DNA of 64,000 bases from Butyribacter intestini (GTDB lineage Bacteria; Bacillota; Clostridia; Lachnospirales; Lachnospiraceae), in assembly GCA_001414325.1 (NCBI GenBank), contig LLKB01000005.1, positions 939,285-1,003,284 of the forward strand. The letters are read 5' to 3'. A program made the position numbers and the translations under genes. Of this stretch, positions 1 to 64,000 are shown piece after piece (position 1 is the stretch's first letter; the number at the start of each line of letters is the position of its first letter). Below the pieces are notes generated by a model. It saw only the letters and a list, made by a program, of their open reading frames with translations, made no database searches and was not told the origin of the DNA.

Positions 1-1201
1 AGATTGTGAAACTATTATAGTTCTTTTTTATAATCTTTTTAAGTGCCGCCGCATTTTTATCCGAAAGTTTCAAATATACTCCGGCTTTATGTTCAGGCTC
101 AATATAAACATCAATGTTATTTTCGTCAAGTATTATTCCAAATACGCAAAGCTCACCCGCATTATTTTCAACCGTCAGATAATAGCACTTATCAGGATTC
201 TCTTTTGCCGTCATTACAAACTTCTGCTTATACATATCTCTGAGTTCAAAATAATTTCCTTTTGTAAGAAGTTTATAAAACTCATTTCCTGATTTTTCAT
301 CCGCCCAAACGGCAAGTCTCTTATCAGGATTTTCTTTAGATTTTGCCTTAAATCTTTCAAGCATTATCTCACGAATTGCACTTCCGTCTTTTATGTCCAT
401 AATCTCCTTAAAATATTCCTCCGGAGAAATCCCACTCTTTGCACCTGATTTTTTTCTGTCTTTTATACTATGTTCTTTCAGACTTTCAATTCCAACACAT
501 TTTCCGATATACATCGCATCTGACCTGTCTTTATATAAAATAAACTTTCGACTGTTACGCCCACCTATAAAATATATACTTCCAACTGAATACTTGCTGC
601 CCTTTGGAGCATTTCCCAAAAACGGCGTCAGCTTCTTAGTCTTATCCGCTTTTTTCAGTTCAATTCCCTTTTGTGTAATCTTTTTTTCTTCATCCTCATT
701 CAGTTGATAAAGACTGTAAAGATAACCATTTTCCGAATAACTCTTTGTATCAACACAGACCGCAGTATTCTGCTGATTATAATAATGCCACTGCTGTTCT
801 TCTTTTGTATTAATGCCGAGGTCTGCATCGTCATCACCCATCATTATATAATCCTGACGCAGAGCATAACGCTCCCTTGCGGTACTGCACACACTCTCAA
901 GCACACTTGTCTCACCTGTCTGCTTTTGGCTTCCCATGTATATATAACCTATTGCAAGCCCTGCTATCAATACAAAACATACGACCGCAATACATATAAT
1001 ATGTGCCTTTGAGCGTGGATTTTTTATCGGCAGCCTGCTAATGACAGAATATATCTTATCTTCAAAAATCTTATCATCATTATATTCAAAATCAAAATCT
1101 CTCATGGAATTTTCCAAATCCTTCTCACTATAAATCTTAAAAGCTTTTCTTATAATCTCATCACTGCCTTTAAATCCATTTTTATTCCCACTTCTTACCA
1201 T
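1..1201 (-). CDS. Membrane protein, probable anti-sigma partner of the adjacent ECF sigma factor (3' end beyond window)
   Basis: An open frame runs on the minus strand from an ATG at 1201 to the window edge, so only the first ~400 codons are visible. A good Shine-Dalgarno (AAGGAG) sits 7 nt before the ATG. The first ~66 residues are charged and cytoplasmic-looking. One hydrophobic segment follows (residues ~67-89, containing CIAVVCFVLIAG), and the rest is a hydrophilic extracytoplasmic region. It starts 27 nt after the stop of the ECF sigma gene on the same strand. That arrangement is typical of an anti-sigma or sensor protein cotranscribed with its sigma factor. I recognise no named family, so the anti-sigma role is inferred from topology and context. 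Confidence 0.75.
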   Translation of the reverse strand, partial: MVRSGNKNGFKGSDEIIRKAFKIYSEKDLENSMRDFDFEYNDDKIFEDKIYSVISRLPIKNPRSKAHIICIAVVCFVLIAGLAIGYIYMGSQKQTGETSVLESVCSTARERYALRQDYIMMGDDDADLGINTKEEQQWHYYNQQNTAVCVDTKSYSENGYLYSLYQLNEDEEKKITQKGIELKKADKTKKLTPFLGNAPKGSKYSVGSIYFIGGRNSRKFILYKDRSDAMYIGKCVGIESLKEHSIKDRKKSGAKSGISPEEYFKEIMDIKDGSAIREIMLERFKAKSKENPDKRLAVWADEKSGNEFYKLLTKGNYFELRDMYKQKFVMTAKENPDKCYYLTVENNAGELCVFGIILDENNIDVYIEPEHKAGVYLKLSDKNAAALKKIIKKNYNSFTI

Positions 1202-1228
1202 AAAGCTCACTCCTTACTAGTTTCACAA

Positions 1229-1765
1229 TCACCAAAGACTTTTTAACAGCTTCTTTCTTCCACGGTTTATCTTCGACCGCACCGTATTATAAGGAATTTC
1301 CAGTAAATCCGAGATTTCTCTCGGACTCATCTCATTTAAATAAAACAGCGACAAAACTTCACGGTAAGTAAAGTCAAGTTTATTTATCTCTTCCACAACT
1401 CTTTTTAACTCCATCGAGACAAGTATCTCATTTTCTATGTCAACATTCCCTGCCTGCTCTGTTATGTCCTCAATATTTATATTCGACTGTCTGCTTCTCT
1501 TGTTTTTTCTGTATATGTCAATGGCACAATGGCTTATGACCGTATATACAAAAGCTGCTGTTTTTGCTTCATCGTCAAAGTCTATGCAATCCGTATGTCT
1601 TGATATTGCTATTATGCTGTTTTGCACAGCGTCCTCAGCATCCTCACGCTGGTTTAAAATCTGCATTGCCCTGTAATACATTCTGCTGCCGTATAACTCA
1701 TACACTTTTTCAAGTTTTTGTCTCTGTTCTTCTTCCCATTTTTTTGCTTTGGTGCCATTTGACAT
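1229..1765 (-). CDS. ECF-type RNA polymerase sigma factor (sigma-70 family)
   Basis: About 178 residues, the usual size of an ECF sigma factor. Region 2 lies at residues ~20-90 (MQILNQREDAEDAVQNS, then VISHCAIDIYRKNKRS). The region 4 helix-turn-helix lies at ~125-175 (YREVLSLFYLNEMSPREISD, then PYNTVRSKINRGRKKL). A GTG three codons upstream is also in frame, but it lies inside the Shine-Dalgarno GGGGAGG, so the ATG at 1765 is preferred. It should direct RNA polymerase to a small regulon in response to its partner. The membrane protein downstream (27-nt gap, same strand) is the probable anti-sigma/sensor. The stimulus cannot be read from sequence. Confidence 0.9.
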   Translation of the reverse strand: MSNGTKAKKWEEEQRQKLEKVYELYGSRMYYRAMQILNQREDAEDAVQNSIIAISRHTDCIDFDDEAKTAAFVYTVISHCAIDIYRKNKRSRQSNINIEDITEQAGNVDIENEILVSMELKRVVEEINKLDFTYREVLSLFYLNEMSPREISDLLEIPYNTVRSKINRGRKKLLKSLW

Positions 1766-1961
1766 TTTTTTCACCTCCCCAGTGTACTATGTACTTTTTA
1801 TTTCTAATATTTATAACGGCACGGATATAAAATTTGATGCAGAAATAAGTATAAAATTTATATCTGTATGCAACATTCCTGCCATAAAAAGAGATTTAAC
1901 AATACAATGAATAAACTTCGATATTGCCAATTACCTTTTTATAACTGAACTGTAACATTAA

Positions 1962-2033
1962 AAAATGCAAATTTCATTTTATGGCTTTATCAAAGACAAT
2001 TTTTCTTTAAAGCCCTATGAAATTTGCATTTTA
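1962..2033 (-). terminator. Rho-independent terminator after the parvulin gene
   Basis: A long imperfect inverted repeat (arms about 1962-1989 and 2008-2033, both containing AAATGCAAATTTCAT or its complement). On the minus strand it is followed by a run of T. It lies ~30 nt after the stop of the parvulin gene. The rest of 1766-2065 contains no gene I can support. Confidence 0.8.
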
Positions 2034-2065
2034 TTGTGTGTTGTAAGGATTATTTTTTATTTTTT

Positions 2066-2800
2066 CTATTTGCAGTATTTCTCTCTGAGTTCTTTAAGTT
2101 TACTCTGGTATGTTTCCTGCTGTTTTTTGTTTACAAGATAACCTTTTACCTGCTCTGCTATACTGTCGTACTCAGGTACTTCGCCCTCGTTTTTGTCATC
2201 GACCCAGATAAGATGGTATCCGAACTGTGTTTTTACAGGACCTATTACTTTGTTTAGTTCCCCGTCAAATACGGCATTTTCAAATTCTTTTACCATCTGG
2301 CCTCTGCCAAATGTTCCAAGACTTCCGCCTTTCTGTGCTGATGGGCAGGTAGAATACTCTTTTGCCGCATCTTCAAAACTTTTTGCTCCTGATTCGATTT
2401 CTTCTTTTATCTGATTTGCCTTGTCCTCATTGTCTACGAGTACATGTTTTGCCGTTGCAGATGCTTTTGATGCAAATTCTTTTGAATGACCTAAGAAATA
2501 CTCTTTTGCTTCTGCATCTGTTACAGAAATGTCTTTTAAAAGGTCTGCCATAGCTATCTGGCTTAATATATCTCTCTTTGCCATAACCATTGATGTTTTA
2601 AACATCTCTGTCTCGTCTTTCTTTTCTTCCTCCCCGTACATTGCAAAAAGGCAGATTTCTTCTAATCTTTCCTCGCACTGCTTACGGAACTCAGGCATAC
2701 TTCTATACATCTGCTGTTCCTGCGGCATACCTGAAATAAATGTGTCGATATCGACATCTGTTATCGTGTAATTTCCAATTTTAGTATTTGTTTCTGACAT
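2066..2800 (-). CDS. Cytoplasmic parvulin-type peptidyl-prolyl cis-trans isomerase
   Basis: 244 residues from the ATG at 2800, chosen because GGAGG lies 6 nt upstream; a longer frame to 2824 has no ribosome site. The C-terminal half is a PpiC/parvulin rotamase domain (residues ~115-215). Visible signatures are TAKHVLVDNEDKA, the GGSLGTFGRGQMVKEFE block and the closing GYHLIWVDD strand. The N-terminal half is a helical, acidic, SurA/PrsA-like chaperone region. There is no signal peptide or lipobox, so unlike PrsA it should act in the cytoplasm. It isomerises X-Pro bonds and probably assists folding. It stands alone between its own terminator and the toxin-antitoxin pair. Confidence 0.88.
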   Translation of the reverse strand: MSETNTKIGNYTITDVDIDTFISGMPQEQQMYRSMPEFRKQCEERLEEICLFAMYGEEEKKDETEMFKTSMVMAKRDILSQIAMADLLKDISVTDAEAKEYFLGHSKEFASKASATAKHVLVDNEDKANQIKEEIESGAKSFEDAAKEYSTCPSAQKGGSLGTFGRGQMVKEFENAVFDGELNKVIGPVKTQFGYHLIWVDDKNEGEVPEYDSIAEQVKGYLVNKKQQETYQSKLKELREKYCK

Positions 2801-2881
2801 CTTTATCCTCCGATTTTTTGACAAATGATAGTCACTATTATGAGGGAATACAACAAAAGTTGCAAGTGTTTTTGCTCTTTT

Positions 2882-3211
2882 TTATAAACCATGCTTATTT
2901 CTTCTTTTTGCTGCTTCTCTATAAACCTGTTCATCAGTTCTTGCAGAAACAACAATAATCTTCATTACTCCATCCACACGCTCAATCTTATAAACAACTC
3001 TTATGCCTAAGTTTCTAAATTTTATTTTCATTAAATTAGTAAGATTTGTACCACTTTTATTACCTAAAGGCTTTCCATATCCGCCCTCCTCAACAGGCAA
3101 TGGATTTTTGCTTACTTTTGAAATGCCTTTTAATACTTGTATTTGAGCCGAATGGTCGAGTTTCTTCATATCATTTTCCGCTTCTTCTAAAAACTCAATA
3201 TTCCATGTCAT
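2882..3211 (-). CDS. RelE/ParE-superfamily toxin
   Basis: 109 residues, the expected size for a RelE-type toxin. It starts MTWNIEFLEEAENDMKKLD, the family's first strand and helix, and ends in basic strands (GIRVVYKIERVDG, MKIIVVSARTDEQVYREA). RelE toxins cleave mRNA on the ribosome and ParE toxins poison gyrase; the sequence alone does not separate these activities. The start codon overlaps the antitoxin stop by 4 nt (ATGA arrangement), so the two are translationally coupled as in a type II toxin-antitoxin operon with the antitoxin first. Confidence 0.85.
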   Translation of the reverse strand: MTWNIEFLEEAENDMKKLDHSAQIQVLKGISKVSKNPLPVEEGGYGKPLGNKSGTNLTNLMKIKFRNLGIRVVYKIERVDGVMKIIVVSARTDEQVYREAAKRRNKHGL

Positions 3212-3531
3212 TCTATATCTACATCCTCCGCATCCAAAAGTTCATCTTCACTTATCCCAAGCTCATTCATTACAGTATCAAGTGAAACCGTTTTATTATT
3301 CCCATCAGCCTCCAAACGCCTGTTAGCTTCCAATAAAAGATAATAATCTTCTTCTATTTCAGTTAATCTTGTATATTCCTCAGGTGATAATATAATCGCC
3401 GATGGCTGATTATTTTTTAAAACTATCAGTTCATTTTCAGAATGTAATCTGTCAAATATCTTAGCCGCCTGACCTTTATTAAACTGCGAAATAGGAACAA
3501 GACTTTGTAATATATCTGCTGCAATAGCCAT
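3208..3531 (-). CDS. Phd/YefM-family antitoxin
   Basis: 107 residues from the ATG at 3531, which has GAGG 6 nt upstream; a longer frame to 3621 is leader sequence. The N-terminal half is a Phd/YefM DNA-binding fold: VPISQFNKGQAAKIFDRL, then ELIVLKNNQPSAIILSPEEY. The acidic C-terminus (ELGISEDELLDAEDVDIE) is the expected toxin-binding tail. It should neutralise the RelE-type toxin downstream and repress its own promoter. The 5' leader contains the TGTGCAGAAATGAGG motif also found before a chemoreceptor gene and malF. A MITE-like repeat lies ~170 nt upstream of the start. Confidence 0.88.
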   Translation of the reverse strand: MAIAADILQSLVPISQFNKGQAAKIFDRLHSENELIVLKNNQPSAIILSPEEYTRLTEIEEDYYLLLEANRRLEADGNNKTVSLDTVMNELGISEDELLDAEDVDIE

Positions 3532-3537
3532 AATAAC

Positions 3538-3552
3538 CCTCATTTCTGCACA
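3538..3552 (-). promoter_or_regulatory. Shared 15-nt leader motif TGTGCAGAAATGAGG, copy 1
   Basis: The motif ends in the Shine-Dalgarno of the Phd-type antitoxin gene, 6 nt before its ATG. Identical copies with identical spacing lie at 27013-27027 (chemoreceptor) and 42265-42279 (malF). Upstream, an imperfect hairpin built on GATTTGTG/CACAAATC lies at ~3593-3625. Confidence 0.55.
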
Positions 3553-3703
3553 CATTTTTTGCATAGTATCAAATATAATATATTTTCCACTTAAGATTTG
3601 TGCCAAGTGTGCAAAACACAAATCCGTTACTTTATTTTACTTATATTATATTCAGATTTGTAACAAAAATCAATAAATATTACTTTTAATTTTCTATTAT
3701 ATT

Positions 3704-3887
3704 GTAACAGTTCAGCCCAAAAAAGATAAGTCAATAATACATGAGCTTGCTCAATGTATTATTGACTTGTTTTTTGGGGCTGAATAGCCTTTCATTTATG
3801 AAATGAAGTAAACACAAGCTGCATAGCAGCGACTGACAGCTTGCTGGCAGGTTTACGAATGTAATAAATGAGAGGCTGAACTGTTAC
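3704..3887. repeat. MITE-like element, copy A (IS66-type ends)
   Basis: A 184-bp non-coding repeat with perfect 14-bp terminal inverted repeats, GTAACAGTTCAGCC and its complement. It is flanked by an exact 8-bp direct repeat ATTATATT (3696-3703 and 3888-3895), a target-site duplication. Inside are a ~30-bp-stem hairpin and a second compound hairpin. Copies lie at 27265, 34787 and 47298, with one end at 63919. Ends starting GTAA and 8-bp duplications are known features of the IS66 family. Confidence 0.9.
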
Positions 3888-4422
3888 ATTATATTTTCAT
3901 ATATATTTAACATCTCATTTTAATATGCAAATTTTCAAATAATTACAAAACTATCATAATCCTTGATTAAATTGTGCAACTAACACAACATACAGTCAAT
4001 TTATCAATTATCTATACAAACTTTTACAGATATTTTCAACTTACCCTGTGAGATTTTCCCATAAAACCGTAGATTATAAATGACAGATAAAATACTTACC
4101 TGAATTTCTCTAAGTATCCAATGTCTGTCATAAAGAAATGACGTCTTTTCTAACAAATAGTCGCTTGCGACTCTTTCGCATTTGAGCGGAATGCGTAGCA
4201 TTTACTTCTTTTCCGCGAAATGTGCATTCTCACGGAGTGTTTTTTGTGTTATAAAAAACATACTGCCGTTATAATACAACAGAATGTTTTTTCACATTTG
4301 ATGATGCAGGGGATAAAATCAGATAACGATGCAGCGATATGCGGCATCAATTTTGAGCATGGCATTATTTTATGCTGCAATAATAACTATGTGCCGATTA
4401 CGGCACAGAAACGAGGTTTACA
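3888..4422. other. Intergenic region with hairpins, no supported gene
   Basis: No convincing coding sequence. A 65-codon minus-strand frame (4004-4201) has no ribosome site and no recognisable similarity. Palindromes seen are AGTCGCTTGCGACT near 4168, paired AAAAAACAT/ATGTTTTTT arms at ~4255-4293, and TGTGCCGATTACGGCACA (4390-4407). The last lies just before the Shine-Dalgarno of the next sigma gene, so it could be an operator or a translation-control hairpin. Confidence 0.5.
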
Positions 4423-5001
4423 ATGCAAAACAAAAACAATGATATTTCCGATAAGGAAATAATATCATTATTTAACGAACGTTCTGAACAGGCAATAAGC
4501 AAGACAAGTGATAAGTACAAAAATCTTTGCTTTAAAATTGCAGATAACATACTAAACGACAAACGAGACAGTGAGGAATGTGTTTCAGACACATGGCTGG
4601 CTCTATGGAACAATATTCCGCCCAAGTCACCAAATCCCCTTAAAGCCTACATATGCCGTATTGTCAAAAATCTTTCTCTTAAACGCTACGAATACAATTC
4701 GGCAGGCAAGAGAAAAAGCGAATATGAGGTGTCACTTGACGAACTCAACGATTGTCTGGACAAAAATAATGATACTTTAAAACAGATAGAACAAAAACAG
4801 CTCATTGAAACCATAAATGTATTTTTGAAAAAGCTGCCAAAAGAAAAACGCATCTTATTTATAAAAAGATACTGGTTTATGGAGTCTGTTAAGGAGCTCG
4901 CAAAAGATTACGGAATATCTGAAACAGGGATTTCCATGCGGCTTTCAAGAATACGCAGCGAACTTAAATCTCATTTGATAAAGGAGGGTTATTATGACTG
5001 A
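4423..5001 (+). CDS. ECF-type RNA polymerase sigma factor
   Basis: 192 residues. Region 2 spans ~20-90 (CFKIADNILNDKRDSEECVS, DTWLALWNNIPP, then YICRIVKNLSLKRY). The region 4 helix-turn-helix spans ~125-185 (LPKEKRILFIKRYWFMESVK, GISETGISMRLSRIRSELK). ACGAGG precedes the ATG, and a GTGCCG/CGGCAC hairpin lies directly before that ribosome site. The stop overlaps the start of the downstream membrane protein by 8 nt, indicating coupled expression of sigma factor and partner. It is a different subgroup from the sigma factor at 1229-1765. Confidence 0.9.
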   Translation: MQNKNNDISDKEIISLFNERSEQAISKTSDKYKNLCFKIADNILNDKRDSEECVSDTWLALWNNIPPKSPNPLKAYICRIVKNLSLKRYEYNSAGKRKSEYEVSLDELNDCLDKNNDTLKQIEQKQLIETINVFLKKLPKEKRILFIKRYWFMESVKELAKDYGISETGISMRLSRIRSELKSHLIKEGYYD

Positions 5002-6496
5002 TAAGGATTTATTTAATGCGATAAATGACTGTGATGACAGTTTTATTGAAGAAACGATAAATGACTGTGATAAAAAATTTATTGAAAAAACGGCAAATAA
5101 ATATGATGAAAAATTTACCGAAGAAACAACAAATGAACAGACCAATAATTTTAATAATAAACAAAAAGAAATAAATGGTTCGGCAATAACACCGGGAAAA
5201 AATTTCCGCAGAAATGAAAAATCTGATAAACCAAACAACAGACCGTCATTTATAAAAAGATGCCTGCCATTCACAGGACTCCCACTTATAAATGCCGCCG
5301 CCATCCTTATACTCGTGCTTGCTGTCGGATTTGGTGCTGCTGCCGCAACATCCGGCAAATTTCACAACTGGATTTTTACGGCATTTTCAAAACAAGACAT
5401 ACAAAAAGCCGAGCTTAACACTTCTGCACCCGACAAAATTTCTTCTGATAACGGACAGAGTACGGCTTCAAATCCTGACAATAACATAGACATAAAAGCC
5501 GACAAAAATAACCATCTGTCTCTTGGCAAAAATATCGACCTTGTCGGAGATAAAGAAAGTTTCATATACAAATATCACAAAAATGGCGATGACGAGATAG
5601 TAGACGAGGTATATTCCATTCAGGATAATGGTCTGTCAAAACTTGCGATAAAAACATTTTCAGGTACTTATTATGGAAGCAGCTTTTCTTTTGATTATTC
5701 TGTTATAAATAAAGAGATATTTGCATTTAACCAGACCGGAACTTTAGACAGCGTAGACTATGTCATGGACGGTGATACCGTTTATGCCTATTTCTCAAAA
5801 GTCAAAGGTGATACTATACTAAAAAGCAGTGTCGCAAAGCTGAACCTTAAAACAGGAATAATAGACAAATTTACGGATGATAACAAAATATGCAACACTA
5901 AAATGTCTCCTAACGGAAAAATGATATTATTTAATTACCGTGCTAAGGGATACTGGACCGCCTTAGATACATCGACAGGCAAAGAGATAAAAATCCCCGG
6001 CATAGACGGATATAATCATGAAAGCCAGATAAAATTTATTGACGATTACCATGTACTGTCACTCTTAGTAATTTCCACGGGAAATAATGCAAAGACATAC
6101 AGTGAGCAGGTTTGCACAAACCTTATAGACCTCACAACCGGAAAAACTCTACACACTTACAAGGATTATGGAGAGATAAATGTCTTATGGAATTATAAAT
6201 ATAATGAAAAAAATAAATCATTGAAAGTTTACAATATAACAAATAAAAACAGTTTCACAATTCCTGACATGAAATCAGAGGATGCAGCTATAGCTGATAC
6301 AAACGGAAACTATGTACTTTTCGGTGACCTCGAGGAGCCTGACACATTCTGTCTATGCAACCTTGACACACATAAATATATCAAATTTACGATACCAAAA
6401 GAACTTCGTTCAGATATAGAAATGTACCTCTCCGCCGTTAAAAGCAAAATGCTCATAACCGACGGAAAGGATGCCTATCTTGTGCAGTGTCCGTAA
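4994..6496 (+). CDS. Large membrane-anchored partner of the ECF sigma factor (anti-sigma/sensor candidate)
   Basis: 500 residues, overlapping the sigma gene by 8 nt, with AAGGAGGG 6 nt before the ATG. The cytoplasmic ~95 residues contain three degenerate repeats of the form D-x-x-F-x-E-x-T. One membrane segment follows (~97-117, AAAILILVLAVGFGAAAAT), then ~380 extracellular residues. The outer part has repeated short strand motifs (KLNLKTGIIDKF, ALDTSTGKEIKIPG, LIDLTTGKTLHTYKDYG, CNLDTHKYIKF). These resemble blades of a beta-propeller; that is inference. The gene order fits a sigma factor held by a membrane sensor. No classic zinc anti-sigma motif is visible. Confidence 0.72.
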   Translation: MTDKDLFNAINDCDDSFIEETINDCDKKFIEKTANKYDEKFTEETTNEQTNNFNNKQKEINGSAITPGKNFRRNEKSDKPNNRPSFIKRCLPFTGLPLINAAAILILVLAVGFGAAAATSGKFHNWIFTAFSKQDIQKAELNTSAPDKISSDNGQSTASNPDNNIDIKADKNNHLSLGKNIDLVGDKESFIYKYHKNGDDEIVDEVYSIQDNGLSKLAIKTFSGTYYGSSFSFDYSVINKEIFAFNQTGTLDSVDYVMDGDTVYAYFSKVKGDTILKSSVAKLNLKTGIIDKFTDDNKICNTKMSPNGKMILFNYRAKGYWTALDTSTGKEIKIPGIDGYNHESQIKFIDDYHVLSLLVISTGNNAKTYSEQVCTNLIDLTTGKTLHTYKDYGEINVLWNYKYNEKNKSLKVYNITNKNSFTIPDMKSEDAAIADTNGNYVLFGDLEEPDTFCLCNLDTHKYIKFTIPKELRSDIEMYLSAVKSKMLITDGKDAYLVQCP

Positions 6497-6784
6497 AAAA
6501 CTCGGTATTACAGCTTGTTCTATGTGCTACTTAACAATTTATCAAAGTCACCATTATTTTTGGCTGTCGCATTAATCAAAATTCATACAGGATATAAAAA
6601 CACTTACTATCTAAAGACTTATATTTAATATAATATTTTGTTATTACGACAGCCATTTTGCTATAAGTATCGTTTCAAATCAATTTTAATTTTCTCAATA
6701 TAATTTCTTTTTTATAAACATTGCAAAAATTTTATTAATGCTATATTTTACACTAAACTATTTTTTCCTCAATCTCCACGACTA
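6497..6784. other. Intergenic region between converging genes
   Basis: 288 AT-rich bases between the end of the sensor gene (plus strand) and the end of the toxN-like gene (minus strand). I see no gene and no strong terminator hairpin. Confidence 0.5.
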
Positions 6785-7309
6785 TTATTTGTTATTGTAA
6801 CGATTACATTCTCTTTCAAGTTTCTCAAAATTAAGACATCTGCTTTTTCCTTTATAATTAGATTCACTAACACATAATTTATATAAACAATTAGCTTTAT
6901 TAATAATTACCTCTGCATTTTTCCTGCACCATGTCAGTTCATCAATACATAACTGCTTATAATGCTTTTGGGCTATCGTATCTCTCTTATCCTCTTTAAG
7001 ATTTATTTTTATTAACTGTTTATCCTCCACCGGAATCATGAGATTATAATTTAAAACCCCCAACAATTTGCCTTTCTTATCAAATATCTTGTCAAAATCA
7101 GCTTTAGGACTCATTTTCTTATGCTTTTCTACTGGATGTGATAATGGTATAAGATATTTGTGTTTATTACATATTACAACTGTACCTACATATATTCGAT
7201 GTTGCTTCCCAATCTGTGGTGAAACTGAGGAAACTCTGTCATCAATATTATGTAAATTTCTAATATATTTCATATCTATACGATATAAATTCAGTCTTTC
7301 CTGTTTCAT
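6785..7309 (-). CDS. toxN: ToxN/AbiQ/CptN-family endoribonuclease toxin (type III toxin-antitoxin)
   Basis: 174 residues, the family's usual size. The family blocks appear in order: NLYRIDMKYIRNLHNIDDRV, IYVGTVVICNKHKYLIPLSH, VEKHKKMSPKADFDKIF, then KLLGVLNYNLMIPV, followed by a helical C-terminus. In ToxN, AbiQ and CptN this fold is a sequence-specific RNase that cuts its own antitoxin RNA and host mRNA and is held inactive by the processed RNA; several members give phage resistance. AAGGAG lies 6 nt before the ATG. The 130 nt upstream hold a promoter, a structured RNA and an intrinsic terminator, the standard type III layout. The gene reads in the same direction as the pilus operon ending 180 nt upstream. 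Confidence 0.9.
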   Translation of the reverse strand: MKQERLNLYRIDMKYIRNLHNIDDRVSSVSPQIGKQHRIYVGTVVICNKHKYLIPLSHPVEKHKKMSPKADFDKIFDKKGKLLGVLNYNLMIPVEDKQLIKINLKEDKRDTIAQKHYKQLCIDELTWCRKNAEVIINKANCLYKLCVSESNYKGKSRCLNFEKLERECNRYNNK

Positions 7310-7324
7310 ATATCTCCTTAAATA

Positions 7325-7422
7325 TTAAAAGTGGCTATGCCAAAAAACATAGCCACTATGAAGAATCACCAAAGACGATTCTTACGCTTTTACAACCTCC
7401 ACTTATGGTAGGACTCACCTTT
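7325..7422 (-). ncRNA. toxI: Candidate type III antitoxin RNA (ToxI/CptI-like)
   Basis: On the minus strand, a ~95-nt transcript starts just after a -10 element (7429-7434) and ends in a strong hairpin with a T run (GTGGCTATG/CATAGCCAC, 7331-7356). Two related segments start GGTGAGTC and GGTGATTC about 49 nt apart, suggesting one full repeat plus a truncated second, near the ~45-nt unit known for CptI. A second stem, AAGAATC/GATTCTT, is visible. The terminator before the toxin start should limit read-through, as in other ToxIN loci. Exact ends and repeat phase are inferred. Confidence 0.75.
7331..7356 (-). terminator. Intrinsic terminator between antitoxin RNA and toxin
   Basis: 9-bp stem GTGGCTATG/CATAGCCAC with an 8-nt loop, followed on the minus strand by TTTT. 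It lies ~20 nt before the toxin ATG. Partial termination here sets the RNA:toxin ratio in known type III systems. Confidence 0.85.
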
Positions 7423-7428
7423 ACTATT

Positions 7429-7456
7429 ATAATACCAAAATCTGAAAAATAGTCAA
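7429..7456 (-). promoter_or_regulatory. Promoter of the type III toxin-antitoxin locus
   Basis: Minus strand: -35 TTGACT (7451-7456), 16-nt spacer, -10 TATTAT (7429-7434). An overlapping TATAAT (7426-7431) would give a 19-nt spacer. It lies 36 nt after the stop of the upstream gene, so the locus has its own start site. Confidence 0.75.
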
Positions 7457-7491
7457 TACAATTTACGACAAAAGTTACCCATTATTTCTTT

Positions 7492-10400
7492 TTAGTCAAG
7501 TTCAAACATCTGTTTCTTTATCATATTAAGTGTTGTATAACCAGGTTCTTTAACCTCCTTACTCATCAGTTTAAATATTATCTTACAACGGGATGCATCG
7601 CTTAGATACTTCTTCGGATAGTCAAAGTAGTATATATGGTCACGACTTAATGTGTACGACTTAGATACACTTTCGCTTACACTCTTACCTGTATCTTTTC
7701 TGTATATCTTATCACCGGTGATATAACTATCTGTATCTCCACTTTCTGTTCCATCAGTTGCGGGATAATATATCGAACAGGTAAATTTAGAACCGGTCAG
7801 ATTTTCATCAGTAGGTCTGAAGTAAACTCTTATCGTTCCATCAGATTTTTTTCCATATTCTTCCTCTGATGTTATCTGGTATATTCTGCTGTTCTCATCT
7901 ATCTGCTCCGCATTTTGAACTTCAACATACGGGCTCTGATAAGATGCTCTATAGGCAGCTATCATCGTATTTACAAAAAGTTTTGCTTCCATATCATTAG
8001 TCACCGTCGAATGTCCTACGCTTGAATAAAATACATTTCCCTTACTGTAAATATAATAATTATTTGCTGTATCATTAGGTGACACTCCATAGGCATGTGC
8101 ACTCTGAGTGGTATATCCCCGATTATTATTTTTACCATCATCATCCAATGTGTACCATACCGTCACCTCAGAGTCCTCCATATTAAGCTGGTAATACTGG
8201 CTGTGTGTTGTTGCCACATTAAATTTGTCCTTATCTATATGATATGGATACGATGTTATCTGACCGTCATTTACCTTGCTTATCTTAGTCGTACAATCAT
8301 TGTCATTACTAAAACCACAATTTTTTGAATTTCTGTTATTACTGTTATTATTATCCTTATATACAGGATTTCCGTCTACTCCGGTTATCATATACCGGTA
8401 CGGTACTTTTTCATCATATGCACCATTATAACCTAATCGTCTCAGTGCCACATATGTATATCCGTGGAGAGCATCAAGAGTATTTCCTGCAATATCCTTA
8501 ACAGTATCATAAGCTCTTTCTTTCTGGTAATTTATGAGTATATTTTTATCATTCTCCGTCATTGCCGTTTTAGCAGGATTTCCGACTGCTTTATAACGAT
8601 TCATTCCCATCACATCACGCAGCAGTGCATTTGCAGTATAGCCGTATATTCCTTCACCTACATCGTTTAAAGATGTAATATCATGCGTAAACAATACACT
8701 CTTTTTCTGTGCTATAAAATATTTGATAAAATCAACTGCACCATGCTCATTTGAAATATCTTCCAGACAGTACATATCTCCAAATCCAAATATAAACATA
8801 TTGTAATCTTTTAACTTATTTCTTATAACATTATTTTCGTCCGTTAAATTATAATTTTTCGGATTTTGTTTTCCTGTATCAAACGAAATTTCTTTTGAAT
8901 TATCAAACTCAAAATCATTGTCTGTCTTATCATGATATTCCTTAAATATCTGCTCAAACTCCTCCACCGTCATAGTGTCAACGGTTATCTTGTAGTCCTC
9001 AATATTCTGATAATATTTTTTAAATATCGCACTCGTGCTTAAGTCTAACATTCCGTCTGTCACTCTATTAGCTTTCGCCTTTTCAGGATCAGGCATAATC
9101 TGCAGCACATTTACTTTCTTTTTATCTGAATCAGAACTCTTCGCTGCTGCCGAACAGCCGGTCTTAACAAATCTTACGCTTGAATTGTCAACATCATAAA
9201 TAACTATCTTCCAGCTTATAAGACCTACATACTCTTTATCAAGCTTAAAGTTCTCATTTGAAAATATTCTGCTCTCACCATTTTTCAATGCGACAGCTTC
9301 AAATTCACTGTCATCTTTTCCCAGTGATGAATATACACTCTCGCTTTCCGTAAATTTACTGTCCTGATTTTTATCAATATAAACCTTGTAAGCATATCTG
9401 ACGCTTTTTGCACTATCGTCATCACTCTGTGCTTTTTTATAAGTTACCGTGAACTTAAACGGCAATATCGCTCTGCCATCCGAATCTTTTTCAAGATAAT
9501 TTGGATGTGTTATTTTATTGCTGTTATTTCCTGTTCCTGTATCTCCATTATATTTTCTTGGCATTTCTGAAAATTCTACCGACACACTGTTAGTTGAATT
9601 TATTGCTTTGACAATTCCGTTTGAATCACTTTCACTGTAAATTCTGTTTCCATTATACGCAGAATCAGCTTCAAAATCAGTTTTTATAAAGTCACTTATA
9701 TTTGAATATTGGTCTACATAAGTTGTATCATTATTGTAAAGGCTTTCCTCCATAACGACCGGTCTGCCTGACTTGACAAAATCTTTGAGTTCCTTTTCCT
9801 TTATCGCTGTTATATCATTGCCCGGATATCTTAACTCAGTCGAATTAACCGCTGCTTTTTTTATCACAGACCACAAATATTTAACAGACCTGTCTTCTTT
9901 AATTCCTTTCAATGAAATCTTCTGCTCACTGCTTGTTATCTTATCTCCGGTATGGAAATAAATTTTTCCATTCATTGATTTATCATTCCATACAGTCATG
10001 CCATTTGAATTTTTGTTGTAAGCACCGGAATCCATTCCCATATATATCATGTCATAAGTGCTGTTTAAATCCTCAGTTCTTCCTATAAACTCCGCAGTTG
10101 TCATATGTGTAATCTCAATCTTACCGTCATATTTTGATAATACACCATTTGTGAGTATTCCTCTGACATCCTCCTCCGTCAGTTTATAGTCGGAATCAAC
10201 CTGATTTACATTTGTCGCCGAATCTTTCTGTTTTAAGCCTACACTCGGTTCTATATCGAGAACTTTTACACTATCCTTTTCTAACTTTATCTCATTATTA
10301 TTAGAATTGCTGTGTATTCCAAGTATATAGCGGACAGCATTTGACGGAGTCTCCTTATAATTAGCTTTTTCATTCTTAGCTTTCTGAGCAGCTTCTCTCA

Positions 10401-12114
10401 CTTCTTTATCACTGCTCTTTAATGCTTTTTCAATCTCTTCGTCTGTTCCGAATCGGCTGTCAAGATACTCCTTTACACTTTCATAATATCCATCAAACTT
10501 ATTCTTATTAGGATTCGTTGCACTTCCCTGATTCATATATGACTGTGGAAGACTACTGTCAGAATTATACACATATATATGATCCCTTACCCACGGTCTG
10601 TACTGGCTAAATTCAAGATGCGTTTTATATTTTTCCCATGCCTCGTCTTTTGTCCAATAGCTGTACACATCCCAATTATAATAGTAGTCATTTCCCTGCC
10701 AATATTTCTTCTGTTCCGTGTCAAACAATAAAAATGTATAAGAACACCAATACTTAGCTGCATCACCTGTTTGCAAAGTATCTACTCCCTCTGTTTCTCC
10801 ATTCTTATTTGTTATTGTTTTTATCTTAGGATTATCCTTGTCAAAATAAAGTTTATTAAAAGCCTTTGAATCCATACTGTAAAGCATTAAAATCAACTTA
10901 TATACATTATTATCACTCGCATTAGAACTCTCTATAGTCTTATATTTCTCTCCATTATTTTTTATTTGCAATTTCTGGAGATTTTGATCATACACCTGAA
11001 CCTTGACTTTTTTATTTCCGTTTGCACCATCATGGGTTTTAACATCCATTATGATTCCTGCATAATCAGTTTCTGCCGTAACTTTCTTATATATTTTTTC
11101 AGTATTTTCCCACGATATATCATTTCCTACAAAAGTCTGCTTATTTCCATAATCAGAACCAGTATATGTCGGACTTTCAGAAGTTCTTCTGTAATTATCA
11201 TTTTTCCATATGTTTATCAGGTCATTGCCAAAATGAGTTTTCGGATTGACATAAATAAGATTTGAGCAATCAATCCATGCTGAATTTTTCTTTAATTCAG
11301 ACGGCGTTATAGTCTTTATCACTATTGAAAACTTGTCAGCCTCCTCCTGCGTAAGACCTAAGCTGTCCTTTAAAAAATAATCACTGTTCTCAAAATTATA
11401 ATATGCGTGTGTTATCAACGCCCTGTCAGCATCGTCCTTATCTGACTTTCTCTTTGTATATAATCTGTCACCTTTATTTTTTAAAACAGAAATATCATCT
11501 TCAAAATTTATTCCTTCATATTTACCTTTTTCAAAATCATTTACGGTATGCCATATTATATCTCCCTGATTTTTTCCTGATTTCACGATATTTCCGTCTG
11601 AATCCTGTTTAAAATATCCCTGATTTTCTCCTACTTTTTCATAATAGCCCTTAAGAGTTATATCAGCCCAATATTTTCCGGGAGCCGAATCATAATTTTT
11701 CGGATTTCCTTCTTCTTCATCCGGGAAAAAATAGCATATGTTCTGCGTGACCTTTGCTCCACTTGCACTCTGTACCGTCCTTAAATCTCCTCTGCCATAC
11801 ATCTCTTCAACTTTTACCGGTTCACATCCGCTTATAAGATAACCTATCTCTGCAAATTCATTACAGGGTACTATCTCTAGTATTAAAAAAGGGTTTTTCT
11901 TTGTTCCGACTTCCGCCTTTGTCGTTCCATCTCTTTTTTCTTTCGGAAGCTGGGCATAGTTATCAATAACTCCACGCGAAACAACTTCTTCCTTTTCCGT
12001 TTCATCCGCATTAACTTTCATATTTTTCATATGAACTGCATAAATTGAAATTCCTGCAAAAAGAGCAAGACATAATGCTGCACATAATAAATATTTAATC
12101 TTATTTTTTAACAT
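7492..12114 (-). CDS. Very large secreted protein of the pilus operon, DUF5057-like
   Basis: 1540 residues. An N-terminal signal/anchor (YLLCAALCLALFAGISIYAV, ~9-28) is followed by a fully hydrophilic exported region. The start is supported by GGGGAGG 7 nt upstream. Three modules begin with a similar hydrophobic strand plus acid/proline: FLILEIVPCNEFAEIGYL (~76), VKVLDIEPSVG (~615) and VNVLQIMPDPEK (~1003). In the last two an MT-x-x-EF motif follows about 50 residues on (HMTTAEFI, TMTVEEFE), then a Rossmann-like strand (YDMIYMGM, YNMFIFGFGD). The first strand resembles the Lachnospiraceae DUF5057 family, recalled without a search. It is the last gene of the pilus operon, 18 nt after a minor prepilin, so it may be a pilus-tip or surface component. 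Confidence 0.7.
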   Translation of the reverse strand: MLKNKIKYLLCAALCLALFAGISIYAVHMKNMKVNADETEKEEVVSRGVIDNYAQLPKEKRDGTTKAEVGTKKNPFLILEIVPCNEFAEIGYLISGCEPVKVEEMYGRGDLRTVQSASGAKVTQNICYFFPDEEEGNPKNYDSAPGKYWADITLKGYYEKVGENQGYFKQDSDGNIVKSGKNQGDIIWHTVNDFEKGKYEGINFEDDISVLKNKGDRLYTKRKSDKDDADRALITHAYYNFENSDYFLKDSLGLTQEEADKFSIVIKTITPSELKKNSAWIDCSNLIYVNPKTHFGNDLINIWKNDNYRRTSESPTYTGSDYGNKQTFVGNDISWENTEKIYKKVTAETDYAGIIMDVKTHDGANGNKKVKVQVYDQNLQKLQIKNNGEKYKTIESSNASDNNVYKLILMLYSMDSKAFNKLYFDKDNPKIKTITNKNGETEGVDTLQTGDAAKYWCSYTFLLFDTEQKKYWQGNDYYYNWDVYSYWTKDEAWEKYKTHLEFSQYRPWVRDHIYVYNSDSSLPQSYMNQGSATNPNKNKFDGYYESVKEYLDSRFGTDEEIEKALKSSDKEVREAAQKAKNEKANYKETPSNAVRYILGIHSNSNNNEIKLEKDSVKVLDIEPSVGLKQKDSATNVNQVDSDYKLTEEDVRGILTNGVLSKYDGKIEITHMTTAEFIGRTEDLNSTYDMIYMGMDSGAYNKNSNGMTVWNDKSMNGKIYFHTGDKITSSEQKISLKGIKEDRSVKYLWSVIKKAAVNSTELRYPGNDITAIKEKELKDFVKSGRPVVMEESLYNNDTTYVDQYSNISDFIKTDFEADSAYNGNRIYSESDSNGIVKAINSTNSVSVEFSEMPRKYNGDTGTGNNSNKITHPNYLEKDSDGRAILPFKFTVTYKKAQSDDDSAKSVRYAYKVYIDKNQDSKFTESESVYSSLGKDDSEFEAVALKNGESRIFSNENFKLDKEYVGLISWKIVIYDVDNSSVRFVKTGCSAAAKSSDSDKKKVNVLQIMPDPEKAKANRVTDGMLDLSTSAIFKKYYQNIEDYKITVDTMTVEEFEQIFKEYHDKTDNDFEFDNSKEISFDTGKQNPKNYNLTDENNVIRNKLKDYNMFIFGFGDMYCLEDISNEHGAVDFIKYFIAQKKSVLFTHDITSLNDVGEGIYGYTANALLRDVMGMNRYKAVGNPAKTAMTENDKNILINYQKERAYDTVKDIAGNTLDALHGYTYVALRRLGYNGAYDEKVPYRYMITGVDGNPVYKDNNNSNNRNSKNCGFSNDNDCTTKISKVNDGQITSYPYHIDKDKFNVATTHSQYYQLNMEDSEVTVWYTLDDDGKNNNRGYTTQSAHAYGVSPNDTANNYYIYSKGNVFYSSVGHSTVTNDMEAKLFVNTMIAAYRASYQSPYVEVQNAEQIDENSRIYQITSEEEYGKKSDGTIRVYFRPTDENLTGSKFTCSIYYPATDGTESGDTDSYITGDKIYRKDTGKSVSESVSKSYTLSRDHIYYFDYPKKYLSDASRCKIIFKLMSKEVKEPGYTTLNMIKKQMFELD

Positions 12115-12132
12115 ATTTAATCCTCCCCTTTT

Positions 12133-12657
12133 CTATCTCAATCTGTTTCTTACATTTATCGTGTTTTCAATGTTATATTTCTGACTTCCCCTTTTAAGTG
12201 TCATTGTAAGTTCAACACTCGACGGTGTGCCACCATCAACATTCGCCTTAAATTCTTCTATATGCTCTCCTATGCAGTTTTCCTCTTTTTCATCTGCGGC
12301 ACTGTATGTCAATGTATCATTATCTATATCAACATTATTAAATGACTCCATATAAAGTTTTCCTGATTTGAGCCATATAATCTTTTTTGTCGTATTTATC
12401 ACTGCTTTGTCCTGTGGTATCTTATAGATAGAAAGTTTCTTCCCTCCGTCCTCAACCTTAATCCTGTTTCCCTCCATTATCCATTTGCCGACCTGTTCCA
12501 TGAGTACCTGTGTCTCTGTCTGTATGTCAGCCGTATCAGAAGTGTACTGATAATCTTTTTGTGCCGTTCTTATCAACAATGTGGTCGCACCTATGATTAT
12601 ACTTGACATGGCTATGGCAATAATCAGCTCAACCAGCGTTATTCCTCTGTTTTCCAT
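12133..12657 (-). CDS. Minor type IV prepilin (PilW/GspJ-like)
   Basis: 174 residues with a short type III signal peptide: MENRG, then ITLVELIIAIAM with the conserved glutamate at mature position 5. This is the processing site of the prepilin peptidase encoded at 19262-20023. The hydrophobic helix runs to about residue 28 and is followed by a soluble pilin-type domain. GGAGTG lies upstream of the ATG. It sits 29 nt after the preceding minor prepilin. Assignment to the J-like class is from size and position only. Confidence 0.8.
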   Translation of the reverse strand: MENRGITLVELIIAIAMSSIIIGATTLLIRTAQKDYQYTSDTADIQTETQVLMEQVGKWIMEGNRIKVEDGGKKLSIYKIPQDKAVINTTKKIIWLKSGKLYMESFNNVDIDNDTLTYSAADEKEENCIGEHIEEFKANVDGGTPSSVELTMTLKRGSQKYNIENTINVRNRLR

Positions 12658-12686
12658 ATCTTTTCGTTCACTCCTCTCTTTTTATG

Positions 12687-13193
12687 TCACTCCATTATAT
12701 GCCGTCCTGTTTCTTTTACTAGTTTTATCTTATATTCTGAGTTTCTCTTAAATATCACCGCCGACACATCTGACTGAAACTGTACCGATTTGTTATAGTA
12801 GATATTTATGAATTTATCTCCTTTTATCTCCTCTTTTGAACCATTTTTTTCCTGAAATATCTCAATCGAGGCTGAACCAAGTTTTGTCCCTGTATCATCA
12901 AATACCGAACTGTCAAATGCCGTAATATCACTTGTCAAAATCTTCATATAGCATCCGTTATCTGTCTTATATATGTAAAGATGCGGTATATCTGTCTTGC
13001 TCATCGTCTTTACCTGCAGCTTATCAAGTGATGTATATACCTGATTTGCCGCCTGTCTGACATTTACAGACTTTAGATGCCCCATATATAAAACCGTAAA
13101 TGAAGCAAATATCACGAGTATGGCCATAACTATTATAGTCTCTATCAAGGTGAAACCGGTATTGTTATTTGAAACTTTATTTTTTTCTTTCAA
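12687..13193 (-). CDS. Minor type IV prepilin (GspH/FimT-like)
   Basis: 168 residues with prepilin site NNNTG, then FTLIETIIVMAILVIFASF (glutamate at +5). The start codon is TTG at 13191-13193, with GAGGTGG 4-5 nt upstream; no ATG fits. The soluble domain continues HLKSVNVRQAANQVYTSLDK, typical of GspH/FimT-type minor pilins that prime pilus assembly. It is 21 nt after the PilX-like gene and 29 nt before the next minor prepilin. Confidence 0.82.
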   Translation of the reverse strand: MKEKNKVSNNNTGFTLIETIIVMAILVIFASFTVLYMGHLKSVNVRQAANQVYTSLDKLQVKTMSKTDIPHLYIYKTDNGCYMKILTSDITAFDSSVFDDTGTKLGSASIEIFQEKNGSKEEIKGDKFINIYYNKSVQFQSDVSAVIFKRNSEYKIKLVKETGRHIME

Positions 13194-13214
13194 TTTTCCA
13201 CCTCTCGCTTTCTT

Positions 13215-15425
13215 TTAATTCTTCGTCCAGTTGTCATAATAAATATAATCTTTATTTTCAATAGCTCCAATCTCATTTGAGTTCATGTAAACCGAATCAT
13301 TTATTATGCCTGAAAACTTTTTGTCAGTTCTTGAAAGATCTTCTTTTATAAGGTCCACAACTTTGCTCTCGTCCGCATTTACCACAGCTCCTCCTGCAAA
13401 CGATATAGTTCCTCCGGATATTATTATTCCGTCAAAACCTCCGTCAACTCTTACATCTCCTGTAGCGATAACAATACCACCCCTGTACTCGTTTTTAAGT
13501 TCATATGGTGTATTACTATTTTCGTTATCGACAAGTATAACAACATTGTCTTTAGTTCCGTTCATATATTGCTCATTTGCTATATAAGAACCTGAAGCCG
13601 TATTTTCATTTACAAGCTTTTTTAATGCTGCACGGTTTATAAGATAATCAAACATTGGATTTTTTGTCTTATCATCAAGTCTTGCACCGGCAGCTTTCGC
13701 ACTGTCATGAGCAGTTGTAAGACCAAGCTGCAAAGCCTTATATCTCACCGCAAGTTTTGAAGATATATTGAAAAATGTACCGTTATTTTTCCATTCTGAC
13801 TCTGACAAATCTATATTTATATTTTTCTGCTTAAGTTCATTGCCGTCAATATTTTCAGCATCTTTATATAAAATATTTCCACCCAGACTTAAAATACAAT
13901 CCTCATCTACGATTATGGCATTATTGTCTGCGTAACTCTCCGCTTTTTTATTTACATTGCTTTTGTTGTCTTTATAATACAGCTTGAAAAATTCTTTTGC
14001 TTTATCAGCCTTTGCTGCATCTGTACCGTCAAAATTCAGATAATAATTTGCCATAGTCTCACTTGATATATCATCAATGTAATAATAAGGAGTCACCTGA
14101 TTTGTGCTGTCAAGCAATGATTTCAGCTTTTCTTCTGATACTGACAGATTATTTTCTTTTATGTAACTCTTTAATCCCTTGTCAGTAAATTTTAAATATT
14201 CTGCTGATGCATCTAAATAATTTTTTGATACATAATAGGCAAGCTGGTTTGTTCTGACTGAAAGGGAATCTCCCATGAGTATATCTTCATTCTGCTTATC
14301 TGCAAATAAATCCGTTCCTCTTGATATAAATGTTCTTCCTGATATCATAAGATCTGTAAGTCCTTTCATATCAAGTCTGCTTTTCTGACCATTTATCATA
14401 ACGGCACTGCTGTACTTTGCATCAAAGGTTTCCGGCTTAGCTGCATCATAATTTTTCTGAAAATTATATCCGTAATATCTTCCAGAAAGAGTTACTGTGC
14501 TGTTTTTTCCATTTAGAGAAAGGTCATCAGACACATAGCTGTTTCCGGTAATATTTACCTTTGCACCATTTTCTTTGCTTTCTGAATCTCCGGTTGTCTT
14601 TATATTTTCCGCCCATATCGAAGAGGATGCACTTGCACCTATCGTAAGTGATGTTCCGGCATTTGCCACTATGTCTCCCCTGGTTATGACCGTATCTGCA
14701 CTTACCGTTCCACTTCCGCCTAATTCACTTAATATTCCGCCTGCTCCGGCATAAACATTTCCATTAATTTTTTCTCCTGATGCATTAAATGTAACTGCAT
14801 TATCTGCTATAAGTGCATATTTCATAAACTCTGCCGGAGCAAAAGAATTTTTCATCTGAGGTGCTTCGATGGTTATGTCAGTTCTGATAGCAGTCTCATA
14901 TCCTGCTGCATCTTTGCATTTTATACTTATATTCTTAAAAGTAAATGTTCCCTCATTTTTATCTACTATATAATCAGCCGCATTCTCATCTGTTATGAGA
15001 TAATCCTGCTCTGCCGTATCACTCTCACTTATATATTTTTTTAACTTGTCAACATCGTATTTTCCTGCAATATCAATATTTTTATAATCCGCCTCAAGCT
15101 CATCAAGATATTTACTCTGAAAACATTTTGACAGACTTTCTTCTGACGATTTATATTTTTCATAATTTCCCAGCATATCACTGTACAGCTTTTTTATATG
15201 CTCTGCCGAGTCACTGCTTATGCCTGCTTTTATTTTATTAAGCACATCCTCCGTACCATAAAAATTTCTTTTTGAACTGCTCTCCACTTCTTTCATCTCT
15301 ATATTAGTTATGGTTATCTTCGTAACGATAAGTGCTATAACACTCGCAAATGTGAGTATGATAAGGACTGCAATAAGAACCGAGCCTTTGTCCTGCTTTG
15401 AAAATAATCGTATTTTTTTCATCAT
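13215..15425 (-). CDS. Large PilX/GspK-like minor pilin with a polymer-forming (bactofilin-like) repeat region
   Basis: 736 residues, far larger than a normal minor pilin. The N-terminus has KQDKG, then SVLIAVLIILTFASVIALI. The residue at +5 is alanine instead of glutamate, as in GspK/PilX-type tip subunits. Residues ~200-360 are glycine/serine-rich with short turns (INGNVYAGAGGI, VITRGDIVANAGTSLTIGAS, NITGNSYVSDDLSLNGKNS). The pattern recurs near the end (GGIVIATGDVRVDGGFDGII, ISGGTISFAGGAVVNAD). This suggests a beta-solenoid of the kind in bactofilins. The start overlaps the upstream prepilin stop by 4 nt. It probably caps the minor-pilin tip complex; that role is inferred. Confidence 0.75.
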   Translation of the reverse strand: MMKKIRLFSKQDKGSVLIAVLIILTFASVIALIVTKITITNIEMKEVESSSKRNFYGTEDVLNKIKAGISSDSAEHIKKLYSDMLGNYEKYKSSEESLSKCFQSKYLDELEADYKNIDIAGKYDVDKLKKYISESDTAEQDYLITDENAADYIVDKNEGTFTFKNISIKCKDAAGYETAIRTDITIEAPQMKNSFAPAEFMKYALIADNAVTFNASGEKINGNVYAGAGGILSELGGSGTVSADTVITRGDIVANAGTSLTIGASASSSIWAENIKTTGDSESKENGAKVNITGNSYVSDDLSLNGKNSTVTLSGRYYGYNFQKNYDAAKPETFDAKYSSAVMINGQKSRLDMKGLTDLMISGRTFISRGTDLFADKQNEDILMGDSLSVRTNQLAYYVSKNYLDASAEYLKFTDKGLKSYIKENNLSVSEEKLKSLLDSTNQVTPYYYIDDISSETMANYYLNFDGTDAAKADKAKEFFKLYYKDNKSNVNKKAESYADNNAIIVDEDCILSLGGNILYKDAENIDGNELKQKNINIDLSESEWKNNGTFFNISSKLAVRYKALQLGLTTAHDSAKAAGARLDDKTKNPMFDYLINRAALKKLVNENTASGSYIANEQYMNGTKDNVVILVDNENSNTPYELKNEYRGGIVIATGDVRVDGGFDGIIISGGTISFAGGAVVNADESKVVDLIKEDLSRTDKKFSGIINDSVYMNSNEIGAIENKDYIYYDNWTKN

Positions 15426-16615
15426 GGCATTTCTCCCTTCGTTCCATTAATGGTTAAGTATGGTTTTGCTGTACTATCCTTAGCCTTGCCCTTCTCATAT
15501 ACCTCTATTTTTATATTTGCAATATTTACCGAAGAAATATCAAACTTATCATCCTCATTATAAATCTGTGTTGATACACCATTGATATTTGAACTGTCAA
15601 GATTTGTATATATTGTATTTTCAAGTGTATTATCTTTATCAAGTGTCTTTAGTGTAATTGTATTTCCCGTGTCCTTTTTATTTTGACACAGTAAATGAAA
15701 TCCATATTTTGTATCAAATGGTGTTGTAAATTTGGACTTTTCGATTGACAAAGTATCATGTTCATTAAAGGTATGATACAACAGATAAATCTCTATCTCC
15801 CTGTCCTTTTTCATAACTCTCTGTTCTTTGATGATATATACCTCATAATCCGGCACACTGTATGAGGGAGCATCACCGGATTTTGCATTATATGTATATT
15901 TATATTTTACGCTTATGATGTTTGCATCCGTCAGACTGTTATCAATCTCTATAACTATCTCTCTGTGTATTCGTTCTTTCAGATTTTCATCACTAAGCGA
16001 TGCAGCAACATTAGCATTGTCACATTCTGCCATATATTTCATCCTAAAATGTGCAAATGCCTCATCATCCTGTCCGTTATCTATTGACAATCCTGAGTTC
16101 GCATTATTGAAACCACATTTCTTATTTGATGCATCCTGCACTTTTTTATCAGTAGAAACAGTCACTACCTCATCATAATTTTTTCCTATTTCATCCGCTT
16201 TTCCAATAAGCTTAATTTTTCCAACACCTTTTTCCTTTCCTGTCGTGCTATCTTCTATATTTAGAGTATTCTCTTCAACGCTAAAATTCTTAGCCGTCAG
16301 ATATGGTACTGTGTACTCGCCTGTATTGTCATCCTTTTTAATAAGAGTATCCTGTGCTTTTAACTCCTCCATCGTTTCCTGTGCAAACAAAGTTGCTTTC
16401 TGATTTTTTGACATCTGCACATTATGACTTACGGAGCTTCCAAAATAATTCAATAGCATTAATGTAAGTATAGCTAATATTGCCATCGAAACAACCACTT
16501 CGACAAGCGAAAAGCCTTTATCTGAATTGTCATATACAGTTTTTCTGTTTTTTTCATTCCCTGTCTCTATGTTATCCCGCGTCATTTTTTTTATATCTGC
16601 AATGCTATACATCAT
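15422..16615 (-). CDS. Type IV minor prepilin (PilV/GspI-like) with long leader
   Basis: 397 residues. The prepilin site is at residues 34/35 (NSDKG, then FSLVEVVVSMAILAILTLML), giving a long 34-residue leader. The ATGATG start is supported by GAGGTGATGA directly upstream. After the helix comes SHNVQMSKNQKATLFAQETM, typical of PilV/GspI pilins. The soluble part is longer than usual. It overlaps the next gene by 4 nt and follows pilO by 12 nt, so it belongs to the same transcript. Confidence 0.8.
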   Translation of the reverse strand: MMYSIADIKKMTRDNIETGNEKNRKTVYDNSDKGFSLVEVVVSMAILAILTLMLLNYFGSSVSHNVQMSKNQKATLFAQETMEELKAQDTLIKKDDNTGEYTVPYLTAKNFSVEENTLNIEDSTTGKEKGVGKIKLIGKADEIGKNYDEVVTVSTDKKVQDASNKKCGFNNANSGLSIDNGQDDEAFAHFRMKYMAECDNANVAASLSDENLKERIHREIVIEIDNSLTDANIISVKYKYTYNAKSGDAPSYSVPDYEVYIIKEQRVMKKDREIEIYLLYHTFNEHDTLSIEKSKFTTPFDTKYGFHLLCQNKKDTGNTITLKTLDKDNTLENTIYTNLDSSNINGVSTQIYNEDDKFDISSVNIANIKIEVYEKGKAKDSTAKPYLTINGTKGEMP

Positions 16616-16627
16616 TCATCACCTCAA

Positions 16628-17341
16628 TTATTTTGAACCAAATACATTCTTAGTTCCATCCGTAACACCATTTACTGTCGGTGCTTTATAGTCCTTGCCA
16701 TCAACAGGCAGATAATACATATCAACCGTAGCTGTTCCTGCAAGCTTTCCGGTTGCATCATCAAGTGTTGCGTTTATCGAAGGTATAGTCATACGGTCCG
16801 AATATTTATTGACATATTCATTAAATTTTTTAAGACCTTTATATGACGCCTTATAGACAATAGTCACCTCCATATATTTTCCGGCTGTTCCTGCGGATGC
16901 TGCTCCATTTTCTGATGATGTTGTATCACTTTCTGAGTTTCCTGACTCCGAAGACTGTGCTGCATATGCATTCTGACCTGCCTTATTTCCTTTTACAAAT
17001 GCTATCTGTGTTGTCTTAAAATCCATCTTGCTTTCAATATCACGGATTATAGACATTGCTTTTTCTTCAGTCATATCTTTCGGATATTTTTCTTTTAACT
17101 CTTCTTCCTTTTCTTTAAGCTCTTCTGTCTCTTTTCGTATTGCCGCTTCTCTTGCTATCTTGCTCTGAAGCTCCATAACTTTCTGTCCTTTTTGTATATT
17201 TTTATCTTCAATATCCTGTGCCTTGCTCATACCTTTGCTGAATACAAAAAAATACGATGCGGCAAGCAGACATATCGCCAGAAATATAATAAGAAGCTTT
17301 TTGTCTGATTCCGAAATACTCATTTCAAATTTCTTTTTCAT
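16628..17341 (-). CDS. pilO: Type IV pilus inner-membrane alignment protein PilO
   Basis: 237 residues. A short cytoplasmic N-terminus and one membrane helix (~16-35, LLIIFLAICLLAASYFFVF) are followed by a coiled coil (~45-90, rich in K/E) and a C-terminal ferredoxin-like domain (~140-215, YMEVTIVYKASYKGLKKFNE). A serine-rich linker (~125-150) is unusual. PilO pairs with PilN to connect the motor to the pilus platform. It lies 11 nt after the pilM-pilN fusion gene. Confidence 0.82.
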   Translation of the reverse strand: MKKKFEMSISESDKKLLIIFLAICLLAASYFFVFSKGMSKAQDIEDKNIQKGQKVMELQSKIAREAAIRKETEELKEKEEELKEKYPKDMTEEKAMSIIRDIESKMDFKTTQIAFVKGNKAGQNAYAAQSSESGNSESDTTSSENGAASAGTAGKYMEVTIVYKASYKGLKKFNEYVNKYSDRMTIPSINATLDDATGKLAGTATVDMYYLPVDGKDYKAPTVNGVTDGTKNVFGSK

Positions 17342-17352
17342 AACTCATCCCC

Positions 17353-19020
17353 CTATTCTGACTGTGTACTGCTTGTATCTGTACTCTGTGATTTATTTTC
17401 GTCTGCCGACTTGTCTTTACTATCAGAATTATACTCTGCCATAACTGTATATTCCCATGATTTTTTCTTTTTTTCCTCCGGCTGTGCTGCTGCCGGAATA
17501 GAAACATTCTTTATTAGTTCTACCTGCTTGAGGTTCATTAAAAGCCTTTCCGCCTGAATCCTCTTTGTAGATATTATATTCATACTTATCGAATCTCCCT
17601 GTATCTGAAGGCTTCTTACTTTTGAGCCTTTTGGAAGACTACTCTCACATTCCCCTAAAAGCTGTAAAAATTTTTCATTATTTGTGCTTGTTGACGCATC
17701 AACCACCTCATATTTCTGTTCGCTCTCTCTTGCTTTCTTGTTTTCGTTGTAAACTTCTTCTATATACGACATTTTTGAAATTTCTTCATCAAGTTCTTTC
17801 TGATGCGATACAGCCAAAAACTGTCTTATTGATGACGAAAGTATAAGCACTACGCTAATTAACACACAGGCTGCCAAAGTTACATAAGCCGTATGCATAC
17901 CTTTGCTCCTACTCCGTTCTTCTTCGATTTCCTTTGATTTTACATCTATTGGATTGATAGTAGCACCTGCTATTGAAAGGAAACTGACCGTACTTACAGG
18001 CTCATCTCCAGGCAGTGCCTTATTATTTTTTATATCGACAAATGTACTGTAATCAAGACTATGTATAGGAAGTGAAATCTCATTTTCAAACATCTTTTTG
18101 ATTCCGGCAAGCCTGAATCCGTCACCTATCAGGCAGACTTCACCTTTTATCCTGCCACCAAGCTGATTCTGATAATAGTCAAGTGCCGTATTTACCACAT
18201 TGAGATAATAGCTTATCGAATCTCTTACATCCTCAACCGCACTTTCAAGTGCAGCTACACGCCCCTCATCTGCATTATCAATCTTCGGCATACGATATGC
18301 CAGCTCATTTTTCATAAGATACTGATATGCCTCATATTCATCATTTACACCAAATATATCATAATCAAGCAGACTTGATAATGTATTTTCAAAACCGTAA
18401 GGTGTTACTCGCTGGAATTTTATCTTATCATCCTGAACTATAGTGATAACAGTTGACTGTTCTTCAAGCTGTACTGCAATAAAGTTTGACTGTCTGCTGC
18501 TCTTTAAAAGCTGTACTGCACCGTTTCCTATGTAGTCAAATGTCTCAATTTTGATTCCGGCATACTCTGAAAAAGAATAATGATTGCTAAGAATACTATT
18601 TGGCACGGCAACGAGCATATATTTTGTAAGTTTTCTGCCGTCTTTCTCAATATCACCCATCTTGCTGTGGCTGATAACATAATCAGAAACATCCATAGGA
18701 AAATAATCGTTTATCTGCAGTTTTATAATAGACTCAACTTTATTTTCCTTTACAGGCGGAATTTCTATTTCCCTCGTGACTATCTTTGAGGAGACAAGTG
18801 TAAATACTGCCGTCCTCTCTTTTATTTGATGTTTTTCAAGTTCGTTTATAAGAGTGTTTGCAAAACTCTCTTTGTCCCTTATGTAACCATCCTCAACAGC
18901 ATGCTCAGGTGTCCTGAATGTAAATGCTTTATAAATCTTTGGCGATGTTTTTTTATAATCGACAAGTCCTACCTTTGTAAGCCAGACACCTGCTTCAATA
19001 CTTATTACCTTCTTAGCCAT
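17353..19020 (-). CDS. pilM: PilM-PilN fusion protein of the type IV pilus
   Basis: 555 residues. Residues ~1-345 are the actin-like PilM ATPase fold (VISIEAGVWLTKVGLVDY, SSKIVTREIEIPPVKENKVE, QINDYFPMDVSDYVISHS, CLIGDGFRLAGIKKMFE). Residues ~370-555 are PilN: cytoplasmic start (INPIDVKSKEIEEERSRSKG), one membrane helix (YVTLAACVLISVVLILSSSI), coiled coil and periplasm-type fold. In most bacteria PilM and PilN are separate and the PilN N-terminus docks onto PilM; here they are one chain. The frame is continuous through the junction. The gene starts ~240 nt after pilD and heads the second half of the cluster. Confidence 0.88.
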   Translation of the reverse strand: MAKKVISIEAGVWLTKVGLVDYKKTSPKIYKAFTFRTPEHAVEDGYIRDKESFANTLINELEKHQIKERTAVFTLVSSKIVTREIEIPPVKENKVESIIKLQINDYFPMDVSDYVISHSKMGDIEKDGRKLTKYMLVAVPNSILSNHYSFSEYAGIKIETFDYIGNGAVQLLKSSRQSNFIAVQLEEQSTVITIVQDDKIKFQRVTPYGFENTLSSLLDYDIFGVNDEYEAYQYLMKNELAYRMPKIDNADEGRVAALESAVEDVRDSISYYLNVVNTALDYYQNQLGGRIKGEVCLIGDGFRLAGIKKMFENEISLPIHSLDYSTFVDIKNNKALPGDEPVSTVSFLSIAGATINPIDVKSKEIEEERSRSKGMHTAYVTLAACVLISVVLILSSSIRQFLAVSHQKELDEEISKMSYIEEVYNENKKARESEQKYEVVDASTSTNNEKFLQLLGECESSLPKGSKVRSLQIQGDSISMNIISTKRIQAERLLMNLKQVELIKNVSIPAAAQPEEKKKKSWEYTVMAEYNSDSKDKSADENKSQSTDTSSTQSE

Positions 19021-19261
19021 CTCTTTTCCTTTCTATCAATACATATATAGGTGATTGCAAAACTTAAGTTTACTCTATGAATTTTTGTGCACTATATACA
19101 AAAAATATACTTTACTGAAAGTTTCGCAAATGCCTAAATACACATATAGCCTATTTTTTCATCTTAGAAAATGTCGATAAAGACATTCTCAAAGATCAAA
19201 AAACCGAAGTTTTTACTAAACTAAAAATTTTATTTCCTTAAAATAAAACATTATATTTTTA
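19021..19261 (-). promoter_or_regulatory. Leader/promoter region before pilMN with a hairpin
   Basis: 241 nt between pilD and the pilM-pilN gene, the longest gap in this half of the cluster. A 15-bp imperfect hairpin (ATCTT...GACATT arms, ~19161-19196) and a short AAAAC-TTCG-GTTTT stem near 19205 lie here. A separate promoter or processing site is plausible, but I cannot fix -35/-10 boxes. Confidence 0.4.
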
Positions 19262-20023
19262 CTAATGACATAATATATTTACATACCAGTCAATCATTTT
19301 GTTTCCCCACAGTGCCGCAATAAATATACCTATTGACAGATAAGGTCCCATTGCAAGCATATGCTTAGCTTTACTTATTTTCATTCTTATAAGATGAATG
19401 ACAGAACCGAGTACACATGCAAGTATAAATGCAAGTATTACAAGCTGCCATCCCAAAATAAGCCCTGCTGATGCCATAAGTTTTACATCACCTCCGCCTA
19501 TCGCCCTGCCGGATGATAAAAACCAGAGTACAAATAAAAACAGGCTGACGCAGACTGCTCCTATAATGTGTGATACAATGTTTTGTCTGTCTGCAATGCA
19601 CATAGCTGCACCGATTACTGCTAATACTATATTGAGACATAATGGAATCTCGAATGTTCTCTCATCTATCATTGTCAAAACAATAAGAACAGAAGTCATG
19701 AGGCAGTACAGCACACTGTTTATATTGATACCATTTGCCATGAAAACGATAATGTACAGTATGCCATTAAGTGCCTCAATCAAGGGATACTGCTTCGATA
19801 TTTTTGCTCCGCAGTTTCGACATCTGCCCTTTAAAATGATGTAGGAAAACACCGGAAACATATCATACCAGTGCAGCGTCCCACCACAGTTCATGCAGTG
19901 AGAGCGCGGCATAATACTTTCTTTTTCGGGAATACGGCAGATACAGACATTTAAGAAGCTGCCTATAACGATACCGTATAAAAATATAATTATGTAAAGT
20001 AAGATTGTAATTTGCACCGGCAT
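19262..20023 (-). CDS. pilD: Prepilin peptidase / N-methyltransferase (PilD)
   Basis: 253 residues with about eight membrane segments. Both aspartyl-protease aspartates are visible, in LTMIDERTFEIP and AIGGGDVKLMAS. The N-terminal methyltransferase region has both CxxC pairs (HCMNCGG, GRCRNCGAK) and the GSFLNVCICRIPE block. It removes the short positively charged leaders of the prepilins encoded here and methylates the new N-terminus. AAGGAGA supports the ATG. It follows the major prepilin by 21 nt. Confidence 0.95.
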   Translation of the reverse strand: MPVQITILLYIIIFLYGIVIGSFLNVCICRIPEKESIMPRSHCMNCGGTLHWYDMFPVFSYIILKGRCRNCGAKISKQYPLIEALNGILYIIVFMANGININSVLYCLMTSVLIVLTMIDERTFEIPLCLNIVLAVIGAAMCIADRQNIVSHIIGAVCVSLFLFVLWFLSSGRAIGGGDVKLMASAGLILGWQLVILAFILACVLGSVIHLIRMKISKAKHMLAMGPYLSIGIFIAALWGNKMIDWYVNILCH

Positions 20024-20044
20024 TTTGGTTTGTCTCCTTCGGGA

Positions 20045-20539
20045 TTATAAGTCAGCTTCAACGGCTTCAAATACTTCTTTTCCACTTGTACAAGCAGAAT
20101 CACTGTATGCTTGTGTTGTTACTTTCTTATTATCTAAATCAATTGTTATTTTTACCTCTGCAATTGATTTTCCCTCTGCAGATTTCATTTTAGTTGTTGG
20201 AAAAGCATCCTTATATGTTTTTTCCTTAATTTCACTTGCCAAAGTAGCAGCATCACCAGTATTTGTGCCATAAAGTTTGATTTCTATTGTTCCTGTAGAA
20301 GCAACTTTGTCTGCTTTTTCAGAATATGATGAAACTGCTGCTGTACTAAAGCTGTTTATTATCTGTAAATCCTTTGAAGCTTTTGACTTATTAAGGTAAG
20401 GAATTACCTGTGTTCCTACGATACCAACAAGGATAGCCATGATAGCGATAACGATTATAAGCTCTACGAGAGAGAATCCCTTGTTTCCTTCCTCCTTTCT
20501 TTTCTTCATCTCATTGATTTTTGTCTGTAAAAAATTCAT
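20045..20539 (-). CDS. pilA: Major type IV prepilin (PilA)
   Basis: 164 residues. A 20-residue basic leader ends in GNKG, followed by FSLVELIIVIAIMAILVGIV with the +5 glutamate, a textbook type IVa signal. After the helix there is a small globular domain. A cysteine near the end (SDSACTSGK) is the only one, so no disulfide loop is evident. AAGGAG lies upstream of the ATG. It is the best major-subunit candidate because it has its own structured leader and the most canonical signal, next to pilD. Confidence 0.88.
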   Translation of the reverse strand: MNFLQTKINEMKKRKEEGNKGFSLVELIIVIAIMAILVGIVGTQVIPYLNKSKASKDLQIINSFSTAAVSSYSEKADKVASTGTIEIKLYGTNTGDAATLASEIKEKTYKDAFPTTKMKSAEGKSIAEVKITIDLDNKKVTTQAYSDSACTSGKEVFEAVEADL

Positions 20540-20584
20540 TTCCTTTAATCTCCTTTTAAAATTTGATTTTTAATATATACCGCT

Positions 20585-20690
20585 GTTGTACGGTGCCTGA
20601 GCCCGTGGTTAAACACCCCTCAGACTCTTTTATATCATATGTCCCATGGCGACACATAATAAACGATTTAGACCGGGCTCTAATCTGCCC
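20585..20690 (-). ncRNA. Structured 5' leader of the major prepilin gene (riboswitch-like candidate)
   Basis: Minus-strand RNA ending ~45 nt before the pilA ATG. A hairpin GATTAGA/TCTAAATC (20665-20685) presents loop GCCCGG. That loop can pair with ACGGGC downstream (20601-20606), forming a pseudoknot. The same downstream segment is part of a competing hairpin, CTGAG/CTCAG (20597-20601 with 20619-20623). A last small stem ACCG/CGGT follows. It does not match the c-di-GMP-I or -II consensus as I remember them. Ligand and function are unknown. Confidence 0.5.
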
Positions 20691-20703
20691 ATTTTAATAA
20701 AAA

Positions 20704-20811
20704 TTAACCTATACTGTCGTGACAGCGCTTCATATATATTTTTATTTATTTAACCTATGCTGTCGTGACAGCACTTCATATATATTTTTTTTATTTAACC
20801 TATGCTGTCAT
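20704..20811 (-). repeat. Tandem duplication of the pilC 3' end with palindromes
   Basis: The last codons and stop of pilC (+ strand TTAACCTATGCTGTCATA, from 20795) are repeated twice just downstream, in units of ~46-47 bp starting near 20704 and 20750. Each extra unit carries a palindrome on (T)GCTGTC-GT-GACAGC(A) and an AT-rich tail. They lie between pilC and the pilA leader and could act as RNA processing or stability hairpins. Confidence 0.7.
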
Positions 20812-22006
20812 ACATACTGTAGATTGGCAGCATTATCGCAAGTATTATAGGCACAACGACTACTGCCATGATGATGATAATAATAGGCTCTAATGCCGAC
20901 ATAAGTGCCTCTGTAGCCATCTCAACCTCATCATCATAATAATCCGCAATCTTGTCTAACATATCTTCAATGTTACCGGTCTGCTCTCCTATCTCTATCA
21001 TATGGCATACAACCGGTGGAAACACTCCGCTTTCTGTTAGCGGCTTTGACAACGGAAGTCCGTGTGTAACATCTTCCTCGGCTTTTTTTAAAGCTCTTTT
21101 CACAACTTCGTTTGTCATAATCTTTCTGACTATCGCCACGGCATCCACCATCTGTATTCCCGATGCCATAAGCGTGCTTAATGTCCTTGCAAGTCTCGCT
21201 GATGCCGTCTTTACCGAAAGCGTTCCGACAAGCGGCAGCTTAAGTGCTATTCTTCCGACTATAATCGCACCTGTGTCTGTCTTCTTAAATGCCGTAAATG
21301 CAACTGCGATGCCTGCGATTATAAGAAGCATTATATACCAGTAATCCACAAAGAAATCACTGACTGACATTACAAACTTTGTAATGCCGGGCAGTTCACC
21401 ACCGCCAAGTTCATCAAATGAAGATGTAAATGTAGGTACTATCTTTATCATCATGATAGCGACTACAACTATAATAACAAGTATAAGTATTATGGGGTAT
21501 ATCATGGACTTCATAATCATTCCCCTTAAATGTGCATCTTTTTCAAAATGACCCGCAAGCCTGTCAAGTGTAGTATCCATACTACCTGATGCCTCACCTG
21601 CCGCAATCATATGTATCATAATCTCAGGAAATATCTTTGGATAATGCGACATGGCATCTGCCAGTGTCTCACCTCGCTGTACTTCACCACTGACATTTTT
21701 TATCGTGTTTTTAAATGTCTTGTTTTCTGTCTGGTTTGATAACATATCAAGTGCCGTAATAACCGGAACACCTGCATTTAATATACTCTCAAACTGTCGG
21801 CAAAAAACACCAAGTTCCCTAGCCTTTACAGCTTTTCCTATATGTATATCAAGATCTTTGTTTAAAGCATTTGCCTGTGCGATATTTACTATGAGGTTTC
21901 CATTTGAAGAAAGCTTCGCTTTCGCTGCTTCAAGATTTTGAGCCTCTATCGTGCCGGTCTTTGACTTGCCATCCGGCAGCACTACTTCATAATTAAAACT
22001 TTCCAT
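20795..22006 (-). CDS. pilC: Type IV pilus platform protein PilC
   Basis: 403 residues, full length for the GspF/PilC family. Two GspF domains each end in membrane helices: residues ~65-190 (VFCRQFESILNAGVPVITAL, then IYPIILILVIIVVVAIMMIK) and ~270-390 (LARTLSTLMASGIQMVDAV, then PIIIIIMAVVVVPIILAIML), with a third helix near 220. PilC forms the membrane core on which the PilB and PilT motors act. GGAAGG supports the ATG. Its 3' end is duplicated just downstream. Confidence 0.95.
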   Translation of the reverse strand: MESFNYEVVLPDGKSKTGTIEAQNLEAAKAKLSSNGNLIVNIAQANALNKDLDIHIGKAVKARELGVFCRQFESILNAGVPVITALDMLSNQTENKTFKNTIKNVSGEVQRGETLADAMSHYPKIFPEIMIHMIAAGEASGSMDTTLDRLAGHFEKDAHLRGMIMKSMIYPIILILVIIVVVAIMMIKIVPTFTSSFDELGGGELPGITKFVMSVSDFFVDYWYIMLLIIAGIAVAFTAFKKTDTGAIIVGRIALKLPLVGTLSVKTASARLARTLSTLMASGIQMVDAVAIVRKIMTNEVVKRALKKAEEDVTHGLPLSKPLTESGVFPPVVCHMIEIGEQTGNIEDMLDKIADYYDDEVEMATEALMSALEPIIIIIMAVVVVPIILAIMLPIYSMYDSIG

Positions 22007-22043
22007 GCAATACTTTTCCTTCCACTGCCTGTCCTATATGTTA

Positions 22044-23243
22044 TTAAAACAGTTTGCCACGCATTTTTATATCATCCTGTGCAAACTCCACTGCACTGTC
22101 GGCAGATATTTTATGTTTGATATAAAGATCAAACAACGAATCATCCATTGTCACCATTCCATTCTTCTTGCTTGTCTGTATTATCGACGGAAGCTGATGA
22201 GTCTTATCTTCTCTTATAAGGTTCTTTATCGCCGGTGTTCCAAACATGACCTCAAACGCCGCCACTCTGCCTTTTACATCTGCTCTCGGCAAAAGCTGCT
22301 GTGATATAACTGCTTCAAGCACTGACGCAATCTGAACCCTTATCTGATCCTGCTGGTGCGGCGGGAATACATCTATGATTCTTTCTATGGTCGGTGCCGC
22401 ACCTATCGTATGCAATGTTGAAAATACGAGATGCCCCGTCTCTGCCGCTGTCACGGCTGTTGAGATAGTGTCGAGATCTCTCATCTCACCGACAAGAATT
22501 ATATCCGGATCTTCTCGGAGTGCTGAACGCAATGCCGCCCCATAGGAATCCGTATCAATTCCTATCTCCCTCTGATTAACGATTGCCTTTTTATGATTGT
22601 GAAGATACTCGATTGGATCTTCAAGTGTAATTATATGAACATTCTTTTCGCTGTTTATAATATCAATAAGCGACGCAAGTGTTGTAGATTTACCACTTCC
22701 GGTAGGTCCTGTCACAAGCACAAGCCCTCTCTTTTTCTTTGTAAGCTCTACAACATGATGTGGGATTCCAAGACTCTCGGCACTTGGAATCGTAGTGTTT
22801 ATAAGTCTTAATACTGCCGCATATGAACCACGCTGCTTAAATGCGTTGACACGAAATCGTCCAACCTCGTTTATCGCATATGCAAAGTCAAGTTCTCCTC
22901 TCTCCTCCATCACCATTTTTTGAGACTCTTTCATCATCGACTCAACAAGTTCTTTTGACTTTTCGGGCATAATCTTTTCAAAAGCAGACATCTCACAGAG
23001 TGCTCCCCTGATTCTGCACTTCGGTTTAATTCCGACTGTTATATGTAAATCTGATGCTCCAAGTTCTCTTGCCGCCATCAAAAGGTTATACATATTTGTC
23101 TCCATAGTAGACTTTGTCTCCATAGTAGACTTTGGCTCCATAGTAGACGCTGGCTCCATAGTAGCCGTTGGCTCCATAGTAGACCCTATCTCCATATCAG
23201 ACATTGCCCCCATAACAGTCTTTTTCTTCATAAATCCTTCCAT
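22044..23243 (-). CDS. pilT: Type IV pilus retraction ATPase PilT
   Basis: 399 residues from the ATG at 23243, which has GAGGAG 5 nt upstream; a GTG at 23255 lies inside that site. The PilT core is complete: ASDLHITVG near the N-terminus, Walker A GPTGSGKST, Asp box ITLEDPIEY, Walker B DIILVGEMRD, His box VFSTLHT, and the AIRNL-like AIKNLIRE helix near the end. Before the core is an unusual ~30-residue run of hexapeptide repeats (TMEP-x-x). It powers pilus retraction. It follows pilB with an overlapping stop/leader. Confidence 0.93.
   Translation of the reverse strand: MEGFMKKKTVMGAMSDMEIGSTMEPTATMEPASTMEPKSTMETKSTMETNMYNLLMAARELGASDLHITVGIKPKCRIRGALCEMSAFEKIMPEKSKELVESMMKESQKMVMEERGELDFAYAINEVGRFRVNAFKQRGSYAAVLRLINTTIPSAESLGIPHHVVELTKKKRGLVLVTGPTGSGKSTTLASLIDIINSEKNVHIITLEDPIEYLHNHKKAIVNQREIGIDTDSYGAALRSALREDPDIILVGEMRDLDTISTAVTAAETGHLVFSTLHTIGAAPTIERIIDVFPPHQQDQIRVQIASVLEAVISQQLLPRADVKGRVAAFEVMFGTPAIKNLIREDKTHQLPSIIQTSKKNGMVTMDDSLFDLYIKHKISADSAVEFAQDDIKMRGKLF
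23101..23190 (-). repeat. 18-bp tandem repeats inside pilT
   Basis: Five 18-bp units built on TCCATAGTAGAC plus six variable bases, encoding TME(P/T) hexapeptides in the PilT N-terminal extension. A sixth unit is degenerate. In-frame units mean copy-number changes would leave the ATPase intact. Confidence 0.85.
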
Positions 23244-23254
23244 ACTGCTCCTCA

Positions 23255-24982
23255 CTAATCTTCATATGCTACACGGCGGACTTCTTCCACTGTTGTAATT
23301 CCTTTTAAAACATAATCTACCGCACTCGTCCTCAGTGTTTTCATACCCTGCTTAAGTGCTATATCCTCAAGAACATCTGCTGTTTCACGCCTGTTTATCG
23401 CACGCTTTATTTCGGCACTGACAGGCATTATCTCGTAAATACCTACACGACCATAATAACCTGTACCTCCACAACGCACACATTCACAATGCCTTGCTTT
23501 TCTTATCATGACGCTTCTGCCGTCCTTTATATTAAGCACTCTGCGGTCATCTTCGTCTGCCTCCTCAAGCACCGAACACTCCGGACACACTCTTCTTACA
23601 AGTCGCTGTGCAATAACACCGATAACTGAATCACCGAGCATATAACTCTGAACACCCATATCCGCAAGTCGTGTAATAGTATTTGCCGCACTGTTCGTAT
23701 GCAATGTACTTACAACAAGATGCCCTGTGATAGATGCTTTTACGGCAATCTCTGCCGTCTCTGCATCTCTTATCTCTCCTATCATGATGATATCCGGATC
23801 CTGTCTCAATATCGAGCGGAGTACCGAACTAAATGTGAGTCCTGCTTTTTCATTGACCTGAACCTGATTTATACCGTTGATATTTGCCTCAACCGGGTCC
23901 TCAACCGTGATTATATTGACACCCTCTATGTTTAATTCACTTAGTGCAGTGTATAGTGTTGTTGACTTACCGCTTCCCGTAGGTCCTGTTACAAGGATAA
24001 GACCATTGTTGTGACTGAGTATGCTGTTAAACTTTTCAAGTTCTTCATCAGGAAATCCTAGTTCTCTCTTGTCTCTTGTAAGCCCGGTCTTTAGTGCAAG
24101 TCTCATAACTGCTTTTTCACCATAGACTGTCGGAAGCATCGATACACGTATGTCATACTCCTGTCTATCTACTATAGCTGTTGCCCGTCCATCCTGAGGT
24201 CTTCTCTTTTCGGAAATGTCAAGACCACTAACTATCTTTATCCTGGCTATCATCGCTGCATGAAGTGCTATATCATGCCTCATCTCCTCATGCAGCACTC
24301 CGTCTACACGAAAACGTATGCGAACCTGATTCTCCATAGGCTCAATGTGTATATCACTTGCTCTTTTATGTACCGCCTGCTCAATAATCTGTCTGACAAG
24401 CTTTACTATAGGTGCCTCAGACTGTTCGTCATTTTCTTCTTCCCGGTTATTTCCAGAATTTAACTGCTGTCTCTCCCTCGTGTACTGCTCTGCCACACGA
24501 AGTACCTCTGCATTTCCATAGTATCTGTCTATCGCAGCGGCTATATCACTTGGAACCGTAACACATCTTTCTATCTGAAAACCTGTAATTATGGAAATAT
24601 CATCCATGGCTCTTATATCAAGCGGATCACTCATCGCCACTTTTAATATATTGGGATTTTTTTCGCTAAAAGCAAACGGGATAAGACTATATTTTCTCAA
24701 TACAGACTCATCCATAAGCTTGATTATCTCATCCTGAATACGGATACTGGAGAGATCTATACTCTCTATTCCAAGCTGCTGCTGCAATGCCTCCATAATC
24801 TGCTGCTCTGTAGTAACTCCAAGCTCTATAAGCACATTTCCGAGCTTTTCACCTTTTTTCTCATTCTTCTGCATCTCCAGTGCAGTGCCGAGCTGTTCTT
24901 CCGTAATGACACCTACTTCTACAAGAAGATCTCCAAGCCTTTTCTTTCTCCTAAAACCTGCTGACCTCACTCCAAACTTCAC
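23255..24982 (-). CDS. pilB: Type IV pilus extension ATPase PilB with MshEN c-di-GMP-binding domain
   Basis: 575 residues. Residues ~15-75 carry two copies of the MshEN signature (RLG-x2-L-x3-G-x6-L-x3-L-x2-Q): RLGDLLVEVGVITEEQL... and KLGNVLIELGVTTEQQI..., the known c-di-GMP site of MshE/PilB ATPases. The motor follows: Walker A GPTGSGKST, Asp box ITVEDPVEAN, Walker B DIIMIGEIRD, His box VVSTLHTNSA. A four-cysteine zinc loop (VCPEC...CECVRCGG) lies near the C-terminus. The start is uncertain: GTG at 24982 sits inside GAGGTG, and a GTG four codons later (24970) is better spaced. First gene of the pilus operon. Confidence 0.93.
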   Translation of the reverse strand: MKFGVRSAGFRRKKRLGDLLVEVGVITEEQLGTALEMQKNEKKGEKLGNVLIELGVTTEQQIMEALQQQLGIESIDLSSIRIQDEIIKLMDESVLRKYSLIPFAFSEKNPNILKVAMSDPLDIRAMDDISIITGFQIERCVTVPSDIAAAIDRYYGNAEVLRVAEQYTRERQQLNSGNNREEENDEQSEAPIVKLVRQIIEQAVHKRASDIHIEPMENQVRIRFRVDGVLHEEMRHDIALHAAMIARIKIVSGLDISEKRRPQDGRATAIVDRQEYDIRVSMLPTVYGEKAVMRLALKTGLTRDKRELGFPDEELEKFNSILSHNNGLILVTGPTGSGKSTTLYTALSELNIEGVNIITVEDPVEANINGINQVQVNEKAGLTFSSVLRSILRQDPDIIMIGEIRDAETAEIAVKASITGHLVVSTLHTNSAANTITRLADMGVQSYMLGDSVIGVIAQRLVRRVCPECSVLEEADEDDRRVLNIKDGRSVMIRKARHCECVRCGGTGYYGRVGIYEIMPVSAEIKRAINRRETADVLEDIALKQGMKTLRTSAVDYVLKGITTVEEVRRVAYED

Positions 24983-25227
24983 CTCATCATAATATTTATG
25001 CTAAAAAATATTGGCACAGACATTTTATTATATTGGTATCAAAAGGTATTTTGACCATTATATTTTTTCTGATATTTATATAAAAATGTCCGTTTTCACC
25101 CTTAAACCAATTTTTTTCATCACATATTGATTTATAGAATACAACCTTTCCTTATAAATTTCAATATTATCTTAGCACATTTTTAATAAACTGTTTTGTT
25201 TATGTCTAAACTGCATCTACACTATAT
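24983..25227 (-). promoter_or_regulatory. Upstream region of the pilus operon
   Basis: 245 AT-rich bases between the end of the chemoreceptor gene and pilB, both on the minus strand. It should contain the pilus operon promoter. I see several weak boxes but no pair I would defend, and no clear terminator for the chemoreceptor gene. Confidence 0.35.
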
Positions 25228-27006
25228 CTAAATTTTGAACTTAGCAACTCCCTCACTGAGTTTATTCGCTCTCTCCTCTGCCGTCTTTGAGTTGTCATTG
25301 ACAACTGAAGACCTTTCTGCAATCGAAACAGTCCTGTTTGCTATGTTCGTCGTTCCATTAGCACTCTCCTCAGTGGCAATGCTTATACCCTTTATCGAAT
25401 CAAGTATTGATGAGATAGATGCCAGCAATTCTTCTGATGTAGCACTAAAATCTGATACAAGTTCGTTTACACTTGTCGCATCTTCATTATAAAATCCAGC
25501 AAGCTCATCAAATTTATGATAGCTGTCAGTAACATCCGTCTCAACAAATTCAAGCATTTGCTGTGCATCACTCTTAAGATTTTCAACTGCATTTTTTACA
25601 GCATCCGTCACACCCTGTATATTTTCAACATTTTCTTTTGACTGTTCAGCAAGTTTTCTTATCTCGTCTGCAACAACAGCAAAGCCTTTTCCTGCCTCAC
25701 CCGCTCTTGCTGCTTCAATAGATGCATTAAGTGAGAGAAGGTTTGTCTGTTCTGTAATTTCCATGATAGAATCGGCAAGTACATTTATCTGGTCTACAAC
25801 TTTTGCATCCTCCATCGCTTTTTCAAGTTCACTCTTCATGGCTTTTTTTGTCTGACTTGCTTTCTCTCTTATAGATGCCACATTTTCTTTACCTTCTTTT
25901 GCTCTCTTATATATCTGTTCAACATGATTTGCACCATCCTGTGCTCTCAATGCAATATTTTTTGCCGCATCCTCTATCTCATGCGACATCGAATCTATAC
26001 TCTCTGTCGTAGCTGCTGTTTCTTCCATTGATGCCGCAACTTCCTCTGTCGTTGCAGAAACATCCTCTATATCAGAATTAAGCAGTCCCATATCATTTGT
26101 TATCTCACCTACTACATTCTTTATGTCACCTGCACCTGTTTTCACATCACCTATCAGTCTTGAAAGATTTGCACGCATAGTCTCAAGTCTGTTTGCCAGA
26201 ATACCAAAGTCATCTCTCCTTTTTAAATACTTATCATCTATTTCGCTTGTAAAGTCACCACTTTCAAGTACACCAAGCTCTCTGCCAACAGCTTCAAGCG
26301 GCTTAACTATATTTGCGATTATAATGATTATAATTGCAATGAGCACAATTCCTATCGTACCATTTACGGCAATATAGATTTTTGTCATGTTGTTTGAATA
26401 TTTTGTCAGTTCATCATGTCTGACCGCAACTGTTTTGTCTATATCGTCTGTATAATTTCCTGTTCCGATGACCCAGTCAAATTCCTTATAATAATATGTA
26501 TAAGAACGCTTTGGTGAAGGCTCTGTCTCTCCCTCCTTAGGGAAATAATAGTCGGTATATGCCTCGTTATTCTTAACAGAATCCTCTATCATCTGTTTAA
26601 CCATGGTAAATCCCTTTGAGTCTTTTGTATTCATACGGTTTGTTCCCTCAGTGTCACTTCCAAGAAGAACTACATTTGTTCCGTCAGACTGGTCTACCCA
26701 GAAGTAGCCGCTGTCACCGTATCTCATATCACGAATCTCATCAGCAGCATTTTTCTTAGCGAGCTGTTCTGTAAGAATCCCGCTCTTATACTGACCGTAA
26801 TAGTGTTTCGCGACAGATACTGCCGCCGTAACTTCCGATTTGATGCTGTCATCATATGAACTTCTTATACTGCCCTCTATCTCAACTATAGATTCGTTGT
26901 TTTGATTTTTCATGCATATGGCTGAAAATATAGTCCCAAATAACAAAATTACAAGAACCCCTGTCATAATAAATAACATTTTAAACTTTACTTTAATGTT
27001 TTTCAT
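25228..27006 (-). CDS. Methyl-accepting chemotaxis protein with single Cache domain
   Basis: 592 residues from the ATG at 27006 (ATGAGG 6 nt upstream). Membrane segment ~8-30, then an extracellular single Cache domain (~35-175, [37 protein letters not shown]). A second membrane segment (~190-215), a HAMP linker ([20 protein letters not shown]) and the long signalling coiled coil follow, with hairpin tip [20 protein letters not shown]. The sensor type usually binds small organic acids. It lies directly upstream of the pilus operon on the same strand, so it may steer pilus or flagellar motility; that link is inferred. The leader carries the shared TGTGCAGAAATGAGG motif. Confidence 0.92.
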
Positions 27007-27012
27007 ATTATA

Positions 27013-27027
27013 CCTCATTTCTGCACA
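27013..27027 (-). promoter_or_regulatory. Shared 15-nt leader motif, copy 2
   Basis: TGTGCAGAAATGAGG ending 6 nt before the chemoreceptor ATG. Upstream similarity to copy 1 (3538-3552) extends ~11 more bases (TGCAAAAAATG). An imperfect hairpin related to that of copy 1 lies at ~27045-27076. Confidence 0.55.
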
Positions 27028-27264
27028 CATTTTTTGCATATCAAGTTTGTGTCAAGTGTGCACAGACACAAATCTTGTGTGTGAAAAATCATTTTTTCTA
27101 CAATAAAATCCTGCATATATGTATTTTTCACACTAAAATCCCTTTTTTCTTTTTTGAAAATCAAACAAATTATCATCAATATTTTTTGTGCAACTTCAAC
27201 ATATCAATTATACAACTTTTTTAATTTTTATGCAACTTTAACATGATTTGAATTATTTTTACTG

Positions 27265-27519
27265 GTAACAGTTCAGCCATAAAAAGATAATTAGCAATAC
27301 AATGAGCTTGTTCATTGTATTGTTAAGTACCTTTTTATGGTAGAATAGCCTTTCATTTCTGAAATGAGGTCAAAGCCCTCGCGAGCACGCTCAGATGGAA
27401 CAAATTTATTTGTTCCATCCTCACTTTGCTTTCGCGTAAATAAACAAAAGCTGCAAAGCAGCGACTGACAGCTCGCTGGCAGGTTTATGAATGTAAGAAA
27501 TGAAAGGCTGAACTGTTAC
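27265..27519. repeat. MITE-like element, copy B (enlarged)
   Basis: Same 14-bp inverted ends as copy A. The element is 255 bp because ~71 bp are inserted in the middle, including the palindrome GGAACAAATTTATTTGTTCC. Flanks TTTTACTG (27257-27264) and TTTTACTA (27520-27527) match at 7 of 8 positions, a slightly decayed target duplication. Its first hairpin resembles copy C more than A or D. Small reading frames across it are not genes. Confidence 0.88.
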
Positions 27520-27611
27520 TTTTACTATAATTGCTTTTATACAGAGTAATTTGTTTAATTCTGAAATTGAGCATACAAAAACCTGTTGTAAATAAATGAA
27601 CATACAAAAAA

Positions 27612-27656
27612 CGGACAAATAAACTTCCACATTGAATGTGGTAAGTTTTTTGTCCG
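27612..27656. terminator. Bidirectional terminator downstream of the GH13 gene
   Basis: Strong hairpin with outer arms CGGACAAA/TTTGTCCG and inner arms CCACAT/ATGTGG. T runs follow in both directions (TTTTTT). It is ~120 nt after the GH13 stop on the minus strand. Confidence 0.85.
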
Positions 27657-27688
27657 AGTTTTTTATGATGCTTATAATATTTTGTAAA

Positions 27689-27782
27689 GTGGATATTCAC
27701 AATCCGCTTTGCTTTTTACCCATAACACTATCAGCTGCTGTCGCAGCATAGCAGAAATGGCTTCCCTGATAGTTTTACATTA
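27689..27782 (-). repeat. 3'-UTR hairpin element, copy after the GH13 gene
   Basis: Minus-strand element starting at the stop codon: ACTATCAG/CTGATAGT stem with an enlarged loop, then GCGGATTGTGAATATCC. It belongs to the dispersed family also seen after glgP, malQ, the oleate hydratase gene and the AAA/nuclease gene. Confidence 0.5.
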
Positions 27783-29336
27783 CACAAGTTTTATAAACGC
27801 TGCTGTCTGTCCTGATGCCTTTACAGTCTTGCCGTCACTTTCTACACTTCCGCCGAAGCTGTAGATTGTTTCTCCGAGTCTTGCATCAAATTCAAATGTT
27901 ACTTCTTTTGCTGACGGATTTATGACAACTAAAATTTTCTCACCCTCGCTGCTTCTTACATAAGCAAGAGGATATGTATCTTTTTTTGCTGCTACGAATT
28001 CTATCTCACCTTTGCTTAAGAGTGCCGTGTGCTCTTTTCTTATTTTTATGAGTTTCTTTATTTCATTGTAAAGTGAATTTTCATCTGCCGCCTGATTTTT
28101 AACTGTCGGACGATTTTCATCACTGTCCTGTGCAATATAGAGCATTTCTTTCTTTGCATTGCTGAAACCTGCATTTACGCTATCATCCCACTGCATAGGT
28201 GTTCTTGAACCTGTTCTTCCATATCCACCCTCTACTGATGTAAGTCCCTCTACATACTTCATTCCGATTTCATCACCATAATAGATAAACGGTGCTCCGG
28301 GCATTGATAAAAGGAACGCAAATGCAACTTTAAGTTCATCGCCTTTTACTTCCTGTGAAAGTCGTCCCATGTCATGATTTCCCGATGGAATACACATAAG
28401 TCCTTTCTTTTCTGATTTCTCATAATTTTCAAGATACTTTTCTACAAAGGCTGATACATCACCTTTTCCTCTTGATGAGAAGAACGGTTCTTCACATCGG
28501 AACAAATCATTGTAATGAGATGGTCCAAAATGAAGAAGGAAATCCATATGAAAACCGCCCTGAAGTGATTTGTCAGGTTCTCCCCATTCTGAAACCATAG
28601 CGGCATTTGGAAATTCTTTATCGAGAAATTCTCTTACATTCTGCCAGAGTTTTATTGTTCCTTTTCCGTCCTCATCATTTTTTACAAGTGAACCTGCCAT
28701 GTCTACTCTGAAACCATCTGCACCCATCTGAAGCCAGAAACGCATAACATCTTTCATTGCTTCAAGCGTAGCTTTTGGTCCCTCATCGTCCATTGACTGC
28801 TGCCACGGACGCTCAGGCTTATAATATCCGTAATTAAGTGCCGGCTGGTGTGAGAAAAAGTTGACTGCACATGAACCGTCTCTGTCTGAAATTCCTCTGA
28901 TGCAGCCCATCCCCTGTGGTTCTTCCCAAATACTGTCAGTCCATACATATCTGTCCGTAAACTCATTTTTTTCAGCTTTCATGGACTGCTTAAACCACTC
29001 ATGCTGCACGGAAGTATGTCCCGGAACAAGGTCAAGGAGTATGTGCATATCTCTCTTGTGAGCTTCTTTAAAAAGATTTGCAAGGTCCTCATTTGTGCCG
29101 TATCTTGATGCGACCATATAATAGTCCTCAACATCGTAACCCGCATCACCAAAAGGTGATTTGAAACATGGATTTATCCATATGGCATTACAGCCTAAAT
29201 CCTTTATGTAGTCAAGTTTCTCCGTAATACCATTTATGTCACCTATACCGTCAGCATTTGTGTCATTGAATGACTGCGGATAGATTTCATAAAAAACTGC
29301 GTTGTCAAGCCACTTTGGTTCGTTTGTATTATTCAT
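27780..29336 (-). CDS. GH13 alpha-glucosidase/alpha-amylase-family enzyme
   Basis: 518 residues, cytoplasmic (no signal). Complete (beta/alpha)8 GH13 motifs: YEIYPQSFNDTNADGIGDIN start, DLVPGHTS (region I), GFRVDMAGS with the nucleophile Asp (region II), VSEWGEP with the acid/base Glu (region III), GNHDMGR with the third Asp (region IV). The C-terminal beta domain (~440-518) is present. Overall it resembles oligo-1,6-glucosidase/maltose-active hydrolases. In this locus it probably releases glucose from imported maltodextrins. GGAGG supports the ATG. A bidirectional terminator follows. Confidence 0.88.
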   Translation of the reverse strand: MNNTNEPKWLDNAVFYEIYPQSFNDTNADGIGDINGITEKLDYIKDLGCNAIWINPCFKSPFGDAGYDVEDYYMVASRYGTNEDLANLFKEAHKRDMHILLDLVPGHTSVQHEWFKQSMKAEKNEFTDRYVWTDSIWEEPQGMGCIRGISDRDGSCAVNFFSHQPALNYGYYKPERPWQQSMDDEGPKATLEAMKDVMRFWLQMGADGFRVDMAGSLVKNDEDGKGTIKLWQNVREFLDKEFPNAAMVSEWGEPDKSLQGGFHMDFLLHFGPSHYNDLFRCEEPFFSSRGKGDVSAFVEKYLENYEKSEKKGLMCIPSGNHDMGRLSQEVKGDELKVAFAFLLSMPGAPFIYYGDEIGMKYVEGLTSVEGGYGRTGSRTPMQWDDSVNAGFSNAKKEMLYIAQDSDENRPTVKNQAADENSLYNEIKKLIKIRKEHTALLSKGEIEFVAAKKDTYPLAYVRSSEGEKILVVINPSAKEVTFEFDARLGETIYSFGGSVESDGKTVKASGQTAAFIKLV

Positions 29337-29382
29337 TTTAGTCCTCCTGATTTATCTTACTATTTGTTGTATTTTACTTCTT

Positions 29383-29724
29383 TTATACTACTACTTCAAG
29401 TATCTTCTTACCATTATAATCCAACTCATTTACCCCGGTCTTTTTGTTCTTATTAAAATTAAAACTAAGCAGATAACCTTTATTCTGTTTATAATACTCA
29501 AGATAATCAAACAACTGCTTTTTCCCCCGTGAGTTATATTCATCTCCATGCCAGATTTTTAACTCAATAATAAATCTTCTGCCTTTATAATCTACTATTA
29601 TATCAGTACGGCGGTTATTTCTCGTCCGTGCTTCAATATAATAGCATCTGGTATTTAGAATTGTACCATAAATCAATACATCTTTTTGCACATGATGAAC
29701 AATAATGTGTTCATTGTAACACAA
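29383..29724 (-). pseudogene. Remnant PD-(D/E)XK nuclease domain
   Basis: 113 codons that align by eye with the C-terminal nuclease half of AAA-ATPase-like/PD-(D/E)XK proteins: RRTDIIVDYKGRRFIIELKI (Asp, then E-x-K), DYLEYYKQNKGYLLSFNF. The AAA half is missing. The only possible start is TTG with no ribosome site. It is most likely a decayed copy of the family represented intact at 35906 and 61851, though a solo nuclease cannot be excluded. A strong terminator lies immediately upstream. Confidence 0.65.
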
Positions 29725-29729
29725 TTTAG

Positions 29730-29772
29730 AAAAAGTGTGTAAGCTGCTCTAAATAATACTTACACACTTTTT
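29730..29772. terminator. Bidirectional terminator
   Basis: Stem AAAAAGTGTGTAAG/CTTACACACTTTTT with a 15-nt loop, giving T runs on either strand. It follows the oleate hydratase gene on the minus strand. Confidence 0.85.
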
Positions 29773-29824
29773 GACTATTTTTATAGCATTGAGCACTATT
29801 TCATTTTAAGTCTAAATCCTTACA

Positions 29825-29873
29825 GTCAAGCGGATATTCGTGGTACGCTCTGCTAATCGCTCAAATAAGCATT
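29825..29873 (-). repeat. 3'-UTR hairpin element, copy after the oleate hydratase gene
   Basis: Divergent member. Minus strand contains GATTAGCAGAGCGTACCACGAATATCCGCTTGAC-like sequence starting right after the stop; core words AGCAGAG and GAATATC are shared with the other copies. Confidence 0.4.
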
Positions 29874-31970
29874 TCAAGCCTGCCCTTCATTCAAAACACC
29901 ATGCTCTTTTAAAAGTTTCTCTATATCTGTTCCCTTAATTTTCTTTAAGACCGCATTTTTCACCATATTTAACGGCTTTGGAAGTTCCATGTCAAGCGGT
30001 GACTTTCCATCCATAAGTCTTACCGAACTCTCAACCAGTTCTCTTATATCATATGTGCTGCCCCAGACTTCCGGTACTGCCCTGTCTACTCCACACAATC
30101 CGTAAACCGCTTCCATAGCTGTTCTTACTGAATATTCCGTTGTGAATATCGTATCTCTCGGTGTCTCGGCAAACTGTCCTAAAAATGCGGCATTTACACT
30201 TCCGTCAGGGATAACATCCGGTCTGTCACCTTTCCTTCTCGGCATAAAGAATGCAGTTATATAAGGAAGCATTGTCGGTATGCAGTTTGTACACTCTTTT
30301 GCAAGCTCATCAATCTCATTTCCAGGGACTCCAAGATGGTAAAGCCACTCTGCCGCAATCTCCCAGCCACAGCAGTCTTTCATCGGTTTTCGTATATAAT
30401 CACCGACAGCCTCAGTAAACAGACCGTAAACCCATATACATACTTCATCCTTTTTCTGTTTTTTGAACTGTCCCTGCCTGTTTATCGTCCAGCTAAGCAG
30501 CCATGAAGAATCCTTGCAGCTCACAATTCCGCCAGTGACAACTTTCCCTGAGCGTGAATCTCTCTTGCATATCTTCTCTATATATGAAATTATCTTTTCA
30601 TCCGATGTTGTAATGGTTGCCGATTCCCATTTTGACTTTTCAACATCCGAACAGAACTTTTCAGGATTTCCAAATGCCATGTCCTGCCTTGCGATATTTT
30701 TCCAAAGACTCCAGCAGCCGCTTTTTCTTATCTTTGCACTACCTGTCGGTGCGTGTTCATGGTCGCCGTATATTGTACTTTCCGTGCAGCTTCCGTTTGT
30801 GATAAAAACAAGGTCATTATCTGTAAGTTTTATTTCTTCATTTTTGCCCGCCACTACACACTCAATAGTTTTCGCTGTCTTTTTCTTTCCGTCAATGTCA
30901 AATATAACATTTGTTACCTCGGTGTTAAATTTAAATGAAACACCTGCATTTTCAAGATATTTAAGCATAGGCATTATAAGTGATTCATACTGGTTGTATC
31001 TTGTAAATTTTAATGCTGAAAAATCGGGAAGGCCTGCTATGTGATGGATAAATCTCTTAAAATAGAGTTTCATTTCCAATGCACTGTGCCAGTTTTGAAA
31101 AGCGAACATTGTTCTCCAATAAAGCCAGAAGTTTGAGTCAAACACTTCATCATCAAAAAAATCTTCTATCTTTTTATCATACAGTTGTTCATCGGAAGTA
31201 AAGAACAATCTCATAATCTCCATACATCCCTTGCGGCTAAGTCCAAACTTTCCACCAAGTTCTGCATCTTTCCCCCTGTCTGTTGTGACCCTGCAAAGCG
31301 AATAATTTGGGTCTTCTTTATTCAGATAATAAAATTCGTCCAAAACCGACTCGTCTTTATTTTCCAAAGATGGAATACTCCTGAACAAATCCCACAGACA
31401 TTCAAAATGATCCTCCATTTCACGACCGCCACGCATTATATATCCTCTCGAAGCATCGTTTATACCGTCACACGCTCCGCCGGCAATATCAAGTGCCTCA
31501 AGGATATGAATATTTTCTCCCGGCATCTTTGCATCCCTCACAAGAAAGCAGGCTGCAGCAAGTGCACCAAGACCACTTCCCACAATGTATGCCGATTTTT
31601 CCTCGATACCGACCGGCTTTTTAGGTCTTGCAAATGCTTCGTAGTTGCCGCTTGCATAGTAAATGCCTTTGCTGTTCTTATCGTATTTTCCACGCTCCGT
31701 GTTCTGATAGTCAGATTTTTCATAATTATCTGTAGCATTGCCTCTGTTTTTGCTTTTAATCTTTCCATCACTATCATCAACATACTGACACCATTTTTCA
31801 ATAACTTTATCTGTCATTGACTTTTTGTCAGCATCTTTTCCATTTGAATTTTTACATCCGCACGAACCACTGTCCGAGTCATTGTCTTTTGCAAACTTAC
31901 CCTTATACAAAGCCGCTGCTCCCGCTCCTACAGCGATAACAGAAGCTATTTTTATAATTTTCTTATTCAT
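29874..31970 (-). CDS. ohyA: Oleate hydratase (myosin-cross-reactive antigen family) with an N-terminal membrane anchor
   Basis: 698 residues from the ATG at 31970 (GGAG upstream). An N-terminal hydrophobic helix (IIKIASVIAVGAGAAAL) and a ~90-residue polar linker precede the enzyme; typical family members lack this part. The catalytic body starts with the FAD-binding motif SAYIVGSGLGALAAACFL. GGREMEDHFECLWDLF carries the catalytic Glu region, and the fold continues to GQFAETPRDTIFTTEYSVR. The family hydrates the cis-9 double bond of oleic/linoleic acid, a detoxification of host unsaturated fatty acids. The added anchor should hold it at the membrane. It is monocistronic. Confidence 0.9.
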   Translation of the reverse strand: MNKKIIKIASVIAVGAGAAALYKGKFAKDNDSDSGSCGCKNSNGKDADKKSMTDKVIEKWCQYVDDSDGKIKSKNRGNATDNYEKSDYQNTERGKYDKNSKGIYYASGNYEAFARPKKPVGIEEKSAYIVGSGLGALAAACFLVRDAKMPGENIHILEALDIAGGACDGINDASRGYIMRGGREMEDHFECLWDLFRSIPSLENKDESVLDEFYYLNKEDPNYSLCRVTTDRGKDAELGGKFGLSRKGCMEIMRLFFTSDEQLYDKKIEDFFDDEVFDSNFWLYWRTMFAFQNWHSALEMKLYFKRFIHHIAGLPDFSALKFTRYNQYESLIMPMLKYLENAGVSFKFNTEVTNVIFDIDGKKKTAKTIECVVAGKNEEIKLTDNDLVFITNGSCTESTIYGDHEHAPTGSAKIRKSGCWSLWKNIARQDMAFGNPEKFCSDVEKSKWESATITTSDEKIISYIEKICKRDSRSGKVVTGGIVSCKDSSWLLSWTINRQGQFKKQKKDEVCIWVYGLFTEAVGDYIRKPMKDCCGWEIAAEWLYHLGVPGNEIDELAKECTNCIPTMLPYITAFFMPRRKGDRPDVIPDGSVNAAFLGQFAETPRDTIFTTEYSVRTAMEAVYGLCGVDRAVPEVWGSTYDIRELVESSVRLMDGKSPLDMELPKPLNMVKNAVLKKIKGTDIEKLLKEHGVLNEGQA

Positions 31971-32160
31971 GATAATCTCCAATCTACTGCACATATTTTG
32001 TGTTACTGTAAAATCCAGTCATTACATTATTCATAAATAAGTATTTCCAAAAAAACAAAAAATATGCCCAAAATCCCCCATCAGTACATCTTCTGATTTA
32101 AGAAATTTCAAGCATATTTTTTATGCCTTACGGCAATCTATTTTGTTCCCATTTTTTACA

Positions 32161-32213
32161 AGTCAAGTTGATATTCGTAATACTATCTGCTACTTTCCTG
32201 ATAGTGTTAAATT
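32161..32213 (-). repeat. 3'-UTR hairpin element, copy after glgP
   Basis: Begins at the glgP stop: hairpin ACTATC/GATAGT around a GGAAAGTAGCA loop, then TATTACGAATATCAACTTGACT. Stem bases differ from the malQ copy (ACTCT/AGAGT) but still pair, the sign of a conserved structure. Confidence 0.55.
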
Positions 32214-34464
32214 ACAGTTTCCAAATATCCTCATTGTACTGTGCAATAGTTCTGTCTGATGAGAAAAATCCTGCCTGGCTTATATTAACAAGCATCTTCT
32301 TTGCCCAAGCCTCTCTGTCGTTAAAGTCAGCATATGCTTTTTCCTTTGTCTCTACATAACTGTCAAAGTCAAGGAATGTCATAAACCAGTCTTTGTTTAA
32401 AAGTTCATTTTTAAGACGGTTAAGCTGTGTTTCATCACCAATTTTAAGCATTGCATCACCTGTAATAAAATCAACCGCCTCTTTGAGTGCAGGATTTTTT
32501 TCATAGTAATCTCTTGATACATAGTCAGAGTTTGCGTAATGTGCTATTACCTCGTCACTCTCTGCTCCGAAGATGTAAATATTGTCATCACCTACAAACT
32601 GGTGGATTTCTACATTTGCACCATCCTCAGTACCAAGTGTGATTGCTCCGTTAAGCATGAATTTCATGTTTCCTGTTCCGCTTGCTTCTTTTGATGCAAG
32701 TGAAATCTGCTCTGATATATCACACGCCGGAATAAGTCTTTCTGCCATTGTTACATTGTAGTTTTCTACCATTACAACATTGAGATATTTATTTACCTCA
32801 GGATCATTATTGATAATCTCCTGCAAACATAAGATAAGGTGAATTATATCTTTTGCTATAATGTATGCCGGAGCTGCTTTTGCACCAAATATTACTGTGA
32901 TTGGTGTCTCAGGTATGTTACCTTTCTTAATCTCAAGATATTTATGAATCACAAATAATGCATTTAACTGCTGGCGTTTGTATTCATGCAGACGCTTAAC
33001 CTGAATATCAAATATTGAATTAGGATTAAGTGTGATATTCTGAGTTCTCTTTATATAATCAACAAAATCTGCTTTGTTATCAGTTTTTATCTTAAGAAGT
33101 GTGTCGAGTGCATCCTTATCAGAAAGATATTTTTCAAGTTTCTTAAGTTCCTCTGCATCCTTTTTGTAACCGTCACCAATCCATTCTGTGAGCTGGTCTG
33201 TAAGTTCAGGATTGCAATGAAGAAGCCATCTTCTGAATGTGATACCGTTTGTTTTATTGTTAAACTTCTCAGGATAAATCTTATAGAAGTTGTTAAGTTC
33301 TGATTTTTCAAGGATTTCGGTGTGAAGTGCAGCTACACCGTTTACACTGAAGCCGTAATGAATGTCGATATGAGCCATATGTACTGTATCATTTTTGTCA
33401 ATGATAACCACGCTCTCATCATCAAAGCGGCGGCGTACTTTATCGTCAAGCACCTCTATAATAGGCACAAGCTGTGGTACAACTTCCTTAAGGAATGAAA
33501 TAGGCCATTTTTCAAGTGCTTCTGCAAGAATTGTGTGGTTTGTATATGCACAAGTCTTTGAAACAATCTCGATTGCCTCATCAATATCAATTCCCTCTTC
33601 CATAAGCAGACGGATAAGCTCAGGTATAACCATTGTAGGATGTGTATCATTTATCTGGATTACTGCGTAATTATATAAATCGTGGAGATTACTTCCCTTT
33701 TTCTTACACTCGTCTATTATAAGTTTTGCACCATTGCTTACCATGAAATACTGCTGGTAAATTCTGAGTTTTCTTCCGTCATCATCACTGTCATCAGGAT
33801 AAAGGAATAATGTAAGATTTTTCGCAATATCTTTCTTATCAAAATCAATTCCATCTCCTACAATACTATCATCTACAGTATCAAGGTCAAACAATTCAAG
33901 TTTATTTGTTCTGTTGTCATATCCTGTTACATCTATCTCATACATTCTCGACTGAACAGTAAAATCTTTAAATTTTACAGGATAGCTCACATCTGTTTTT
34001 CTAAGGAATGTATTCTCCTCAATCCATGGATTTGCAGTCTCTTTCTGCTTATTATTCTCAAATACCTGCTTGAATAATCCAAGATGGTAGTTAAGACCAA
34101 TACCAGAACCGTTAAGTCCAAGACTTGCTATCGAATCAAGGAAGCACGCTGCAAGACGGCCAAGACCACCATTACCAAGTGAAGGCTCTGCCTCAATCTC
34201 CTCAATCTCTGCAAGACTTATGCCGTTGTCAGCAAGGACTTTCTTTACATCAGCATAAATTCCGAGATTTATAAGATTGTTAGAAAGAAGTTTTCCTATT
34301 AAAAATTCTGCCGAAATATAATAAACTTTCTTTCCTGTGTCCTCCTGCACTTTTTCCTCTGACATATCTTTCGTGATATTTAAAAGTGCAACATAAATTT
34401 CCTGTTTGCTGCTGTCAGCAATACTTTTTCCAAGCTTCTGCTCTAAAGTGTTTTTGATATCCAT
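32212..34464 (-). CDS. glgP: Glycogen/maltodextrin phosphorylase
   Basis: 750 residues from the ATG at 34464 (GGAGGA 6 nt upstream). GT35 family, full length for clostridial members. Landmarks: [15 protein letters not shown] and [20 protein letters not shown]-type N-terminal block, [32 protein letters not shown], and the PLP site [20 protein letters not shown], whose lysine forms the cofactor aldimine. It releases glucose-1-phosphate from alpha-1,4-glucans in the cytoplasm, complementing MalQ and the GH13 enzyme. The leader shares a ~75-bp motif with malQ. Confidence 0.95.
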
Positions 34465-35023
34465 AATAATCCTCCATTTTACACGCATTGTTGTTTACTT
34501 TGTAACATAAAATTCTCTATCTCTTATCCATATCCTTATTCACAATAAAATGTGAATTTTTAATTCCTGTCACCTGACACATTTTTATGTGCGGCAACTC
34601 TCTTAACTTTGTGACTATAATATATCATTTTAGTAAGTGTACTTCTTGTCTTTTCCTAGCACGATATGATACAATACTATCATTTAGAGATATTTTTTTA
34701 ACGGACGCGAAACTGTTATGTGCTGTGATGCTTGTGTATCTGTAGCAAATAATACCGTCGGCACGCTTTCGCTATGTTGTCACCGTGTAACAGTTCAGCC
34801 ATAAAAAGATAATTGGCAATACAATGAGCTTGTTCATTGTATTGTTAAGTACCTTTTTATGGTAGAATAGCCTTTCATTTCTGAAATGAAATAAACAAAA
34901 GCTGCAAAGCAGCGACTGACAGCTCGCTGGCAGGTTTATGAATGTAAGAAATGAAAGGCTGAACTGTTATGTCACCGTAGCAGTACATAAAGGGTGCAAA
35001 TTATCTTTTGGGAGGTTTTACAT
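34465..35023. other. Intergenic region between divergent glgP and the AraC gene, holding MITE copy C
   Basis: Contains the glgP leader. At 34710-34786 is a motif similar to one upstream of malQ (39313-39380), both starting AAACTGTTAT and containing CACGCT-x3-CGCTAT. MITE copy C (34787-34970) separates this from the AraC gene. No gene seen. Confidence 0.6.
34787..34970. repeat. MITE-like element, copy C
   Basis: 184 bp with the family's inverted ends; the last base is T instead of C. Exact 8-bp target duplication GTCACCGT at 34779-34786 and 34971-34978. It sits 53 bp before the AraC-family start, so it may supply or block its promoter. Confidence 0.9.
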
Positions 35024-35896
35024 ATGAATGAAATTGAAAAAAATAAATACCATGAAACAAAGACCCATTCCAGTGCGGAATTTTTATTTAATACTTATCC
35101 ATGTTCTATCCCTATTGATTTTCCGAGTGTTCCCCTGCACTGGCACAATGATATGGAACTTATTGTTATCAAGCATGGTTCGGCTAAAGTTACGCTTAAC
35201 CTTACTACGCATCAGCTATCGGCAGGTGATATCCTTGTGGTTCTCCCTGAAAATCTTCATTCTATTGATTGTGCTATCGGCGATAAACTGGAGTACGAAA
35301 ATATTATTTTTAAAAAGGAACTTCTCAGTTTTGTGACAAATGATATAACCATGTCCAAATATCTGACTCCTTTTTTTAATGGTGATTTTCCTATTGTAAC
35401 TCATGTGCATATGGGATATTCTTTTTATTCCCATTTTGTGAAGATTATAAATACTATGGATGTTCTGTGTGATAAAAAAGAATTTGGCTACCAGCTTGCC
35501 ATCAAGTCATGCCTGCTTGAACTTATACACATTATGATAAGGCATCCGCCTAAAACAGAGGTTAATACAAAATCAGAAAAATCAGTAGATAAAATAAAAG
35601 AAATACTTACTTATATGGAGCAGCATTATAATGAAGAAATTCCGATTGAAAAGATAGCTGATATATGTCACTACAGCCCGTCACATTTTATGAAATTTTT
35701 TAAAAATCATATGGGAACAAGTTTTATTAAATATCTTAATGATTTTCGCCTGATAAAAGCACGAACCAGACTGCTCACCACTGAGGACACCGTGCTTGAG
35801 ATAGCCGGTGACTGTGGTTTCAACAATCTGTCGCACTTTAACAGGCTTTATAAAAATAAGTATGGGATAACACCGTCTATGACGAGGGAAATGTAA
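35024..35896 (+). CDS. AraC-family transcriptional regulator
   Basis: 290 residues from the ATG at 35024 (GGGAGG 8 nt upstream). The N-terminal cupin sensor domain (VPLHWHNDMELIVIKHGSAK, AGDILVVLPENLHSI) probably binds a sugar. The C-terminal double helix-turn-helix (~190-290) contains IPIEKIADICHYSPSHFMKF and VLEIAGDCGFNNLSHFNRLY. It is transcribed divergently from glgP, suggesting control of glgP or nearby glycan genes. A MITE-like repeat lies in the shared promoter region. Confidence 0.9.
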   Translation: MNEIEKNKYHETKTHSSAEFLFNTYPCSIPIDFPSVPLHWHNDMELIVIKHGSAKVTLNLTTHQLSAGDILVVLPENLHSIDCAIGDKLEYENIIFKKELLSFVTNDITMSKYLTPFFNGDFPIVTHVHMGYSFYSHFVKIINTMDVLCDKKEFGYQLAIKSCLLELIHIMIRHPPKTEVNTKSEKSVDKIKEILTYMEQHYNEEIPIEKIADICHYSPSHFMKFFKNHMGTSFIKYLNDFRLIKARTRLLTTEDTVLEIAGDCGFNNLSHFNRLYKNKYGITPSMTREM

Positions 35897-35905
35897 ACGG
35901 TATCA

Positions 35906-37492
35906 TTATTTCTCATACCTTTCAATCTCACATTTATGCACTTTATCCTTTTTGTCATATATTATTCCAACAATAAGTATGTCACCGGTATATGATAGAA
36001 GTGACTTCGGATACTGTTTCTGCTTAATCTGTTCCAACGCCGTGCGTACATTTTTATTCCATTTAAGTTCAATTACTAATGCCGGATAAAAATCCGTGTA
36101 TTCCGGTTTTGGCAGATATACAAAATCAGCAAATCCCCTACCAGCCGGAAGTTCACGAATTGGAGTAAAATAATACTTCATTGAACTAAGATATGCAATA
36201 GTCAAAACGCTGCTAAGTGAATTTTCATCATTATATTTAATTACTGATGCATATTCCATATGAATTTTTTCAATTATTTCAGAAACTTTTTTATTATCCA
36301 TATCTAATGTTGCATCTAAAAGATTATCAGACTGCTTCTCAAATTCAATAAATTCTTTCCACTTCTTCTGTCTTGTTGCTTTTAAAAGTTCCTGTCTTAC
36401 TTCCTCATTTGGTATATACGCACACTTGCATTTCTCATCATATGCCAAATATCCTAAGTGTATAAGATATGTTATTATATCGTCCCTGTTTGAAAAATTT
36501 ACTGCATCATTCTGAAATGTTCCAGTGTCAACCTTAACCATATCTCCTGAAAGCATCTCAATTATTGCATTTTTAAGTCCGTCAAAATTTTTACTTATCA
36601 ATGGTATTATCGTTTCGTATGAGCCTGTCTGCGACCAATAGCTTTGAAAAAGTCTTTTTGTAACAACACTTACAACTGCTTTTGGATTGTAAATATGGTA
36701 ATCCCCAAGCCGGTAACCATCATACCAATGTTTTACTTTTTCAAAATCTGCTCCATATTCAGTGCACAAAGTTTTAACTTCATCCTGTGTAAAACCTATA
36801 TACCCAGCAAGTTCCCCTGCATCAAGCATGGTATATTCATCAAAATTGTTAAGTGCCGACTGTGTCTTTAATTTTTTTATTGGCAAAATACCAGTAATAT
36901 AAGCAAGACCTATATATTTCATAGGCTCAGTTCCTTTAAAAAGACCTCTTAAAAAATTTATATACTCATCCTGAACCTCAAATTCAGCGGCCTCATCCCT
37001 TATCAGAACATCCCACTCATCAATAATTATTATAAACTGTTTTCCAGTTTTAGCATTTATATTTGACAAAGCATCGGGCAGCGAACTTATTTTTTCAGTT
37101 ATAATCTGCGGAAAGTTTTCTCTTAACTCATCCACTATATTTTCAGTGATATAATTAACAAAATTTTTCGGATTTCCGGCAGGTTCTAAGCACCATTGCA
37201 CATCAAAATGAATTACATCATATTTGTTTAAACTTTCTTCAAAACCATCCAAACTTCCTATTTTTAAATCTGAAAATAATTTCTTTGAGTCGCACCCTTT
37301 ACTGTAATAAGCCGTAATCATATCTGCCGTAACAGACTTTCCAAAACGCCTCGGACGGCTGTTACAAATAAAAGCTGCGTTCGTATTTATCACCTGATTA
37401 GTAAAATCAAGAAGTTCCGTTTTATCAATATATATTTTAGAATTTAATGTCCTTTTAAATGCAGCATTATCCGGATTTAAAAATCTCCCCAC
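35906..37492 (-). CDS. AAA-ATPase-like protein with C-terminal PD-(D/E)XK nuclease domain
   Basis: 528 residues. The N-terminal AAA-like NTPase has variant Walker A SRPRRFGKSVTADM and Walker B FIIIIDEWDVLI; a helical middle contains HWYDGYRLGDYHIYNPKAV. The C-terminal nuclease has GRGFADFVYLP (Asp) and ALVIELKWNK (E-x-K). These proteins are abundant and often multicopy in Clostridia and Bacteroidetes; their role is unsettled, with mobile-element or defence links proposed. It converges on the AraC gene (9-nt gap). A related full-length copy lies at 61851-63554 and a remnant at 29383. Confidence 0.88.
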   Translation of the reverse strand: MGRFLNPDNAAFKRTLNSKIYIDKTELLDFTNQVINTNAAFICNSRPRRFGKSVTADMITAYYSKGCDSKKLFSDLKIGSLDGFEESLNKYDVIHFDVQWCLEPAGNPKNFVNYITENIVDELRENFPQIITEKISSLPDALSNINAKTGKQFIIIIDEWDVLIRDEAAEFEVQDEYINFLRGLFKGTEPMKYIGLAYITGILPIKKLKTQSALNNFDEYTMLDAGELAGYIGFTQDEVKTLCTEYGADFEKVKHWYDGYRLGDYHIYNPKAVVSVVTKRLFQSYWSQTGSYETIIPLISKNFDGLKNAIIEMLSGDMVKVDTGTFQNDAVNFSNRDDIITYLIHLGYLAYDEKCKCAYIPNEEVRQELLKATRQKKWKEFIEFEKQSDNLLDATLDMDNKKVSEIIEKIHMEYASVIKYNDENSLSSVLTIAYLSSMKYYFTPIRELPAGRGFADFVYLPKPEYTDFYPALVIELKWNKNVRTALEQIKQKQYPKSLLSYTGDILIVGIIYDKKDKVHKCEIERYEK

Positions 37493-37679
37493 TCACCAAC
37501 ACCCCTTTCTGGCATTCTCTTGAAATACATTTTTCTTTATATCTTTGCAATCATTATATTATGCAATCTTCATTTAAGCAAGCTAAATTGCATTACGCTA
37601 ACAAAAACTGTGTACATGCTCAAAGAAATGTTTATATTCATCAAAATTATACTAAAAAAATTTCAATTACTAAAACACA

Positions 37680-37716
37680 AAAAAGCTGTGGCTTCACTAT
37701 AAAACCACAGCTTTTT
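37680..37716. terminator. Bidirectional terminator downstream of malQ
   Basis: Perfect 12-bp stem AAAAAGCTGTGG/CCACAGCTTTTT, loop 13 nt, with T runs on both strands. On the minus strand it terminates malQ ~80 nt after its stop. Confidence 0.9.
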
Positions 37717-37753
37717 AAAATCTCTATGTGATAAATCAATATCATAATCATTA

Positions 37754-37800
37754 TACGGCGGATATTTGCAATCCACTCTGCTATTTACCTGATAGAGTTA
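37754..37800 (-). repeat. 3'-UTR hairpin element, copy after malQ
   Basis: Starts at the stop codon: ACTCT/AGAGT stem around a TCAGGTAAATAGC loop, then GGATTGCAAATATCCGCC, which forms a second small GGAT/ATCC stem. Confidence 0.55.
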
Positions 37801-39279
37801 AATTCTACCATATAGCTTCATCTCCTGATGAAGTACATCTGCCAGCGTATCATTATACACTCCCGGCAGACATCTCCAGCTCCAGTTTTTATCACTGAGT
37901 GTTGACGGTGTGTTCATTCTTGCATTTTTTCCAAGTCCGAGGATGTCCTGCATCTGCATAATTGCCGTATCCGCAACGCTTGCCCATGCCGTACGCATCA
38001 TTCCCCAATGATATCCTTCTGCTTCTGAAAGACGCATATATTTCTTCGCATATTCTGCATCTTCTTCTGATATTGTATCAAACCATCCAAGAATTGTCTC
38101 ATTATCATGTGTTCCTGCATATACAACACAGTTTTTAGGATAGAGATGAGGCAGATATCCTGACTCCGTATCCCTGCTGTCAAATGCAAACTCAAGAACT
38201 TTCATTCCCGGAAATCCTGTATCTTTAAGAAGCTTTCTTACTGAATCCGTCAAAAATCCGAGATCCTCTGCTATGATTGGAAGTTCTCCAAGTTTTTCTT
38301 TTATAACATTGAACAAATCTATTCCAGGTCCTTCTTTCCATTCTCCGTTTCTTGCAGTTTTGTCACCATATGGGATAGAATAATATGCATCAAACCCTCT
38401 AAAATGATCTATACGAAGCATATCATATATCTGCGTCTGATATGCTATTCTGTCAACCCACCAGTTATAATCCTGTTCTTTCATGACTTTCCAGTTAAAC
38501 AAAGGATTACCCCAAAGCTGACCATCTGCTGAAAATCCATCAGGCGGACATCCTGCCACACTTATCGGCATAAGATTATCATCAAGCTGAAACTGTTCGG
38601 GATTTGCCCAAACATCTGCACTGTCACTTGATACATAAATAGGAATGTCACCAATTATTTTAATTCCATTTTCATTTGCATAAGCTTTTAACTTTTTCCA
38701 CTGTGTAAAGAATAAAAACTGTACACATTCCCAAAACTTTATCTCATCTTTTAACTTTTCTCTTTCTACTGCAAGAGCTTTGTTATCTCTTTTTCTAAGA
38801 ATTTCCGGCCACTCAAGCCATGATACTCCATTTTGCTCGTCTTTTATTGCCATAAATAAAGCATAGTCAGAAAGCCATTTATGATTTTCTTTTCTAAATT
38901 CTGTAAGCTCTGTCTGATATTTTTCTTCTGCAGTCTTGGCAGCCTTCCTTAAAACTCCAAATCTCCTGTTATATAGCAAACCATAATCTGCTTTCTCCGG
39001 GTTGCTGCCCCAATCTATATTTTTATACTCATCTTTTTCAAGAAGTCCGGCTTCACTAAGTTCATCAAGATCTATCATATACGGATTTCCGGCATATGAT
39101 GAAAATGACTGATACGGCGAATCTCCATAACTTGTCGGACATATTGGTAATATCTGCCAATATGATTGTCCTGCCTTATGTAAAAAGCGGACAAATTCTC
39201 TTGCTGCCTCTCCCATTGTTCCAATACCGTAAGGTGATGGCAATGATGTGATAGGCATTAAAATTCCTGCTTTTCTCAA
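37798..39279 (-). CDS. malQ: 4-alpha-glucanotransferase (amylomaltase)
   Basis: 493 residues, GH77, full length. Landmarks: ITSLPSPYGIGTMGEAAREF at the start, SYWQILPICPTSYGDSPYQS, MLRIDHFRGF with the nucleophile Asp, PIIAEDLGFLT with the acid/base Glu, YAGTHDNETILGWF with the third Asp. It transfers glucan segments between maltodextrins, making longer chains for GlgP plus glucose. The start codon is TTG at 39277-39279, with a strong AAGGAGG 8 nt upstream; no nearby ATG is in frame. A repeated leader motif shared with glgP lies just upstream. Confidence 0.94.
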   Translation of the reverse strand: MRKAGILMPITSLPSPYGIGTMGEAAREFVRFLHKAGQSYWQILPICPTSYGDSPYQSFSSYAGNPYMIDLDELSEAGLLEKDEYKNIDWGSNPEKADYGLLYNRRFGVLRKAAKTAEEKYQTELTEFRKENHKWLSDYALFMAIKDEQNGVSWLEWPEILRKRDNKALAVEREKLKDEIKFWECVQFLFFTQWKKLKAYANENGIKIIGDIPIYVSSDSADVWANPEQFQLDDNLMPISVAGCPPDGFSADGQLWGNPLFNWKVMKEQDYNWWVDRIAYQTQIYDMLRIDHFRGFDAYYSIPYGDKTARNGEWKEGPGIDLFNVIKEKLGELPIIAEDLGFLTDSVRKLLKDTGFPGMKVLEFAFDSRDTESGYLPHLYPKNCVVYAGTHDNETILGWFDTISEEDAEYAKKYMRLSEAEGYHWGMMRTAWASVADTAIMQMQDILGLGKNARMNTPSTLSDKNWSWRCLPGVYNDTLADVLHQEMKLYGRI

Positions 39280-39312
39280 AATATTTTCCTCCTTTTACAC
39301 TTTTGAAATATA

Positions 39313-39380
39313 AAACTGTTATAGGCAGTGATGATTTTTACGCTATAACAATACCGACACGCTCCCGCTATATGTCGGCT
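39313..39380 (-). promoter_or_regulatory. malQ leader motif shared with glgP
   Basis: Contains a perfect CCGACA/TGTCGG hairpin around CGCTCCCGCTATA. A related but less perfectly paired sequence is at 34710-34786 upstream of glgP. Both start AAACTGTTAT. It could be a common regulatory leader for the two glucan enzymes. Confidence 0.4.
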
Positions 39381-39463
39381 AACATTATCTGTTATATAAG
39401 CAAAGTCCAATAACATCATAATGTCAATTTCATATATATTTTTTATGTGATGTACTTTAATAC

Positions 39464-40465
39464 TTATAAATTTCTTACACTTTCTCTTTCAAGAAGTTTA
39501 AATGGTATAGATACATCCCGTCCTTCATCCGGGTAATGTATCTGTCGCAACATAAGCTCTACTCCCTCTCTCGCCATTTTTTCCGTGTCTTGTTTTATAG
39601 TCGTAAGTCTTGGAATACAGTAATTTGAAAGACTTATCCCGTCAAATCCTATGACCGATATGTCATCCGGCACTTTTTTTCCTGCATCGCATATTGCACG
39701 CATCGCACCAACTGCTATCGTATCACTCAGTGCAATGACTGCCGTAACATCCGGCATATTCTTTAAAAGTTTTTTCATTGCCTGATATCCGTCCTCCATA
39801 GAAAATCGACATTGCACATAACCTTTTTTCTCATCAAATGGTATATTATTTTCCTGAAAACTCCGAATACATCCCGCATATCTTAGAGAACTTATCTGTG
39901 TTGCCGACAATATTCCACCTACAACACCTATCTTTTTATGACCTTTTTTTATAAAATAACTGCCGACTTTATATGCTGCTGCCTCATCATCTGTATAAAA
40001 TGATGAAAGATTACTTATATTAAGACTTCCGGCACTATTTGTGACAAGAATACAAGGTACATCTATTCCTTCAAATTCATCAAAATAATCAAGATTTCCG
40101 CCAAGAAATATAATTCCTTTAGGATTTCTTTCACGACACAGCATAAGTGCACATTCCACTTCGTTTGCATCTTCATCTATATATGATACTTCTGCAATTT
40201 CTCCATTTTTTGAAAGGAGCATTTGCATTTTCTCAAGAATATCTGCAAACAGCATATTTTGATTTCCCTTTACAATGATTGAAAGCGATGACGCAGCCTG
40301 CCTCTTTAACTGCCGTGCATTACTGTTAGGCTGAAAATTACTTTCTTCTATAACTCCCATTATCTTTTTTCTTGCTTTGTCACTGACATCAGAATGATTG
40401 TTCAATACCCTGGATACAGTCCCTATACCATATCCTGACAATCTGGCGATATCTTTTATAGTCAT
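39464..40465 (-). CDS. LacI/GalR-family transcriptional regulator
   Basis: 333 residues. The N-terminal helix-turn-helix and hinge (TIKDIARLSGYGIGTVSRVL, NNHSDVSDKARKKI) are followed by a periplasmic-binding-protein-like sensor domain (KGIIFLGGNLDYFDEFEGID, VTAVIALSDTIAVGAMRAI, DISVIGFDGISLSNYCIPRL). It lies ~120 nt downstream of malG on the same strand. The likely target is the set of TGGAAA-x-G-TTT repeats upstream of malE (43932-43969). It should repress the transporter until maltodextrin is present. Confidence 0.92.
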   Translation of the reverse strand: MTIKDIARLSGYGIGTVSRVLNNHSDVSDKARKKIMGVIEESNFQPNSNARQLKRQAASSLSIIVKGNQNMLFADILEKMQMLLSKNGEIAEVSYIDEDANEVECALMLCRERNPKGIIFLGGNLDYFDEFEGIDVPCILVTNSAGSLNISNLSSFYTDDEAAAYKVGSYFIKKGHKKIGVVGGILSATQISSLRYAGCIRSFQENNIPFDEKKGYVQCRFSMEDGYQAMKKLLKNMPDVTAVIALSDTIAVGAMRAICDAGKKVPDDISVIGFDGISLSNYCIPRLTTIKQDTEKMAREGVELMLRQIHYPDEGRDVSIPFKLLERESVRNL

Positions 40466-40585
40466 ACATTTGCCTCACTTTTTAATTTCATGATATTTAA
40501 GAACTTTTTAGCCCCTAAAACACCTTTATCAGATAAAGTACCATATGACTTCATCTGATAAAGTATATTTCATGCAAAATGTATT

Positions 40586-41416
40586 TTAACCTTTGACGGC
40601 TCCGGCTGCAACACCTTTGATGATATATTTCTGACAGCATAAGTAGAATACTATAACAGGGATAACTGCCATGATAAGACAAGCCATAATAGCACCCATA
40701 TCAACTCTTCCGTAACTTCCCTTCATATACTGAATGATAATTGATATTGTCTTATATTTCTTTATATCAAGTGTAAGATATGGAAGAAGGAAATCGTTCC
40801 AAATCCACATTGCCTCAAGTATTCCTACAGATATAAGAGTAGGTTTCATCATTGGTACTACAACGCTGAAGAATGTTCTTATAGGACTGCAGCCGTCAAT
40901 CATAGCTGCCTCCTCAACTTCAATAGGAATTGATTTTACAAATCCGCAGAACATAAATACCGCAAGACCTGCACCAAATCCAAGATATATTATCAAAAGA
41001 CCCCATGGTGTATTAAGTCCAAGTGAATCTGCCGTTCCTGATAAGGTAAACATTACCATCTGGAATGGAATTACCATTGAGAATACACAAAGAAGATAAA
41101 TTGCTTTTGTAATCTTTGTCTGTACTCTTGTGATAAACCATGCACACATTGAACAGCACACAAGAATAAGAACTACACCGCCTACCGTAATAAATACAGT
41201 CCAACCGACAGCCTTAATAAATTCATATTTTGTTATTGCCTCTTTAAAGTTCTCCAATCCGACAAAATTCTTTGATGTCGGCATTTTAAAAGGCTCCAGA
41301 TTGATAAATGTCTTTTTCTTGAAAGAGTTCATCAATACAACAATAATTGGTGATACAAATATAATTGAAATAACCGTAAATAATAATGTAGCCAAAATTC
41401 CTTTTACTTTTTTCAT
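40586..41416 (-). CDS. malG: Maltodextrin ABC transporter permease, MalG-type
   Basis: 276 residues with six membrane segments. The EAA loop EAAMIDGCSPIRTFFSVVVP contacts the ATPase. Its ATG overlaps the malF stop by 1 nt (TAATG), with AAGGAGG inside the malF end, so the two are coupled. No ATPase gene is nearby; a shared MsmK/UgpC-type ATPase elsewhere is expected. Confidence 0.92.
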   Translation of the reverse strand: MKKVKGILATLLFTVISIIFVSPIIVVLMNSFKKKTFINLEPFKMPTSKNFVGLENFKEAITKYEFIKAVGWTVFITVGGVVLILVCCSMCAWFITRVQTKITKAIYLLCVFSMVIPFQMVMFTLSGTADSLGLNTPWGLLIIYLGFGAGLAVFMFCGFVKSIPIEVEEAAMIDGCSPIRTFFSVVVPMMKPTLISVGILEAMWIWNDFLLPYLTLDIKKYKTISIIIQYMKGSYGRVDMGAIMACLIMAVIPVIVFYLCCQKYIIKGVAAGAVKG

Positions 41417-42258
41417 TACTGCTGCACCTCCTTACTTCTTGTAAGTCTAAGCTGTAACATACTGATAACTATAACTGCAAGGAAGAAGATAACTGCCTTA
41501 GCCTGACCTACACCTTCATATCCAACTCTTCCATAGAATGTATCATAAATATTCAATGCAAGCATCTCCGTTTTATGAAGCGGCTCACCACCCGTAAGTG
41601 AAAGGTTCTGGTCAAAGAGTTTGAATGAGTTTGTTATTGTTAAGAATGTACATATTGTTATCGATGGCATCATGTTTGGAATAGTTACATGGAAAAGTCT
41701 CTTCCAAGCGTTTGCACCATCAATCATAGCAGCTTCTTTTAATGAATCAGGTATTGCCTGCAGACCCGCTATGTAAACTATCATCATATAACCTATCTGC
41801 TGCCAGCAGATTAAGATTACAAGACCCCAAAATCCTAATTTTGCATTAAGTTTTAATGCCATATCAAAATGACTGAATATACCATCAAATATAAGCTGCC
41901 ATATATATCCAAGTACAATACCGCCAATAAGGTTTGGCATAAAGAATATTGTTCTAAAAATATTAGTTCCCTTAATTTTCTGTGTAAGTGCAAGTGCAAG
42001 TGCAAATGCAAGAACATTAACAAGTACAAGCGTCACTATCGCAAATACTGCCGTAAATCCAAATGCATGAGGGAAGGTCGTATCCTTAAATGCTTCGATA
42101 TAATTGCCTATTCCCACAAAATCAGCATCCTTGATAGTGGTAAATTTACAAAATGATAAATAAATTCCTTCGATAAATGGCACGATAAATCCTATCATAA
42201 ATGCTGCCATAGTAGGAAGCACAAATACCGGCCAGTATTTTCTTATTGCTTTTTCCAT
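41416..42258 (-). CDS. malF: Maltodextrin ABC transporter permease, MalF-type
   Basis: 280 residues from the ATG at 42258 (TGAGG 6 nt upstream). Six membrane segments; EAA loop EAAMIDGANAWKRLFHVTIP. The size lacks the large periplasmic loop of E. coli MalF and matches Gram-positive sugar permeases. It follows malE by ~260 nt containing a terminator-like hairpin and the shared leader motif, so it may also have its own start site. Confidence 0.92.
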   Translation of the reverse strand: MEKAIRKYWPVFVLPTMAAFMIGFIVPFIEGIYLSFCKFTTIKDADFVGIGNYIEAFKDTTFPHAFGFTAVFAIVTLVLVNVLAFALALALTQKIKGTNIFRTIFFMPNLIGGIVLGYIWQLIFDGIFSHFDMALKLNAKLGFWGLVILICWQQIGYMMIVYIAGLQAIPDSLKEAAMIDGANAWKRLFHVTIPNMMPSITICTFLTITNSFKLFDQNLSLTGGEPLHKTEMLALNIYDTFYGRVGYEGVGQAKAVIFFLAVIVISMLQLRLTRSKEVQQ

Positions 42259-42264
42259 AATAAT

Positions 42265-42279
42265 CCTCATTTCTGCACA
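42265..42279 (-). promoter_or_regulatory. Shared 15-nt leader motif, copy 3
   Basis: TGTGCAGAAATGAGG ending 6 nt before the malF ATG, identical in sequence and spacing to copies at 3538 and 27013. A TGTGC-TATGCACA palindrome lies just upstream. Confidence 0.55.
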
Positions 42280-42422
42280 TTCCACTGTGCATAGCACAAA
42301 ATGCATTGCCGCTCACTGTCCTGTGAACAGTAACCAAAATACAGTTGATTTATTAATATTTGTTCCCTTATTGTCATTACCTACACTACTATTTATGCAA
42401 ACAATAACTCATTTTTAATAGA

Positions 42423-42446
42423 GGGGAAACATTTTACCGTTTCCCC
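42423..42446 (-). terminator. Attenuator-like hairpin between malE and malF
   Basis: Perfect 8-bp stem GGGGAAAC/GTTTCCCC with an 8-nt loop; on the minus strand the tail TCTATT is only a weak U run. It fits partial termination, so the binding protein is made in excess over the permeases. Confidence 0.65.
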
Positions 42447-42519
42447 GCCTATAATTTCTATCATGTCACTTCACGGTCTATACCGCAATTTAACAACTAA
42501 ACTATTACCATTCCGGCAT

Positions 42520-43854
42520 TTATTTCTTAGCTGCTGCTGCTTCTTTCTTCCAGCCATCTACAAATGCTTTCTTTACAAGATCCCAGTTTGCATCAGTCTG
42601 CTTAGAAGCATATGTTGTAAGTGCAGAGCCAAGGTCGTTCTTCCACTTCTCAGATGGCATAGTTGTAAAGTTCCATGTTACAGGTTTTTTACCCTGTTTT
42701 ACATAATCGTTTGCAATGTTTACAAGCGGATTATCTGAAGTAAGGTTCTTTTTAAACGGAATAACAAATCCCATTCCATCCTGTCCTGATGGCATAGCTC
42801 CTGCTGCACCACACATACATTTTACTGCTGTATCATCTGTTACACACCAGTTCATGAAATCAAGTGTTGCCTGAATATCCTCTTTTGATGCTTTCTTATT
42901 TACACACCAGTAGTTCTCTGTACCTGTACAAAGTCCCTGGTTTTCCTCTCCGTCTGCACCAATATAGATAGGTAACATTCCAAGATTATCATCTCCAAGG
43001 TCTGCTATATCTGAGTATGCCCATGTACCATTCTGATAGAATACTGCTTTCTCTGTAACAAATTCTGCAACTGCATCATCACCAGTCTTTGTGCTAAGCT
43101 GTTTAGAGCTTGTTGTGGAATTGTTAATATATAAATTCCAGATATTGCGATAGTTGTCAAGATATGTTCCCTTGATGGCATCTGTATTCTCGATTCCCTC
43201 CTTCTGATACTCATAGTAAATAGGAAGGTTTGCAAGATGTGTCTTGAATCTCCAATCTGAACTTCCATCCATACCTGCTGATGTAAATGCTGAGAATCCA
43301 AGGTCTTTGCTTCTCTTTGTTATGTCTTCTGCAACTTTCTTAAGATCATCAAAGCTCTTTATGTCATCCTGTGTATATCCGGCTTTCTTTAAAAGATTTT
43401 TGTTGTAAATGATACCATAAGATTCTATAGCATATCCGATACCATCAACTGCATCACCATCTTTTAACAAGAAATCATCACTTGTAACCTGTTTTGCAAT
43501 ATCAGAATCCTTAAGGTCATAACAATAATCTTTCCAAGATGCAAGTCCAACCGGTCCGTTTACCTGGAACAATGTTGGTGCTTCGCTCTTACCCATCTCA
43601 CTCTTTAATGTTGTCTCATACTGGTTAGCTGCTGCAGTTACTACATTCACCTTAACACCTGTTTTATCTGTGTAAAGCTTTGCAAGTTCCTGCCACTGTG
43701 CATCAGCTTCAGGCTTGAAGTTTAAGTAATAAACTGTTCCTTTAGCTTCTTTCTTACCACTTTCCTTTTTATCACTTGCACCGCCACAGCCCGTAAGTGC
43801 TGATGCTGTCATAACTGCTGCAAGTCCAAATGCTACAAGTCCTTTCTTTCTCAT
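42520..43854 (-). CDS. malE: Maltodextrin-binding lipoprotein of the ABC transporter
   Basis: 444 residues. Lipoprotein signal MRKKGLVAFGLAAVMTASAL, then lipobox TGC-G, placing it on the outer face of the membrane. The mature part is a family 1 sugar-binding protein (VYYLNFKPEADAQWQELAKL, YGIIYNKNLLKKAGYTQDDI, FVTEKAVFYQNGTWAYSDI). An alanine/lysine-rich tail ends it. The specificity for maltodextrin is inferred from MalFG, GlgP, MalQ and GH13 nearby. Upstream lie three direct operator repeats. Confidence 0.9.
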   Translation of the reverse strand: MRKKGLVAFGLAAVMTASALTGCGGASDKKESGKKEAKGTVYYLNFKPEADAQWQELAKLYTDKTGVKVNVVTAAANQYETTLKSEMGKSEAPTLFQVNGPVGLASWKDYCYDLKDSDIAKQVTSDDFLLKDGDAVDGIGYAIESYGIIYNKNLLKKAGYTQDDIKSFDDLKKVAEDITKRSKDLGFSAFTSAGMDGSSDWRFKTHLANLPIYYEYQKEGIENTDAIKGTYLDNYRNIWNLYINNSTTSSKQLSTKTGDDAVAEFVTEKAVFYQNGTWAYSDIADLGDDNLGMLPIYIGADGEENQGLCTGTENYWCVNKKASKEDIQATLDFMNWCVTDDTAVKCMCGAAGAMPSGQDGMGFVIPFKKNLTSDNPLVNIANDYVKQGKKPVTWNFTTMPSEKWKNDLGSALTTYASKQTDANWDLVKKAFVDGWKKEAAAAKK

Positions 43855-44312
43855 AAATATCCTCCTAAATTATAATATTGTTGTTTCCACTGTTTATATT
43901 TTAAATAACTTTAAAATACTTTACTTTTTCATGGAAACGGTTTTGGAAATGTTTCTGGAAATGTTTCCATTTCGTTGTAACTAAAATATATAACATTTAG
44001 ATAAAAATTGCAATATTTTTTTTTAAATTTTGTGCTTTTTGTCACTTTGCACAAATTTGTATTATTATTATGCTCATTTTAGACGCTTTTTTATGCACTT
44101 TTACTATATTTATTTTTACAGAGCGAACATTCGCCATTTATAAACCATCAAAAAAATGGCATCACACTACTTTACGAGCATTTTCCTATTCAATAAAAAA
44201 GCAATACAATCCTTTTTTTCAGATATGTATTGCTTTCTCTAAGCCAATAAAACATTATTTTTCTAATTCTAATGCTATTCCTTATGTGTATTTTAACCAA
44301 AATCTTCACATA
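43855..44312. other. Intergenic region upstream of malE
   Basis: 458 nt between the dnaJ-like gene end and malE. It contains the LacI-type operator cluster at 43932-43969 and is otherwise AT-rich without supported genes. An 87-codon plus-strand frame has no ribosome site and is rejected. Confidence 0.6.
43932..43969. promoter_or_regulatory. Triple LacI-family operator upstream of malE
   Basis: Three head-to-tail repeats with 12-bp period: TGGAAACGGTTT (43932), TGGAAATGTTTC (43944), TGGAAATGTTTC (43956), ending CA. The last forms the near-palindrome TGGAAATGTTTCCA, a typical LacI/GalR half-site pair. It is ~80 bp before the malE ATG. Confidence 0.7.
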
Positions 44313-45335
44313 TTATGCAGTATTTTTACATAAATTGCGGTATTCCATAAGTTTATCCCGTGCACTCCTGCTTATGTGTTTTGGCACTTCTATTCCTACC
44401 GTGACATACTGGTCACCATAGGTCTTTCCATCCTTTTTAGATACAACACCTTTTCCCTTAAGGCGTATCTTCGTGCCGTACTGTGTTCCCTCTTTTATCT
44501 TACACTCTACATCACCATAAAGAGTGTGAACACGCACATTTCCGCCAAGAACTGCCGTTGTGTAAGGCACATTTACTTTTGTATATATATCCTGCCCTTT
44601 TCTCTCATAACCCGCTTTTTTACCTACTTTAACCCTGAGGAATAAGTCTCCGTCCTCTGCTTTTCCTATACCCGGATGACCTTTCCCTTTAAGTCTTATA
44701 CTGTTTCCGTCGTCAATTCCAGCCGGTATATGAACTTTTAGCGACTGCTCATTTCCTGTACTGCCATTATGCAAAGTAATCACCTTATCACATCCAAATA
44801 CAGCCTCATCAAATGTTACTTCTATGTCTGCCTCTGCATCATCGCCTCTCATATCATAACCAAATCCCGATTCCTGACCTCCTGTACTGTAAAAATGTGC
44901 TCCTGAAAATCCGTCATATCCTCCAAAATCTCCCCTTTCACGAAAGCTGCCATGACCACCAAAACTTCCACTGCCTCCAAAGTGACCGTCATTAAACAAA
45001 TCGCCAAATATGTCACCAAATATATCCGATGCATCTCCCGTAAAATGATACTCTCTATGCATTCCGTCTGCGTTATAAGACTGACCGCCTCCCGGTGAAA
45101 ATCCCTCTTCAAATGCAGCGTGACCAAACTGATCATAAAGTTTCTTTTTTTCAGCATCACTAAGTACATTGTATGCCTCTGTGACTTCCTTAAACTTCTG
45201 TTCAGCCGCCGCATTTCCCGGATTCATATCAGGATGATATTTCTTTGCCAGCTTACGATATGCTTTTTTTATCGTCTTATCATCAGCATTTTTGTCTATT
45301 CCAAGAACCTTATAATAATCCTGCTTTGCAGCCAT
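44313..45335 (-). CDS. DnaJ-family co-chaperone without zinc finger (CbpA-type)
   Basis: 340 residues from the ATG at 45335 (AAGGAGG upstream); the longer open frame is untranslated leader. J domain at ~4-68 with the HPD motif ([10 protein letters not shown]). A long Gly/Phe/Ser linker (~70-150, repeats like [20 protein letters not shown]) follows, then the two C-terminal substrate domains ([40 protein letters not shown]). The four CxxCxGxG zinc repeats of true DnaJ are absent. It stimulates DnaK ATPase. It lies downstream of hsp20, separated by a terminator and a long stem-loop. Confidence 0.9.
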
Positions 45336-45366
45336 AAGAAACTCCTCCTTTCTCATTTTCCGGTAA

Positions 45367-45418
45367 TTGCCAAACTGCTTATATGTTATGTTACTTGTGC
45401 ATATAAGCAGTTTCGCAA
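45367..45418 (-). promoter_or_regulatory. Long stem-loop in the dnaJ-like gene leader
   Basis: Inverted repeat of ~18 bp (AAACTGCTTATATG arms) around a 14-nt loop, ending 31 nt before the ATG. No T run follows, so translation or stability control is more likely than termination. Confidence 0.55.
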
Positions 45419-45437
45419 TAACCTGTTTCAATTTTAA

Positions 45438-45462
45438 AAGGAGCGATTCTTTACCGCTCCTT
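45438..45462 (-). terminator. Terminator between hsp20 and the dnaJ-like gene
   Basis: 8-bp stem AAGGAGCG/CGCTCCTT with a 9-nt loop, then TTTTAAAA on the minus strand. Read-through would be needed for hsp20-dnaJ cotranscription. Confidence 0.75.
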
Positions 45463-45577
45463 CCATCACCTTTATCTAATATATGATAGTACAATTTTAA
45501 AATACGAAGATATATTAAGATATACATTCAGAACCTCTTTTTGACAATCCTGAATATATTATCCAATCTTATATCTA

Positions 45578-46006
45578 TTACAAAATTGAGATATATTTGT
45601 CTTCTTCTTTCTGCGGTAATGCTTCTTTCTTTGGTACATTTAATGTAAGCACACCGTTTTCAAATTTTGCTTTTATATCTTCCTGTGTAAGTTCTTTGCC
45701 TACATAGAATGTTCTGCTGCAATTTGAATATACTCTCTCTCTGCATATATATCTGCTGTTTTCATCTTCTACTTTATTGTCTTTATCTGATGCGGCAGTG
45801 ATTGTCATATATCCGTCTTTTAATTCAGCTTTTATCTCGTCTTTCTTAAATCCCGGCAGATCCATGATGACTTCAAAACCATCTTTGCTTTCTTTTATAT
45901 CTGTTTTCATCAATCCGCTGTTATAATAATTCTTTTTGTAATTTCTTTCAGGTGCATCAAAAAATCCATCCATTAAATCATTTGCAAAAATACTAGGCAT
46001 TAACAT
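45578..46006 (-). CDS. Small heat-shock protein, Hsp20/alpha-crystallin family
   Basis: 142 residues from the ATG at 46006 (AAGGAGAG upstream). The alpha-crystallin domain spans ~38-130: IKESKDGFEVIMDLPGFKKD, RVYSNCSRTFYVGKELTQED, and the conserved KFENGVLTLNVPKKE, with a short C-terminal tail (DKYISIL). It is an ATP-independent holdase for unfolded protein. A CIRCE operator overlapping its promoter places it under HrcA heat-shock repression, less usual for Hsp20 than for GroE/DnaK operons. Confidence 0.92.
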   Translation of the reverse strand: MLMPSIFANDLMDGFFDAPERNYKKNYYNSGLMKTDIKESKDGFEVIMDLPGFKKDEIKAELKDGYMTITAASDKDNKVEDENSRYICRERVYSNCSRTFYVGKELTQEDIKAKFENGVLTLNVPKKEALPQKEEDKYISIL

Positions 46007-46112
46007 AATCAATCTCTCCTTCCAAAAATCTGTTACCGTCTGCATCTGTGATGCCGTTGGTAACTAAAACCTTATTTATTTTAATATTGTTTGTTTCTCT
46101 GTTGCTGATTAT

Positions 46113-46141
46113 GTTATACTACTTTTATTAGCACTCGTCAA
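46113..46141 (-). promoter_or_regulatory. hsp20 promoter
   Basis: Minus strand: -35 TTGACG (46136-46141), 17-nt spacer, -10 TATAAC (46113-46118). The -35 box lies inside the CIRCE element, so HrcA binding would block it. Confidence 0.8.
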
Positions 46142-46154
46142 TATCGAGTGCTAA
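46128..46154. promoter_or_regulatory. CIRCE operator (HrcA binding site)
   Basis: TTAGCACTC-N9-GAGTGCTAA, a perfect match to the CIRCE consensus, overlapping the hsp20 promoter. HrcA represses from CIRCE until heat or misfolded protein titrates it. Confidence 0.96.
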
Positions 46155-46284
46155 TAATTTTTGTGAACTTTTTGTGAACTCACTTTGTTTATCAAGTCAT
46201 ATTACAACTCTCTTCTTAACTGTAAGTCAAGAAGCCCCCTCGCTTTCAGCTCAGTCAATTACATTCGACTTCGTTTATGACACA

Positions 46285-47196
46285 CTACCAGTATTTCTTT
46301 CTTTTAAAAATCACAAGACTCACCACAACTATCAGCACACTTATACCTATCACGGTTGGATAAGCGTATTTCATCTTTAACTCAGGCATATATGAAAAGT
46401 TCATTCCGTACCAGCCTGCTATCAGTGTCAGCGGAAGAAAGATAGTCGTTACTATCGTAAGCATCTTCATTACATCATTCTGATGTATCTCTATCTCCGA
46501 CTGATAAACATCCTGCACCTGCATCGCATATTCCCTTAATATCTGCGTTTCCTGTGCTAGTCTTGTCATTTTTTCCGAATACATCTTAAAAAGTTCCACC
46601 GTTTCTTCCGTGAAAAATTCTTCTTCATTGCCCGCAAGTTCATCCCCCGCTTCTGCGAGCTGTGTATAATAATGATAAAACCTCGCTATTATCTTTTTCA
46701 ATTTCAAAAGACCTATATTAAATTTGTCGGACTGTTCTTTCATTACCTGCTCTTCTATCCCAGTTATTTTATGCTCTATTTTCTGCAAAAAAAGCAGCTC
46801 ATCTTCTATAAATGACATAAAAAAATCATATATAAATCTTTCCAGTGAATAATCTTTTGCTATAGCATGCCCGGATATTTTTATTATATTTTTATCAATC
46901 GAATCATCATCACTTAATATTATTACCCTGTCTTTCAATATATATATTGCAAAAAGTTCATCCTTTTTTCCATATTCTTTTGCAGGCATCTGAAAAGTTC
47001 CATACAAAAAATCCCTGTGGCTCTCCATCTTGCAAAAATGAATTTCATCAACAGTATGCCATATTCCACACTTTTCCCACAATATTTTTTCATTGTCCCA
47101 CTCAGTCATCTTAAATACACCGACACATTCCCCACTGTCCCAGAATGTGCCGAGGTCGATTTTAAATATACCATCCTCTTTTATCTTATAATACAT
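46285..47196 (-). CDS. corA: CorA-family magnesium/divalent cation transporter
   Basis: 303 residues. A large N-terminal cytoplasmic domain with a long helix (~130-235) is followed by two C-terminal membrane segments. The signature YGMNFSYMPE follows the first (MLTIVTTIFLPLTLIAGW). The basic tail KRKKYW ends it. CorA pentamers import Mg2+ down the membrane potential. It is monocistronic. The N-terminal domain starts directly MYYKIKEDGIFKIDLG, a variant common in Clostridia. Confidence 0.9.
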   Translation of the reverse strand: MYYKIKEDGIFKIDLGTFWDSGECVGVFKMTEWDNEKILWEKCGIWHTVDEIHFCKMESHRDFLYGTFQMPAKEYGKKDELFAIYILKDRVIILSDDDSIDKNIIKISGHAIAKDYSLERFIYDFFMSFIEDELLFLQKIEHKITGIEEQVMKEQSDKFNIGLLKLKKIIARFYHYYTQLAEAGDELAGNEEEFFTEETVELFKMYSEKMTRLAQETQILREYAMQVQDVYQSEIEIHQNDVMKMLTIVTTIFLPLTLIAGWYGMNFSYMPELKMKYAYPTVIGISVLIVVVSLVIFKRKKYW

Positions 47197-47563
47197 TTGT
47201 TTACCTTCTTTATTTTATATTATGTGCTCCCGTTATCTCCTCAAAACAAAGATTTTCTAGAGTACACCATATTATTTCCCTTTAAATTCCTTTTTATGTA
47301 ACAGTTCAGCCCCAAAAAAGATAAGTCAATAATATATGAGCTTGCTCAATGTATTATTGACTTGTTTTTTGGGGCGGAATAGCCTTTCATTTATGAAATG
47401 AAGTAAACACAAGCTGCATAGCAGCGACTGACAGCTTGCTGGCAGGTTTACGAATGTAATAAATGAGGGGCTGAACTGTTACCTTTTTATTTGTTTTTTC
47501 TTAAAGTTTATTGTAAAATGCTTAATGGATTTTTTGAATACAATATGAAAGGACGATTTAGAT
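47197..47563. other. Intergenic region with MITE copy D
   Basis: Between divergent corA and the TAXI receptor gene. It holds MITE copy D (47298-47482) and, at 47222-47237, a 16-base word differing at one position from one in the MATE gene leader (52817-52832). No gene supported. Confidence 0.6.
47298..47482. repeat. MITE-like element, copy D
   Basis: 185 bp, close to copy A in internal sequence (same hairpin with GACTTGTTTTTTGGGGC). Perfect 14-bp ends. Exact 8-bp target duplication CTTTTTAT at 47290-47297 and 47483-47490. Confidence 0.92.
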
Positions 47564-48520
47564 ATGAAGAAAAAGATATGTCTCCTGCTCTGTCTCTCGC
47601 TGGTGCTTCTATCGGCATGCGGCAGAAAGTCAGACAATATAAGGTTTGGTGCTGCCGATATAGGCGGTATGTACTATGCTTTTGCGAGCAGTTTTTCGGG
47701 TGCCGTATCAAAAGACACTTCCGATTACAAATTTGAAGTTAAAAACACTGCCGGATCTGCGGCAAATTTAAGACTTTTATCCGACAAATATATAGACCTC
47801 GGTATCGCACAGGCTGACCTTATAAAAGATGCCTATGACGGCACAGGATATTTTAATGGCAATGTCTGCAACGGTTACAAGGCGGTAGCCGCTCTTTACA
47901 CCGAGGCCTGCCAAATAGTTGTAAAAGCAAATTCTGACATAAAAACAATTGATGACCTTCAGGGTAAAAAAATCTGCATAGGTGCTGAAGAATCCGGTAC
48001 TGAGATCAATGCAAAGCAGATACTTGAATTAAGCGGTCTAAATTCAAAACTTGTCGAAATGGCAAACCTTGATTATACGGATGCCGCAAAACAGCTTGCA
48101 AACGGCAGGATTGATGCTTTTTTCTGTACGGCCGGTGTTCAGACAACAGTTATATCCGAGCTTACAAAAGAATGTCGCATAAAGATTTTAAATATTGATG
48201 ATAAGTGTATTAAAAAACTTATTACTGCTTATCCTTATTATTGCAAATATGAAATTCCTGCAAACACATATGCGGGTCAGACTGAAAGCGTAAATACAAT
48301 AGGTGTTAAATCAGTATTGCTTGCATCTGATAATCTTTCTGAAAATGCAGTAAAACAGTTTACTGAAACATTTTTCAAACACAGCAAAGATTTGCAATAT
48401 GCAACCTCACTTGAGCTTATAACTGATGAAAAGACTGCTGTTTCTGGCATTGATATTCCTTTCCATCCGGGTGCAGCCGCATATTACAAAGAAAAAGACA
48501 TTACTGTTAAGACAAAATAA
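47564..48520 (+). CDS. TAXI-family solute receptor lipoprotein (TRAP transporter-associated type)
   Basis: 318 residues with lipoprotein signal (LLLCLSLVLLSAC, Cys 19). The mature part is a TAXI-type binding protein: IRFGAADIGGMYYAFASSFS, TAGSAANLRLLSDKYIDLGI, VVKANSDIKTIDDLQGKKIC. TAXI receptors normally feed DctM-like permeases in TRAP systems for glutamate or other carboxylates. Here no DctQM is present; the next gene is a GltS glutamate symporter, 94 nt downstream. A receptor cooperating with GltS would be unusual; the pairing is inference. Confidence 0.88.
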   Translation: MKKKICLLLCLSLVLLSACGRKSDNIRFGAADIGGMYYAFASSFSGAVSKDTSDYKFEVKNTAGSAANLRLLSDKYIDLGIAQADLIKDAYDGTGYFNGNVCNGYKAVAALYTEACQIVVKANSDIKTIDDLQGKKICIGAEESGTEINAKQILELSGLNSKLVEMANLDYTDAAKQLANGRIDAFFCTAGVQTTVISELTKECRIKILNIDDKCIKKLITAYPYYCKYEIPANTYAGQTESVNTIGVKSVLLASDNLSENAVKQFTETFFKHSKDLQYATSLELITDEKTAVSGIDIPFHPGAAAYYKEKDITVKTK

Positions 48521-48614
48521 ATAATGATAATAAATCATAAGCTATTTACTTATGAGCGGGGATAAATTGTTTTTATATATCATTATAATAACCTGCTTAG
48601 AAACGAGGAACTTT

Positions 48615-49802
48615 ATGAAAATTCAATTAGATATGTATCAGACTCTCGCAGCAGCCGTTCTGGTACTTTTACTTGGAAATTATTTAAGAAAAAAAATAAA
48701 CTTTTTGGAAAAATTCTGTATTCCGGCACCTGTTATCGGCGGATTGCTATTTGCTATCTTTACTTGTATATGCTATACCACGGGAATTATCGAATTTTCC
48801 TTTGATGATACGCTCAGAGAAGTCTGCATGGTATTTTTCTTTACATCAGTAGGATTTCAGGCAAATCTGAAAGTTTTAAAAAGTGGTGGAAGATCCCTGA
48901 TAGTCTTTCTTGGTCTTGTCATCACGCTGATATTTTCCCAGAACCTGCTTGCCATAGGACTCTCAAAACTGCTTAATTTAAACCCTCTTATAGGTATGTG
49001 TACCGGTTCGATACCTATGGTCGGTGGTCACGGTACTGCCGGTGCATTTGGTCCGGTTCTTGAGGATTTCAACATACATGGAGCAACGACTATCTGTACG
49101 GCAGCCGCTACTTTTGGGCTTATAACAGGAAGTCTTGTGGGTGGTCCTATCGGAAAGCGTCTTATTGAGAAAAGAAAACTTATGGACAATGTTCCGACTG
49201 AGGATGACAGCCTTCTGGTCGAAGATGAAGAAAAGCACCAGCGTCACACAAATATGTATGCAGCCGCAGTATTCCAGCTTATACTTGCAATAGGACTCGG
49301 TACGATATTCTCGTATTTTCTCACAAAGACCGGTCTTACATTTCCTATCTATATAGGTGCAATGCTCGCCGCTGCACTTATGCGTAATATTACCGAATAT
49401 TCAGGTAAAGGAACAATTCATATGGGTGAGATAAACGACCTCGGTGGTATATGTCTTTCACTCTTTCTCGGAATGGCAATGATAACATTAAAGCTCTGGG
49501 AACTTGCCACTCTCGCCCTGCCGCTTGTTATCCTGCTCGCAGCACAAACGCTTCTCATATGCGTATTCACATACTTTGTCATATTCAATGTTATGGGAAG
49601 AGATTATGATGCAGCCGTGCTTTCTGCCGGAACATGCGGATTTGGTATGGGTGCAACACCAAATGCCATGGCAAATATGCAGGCTATCTGTGACCGCTAT
49701 GTCCCGTCCGTGAAAGCTTACCTTATAATTCCGCTTATCGGAAGTTTATTTGCGGATTTTATCAACAGTCTTGTTATTACATTTTTCATCAATATACTAT
49801 AA
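48615..49802 (+). CDS. gltS: Sodium/glutamate symporter GltS
   Basis: 395 residues from the ATG at 48615 (ACGAGGAA upstream). Around ten membrane segments in two inverted halves. The conserved pore motifs are VGGHGTAGAFGPVL in the first half and GFGMGATPNAMANMQ in the second, and ICLSLFLGMAMITLKLWELA marks the second-half helix. It imports glutamate with Na+. Co-orientation with a TAXI glutamate-type receptor supports an acidic amino acid substrate. Confidence 0.93.
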   Translation: MKIQLDMYQTLAAAVLVLLLGNYLRKKINFLEKFCIPAPVIGGLLFAIFTCICYTTGIIEFSFDDTLREVCMVFFFTSVGFQANLKVLKSGGRSLIVFLGLVITLIFSQNLLAIGLSKLLNLNPLIGMCTGSIPMVGGHGTAGAFGPVLEDFNIHGATTICTAAATFGLITGSLVGGPIGKRLIEKRKLMDNVPTEDDSLLVEDEEKHQRHTNMYAAAVFQLILAIGLGTIFSYFLTKTGLTFPIYIGAMLAAALMRNITEYSGKGTIHMGEINDLGGICLSLFLGMAMITLKLWELATLALPLVILLAAQTLLICVFTYFVIFNVMGRDYDAAVLSAGTCGFGMGATPNAMANMQAICDRYVPSVKAYLIIPLIGSLFADFINSLVITFFINIL

Positions 49803-49827
49803 TAATTTTTAAATGGAGGGATTTTTT

Positions 49828-50025
49828 ATGTTTCATTGGAAAAATAAAAAAAAGGAAAAACATGATGAAGAACAACACGATTATGCTCTAACTTTTGACA
49901 ATGTAGCAATTCCGGAAGTTCATACACACAAAACACACGAGGAAATGACAGAAAATGAAAATGAACAATCTTCCGTAAACTATGACAATCTGGCTATCCC
50001 AGAGGTTCATATCAGGAAAAAATAG
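49828..50025 (+). CDS. Small acidic/basic protein with two AIPEVH repeats, unknown function
   Basis: 65 residues from the ATG at 49828 (GGAGGG 6 nt upstream), 25 nt after gltS and before a strong terminator, so it ends the TAXI-gltS transcript. The sequence has two copies of a ~13-residue unit: LTFDNVAIPEVHTHK and VNYDNLAIPEVHIRKK, separated by a glutamate-rich spacer. There is no signal or membrane segment. I do not recognise it. It may be a regulator or peripheral partner of the transporter. Confidence 0.7.
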   Translation: MFHWKNKKKEKHDEEQHDYALTFDNVAIPEVHTHKTHEEMTENENEQSSVNYDNLAIPEVHIRKK

Positions 50026-50040
50026 ACCGAGCAAAAAAAC

Positions 50041-50080
50041 GCGGGATACATCTTGGCTGTTAAGACAAAATGCATCCCGC
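50041..50080. terminator. Terminator of the TAXI-gltS operon
   Basis: GCGGGAT-A-CAT/ATG-C-ATCCCGC stem with an 18-nt loop, then ATTTTAATTT on the plus strand; also preceded by AAAAAA, so it may work on both strands. Confidence 0.85.
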
Positions 50081-50140
50081 ATTTTAATTTACTTTATTTT
50101 TGTTTCTATATTTTAACACAATTTATTGGCATGAAAAGTC

Positions 50141-50311
50141 TTAGTCATTATATAAAAAATCTGGTATTCTCTCATGAGTAGTAATAAGATACCATTTTCC
50201 TTCAAATTCTATATAATGGTTATTGTTACCGATATCAATATAAGTGAAATTCAATTGAGCATCGTTGGAAATACGAAAGTTATAAGCATCTTGTGTTATA
50301 CTTTTATTCAT
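50141..50311 (-). CDS. Small hypothetical protein
   Basis: 56 residues from an ATG with GGAGG 8 nt upstream. The composition is protein-like and mixed (NFRISNDAQLNFTYIDIG, YIEFEGKWYLITTHERIPDF). No family recognised. It is isolated between a terminator and the second chemoreceptor gene. The good ribosome site is the main support. Confidence 0.5.
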   Translation of the reverse strand: MNKSITQDAYNFRISNDAQLNFTYIDIGNNNHYIEFEGKWYLITTHERIPDFLYND

Positions 50312-50650
50312 AGCATGAGCCTCCGGAAGTATGATTGTTTTTGGACAACTCAATTATACCAAAACTAGACGGTTTCATGCTATTTTTATGCCAGTTATTA
50401 TTGAATTTTCAAGGTATATAGGCACTTATTCAAGTACGAAGTTTGAGTAAATAAAAAAATATTGATTTAGTCTACCAATTAGTGTGTTTTTGTTGTATAA
50501 TAGTTTTGTCGTACAGGGTCACTTTCTTTCTTAATGTTATAGTTCAAATTCATTATACACCAGAAAGCCCTGTATGATTTCTTTTTTTGAAAAAAGTTGT
50601 AAAGTGGTGTATATTTACATAAAGATTTCGTACAAAAGGAGGAGTATCTT
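50312..50650. other. Intergenic region upstream of the second chemoreceptor gene
   Basis: About 340 AT-rich bases with divergent transcription at its ends. The chemoreceptor ribosome site AAGGAGGAG lies at 50637-50645. I see no additional gene or confident promoter. Confidence 0.5.
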
Positions 50651-52705
50651 ATGTTTAAAAATTTAAAAATGAAAACTGCATTGACAAGTGCAATAACCGT
50701 TCTGACTATAATATGTATAACAATATTATATATATTCACACAGACAGGAATGACAAAATTAATGAAAAAAAGTGCTCAGGACAGCATGAAAACTTCACTC
50801 AATTCACAGACTACACTTATAAGCGAATATGTTTCCCATCAGGAAGACCTTTTAAAAAAATTCAGTATAAGTCCCATGATAATTGATTATCTAAAAGACC
50901 TTAATAACAAAGACAAACAGCTTAAAGCACAGCAATTTACTGAAAATTATTTTAAAGGACTTGACAACTGGGAAGGTATATACTCAGGCGAATGGAATAC
51001 TCATGTAGTTACCCACTCAAATCCAAAAGTTGTCGGTATGACTACGCGAAAAGGTGATTCCTTAAAGGCTCTTCAAAATGCCATGAAAGAAAATAACGGA
51101 CTTTACAACGCAGGTATTATCGTTTCCCCTGCATCACAGAAGCTTATACTTTCTATGTACTGTCCTGTCTACGACACAGACGGAAGCACTATTGTAGGCT
51201 ATGTCGGCGGTGGTCCATATATGGAAAAGCTCGAAAGTCTTTTAAATGAAACAAAAAAAAATGACAAAAAATCTATACAATATTCGATGCTAAATGTCTC
51301 ATCAAAAATGTATATTTTTAATGACGAGGATACCTCTCTTATCACAAAAGAAGCAACAGACAAAGGTATTTTAAATGTTATCAATGACATAAAAAAAAGC
51401 AAAAAAAATACTAATGATGCATTTACATACAAAAATTCAAACAATACATCCTATGTAATGTCTTACCAGTATGATAAAGAACATGACTGGGCTGTTATAT
51501 CAAAAGCAAAAGAAAGCAGTTTATATTCAGATGTCTATAAGACAATGCGCACACTTGCATTATTCTGCATTATATCGTGCATAATGATATCTTCTTTATC
51601 ATGGTTCTTTATACATATGCATACAAAACCTCTTACTTATGTAACAGACGCATTACTGGAATTAAAAGAACTCAAGATTAAAAAGCACGATAAATTGCGA
51701 AAATATATCAATGCAAACAGTGAAGTAGGTCAGATAAGCACGGCACTTAACTCTCTGAGTGATTCATTTGAGGACATTATACAAAAACTCGGTTCATGCT
51801 CAGATTCACTTACAGATTCAGCGGTAAGGATGTCAGACTCTTCCGATATTCTTATACAGTGTGTTGATGACAATGCCAATGCAACCGAACAATTTGCCGG
51901 ACATACCGACCAGATAAATGATACTGTTTCACAGGTTGATGATGGTATCAATGATATTTCAGATGTTGTATCACAAGTAGAAACAAAAATACAGCTTGGT
52001 GATGCACAGAGTAGCGAGCTTATAGAAAAAATCAGCCAGATGCGAGACATAACAAACGCCTCTCTTGAAACAGCAAATATAAAGATTGACGAAAACAATC
52101 ATGCGATTCAGGAAGCTATCGTCAATTTGCAATCACTTACACAGATTGACGATATGGCAAAACAGATTCTTGATATCACAAGCCAGACAAACTTACTTGC
52201 CTTAAATGCCTCCATTGAAGCTGCACGTGCCGGTGAAGCCGGACGCGGTTTCAGTATTGTGGCAAACGAAATAGGTAATCTTGCAGAAAGTTCACGCCAG
52301 ACAGCCACATCCATCCAGAATATATGTAATGAAACAAAAGAGCATATATGTATGGTACAAGACTGTTTTGACAACATTATAAACTTCATGGAAGAAGATA
52401 TAAAATCACAATTTAAAGACTTCCTTGAGGCAACAAATGAATACAACACATCAATAGGACAGATAAAGAATATTATCCATGAAATGCACGATTGCTCAAA
52501 CGAATTTGTTAAAGCCGTTTCAGATATCAAATCACAGATTGACAATGTACAGAATAATCCTGACGGTATTACAATGCACACTGAAGATGTTATTAAAAAA
52601 GTGGAACAGACTAAAAAAATCACGGAAGACCTTACAGATATTGTCCGCAAAAACGAAGAAAATGCTTTGGCTATTAAAGAAATAATGAATCGTTTTTCAC
52701 TTTGA
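50651..52705 (+). CDS. Methyl-accepting chemotaxis protein, dCache-type sensor
   Basis: 684 residues. Membrane segment ~12-32, then an extracellular sensor of ~260 residues with double Cache features ([60 protein letters not shown]). The second membrane segment is at ~300-320 and the signalling coiled coil has tip [20 protein letters not shown]. dCache sensors bind amino acids or other small ligands. Its position between glutamate-uptake genes and the liv operon suggests amino acid sensing (inference). AAGGAGGAG precedes the ATG. Confidence 0.93.
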
Positions 52706-52734
52706 CTTGAATTTAAGCACACTCTCCTCACTCC

Positions 52735-52763
52735 TTGCATCACAGCCTTCAAAATGATATAAT
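52735..52763 (+). promoter_or_regulatory. Promoter of the MATE transporter gene
   Basis: TTGCAT (52735-52740), 17-nt spacer, TATAAT (52758-52763). The transcript would begin with a stem-loop AGAACACA/TGTGTTCT (52773-52804), leaving a ~110-nt leader. Confidence 0.75.
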
Positions 52764-52772
52764 CTTTTTTAC

Positions 52773-52804
52773 AGAACACACATGGCTTTTGCCATATGTG
52801 TTCT
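52773..52804 (+). promoter_or_regulatory. Stem-loop in the MATE gene leader
   Basis: AGAACACA-C-ATGGC-TTTT-GCCAT-A-TGTGTTCT, a near-perfect 14-bp stem directly after the promoter. It lacks a T run; a role in mRNA stability or control is possible. Confidence 0.5.
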
Positions 52805-52882
52805 ATGTTAATAACAATGTACTCCCGTTATCTTACGAACGAAGAATTTCGAGAGTTCATTACTAAAGAATGGAGGCTCCTT

Positions 52883-54247
52883 ATGAGTGAAAACAAAGAA
52901 TTTTTAGGTACTGAACCAGTCGGAAAACTTCTCTTAAAACTGGCAGTTCCATCCGTAATATCACAGATTGTCAATATGCTCTACAATATTGTAGACAGAA
53001 TTTATATAGGTCATATCCCAAAGACCGGAAGTCTTGCTCTTACAGGACTTGGTGTCTGTATGCCTATCATTATGATAATATCAGCTTTCGCCGCCCTTAT
53101 CGGTTTCGGCGGTGCTCCGAGAGCTTCAATCTTTATGGGCAAAGGCGAAAATGACTCAGCCGAAAAAACTCTCGGCAACTGTTTTACGACACAGATAATC
53201 ATTTCGATCATTCTTACTATTGTTCTTCTCTTTGGCAACAGATTTTTCCTTATGGCATTTGGTGCCAGTGACAACACAATAGATTTTGCAACAAGCTATA
53301 TGAACATCTATGCTTTAGGAACTATCTTTGTGCAGCTTACTCTCGGAATGAACTCTTTCGTAACGGCACAGGGCTTTTCAAAAACAGGAATGCTTACCGT
53401 AGTTATCGGAGCCGTATGCAATATCATACTCGACCCGATATTTATTTTTGTGCTTGGTCTTGGTGTAAAAGGTGCTGCCATTGCTACCATCATTTCGCAG
53501 GGTGTTTCCTGTATATGGGTAATCTCATTTTTGACAGGCAGAAAAACTTTTTTGAAAATAAAGAAAAAATACCTTATGCCTTCGGCTGATGTTATCCTGC
53601 CATGTATGGCTCTCGGTGTTTCAACATTTGTCATGCAGGCAAGCGAGAGTGTTATCTCAGTCTGCTTCAACTCATCACTCTTAAAATACGGCGGTGATGT
53701 TGCCGTGGGAGCAATGACAATACTTACAAGCGTTATGCAGTTCGCTATGCTTCCATTACAGGGTATCGGTCAGGGAGCACAGCCTGTCACCAGCTACAAT
53801 TACGGCGCAAAAAACACAGACCGTGTCAAAAAGACATTCAAAATCCTAATCACTGTATCACTCAGCTATTCTGTTATTTTCTGGGCATTGATACAAATGT
53901 TTCCAAGTGTATTTGCAGGCATATTCAGTTCAGATAAATCACTTGTGACATTTACGGCTGATGCACTTAAAATCTATTGCGGAATGTTATTTATGTTTGG
54001 AATACAGATAGCGTGCCAGATGACATTTGTGGCAATAGGCAATGCAATATGCTCAGTTATAGTCGCAGTTGTGAGAAAATTTGTACTTCTTCTGCCGCTT
54101 ATCTATATAGTTCCAAATTTTGTGTCAAATAAAACAAACGGAGTATATATGGCTGAACCGATTGCTGATTTTATTGCAGTATCATTTACCGTAATAATTT
54201 TCTCAGTCCAGTTTAAAAAAGCACTTTACAAATTGAAAGAAATTTAA
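52883..54247 (+). CDS. MATE-family multidrug/toxin efflux transporter
   Basis: 454 residues from the ATG at 52883 (GGAGG upstream), with twelve membrane segments in two halves. First-half signature KLLLKLAVPSVISQIVNMLY and NIVDRIYIGHIP; second-half QGIGQGAQPVTSYNYGAKNT. It belongs to the NorM/DinF-type Na+ or H+ antiporters that export cationic drugs and metabolites. The open frame continues upstream through the leader (MYSRYLTNEEF...), but that part lacks a better ribosome site. Confidence 0.92.
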   Translation: MSENKEFLGTEPVGKLLLKLAVPSVISQIVNMLYNIVDRIYIGHIPKTGSLALTGLGVCMPIIMIISAFAALIGFGGAPRASIFMGKGENDSAEKTLGNCFTTQIIISIILTIVLLFGNRFFLMAFGASDNTIDFATSYMNIYALGTIFVQLTLGMNSFVTAQGFSKTGMLTVVIGAVCNIILDPIFIFVLGLGVKGAAIATIISQGVSCIWVISFLTGRKTFLKIKKKYLMPSADVILPCMALGVSTFVMQASESVISVCFNSSLLKYGGDVAVGAMTILTSVMQFAMLPLQGIGQGAQPVTSYNYGAKNTDRVKKTFKILITVSLSYSVIFWALIQMFPSVFAGIFSSDKSLVTFTADALKIYCGMLFMFGIQIACQMTFVAIGNAICSVIVAVVRKFVLLLPLIYIVPNFVSNKTNGVYMAEPIADFIAVSFTVIIFSVQFKKALYKLKEI

Positions 54248-54352
54248 AAAGAAACTTCGCAAATTGAGTAAAGTTTAACACCTGGTATATATATAGGTGA
54301 AAAATTGTCAATTATAGCTTTAATTTCCTTCAACTTTTGGTACTTTTTTCTA

Positions 54353-54381
54353 TTGACAAATCAGTTCTAAAAAACTACCAT
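54353..54381 (+). promoter_or_regulatory. Probable livJ promoter
   Basis: Consensus -35 TTGACA (54353-54358), 17-nt spacer, weak -10 TACCAT (54376-54381), 37 bp before the livJ ATG. Confidence 0.55.
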
Positions 54382-54417
54382 ACTTTAGTAAAAGAAAGAA
54401 TGAATGGAGGAATCATT

Positions 54418-55584
54418 ATGAGATTATGGAAAAAGGCATTAAGCCTTGTACTTGTATCAGCCATGGCATTTTCTATGTGTGCCTGCGGCGGCAAGAAAGA
54501 CGAAGGAAGTAAAAAAACTGACACTTTTAAGATTGGCGGCATCGGACCTACAACAGGTGACGCAGCTATCTACGGAAAAGCCGTGCAGAATGGTATTCAG
54601 CTTGCAGTAGACGAGATAAACGCTGCCGGCGGCATCAACGGCAAAAAGATTGAATATAAATTTCAGGATGACCAGAACGACACAGAGAAATCTGTAAACG
54701 CTTACAACAGCTTAAAAGACTGGGGTATGCAGATGCTTGTCGGAACTGTTACATCAAACCCTTGTACAGCAGTTGTTGAGCAGACACACAATGACAATAT
54801 GTTCCAGCTCACACCATCAGCAACGGCAGTAGAGTCAATCCAGTATGACAACGCATTCCGTATGTGTTTCTCAGATCCTAACCAGGGTATTGCTTCTGCT
54901 GATTATATCGCAGACCACAAACTTGCTTCAAAAATTGCAGTAATCTATAACAGTTCTGATCCTTACTCATCAGGTATCTACCAGAAATTTGCTGCTGAAT
55001 CAAAAACAAAAGGACTTAATATCGTAGCTGCCGAAGCATTTACTGCTGACAGCAAGACAGATTTCTCAGTACAGATTCAGAAAGCTAAGAGTGCCGGTGC
55101 AGAAATGGTATTTCTTCCTATATATTATCAGGAGGCATCACTTATCCTTGCACAGGCAAAGAAAGCAAACTTCACACCTAAGTATTTCGGATGTGACGGT
55201 ATGGACGGAATCCTTGCACTTGATGGATTTGACAAGAGTCTTGCAGAAGACCTTATGTTCCTCACACCATTTACACCTGATTCAAAAGACGATAAGACAC
55301 AGACTTTTGTAAAAGCTTACAAAAAGGCATTTAAAGATACACCTATTCAGTTTGCTGCCGATGCTTACGACTGCATCTACACTATAAAAGCGGCTGCTGA
55401 GAAAGCAAAGCTCACACCTGATATGAGCATTTCTGATATGTCAGATGCATTAAAGAAATCCATGACAGAAATCGAGCTTAGCTGTCTTACTGCAAAGAGC
55501 ATCAAATGGTCTGCAGACGGTGAACCAACAAAAGAGCCAACTGTTGTAGTTGTTAAAAATGGTGCATATGATGTAGCTGAGTAA
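54418..55584 (+). CDS. livJ: Branched-chain amino acid ABC transporter binding lipoprotein
   Basis: 388 residues from the ATG at 54418 (GGAGG upstream). Lipoprotein signal KALSLVLVSAMAFSMCAC with lipobox cysteine. The mature LivJ fold has FKIGGIGPTTGDAAIYGKAV, NAAGGINGKKIEYKFQDDQN, VIYNSSDPYSSGIYQKFAAE and DYIADHKLASKIA. It binds leucine/isoleucine/valine or related amino acids outside the membrane. First gene of livJHMGF; a terminator-like hairpin follows, probably giving extra binding protein. Confidence 0.95.
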   Translation: MRLWKKALSLVLVSAMAFSMCACGGKKDEGSKKTDTFKIGGIGPTTGDAAIYGKAVQNGIQLAVDEINAAGGINGKKIEYKFQDDQNDTEKSVNAYNSLKDWGMQMLVGTVTSNPCTAVVEQTHNDNMFQLTPSATAVESIQYDNAFRMCFSDPNQGIASADYIADHKLASKIAVIYNSSDPYSSGIYQKFAAESKTKGLNIVAAEAFTADSKTDFSVQIQKAKSAGAEMVFLPIYYQEASLILAQAKKANFTPKYFGCDGMDGILALDGFDKSLAEDLMFLTPFTPDSKDDKTQTFVKAYKKAFKDTPIQFAADAYDCIYTIKAAAEKAKLTPDMSISDMSDALKKSMTEIELSCLTAKSIKWSADGEPTKEPTVVVVKNGAYDVAE

Positions 55585-55685
55585 AATATAACGGATAATA
55601 CCATAATTTCCGGTGCAAAATATGTTTTATTCTTTGCATTATATGATGATTTTGTAGATTTTAAAGTAATTATATGGTAATATAT

Positions 55686-55723
55686 AAGTCTGTATGAGTT
55701 TTAAACAATTCTCATACAGACTT
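55686..55723 (+). terminator. Attenuator hairpin between livJ and livH
   Basis: Perfect 13-bp stem AAGTCTGTATGAG/CTCATACAGACTT followed by TACTTTT. Partial termination here would reduce permease and ATPase expression relative to livJ. Confidence 0.75.
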
Positions 55724-55750
55724 TACTTTTAAAGAAACAGGAGGTAAACC

Positions 55751-56635
55751 ATGAGCTTTATATCGTATTTATTTAACGGATTAAGTCTTGGAAGTGTTTA
55801 TGCAATCATTGCCCTTGGTTATACAATGGTATATGGCATAGCAAAAATGCTTAACTTTGCACATGGAGATGTAATCATGATCGGTGCTTACATATCTCTT
55901 CTTTCTATGACAAACGCAGGAATACCGGCATTTCCGGCACTTATAATTTCGATTGTAGCCTGCACGGTTCTTGGTATTGTTATTGAAAGAATTGCTTATA
56001 AACCACTTAGGAATGCATCTTCTTCACTAGCAGTTCTCATCACTGCAATAGGTGTCAGCTATTTACTCCAGAATATCGCACTTTTGCTTTTTGGAGCAAA
56101 TGCACAAACTTTCCCATCAGTTATCAAATGGGAAGGACTTTCACTTGCCGGAGGCAAACTCAATCTTTCCGGTGAGACAATCATTACTATCTTAGTATGC
56201 ATAGTGATAATGGTTCTGCTTATGCTTTTCGTTCAGAAAACAAAACCGGGACAGGCTATGCGTGCCGTGTCTGAGGATCGTGGAGCAGCACTCCTTATGG
56301 GTATCAATGTAAACGGAACTATTGCACTCACATTTGCAATCGGTTCAGGACTTGCCGCAATCGCCGGTGTGCTTTTATGCTCAGCTTATCCAAGTCTTAC
56401 ACCTTACACTGGTGCAATGCCTGGTATCAAAGCCTTTGTCGCTGCCGTATTCGGTGGTATAGGTTCAATCCCTGGTGCATTTATAGGCGGTATCCTCTTA
56501 GGTATTATTGAGATATTTGGTAAAGCCTACATTTCATCACAAATGGCAGATGCGATTGTTTTTGCCGTACTTATCATTGTCCTTCTCGTCAAGCCGACAG
56601 GACTCTTAGGCAAAAAAATTCAGGAAAAAGTATAG
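55751..56635 (+). CDS. livH: Branched-chain amino acid ABC permease LivH
   Basis: 294 residues, about eight membrane segments. Family motifs GLSLGSVYAIIALGYTMVYG and AKMLNFAHGDVIMIGAYISL at the start, and YTGAMPGIKAFVAAVFGGIG in the ATPase-contact loop. AGGAGG lies upstream of the ATG. It is 14 nt before livM. Confidence 0.95.
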   Translation: MSFISYLFNGLSLGSVYAIIALGYTMVYGIAKMLNFAHGDVIMIGAYISLLSMTNAGIPAFPALIISIVACTVLGIVIERIAYKPLRNASSSLAVLITAIGVSYLLQNIALLLFGANAQTFPSVIKWEGLSLAGGKLNLSGETIITILVCIVIMVLLMLFVQKTKPGQAMRAVSEDRGAALLMGINVNGTIALTFAIGSGLAAIAGVLLCSAYPSLTPYTGAMPGIKAFVAAVFGGIGSIPGAFIGGILLGIIEIFGKAYISSQMADAIVFAVLIIVLLVKPTGLLGKKIQEKV

Positions 56636-56649
56636 GAGGCAGATATATT

Positions 56650-57708
56650 ATGTCAAAGAAATTATCTAAACAAAAATTAAATGATATTATCACTTATGGT
56701 ATAGTTATAGCTGCTTTTGTCATAATGCAGATTCTTATAAATGCAGGAGAGATTTCCTCTCTCTTTCAGGGACTCATGGTTCCTCTTTGTACTTATATAA
56801 TACTCGCCATTTCCCTTAATCTCGTTGTAGGTATTCTCGGCGAATTAAGCCTTGGTCATGCAGGTTTTATGTGTGTCGGTGCATTTACAAGTTCATTCTT
56901 TTCAAAAGCTATGCAGGACACTATTACAAATTCGACTGTGAGATTTCTTCTTGCACTTCTCATTGGAATAATCACGGCAGCAATCTTTGGAATCATCATT
57001 GGTATTCCGGTATTGCGATTAAACGGTGATTACCTTGCCATCGTTACACTTGCGTTCGGTGAGATAATCAAAAACCTTGTAAATGTCCTTTTTATAGGAA
57101 AGGATTCAAAAGGATTTCATTTTTCAACAAAAGATGCCGTAAGTTTAAATATGGAACCTGATGGAAAGATTATATTAAATGGACCTCAGGGAATAACCGG
57201 TACACCTAATGACTCAACTTTCTTTATCGGTTTTATACTTATTCTCGTAACATTATTTATAGTATTAAACCTCATTCATTCAAGAGACGGTCGTGCGATT
57301 ATGGCAATAAGAGACAACAGAATTGCCGCTGAGTCTATCGGTATCAATATTACAAAATACAAACTTATGACATTTACAATATCAGCAGCAATGGCAGGTG
57401 CAGCAGGTGTTCTTTATGCACACAACCTCTCAAACCTCACAGCCAACACAAACAACTTCGGTTACAATATGTCGATAAACATCCTTGTATTCGTAGTTCT
57501 CGGCGGTATCGGAAATATCAGAGGCTCTATCATAGCCGCTGTCGTGCTTACACTTCTTCCTGAGCTTTTGCGTGGAATGTCAGACTACCGTATGCTCATA
57601 TATGCTATCGTGCTTATAGTCATGATGCTCTTTAACTGGGCACCAAAAGCTATCGAATGGCGCGAAAAACACCTTTCATTTAAAAAGAATAAAAAGGAGG
57701 CGGCATAG
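56650..57708 (+). CDS. livM: Branched-chain amino acid ABC permease LivM
   Basis: 352 residues, eight to nine membrane segments. LVVGILGELSLGHAGFMCVG and ILVFVVLGGIGNIRGSIIAA are the LivM signatures; the loop RAIMAIRDNRIAAESIGINI contacts LivG/F. Ends in a basic tail. Only one base separates its stop from the livG start. Confidence 0.95.
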   Translation: MSKKLSKQKLNDIITYGIVIAAFVIMQILINAGEISSLFQGLMVPLCTYIILAISLNLVVGILGELSLGHAGFMCVGAFTSSFFSKAMQDTITNSTVRFLLALLIGIITAAIFGIIIGIPVLRLNGDYLAIVTLAFGEIIKNLVNVLFIGKDSKGFHFSTKDAVSLNMEPDGKIILNGPQGITGTPNDSTFFIGFILILVTLFIVLNLIHSRDGRAIMAIRDNRIAAESIGINITKYKLMTFTISAAMAGAAGVLYAHNLSNLTANTNNFGYNMSINILVFVVLGGIGNIRGSIIAAVVLTLLPELLRGMSDYRMLIYAIVLIVMMLFNWAPKAIEWREKHLSFKKNKKEAA

Positions 57709-57709
57709 T

Positions 57710-58471
57710 ATGGAAACTTTATTAGATGTTCAAAATCTTGGTATTTCTTTTGGTGGTCTCCGTGCCGTAAACAACTTCAGCATAAATATTGGCAAAGAGC
57801 AGCTTTACGGACTTATCGGACCTAACGGTGCAGGAAAAACAACTATATTCAACCTCTTGACAGGTGTTTACAAACCCGACAGCGGAAAGATAATCTTAGA
57901 CGGTAATGACCTTACGGGAAAATCCACAATAGAGATAAACAAATCCGGAATAGCAAGAACATTCCAGAATATAAGACTTTTTTCACAGCTTACCGTGCTT
58001 GACAATGTTAAAACAGGACTTCACAACAACCACCATTATTCAACGCTCGACAGCATACTTCGTCTTCCACGCTATCACAAAGTCGAAAAAGAAATGAATG
58101 ATATTGCAATGGAACTTCTTGAAGTGTTCGGACTTAAGGATGATGCGAATGTCCAGGCTCAAAATCTCCCTTACGGACAGCAGAGAAAACTTGAGATTAC
58201 AAGAGCACTTGCCACAAACCCAAAACTGCTTCTGCTCGATGAACCGGCTGCCGGCATGAATCCAAATGAAACAGAAGAACTTATGGATATGATAAAATTC
58301 GTAAGAGACCATTTCCATATGACTATTCTTCTTATTGAACATGATATGAAACTCGTAAGCGGCATCTGTGAACAGCTTACCGTACTTAACTTCGGCGAGG
58401 TGCTTGCACAAGGCGATACATCAGATGTGTTAAATAACCCACAGGTTATTAAAGCTTATCTAGGTGAGTAA
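57710..58471 (+). CDS. livG: Branched-chain amino acid ABC transporter ATPase LivG
   Basis: 253 residues. Walker A GPNGAGKTT, signature LPYGQQRKLEI (LSGGQ variant usual for LivG), Walker B LLLLDEPAAGMNP, His switch IEHDM. The GIARTFQNIRLFSQLTVLDN block is typical of LivG. It lies 1 nt after livM; a hairpin separates it from livF. Confidence 0.95.
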   Translation: METLLDVQNLGISFGGLRAVNNFSINIGKEQLYGLIGPNGAGKTTIFNLLTGVYKPDSGKIILDGNDLTGKSTIEINKSGIARTFQNIRLFSQLTVLDNVKTGLHNNHHYSTLDSILRLPRYHKVEKEMNDIAMELLEVFGLKDDANVQAQNLPYGQQRKLEITRALATNPKLLLLDEPAAGMNPNETEELMDMIKFVRDHFHMTILLIEHDMKLVSGICEQLTVLNFGEVLAQGDTSDVLNNPQVIKAYLGE

Positions 58472-58475
58472 ATAG

Positions 58476-58512
58476 AGAAACTCCATAGGAGACATTCTCC
58501 ATAGGAGTTTCT
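58476..58512 (+). terminator. Hairpin between livG and livF
   Basis: AGAAACTCC/GGAGTTTCT outer arms with inner CTCCATAGGAG words. Followed by only TG-rich sequence, so termination would be weak. A related CTCCATAGGAG hairpin follows livF. Confidence 0.55.
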
Positions 58513-58581
58513 TGTGTAAACCACTATGTTGTTGAGTTTGGATTGCAGCATCTTTTTAATTTTAGAAATGAGGGATAAATT

Positions 58582-59292
58582 ATGGCAATGCTTGAAGTTA
58601 AAGATTTAGAAGTATATTATGGAATGATACAGGCGATTAAAGGTATCTCTTTTGAAGTGAATAAAGGTGAGGTTATCGCTCTTATCGGTGCCAACGGTGC
58701 AGGTAAGACTACTACCCTACACACGATAACAGGACTTCTCTCTCCTAAAAAAGGAAGTGTTATGTTTGAGGGAAAAGACATAACAAAGATACCTGCACAT
58801 AAAATAGTATCAATGGGAATGGCTCATGTCCCTGAGGGGCGACGCGTTTTTGCAGACTTAAGCGTATATGAAAACCTTAAATTAGGAGCATACACTAGAA
58901 AAGACAAAGAAAACTTAAACAAAGACCTTGAAAGCATATATGAAAGATTTCCAAGACTTGCCGAGAGAAAGAACCAGTCGGCAGGAACATTGAGCGGTGG
59001 TGAACAGCAGATGCTCGCCATGGGACGCGCACTCATGTCAAAACCATCAATCATCCTTATGGATGAGCCGTCAATGGGACTTTCACCAATCCTTGTAAAT
59101 GAGATATTTGATATTATCGAGTCTATAAGCAAATCCGGTACAACTGTTCTTCTTGTAGAACAGAACGCAAAAAAAGCTCTCTCAATCGCAGACAGGGCAT
59201 ATGTACTTGAAACAGGAAAAATCGTAACAAGCGGCAAAGCAAGTGAATTACTTGAAAATGACTCGATAAAGAAAGCTTATCTGGGAGAATAA
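58582..59292 (+). CDS. livF: Branched-chain amino acid ABC transporter ATPase LivF
   Basis: 236 residues. Walker A GANGAGKTT, signature LSGGEQQMLAMGRALM, Walker B IILMDEPSMGLSP, switch LVEQNA. VYYGMIQAIKGISFEVNKGE and GMAHVPEGRRVFADLSVYEN are LivF hallmarks. ATGAGGG supports the start. Pairs with LivG to drive the LivHM channel. Confidence 0.95.
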   Translation: MAMLEVKDLEVYYGMIQAIKGISFEVNKGEVIALIGANGAGKTTTLHTITGLLSPKKGSVMFEGKDITKIPAHKIVSMGMAHVPEGRRVFADLSVYENLKLGAYTRKDKENLNKDLESIYERFPRLAERKNQSAGTLSGGEQQMLAMGRALMSKPSIILMDEPSMGLSPILVNEIFDIIESISKSGTTVLLVEQNAKKALSIADRAYVLETGKIVTSGKASELLENDSIKKAYLGE

Positions 59293-59295
59293 ATA

Positions 59296-59366
59296 GATAA
59301 GCTCCATAGGAGCTTATCATTAGAAGAATGCACAGGCATTAAAAAATGCCTTTATGCATTCTTCTA
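59296..59366 (+). terminator. Tandem hairpins ending the liv operon
   Basis: First GATAAGCTCC-ATA-GGAGCTTATC (59296-59318), then a larger stem AGAAGAATGCA...TGCATTCTTCT with inner AGGCATT/AATGCCT (59322-59366). No long T run, but the structure is strong and placed just after livF. Confidence 0.65.
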
Positions 59367-59428
59367 CACCCCACTACTTTTTATCTTTAATCAAAATATA
59401 TATTTGCGAAACAAAAGGAGGTATCACT

Positions 59429-60052
59429 ATGGGAAATATGGTTATTACGGTTTCTCGCCAATACGGCAGCGGCGGTAAAACTATCGCTGCCATGCTTGCC
59501 CAAAAACTTGGTATCAACTGCTACAGCCGTGAAATTTTGAAGATGGCTTCTGAGGACAGTGGCATTAATGAAAGACTTTTCGGTATGTCCGATGAAAAAA
59601 TCCGTCATGCAGGCTGGTTCAAGACTTTAAGCCGCCCTTACACGGGCGAACTTCTTCCACCTGAGGATAAGGGCTTTGTCTCCGATGACAATCTTTTTAA
59701 TTATCAGGCTAAGACAATCAAAGAACTTGCCGAAAAAGAATCCTGCATCATTGTCGGAAGATGTGCAAATTACATATTAAGAGACAATCCTGATGTACTC
59801 AGTGTTTTTGTTCATGCTGATGATGATTTCTGTCTTGCAAGGGCTATGGAGCGTAACAGTTTCAGCGAAAAAGAAACTAAAAAATTTATTGAACGCACTG
59901 ACAAATACCGTTCGGACTTTTATCACTATCACACGGGACATCACTGGACAGATGCAAGATATTATGACCTCTGTCTTGACAGTTCAAAACTCGGTTTTGA
60001 GAAATGTGTCGAGGAGATAGAAGCTTATGCTAAGATAAGATTTAGAAAGTAA
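59429..60052 (+). CDS. Cytidylate kinase-like family protein
   Basis: 207 residues from the ATG at 59429 (AAGGAGG 6 nt upstream). The P-loop is the family's variant VITVSRQYGSGGKTIAAMLA; later blocks include YSREILKMASEDSGI, CIIVGRCANYILRDNPDVLS and FVHADDDFCLARAMER. This cytidylate-kinase-like family (AAA-type P-loop) is common in Firmicutes and distinct from housekeeping Cmk; the in vivo substrate is not known. A repeat element and terminator follow. Confidence 0.88.
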   Translation: MGNMVITVSRQYGSGGKTIAAMLAQKLGINCYSREILKMASEDSGINERLFGMSDEKIRHAGWFKTLSRPYTGELLPPEDKGFVSDDNLFNYQAKTIKELAEKESCIIVGRCANYILRDNPDVLSVFVHADDDFCLARAMERNSFSEKETKKFIERTDKYRSDFYHYHTGHHWTDARYYDLCLDSSKLGFEKCVEEIEAYAKIRFRK

Positions 60053-60076
60053 AGGATTTTTCTATTGCTTTGAAAA

Positions 60077-60241
60077 CCTAGTGTACTGACCTGATGACTT
60101 TTAGTTAAATAACTTAGGATAAATTTTCAGTCTGCAAGACGGAAGAATGAGCCGTAGCGGGCTACGGCGATTGATGACAACGAAGCAGATGGGAATTTAT
60201 ACAAGTTATTTGGCAAAATATCAACAGGTCAGTACACTAGG
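60077..60241. repeat. 165-bp element with perfect 17-bp terminal inverted repeats
   Basis: Ends CCTAGTGTACTGACCTG and its exact complement (60077-60093, 60225-60241). Further inside, AAATAACTT/AAGTTATTT and ATAAATT/AATTTAT arms also pair, and a GCCGTAG/CTACGGC hairpin is in the centre. The whole unit can form a cruciform. No target duplication is obvious. It is unrelated in sequence to the GTAACAG elements. No reading frame. Confidence 0.8.
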
Positions 60242-60276
60242 AGCATACAGCCGATTTTCACGGATTGTATGCTCCT
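60239..60276 (+). terminator. Terminator after the cytidylate kinase-like gene
   Basis: Perfect 11-bp stem AGGAGCATACA/TGTATGCTCCT followed by GACTGTTTTT on the plus strand. It overlaps the last bases of the 165-bp element. Confidence 0.75.
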
Positions 60277-60306
60277 GACTGTTTTTAATTATATTTACAA
60301 TCACTC

Positions 60307-61704
60307 CTACAACAAAAGCTTTGCCTCTCTCAATACAAGACTCTCATTTTTTCTCCATATCGAAGAAAATTGCGAAATCGGCAACGGACAGCCTGCTACA
60401 CCTATCTCAAGTGTTATACACGGTGATTTAATCTTTTCCATCACATAATCACGCATACTTCCGACACTAGGACCGCTTGAAGAACCATAACTGTCCCCGC
60501 TTGCATATCCTGTTATCTTTCTTGCAAGCCGGTACATTTTCTGTGTTTCTTTTTTAACTTTTCCGCTTCCGCCGCTTCCAAATACTATAGAGCCCATAGC
60601 ATGATAATTTACGACACCTTTTAATGTCTTGTTATTTTTTAACTGTTTTAACAATCCTGCGATTGCCTTTGTTTCCGGCTCACTTGCTGCCGATGTTCCT
60701 GAAAATCCCTCACTTCCACGCTTTCCACCATGATTTGCCTTAAAATGCGAATTTGAATTTCTGTTAAGGTCAACTCCTCTGGCATTTGCTTTCCATGTCG
60801 CCGTATGTGATGCACCAGACATTTTATACAGAGCCTTACGAAGCTTTTTGTCTCTTATCTTTGAAATTCCAAACTGAGAAATTGTTGTACCGTCAGGATT
60901 TGCCATCGGAATATAATGTACCGCCATCTTATTTAAAACACTTTTTACTTTTACTCCCTTGACACTTCCATTGTAATTTTTAAGGTAACTTTCTATCTGT
61001 GCCATACAAAGCTGTGCCGTCATATATTCCCTTGCATGAATATTTCCAATAACAAGCAATGTCTTTTTGGCTTTCTTGTTTCCTATGACAACATCATATA
61101 TATTTCTTTTATCATTTGATTTTCCCACAACTTTTACACTGACATAATCAGAATAAGCATTTTTAAATGACTTTATATCACCGCATATCTCACTGTAACT
61201 GTACTTCTGATGTTTTGTGTTCACAAAATTTGCAATCCTGAAACTTTTAGCATTTGAATTACTTGCATATGTCTTTCCATCGTATGTCCTTGCTGACTTA
61301 ACATAATACTTATATCTTTTTCCTGCCACAACCTTTTTATCCGTAAATTTTAATTTGGTTGTTGTTGCAACTATTTTATACCCATTGCTATTTGTCTTTT
61401 TATATAAAATATACTTTTCTGCACCGGCAGACCTGCTCCAGCTTACCTTTACTTTTTTACTTCCCAGTCTTGTAAAACTTAACTTGCTCTTTGCAGGGAT
61501 TTCAGGCTTCTCGATGACGGGCCCCGATGAAACCTTTGTCTCGTTCTTTCTTATAATATCTTTCTTTGCCACAGTCAAAACCTCATTGTCAGTTTTTGCT
61601 GCTGCCGATACCTTTCTGTCCGCATTTGCCGCATATGAAATACTGCTCACTGCCATAGTCATCGCAAGTGATAATGCTATTAACTTGTACTGTTTTTTAT
61701 TCAT
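60307..61704 (-). CDS. Secreted M14-family zinc carboxypeptidase with FN3-like domain
   Basis: 465 residues. Signal peptide ~1-26 (LIALSLAMTMAVSSISYAA). A fibronectin III-like domain (~70-155, FTRLGSKKVKVSWSRSAGAE) precedes the M14 peptidase. Zinc ligands are in GNIHAREYMTAQ (HxxE) and VVNYHAMGS (His), and the catalytic Glu is in SPCITLEIGVAG. The substrate-carboxylate Asn/Arg motif is GVDLNRNSNSHF. It probably trims peptides outside the cell, perhaps cell-wall peptides as in gamma-D-Glu M14 enzymes; specificity cannot be told. It is monocistronic. Confidence 0.9.
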   Translation of the reverse strand: MNKKQYKLIALSLAMTMAVSSISYAANADRKVSAAAKTDNEVLTVAKKDIIRKNETKVSSGPVIEKPEIPAKSKLSFTRLGSKKVKVSWSRSAGAEKYILYKKTNSNGYKIVATTTKLKFTDKKVVAGKRYKYYVKSARTYDGKTYASNSNAKSFRIANFVNTKHQKYSYSEICGDIKSFKNAYSDYVSVKVVGKSNDKRNIYDVVIGNKKAKKTLLVIGNIHAREYMTAQLCMAQIESYLKNYNGSVKGVKVKSVLNKMAVHYIPMANPDGTTISQFGISKIRDKKLRKALYKMSGASHTATWKANARGVDLNRNSNSHFKANHGGKRGSEGFSGTSAASEPETKAIAGLLKQLKNNKTLKGVVNYHAMGSIVFGSGGSGKVKKETQKMYRLARKITGYASGDSYGSSSGPSVGSMRDYVMEKIKSPCITLEIGVAGCPLPISQFSSIWRKNESLVLREAKLLL

Positions 61705-61747
61705 TTGTTTTTCCTTTCTTTTTTAATAAATTATATTTGTATATCTC

Positions 61748-61856
61748 TTAATCAAGCTTATATTCACAATCTGCATTTTGATAAATTTTGGTTGTATATT
61801 TCTTAATCAAACTGATATTTTCCATACGCTCTGCCGCCTGTTTGATAGTTTTAAAT
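61748..61856 (-). repeat. Two tandem copies of the 3'-UTR element after the AAA/nuclease gene
   Basis: Directly after the 61851 stop, minus strand: AACTATCAAACAGGCGGCAGAGCG... then GAAAATATCAGTTTGATTAAG; a second more decayed copy with GCAGATTGTGAATATAAGCTTG follows. Confidence 0.45.
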
Positions 61857-63554
61857 TTTATGTGCAATCACCTTGCACTTTTTCTTACAAAAGGCAATTC
61901 CATAAATCATAATATCATGTCTGTCATCGTTTTTCAGATATTCATCATATCTTTTTTCTTTAATCTTGGTAATTGCTTTTTCACAGGCTTTATCCATTCC
62001 CGAAAATGTCTTTGAATATTTAAGTTCAATAATGATACCTGCGTCAAAGTCTTCTGTCTCAACTATTATGTCGGCGAAACCGTCTCCTGCTTCAACATTT
62101 GATTTTACGAGCCAGTCTGCATTTCCTACCAAAAGTCCAACCAAAAGCGTATGATAAGAACTTTCTTTTTCCTCGTCCCTTGCCTTTGTGTCGAAAACAC
62201 TTATCGAATTGCTTAGTGTCCTGTTCAGATAATTCTCAACCGCCTTTGTGTCTCCCACGTCAAATGCTTTCCAAAAGTTTTTTAACTGTTCTGTGTTGCT
62301 CATTACTGTTCTCTTAAACCATTCTTGTATCTGAAGTTTATAAACCTCCCTGACCTCTTTATTCGGAATAACAAGCTTATACGCACCACTTTCAGTCATA
62401 CCAGTCTGAGTCAGATACCCCGTTGTAAATAATACACTCCAAAGATTGTCGATAGTAGTATCGATTTCATCATATGTCAGTTCAAGACTGACCTGCTTCT
62501 CGATTGTTTCCCCTGAAATCAAACGCTCAATTTCATCCCTTGTAGTCTTATTTGCCTTATCGATAAAGCGTTTGACAAGTCCGTTTCCGCTTGTATTTAT
62601 CCAGTATGACTGCGGCTTTGCATCCGGTTCACCGCACAGTCTGTCTACATGATTTATAACATCCCACGGGCAGTAAACATCAGCATCACCAAAGTGATAA
62701 CCGTCATACCATTCTTTTGTCTCTGAAATATGCTCCAAAAGACCGTATGACTCCAAAAGTGTTTGCACTTCTTCATCCGTAAACCCAAACTGCTCGTCAA
62801 AGCGTGTATCTGCGATTGAAAGCACTTTAAAATTATTTAATCCTGTAAAAATACTTTCTTTTGAAACGCGGAGACACCCTGTCAAAACGGCAAACTGTAA
62901 AAAATCATTGGTTTTAAGTGCGTCCCCAAACATTGCTCGTATAAGTGATACCATTTCTCTGTAGTAGCCATTCTGAAATGCTTTATCTAAAGGAACATCA
63001 TATTCATCTATAATTATTATTGTCTTTTTACCATAATGTTTATAAAGGAGTTCAGATAATAATCTCAATGCTGACGCAAGAATATTTACATCCATTGAAT
63101 ATCTGCCATTATCTAAACGGATAAGTGTCTTATATCTCTCTTTTTCATTTACCGTTAATTTTTTACTATCCAATAAAAAATAAAATCTTTCGGCTTCTCT
63201 GCCAATAATCTCAACAAATCTGTATAATGCTGTCTCAAAGTCAAGCCCCTCAACATTTTTAAGTGAGATAAATATAACCGGAAATTTTCCCATATATTCC
63301 TCACAGATTTTTTTATTATTTTTAATATATAATCCGTCAAACAGTGATTCATCTGTTCCGATTTCAAAAAAATAACGCAGCATACTCATATTTAAAGTTT
63401 TCCCAAATCGCCTTGGTCTGGTAAAAAGATTTACCTTTCCCCACTTTTCAAGAAGCTGCTCCAACAATTTTGTCTTATCAATATAGTAAAATTCTTCCTG
63501 TCGTATTTCCTTAAAATCCTCAATCCCCACCGGCAATTTAATTTTTCTTCCCAT
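61851..63554 (-). CDS. AAA-ATPase-like protein with C-terminal PD-(D/E)XK nuclease domain, second copy
   Basis: 567 residues. N-terminal DUF-type start (PVGIEDFKEIRQEEFYYIDK), variant Walker A FTRPRRFGKTLNMSML, Walker B IIIIDEYDVPLDKA, middle motif EWYDGYHFGDADVYCPWDVI. The nuclease has AGDGFADIIVETEDFDAGII with IELKYSK (D...E-x-K). It is better matched to the widespread clostridial AAA-ATPase-like family than the 35906 copy and differs substantially from it, so the two are paralogues from different subgroups, not a recent duplication. Function unsettled. Confidence 0.9.
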   Translation of the reverse strand: MGRKIKLPVGIEDFKEIRQEEFYYIDKTKLLEQLLEKWGKVNLFTRPRRFGKTLNMSMLRYFFEIGTDESLFDGLYIKNNKKICEEYMGKFPVIFISLKNVEGLDFETALYRFVEIIGREAERFYFLLDSKKLTVNEKERYKTLIRLDNGRYSMDVNILASALRLLSELLYKHYGKKTIIIIDEYDVPLDKAFQNGYYREMVSLIRAMFGDALKTNDFLQFAVLTGCLRVSKESIFTGLNNFKVLSIADTRFDEQFGFTDEEVQTLLESYGLLEHISETKEWYDGYHFGDADVYCPWDVINHVDRLCGEPDAKPQSYWINTSGNGLVKRFIDKANKTTRDEIERLISGETIEKQVSLELTYDEIDTTIDNLWSVLFTTGYLTQTGMTESGAYKLVIPNKEVREVYKLQIQEWFKRTVMSNTEQLKNFWKAFDVGDTKAVENYLNRTLSNSISVFDTKARDEEKESSYHTLLVGLLVGNADWLVKSNVEAGDGFADIIVETEDFDAGIIIELKYSKTFSGMDKACEKAITKIKEKRYDEYLKNDDRHDIMIYGIAFCKKKCKVIAHKI

Positions 63555-63580
63555 AATTTATCATTCCTCCATAAATCAAT

Positions 63581-63630
63581 AAGTCAATGACATTCGTCAT
63601 ACACTTTGCTACTTGCTCATATAAAGTTTG
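63581..63630 (-). repeat. 3'-UTR hairpin element, copy near the window end
   Basis: Minus strand: ACTTT/AAAGT stem around a GAGCAAGTAGC loop, then GTATGACGAATGTCATTGACTT, matching the glgP copy in layout but with different paired stem bases. Confidence 0.45.
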
Positions 63631-63802
63631 TGCTATGCACAATCCGCTTCCAGTTCCATCACAATCACCTGATTTAAGAGTCCCCCATCACCCAAATGTA
63701 ATTAATTTCTATCAGACATTAGTTCCTATTTAACGGCTTTTAGGCATTATATAAACTCACTGAACATACCCCCATTTTAACATTACATATAATAAATAGC
63801 AA

Positions 63803-63836
63803 ACAGGAGTATGTCATCATTTCAACATACTCCTGT
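63803..63836. terminator. Probable terminator hairpin
   Basis: Perfect 12-bp stem ACAGGAGTATGT/ACATACTCCTGT with a 10-nt loop; flanking T runs are weak on both strands, so termination strength is uncertain. Confidence 0.55.
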
Positions 63837-63918
63837 CATAATTTATATATTTAATTTAACGCCTTAACATACTTTATATTAAAATGCAACCATAGTACAA
63901 AAACCTGCTTTTATGTTT

Positions 63919-64000
63919 GTAACAGTTCAGCCTTGCATTACTTATGTTTTTCATACTATCTCGCACATTTATACTGAAGGTCTTCCCATCTTCTGTCTAC
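63919..64000. mobile_element. End of a further GTAACAG-type element, continuing beyond the window
   Basis: The exact 14-bp family terminus GTAACAGTTCAGCC (63919-63932) is present, but the following sequence is unlike the four MITE copies. On the minus strand a frame ends about 40 nt inside the terminus (last residues EDLQYKCAR). This could be the tail of the full-length IS66-like element that mobilises the MITEs, or a different non-autonomous member. Only 82 bp are visible. Confidence 0.45.

What the first reader, a model, noticed from the sequence alone, without database searches (positions are those of the whole stretch)
6785..7456. Complete type III toxin-antitoxin locus (ToxIN/CptIN-like) directly after the pilus operon
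The sequence shows a ToxN/AbiQ-family protein preceded by its own promoter, a ~95-nt structured RNA and a strong terminator 20 nt before the toxin ATG. This exact order defines type III systems, where an RNA folds around and inhibits the RNase. Some members abort phage infection. A related CptIN locus is known from Eubacterium rectale.
Basis: partly seen in the sequence, partly recalled or inferred. Interest (0 to 1): 0.8.

Follow-up and report, generated by a model that had tools for sequence, protein, structure and literature searches.

The report
One-unit RNA antitoxin for ToxN toxin
This gut-bacterium locus encodes a probable RNA-cutting toxin together with a small RNA that probably holds it in check, but instead of the usual string of repeated RNA units it carries only one unit followed by a conserved hairpin, a stripped-down layout shared by many related bacteria.

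The parts
7429..7456 (-). promoter-like site: -35 TTGACT 7456-7451, -10 TATTAT 7434-7429 with TG before it (alternative -10 TATAAT 7431-7426)
   Evidence: similar promoter-to-unit layout in relatives
7386..7423 (-). single ToxI-like unit (antitoxin core); proposed pseudoknot helices S1 7419-7417 with 7409-7407 and S2 7413-7411 with 7400-7398
   Evidence: alignment A1; resembles the tandem units of L075, L081, L038 and of the Lactococcus AbiQ-type locus L128
7388..7391 (-). A-run at the 3' end of the unit, inferred ToxN cleavage site
   Evidence: each of the four A positions kept in 90% or more of 59 rows; AAAAGC junctions in tandem relatives L075, L081 and L038; predicted unpaired 0.72 in the window
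7361..7383 (-). conserved hairpin standing roughly where a second repeat would be; arms 7383-7374 and 7370-7361
   Evidence: 8 of 10 pairs with compensatory changes over 59 sequences; 8 of its pairs found unprompted by RNAalifold
7330..7357 (-). intrinsic terminator between antitoxin and toxin
   Evidence: folds
7314..7319 (-). ribosome-binding site AAGGAG
   Evidence: sequence
6785..7309 (-). ToxN/AbiQ-family protein (probable endoribonuclease toxin), 174 aa

Best explanation
A reduced type III toxin-antitoxin locus of the ToxIN/AbiQ lineage. One promoter makes a ~95-nt RNA that begins at, or within a few bases of, the only ToxI unit, runs through a hairpin and stops at the terminator; occasional read-through makes the ToxN message. 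ToxN cuts once, in the A-run after the unit, discards the hairpin and terminator, and keeps the ~36-38-nt pseudoknot, whose two ends block two neighbouring ToxN active sites, as in the solved ToxIN rings. The hairpin takes the place of the missing second repeat: it keeps the cut site open and separates the unit from the terminator stem. Loss or shut-off of this short-lived RNA, for example when a phage takes over transcription, would free the RNase. Shown here: toxin family and predicted fold, single unit, covarying hairpin, a toxin clade nested among tandem lineages, selection on the toxin. Inferred: cleavage, neutralisation, ring assembly, the hairpin's role, phage defence.
For: Toxin family and predicted fold. 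No tandem repeat in the window, while the loci that I class as tandem score 13 to 73 by the same method (threshold set by me after seeing the scores). Exactly one unit match in 51 of 59 nearest relatives; 23 S, 31 T, 7 other, 1 too short among 62 loci of a family-wide draw. Hairpin covariation score 0.499 against at most 0.167 when slid; 98 compensatory cells against at most 24. Tree: 38 of 39 rows labelled S in one starred clade (97/80) without a tandem row, beside tandem rows L075, L079, L038, L081, L096, L102, L106. The A-run and the G after it are kept and AAAAGC also stands between tandem repeats; predicted mostly open. dN/dS 0.038-0.088 in five pairs of relatives. A single overexpressed CptI repeat, with bases added for processing, neutralised CptN fully (PMC4627078, passages).
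Against: No expression, cleavage or neutralisation data. antiQ needed at least 1.8 repeats and ToxI-Pa 2.5 (PMC5086642, passages), so one unit might not suffice. The window unit's pseudoknot is not significant alone (p 0.15; 15 of 23 units tested reach 0.05); RNAalifold, which cannot draw pseudoknots, pairs the unit differently; in 24 of 59 rows the third S1 pair fails. Two residues aligned with catalytic ones differ: His for Ser53, Val for Lys55. Two S rows slightly beat their own shuffles for self-repeats (L009 11.0 against 10.5, L049 11.0 against 9.0). The S label rests on a motif fitted to this group, so single units with another core (L073) fell under 'other'; L022 and L118 were labelled S by hand, and the contig of L022 begins inside the unit.
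Confidence: 0.7

Rival explanations
1. The mature antitoxin is longer, about 65 nt: the unit and the hairpin stay together and the hairpin itself contacts ToxN, so no cut at the A-run is needed and the complex may differ from the known triangle.
For: The hairpin is conserved in structure through the clade and keeps fixed sequence bits near its loop and base.
Against: The A-run with the GC after it resembles the junctions between repeats in tandem relatives and is predicted mostly unpaired; loop length and much of the stem sequence vary.
Confidence: 0.2
2. A decayed or domesticated system: the array was lost, the toxin has a weakened active site and the remaining RNA is a relic or only a leader that controls toxin expression.
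For: Replaced Ser53 and Lys55 equivalents in the window subclade; toxin-less copies of the RNA in other genomes.
Against: Low dN/dS in the pairs tested; promoter-like site, unit and hairpin kept among toxins down to 39% identical to the window's; Arg38, Lys62 and Glu124 in 38 of 38 S rows.
Confidence: 0.1
3. An ordinary tandem-repeat type III locus in which the hairpin is a worn second repeat, that is about 1.4 repeats of ~49 nt.
For: In the window the hairpin's 3' arm resembles the start of the unit (12 against a shuffled mean of 6.4, 1 of 100 as high); over 59 sequences the mean is 8.9 against 6.8.
Against: Only 20% of 59 sequences reach p 0.05; the arm covaries with its partner arm.
Confidence: 0.05
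4. A CptIN-family locus.
Against: E 0.16 for CptN against 2.2e-36 for ToxN; CptI is a 45-nt unit from two repeats (passages), while this unit resembles ToxI/antiQ units.
Confidence: 0.02

Closest known systems
AbiQ/antiQ (Lactococcus) and ToxIN of Bacillus thuringiensis, Pectobacterium and E. coli
   Same: Toxin family and fold; order promoter, RNA, terminator, toxin; a unit with helix positions like the AbiQ-type unit in L128; A-rich junction.
   Different: One unit instead of 2.8 (antiQ), 2.9 (Bt), 5.5 (Pa) or 3-5.6 (E. coli clusters) repeats (PMC5086642; PMC8860590; passages); an extra conserved hairpin; His and Val at two catalytic positions in the window's toxin.
CptIN (Eubacterium rectale)
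   Different: Toxin sequence not closely related; CptI is a 45-nt pseudoknot derived from two genomic repeats, in a heterotetramer (PMC4627078, passages).
Candidate structured RNAs HMP2_5421 (68 bp) and HMP2_3156 (106 bp) upstream of ToxN, human-microbiome screen of 2021 (PMC8040213, passages)
   Same: Length and position would fit unit plus hairpin, and unit plus hairpin plus terminator; Clostridiales.
   Different: The passages only suggest that they may be ToxI; unit number, hairpin and lineage are not discussed in them. Their alignments are in supplements that I could not open, so identity is unproven.

Membership tests
ToxN/AbiQ toxin family | significant match to the ToxN family profile | tested here: met
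   PF13958 146.4 bits against a cut-off of 25; PADLOC AbiQ 5.2e-32
ToxN/AbiQ toxin family | ToxN fold | tested here: met
ToxN/AbiQ toxin family | catalytic residues Lys33, Thr52, Ser53, Lys55 (E. coli numbering, PMC8860590 passages) | tested here: inconclusive
   Sequence alignment only: Arg38 and Ser57 conservative; His58 for Ser53 and Val60 for Lys55; Arg38, Lys62 and Glu124 in 38 of 38 S rows
[quoted passage not shown]
   consensus matches only, no transcription data
[quoted passage not shown]
   one unit match upstream of the toxin
[quoted passage not shown]
   S1 86.4% and S2 94.9% of cells paired in 59 rows but nearly invariant, so no covariation within the clade; S2 differs compensatorily between unit families, 15 of 23 units at p 0.05 or less, window unit p 0.15
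[quoted passage not shown]
   needs expression and cleavage assays
Rfam RNA families | match to one of the 4227 Rfam models | tested here: inconclusive
   No relevant match for the window stretch (E up to 5) or 8 loci (E up to 0.5); the AbiQ-type control L128 matched no antitoxin model either, so the test says little
CptIN | toxin closest to CptN | tested here: not met

The most novel reading that the evidence does not exclude
A clade-wide, self-sufficient 'one-shot' type III antitoxin: the 5' end is set by transcription start and the 3' end by a single ToxN cut, a dedicated hairpin replaces the neighbouring repeat, and in the window's subclade the toxin active site has been rebuilt (His and Val at two catalytic positions). 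The antitoxin-to-toxin ratio would then rest on terminator read-through alone, and the repeat array would be dispensable for type III function.
Probability: 0.4. Interest if true: 0.65.

Novelty: new variant of a known kind. Interest (0 to 1): 0.5.

Why it matters
[quoted passage not shown] A natural single-unit system would separate two questions that tandem arrays mix: whether processing of a multi-unit precursor is needed for assembly, and whether repeat number sets the threshold for anti-phage activity.

Tried and rejected
Hidden second repeat in the hairpin: 20% of 59 sequences beat shuffles at 0.05, the window among them; not enough. Alternative hairpin GCG with CGC competing with the main one: 44 of 59 can form all three pairs, but its covariation is no better than a slid version (0.196 against 0.214) and 31 of 500 shuffles reach it. 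Rfam: nothing relevant. Own genome: one ToxN, one strong RNA and one weak hit, E 0.39. Outside the family: of 391 genomes drawn from the class, 7 have an RNA hit at 1e-5, 3 in the family (own included) and 4 outside; of the 4, two are tandem arrays (L199, L202), one has a toxin most like a tandem one (L200), one only a piece of a single-unit-type toxin (L201). Phages: 2 records; viral contigs: 13 loci at 30-36% identity; their upstream regions were not examined. Record titles naming Bacteroides, Alistipes or Gastranaerophilales are perhaps mis-binned contigs; I draw nothing from them. In the rate calculation six of seven window pairs gave no dS (saturated) and the seventh, L005, gave dS 2.8.

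Rows and ends: of 65 single-match RNAs L079 was dropped as tandem, leaving 64, of which 59 were distinct as trimmed; I reset the ends of some by hand before the alignment. MAFFT shifted the L093-type rows by one column in the unit, which lowers the S2 counts (my reading).

Literature: Blower 2012, which defined the three families, is not held (recalled only). In the titles and abstract openings listed by searches, and in the passages I opened, I saw no single-unit type III antitoxin described; subscription papers and supplements could not be searched.

Full report

The antitoxin is not an array. Tandem Repeats Finder reports nothing at the RNA. A diagonal self-match score gives 7.0 for the window against 9.5 for the best of 30 shuffles; the loci that I class as tandem score 13 to 73, a threshold that I set after seeing the scores, and two single-unit rows slightly exceed their own shuffles (L009, L049). 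Of the 59 nearest relatives (upstreams printed) 51 have exactly one unit match. L038 has two in tandem, L039 holds two separate loci, and six have none: three at contig edges (L022, L040, L053), two by point differences (L043, L054), and L059.

How common. The set was found with the window toxin and is biased. In a draw of 397 genomes of the family, 63 have a ToxN match, in 81 match rows. I examined 62 of those loci: 31 tandem, 23 single-unit (the window included), 7 other and 1 with too little upstream. The 19 remaining rows, mostly partial or second matches, were not examined. 'Other' includes a single unit with a different core and no hairpin seen (L073, my reading), so reduction to one unit may have happened more than once. 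In a draw of 391 genomes of the class the RNA model found 7 genomes at 1e-5, 3 of them in the same family; of the four outside, two are tandem arrays and none was seen to be an intact single-unit locus.

One lineage. On a tree of 73 non-redundant toxins, 38 of the 39 rows labelled S form one starred clade (97/80) without a tandem row, next to tandem lineages; the exception, L118, is a very long branch. L118 and L022 were labelled S by hand. The simplest reading is one loss of the array followed by long persistence.

The hairpin. Fifty-nine distinct unit-plus-hairpin sequences align over 78 columns. RNAalifold finds 8 of its pairs unprompted. Counted on its own, 90.6% of cells pair, 8 of 10 pairs have compensatory changes, and the covariation score is 0.499 against at most 0.167 for slid versions; 0 of 500 shuffles reach it, which relatedness alone can inflate. 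It begins 4 nt after the A-run in the window, roughly where the next repeat begins in tandem relatives such as L075 and L081. The pseudoknot helices are nearly invariant within the clade and cannot be tested by covariation there. Between unit families the second helix changes in step: UCC/GGA, CCC/GGG, UCUC/GAGA, UCCUC/GAGGA. Of 23 units, 15 beat shuffles at 0.05; the window unit does not (p 0.15), and for two no structure was found within the limits of the search.

Ends of the RNA. In 61 of 63 single-unit loci the best promoter-like site has 9 or more of 12 matches, and in 57 of these its -10 box ends 5 to 11 bases before the first stem of the unit (3 lie at 24, 1 at 14); no shuffled control was run. 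Transcription should thus start at or within a few bases of the unit. The A-run at its 3' end is kept and predicted mostly unpaired (mean 0.75 over 61 loci, lowest 0.09, against 0.40 for the first 70 nt; a model without pseudoknots and without a control for A-richness). ToxN of E. coli prefers GAAAU (PMC8860590, passages); a cut in this A-run is by analogy.

The toxin is kept but altered. dN/dS is 0.038 to 0.088 in five pairs of relatives (dS 0.46 to 2.3) and 0.055 for the window against L005 (dS 2.8); six other window pairs gave no dS. Against the residues named for E. coli ToxN, the window has Arg38 for Lys33, Ser57 for Thr52, His58 for Ser53 and Val60 for Lys55. His58 with Val60 occurs in 17 of 38 S rows; Arg38, Lys62 and Glu124 occur in all 38. 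In E. coli, Lys55Ala abolished toxicity, so activity must be shown, not assumed.

Surroundings. The promoter begins about 35 bases past the stop of a 1540-aa DUF5057 protein, next to three genes with prepilin-type methylation motifs; the toxin gene converges with a sigma-factor gene and its neighbour. In the relative G008 that neighbour is 89% identical in protein, and DNA similarity (94% over the 306 bases compared) ends at about 6497, its stop codon; beyond it G008 carries another gene. G008 shows no ToxN, but that genome is only 63% complete. The locus therefore sits at a variable junction; an exact empty site was not seen. In the genus 3 of 28 genomes have ToxN, the own one included.

Toxin-less copies. 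Of 11 RNA-hit regions that I chose because no intact toxin was listed there, 10 gave no toxin match at 1e-3 and 1 a broken toxin. By eye L163, L167, L168 and L169 keep promoter, unit, hairpin and terminator, others have lost parts. They may be leftovers after toxin loss or free antitoxins.

What is known. Reviews and surveys describe type III antitoxins as repeats and use a tandem array as a criterion (PMC5086642 and PMC8860590, passages). A table of 45 gut type III loci lists 1.9 to 3.4 repeats (PMC6315513, section read). antiQ with 0.8 repeat was inviable and 1.8 worked, while a single CptI repeat, with bases added for processing, neutralised CptN. One paper lists structured RNAs of 68 and 106 bp upstream of ToxN in Clostridiales as possible ToxI (PMC8040213, passages); they may be this RNA, so the RNA itself may not be new. 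I did not see the single-unit anatomy, the hairpin or the lineage described in what I could read.

Verdict. The toxin belongs to the ToxN/AbiQ family; the locus fails the tandem-array criterion and is best called a single-unit variant of a type III system. That it works like one is likely but untested.

Noticed in passing
L163, L165, L166, L167, L168, L169 and others; RNA positions: Copies of the antitoxin RNA without a toxin gene in other family genomes, some with promoter, hairpin and terminator kept; one (L163) is followed by what I read as an acetyltransferase-like gene.
   Followed up: partly
L039:2886-3000 and L039:5491-5563: Two different single-unit RNAs lie about 2.6 kb apart in one contig, each before a ToxN ORF.
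   Followed up: no
L079 upstream of 1486: Tandem antitoxin with ~49-nt units that seem, by eye, to carry an extra hairpin inside a loop of the unit.
   Followed up: no
window 2882-3621 (-): A second TA-like pair: Phd/YefM-type antitoxin (3208-3621, 7.6e-10) and a ParE-like protein below the Pfam cut-off (2882-3211).
   Followed up: no
window 4423-6496 (+): Sigma-70-like factor followed by a 500-aa protein without a significant Pfam match, by eye membrane-anchored; DNA similarity to genome G008 ends at its stop codon.
   Followed up: partly
window 12133-16615 (-): Pseudopilin-like operon: three proteins with N-terminal methylation motifs next to a 1540-aa DUF5057 protein at 7492-12114.
   Followed up: no
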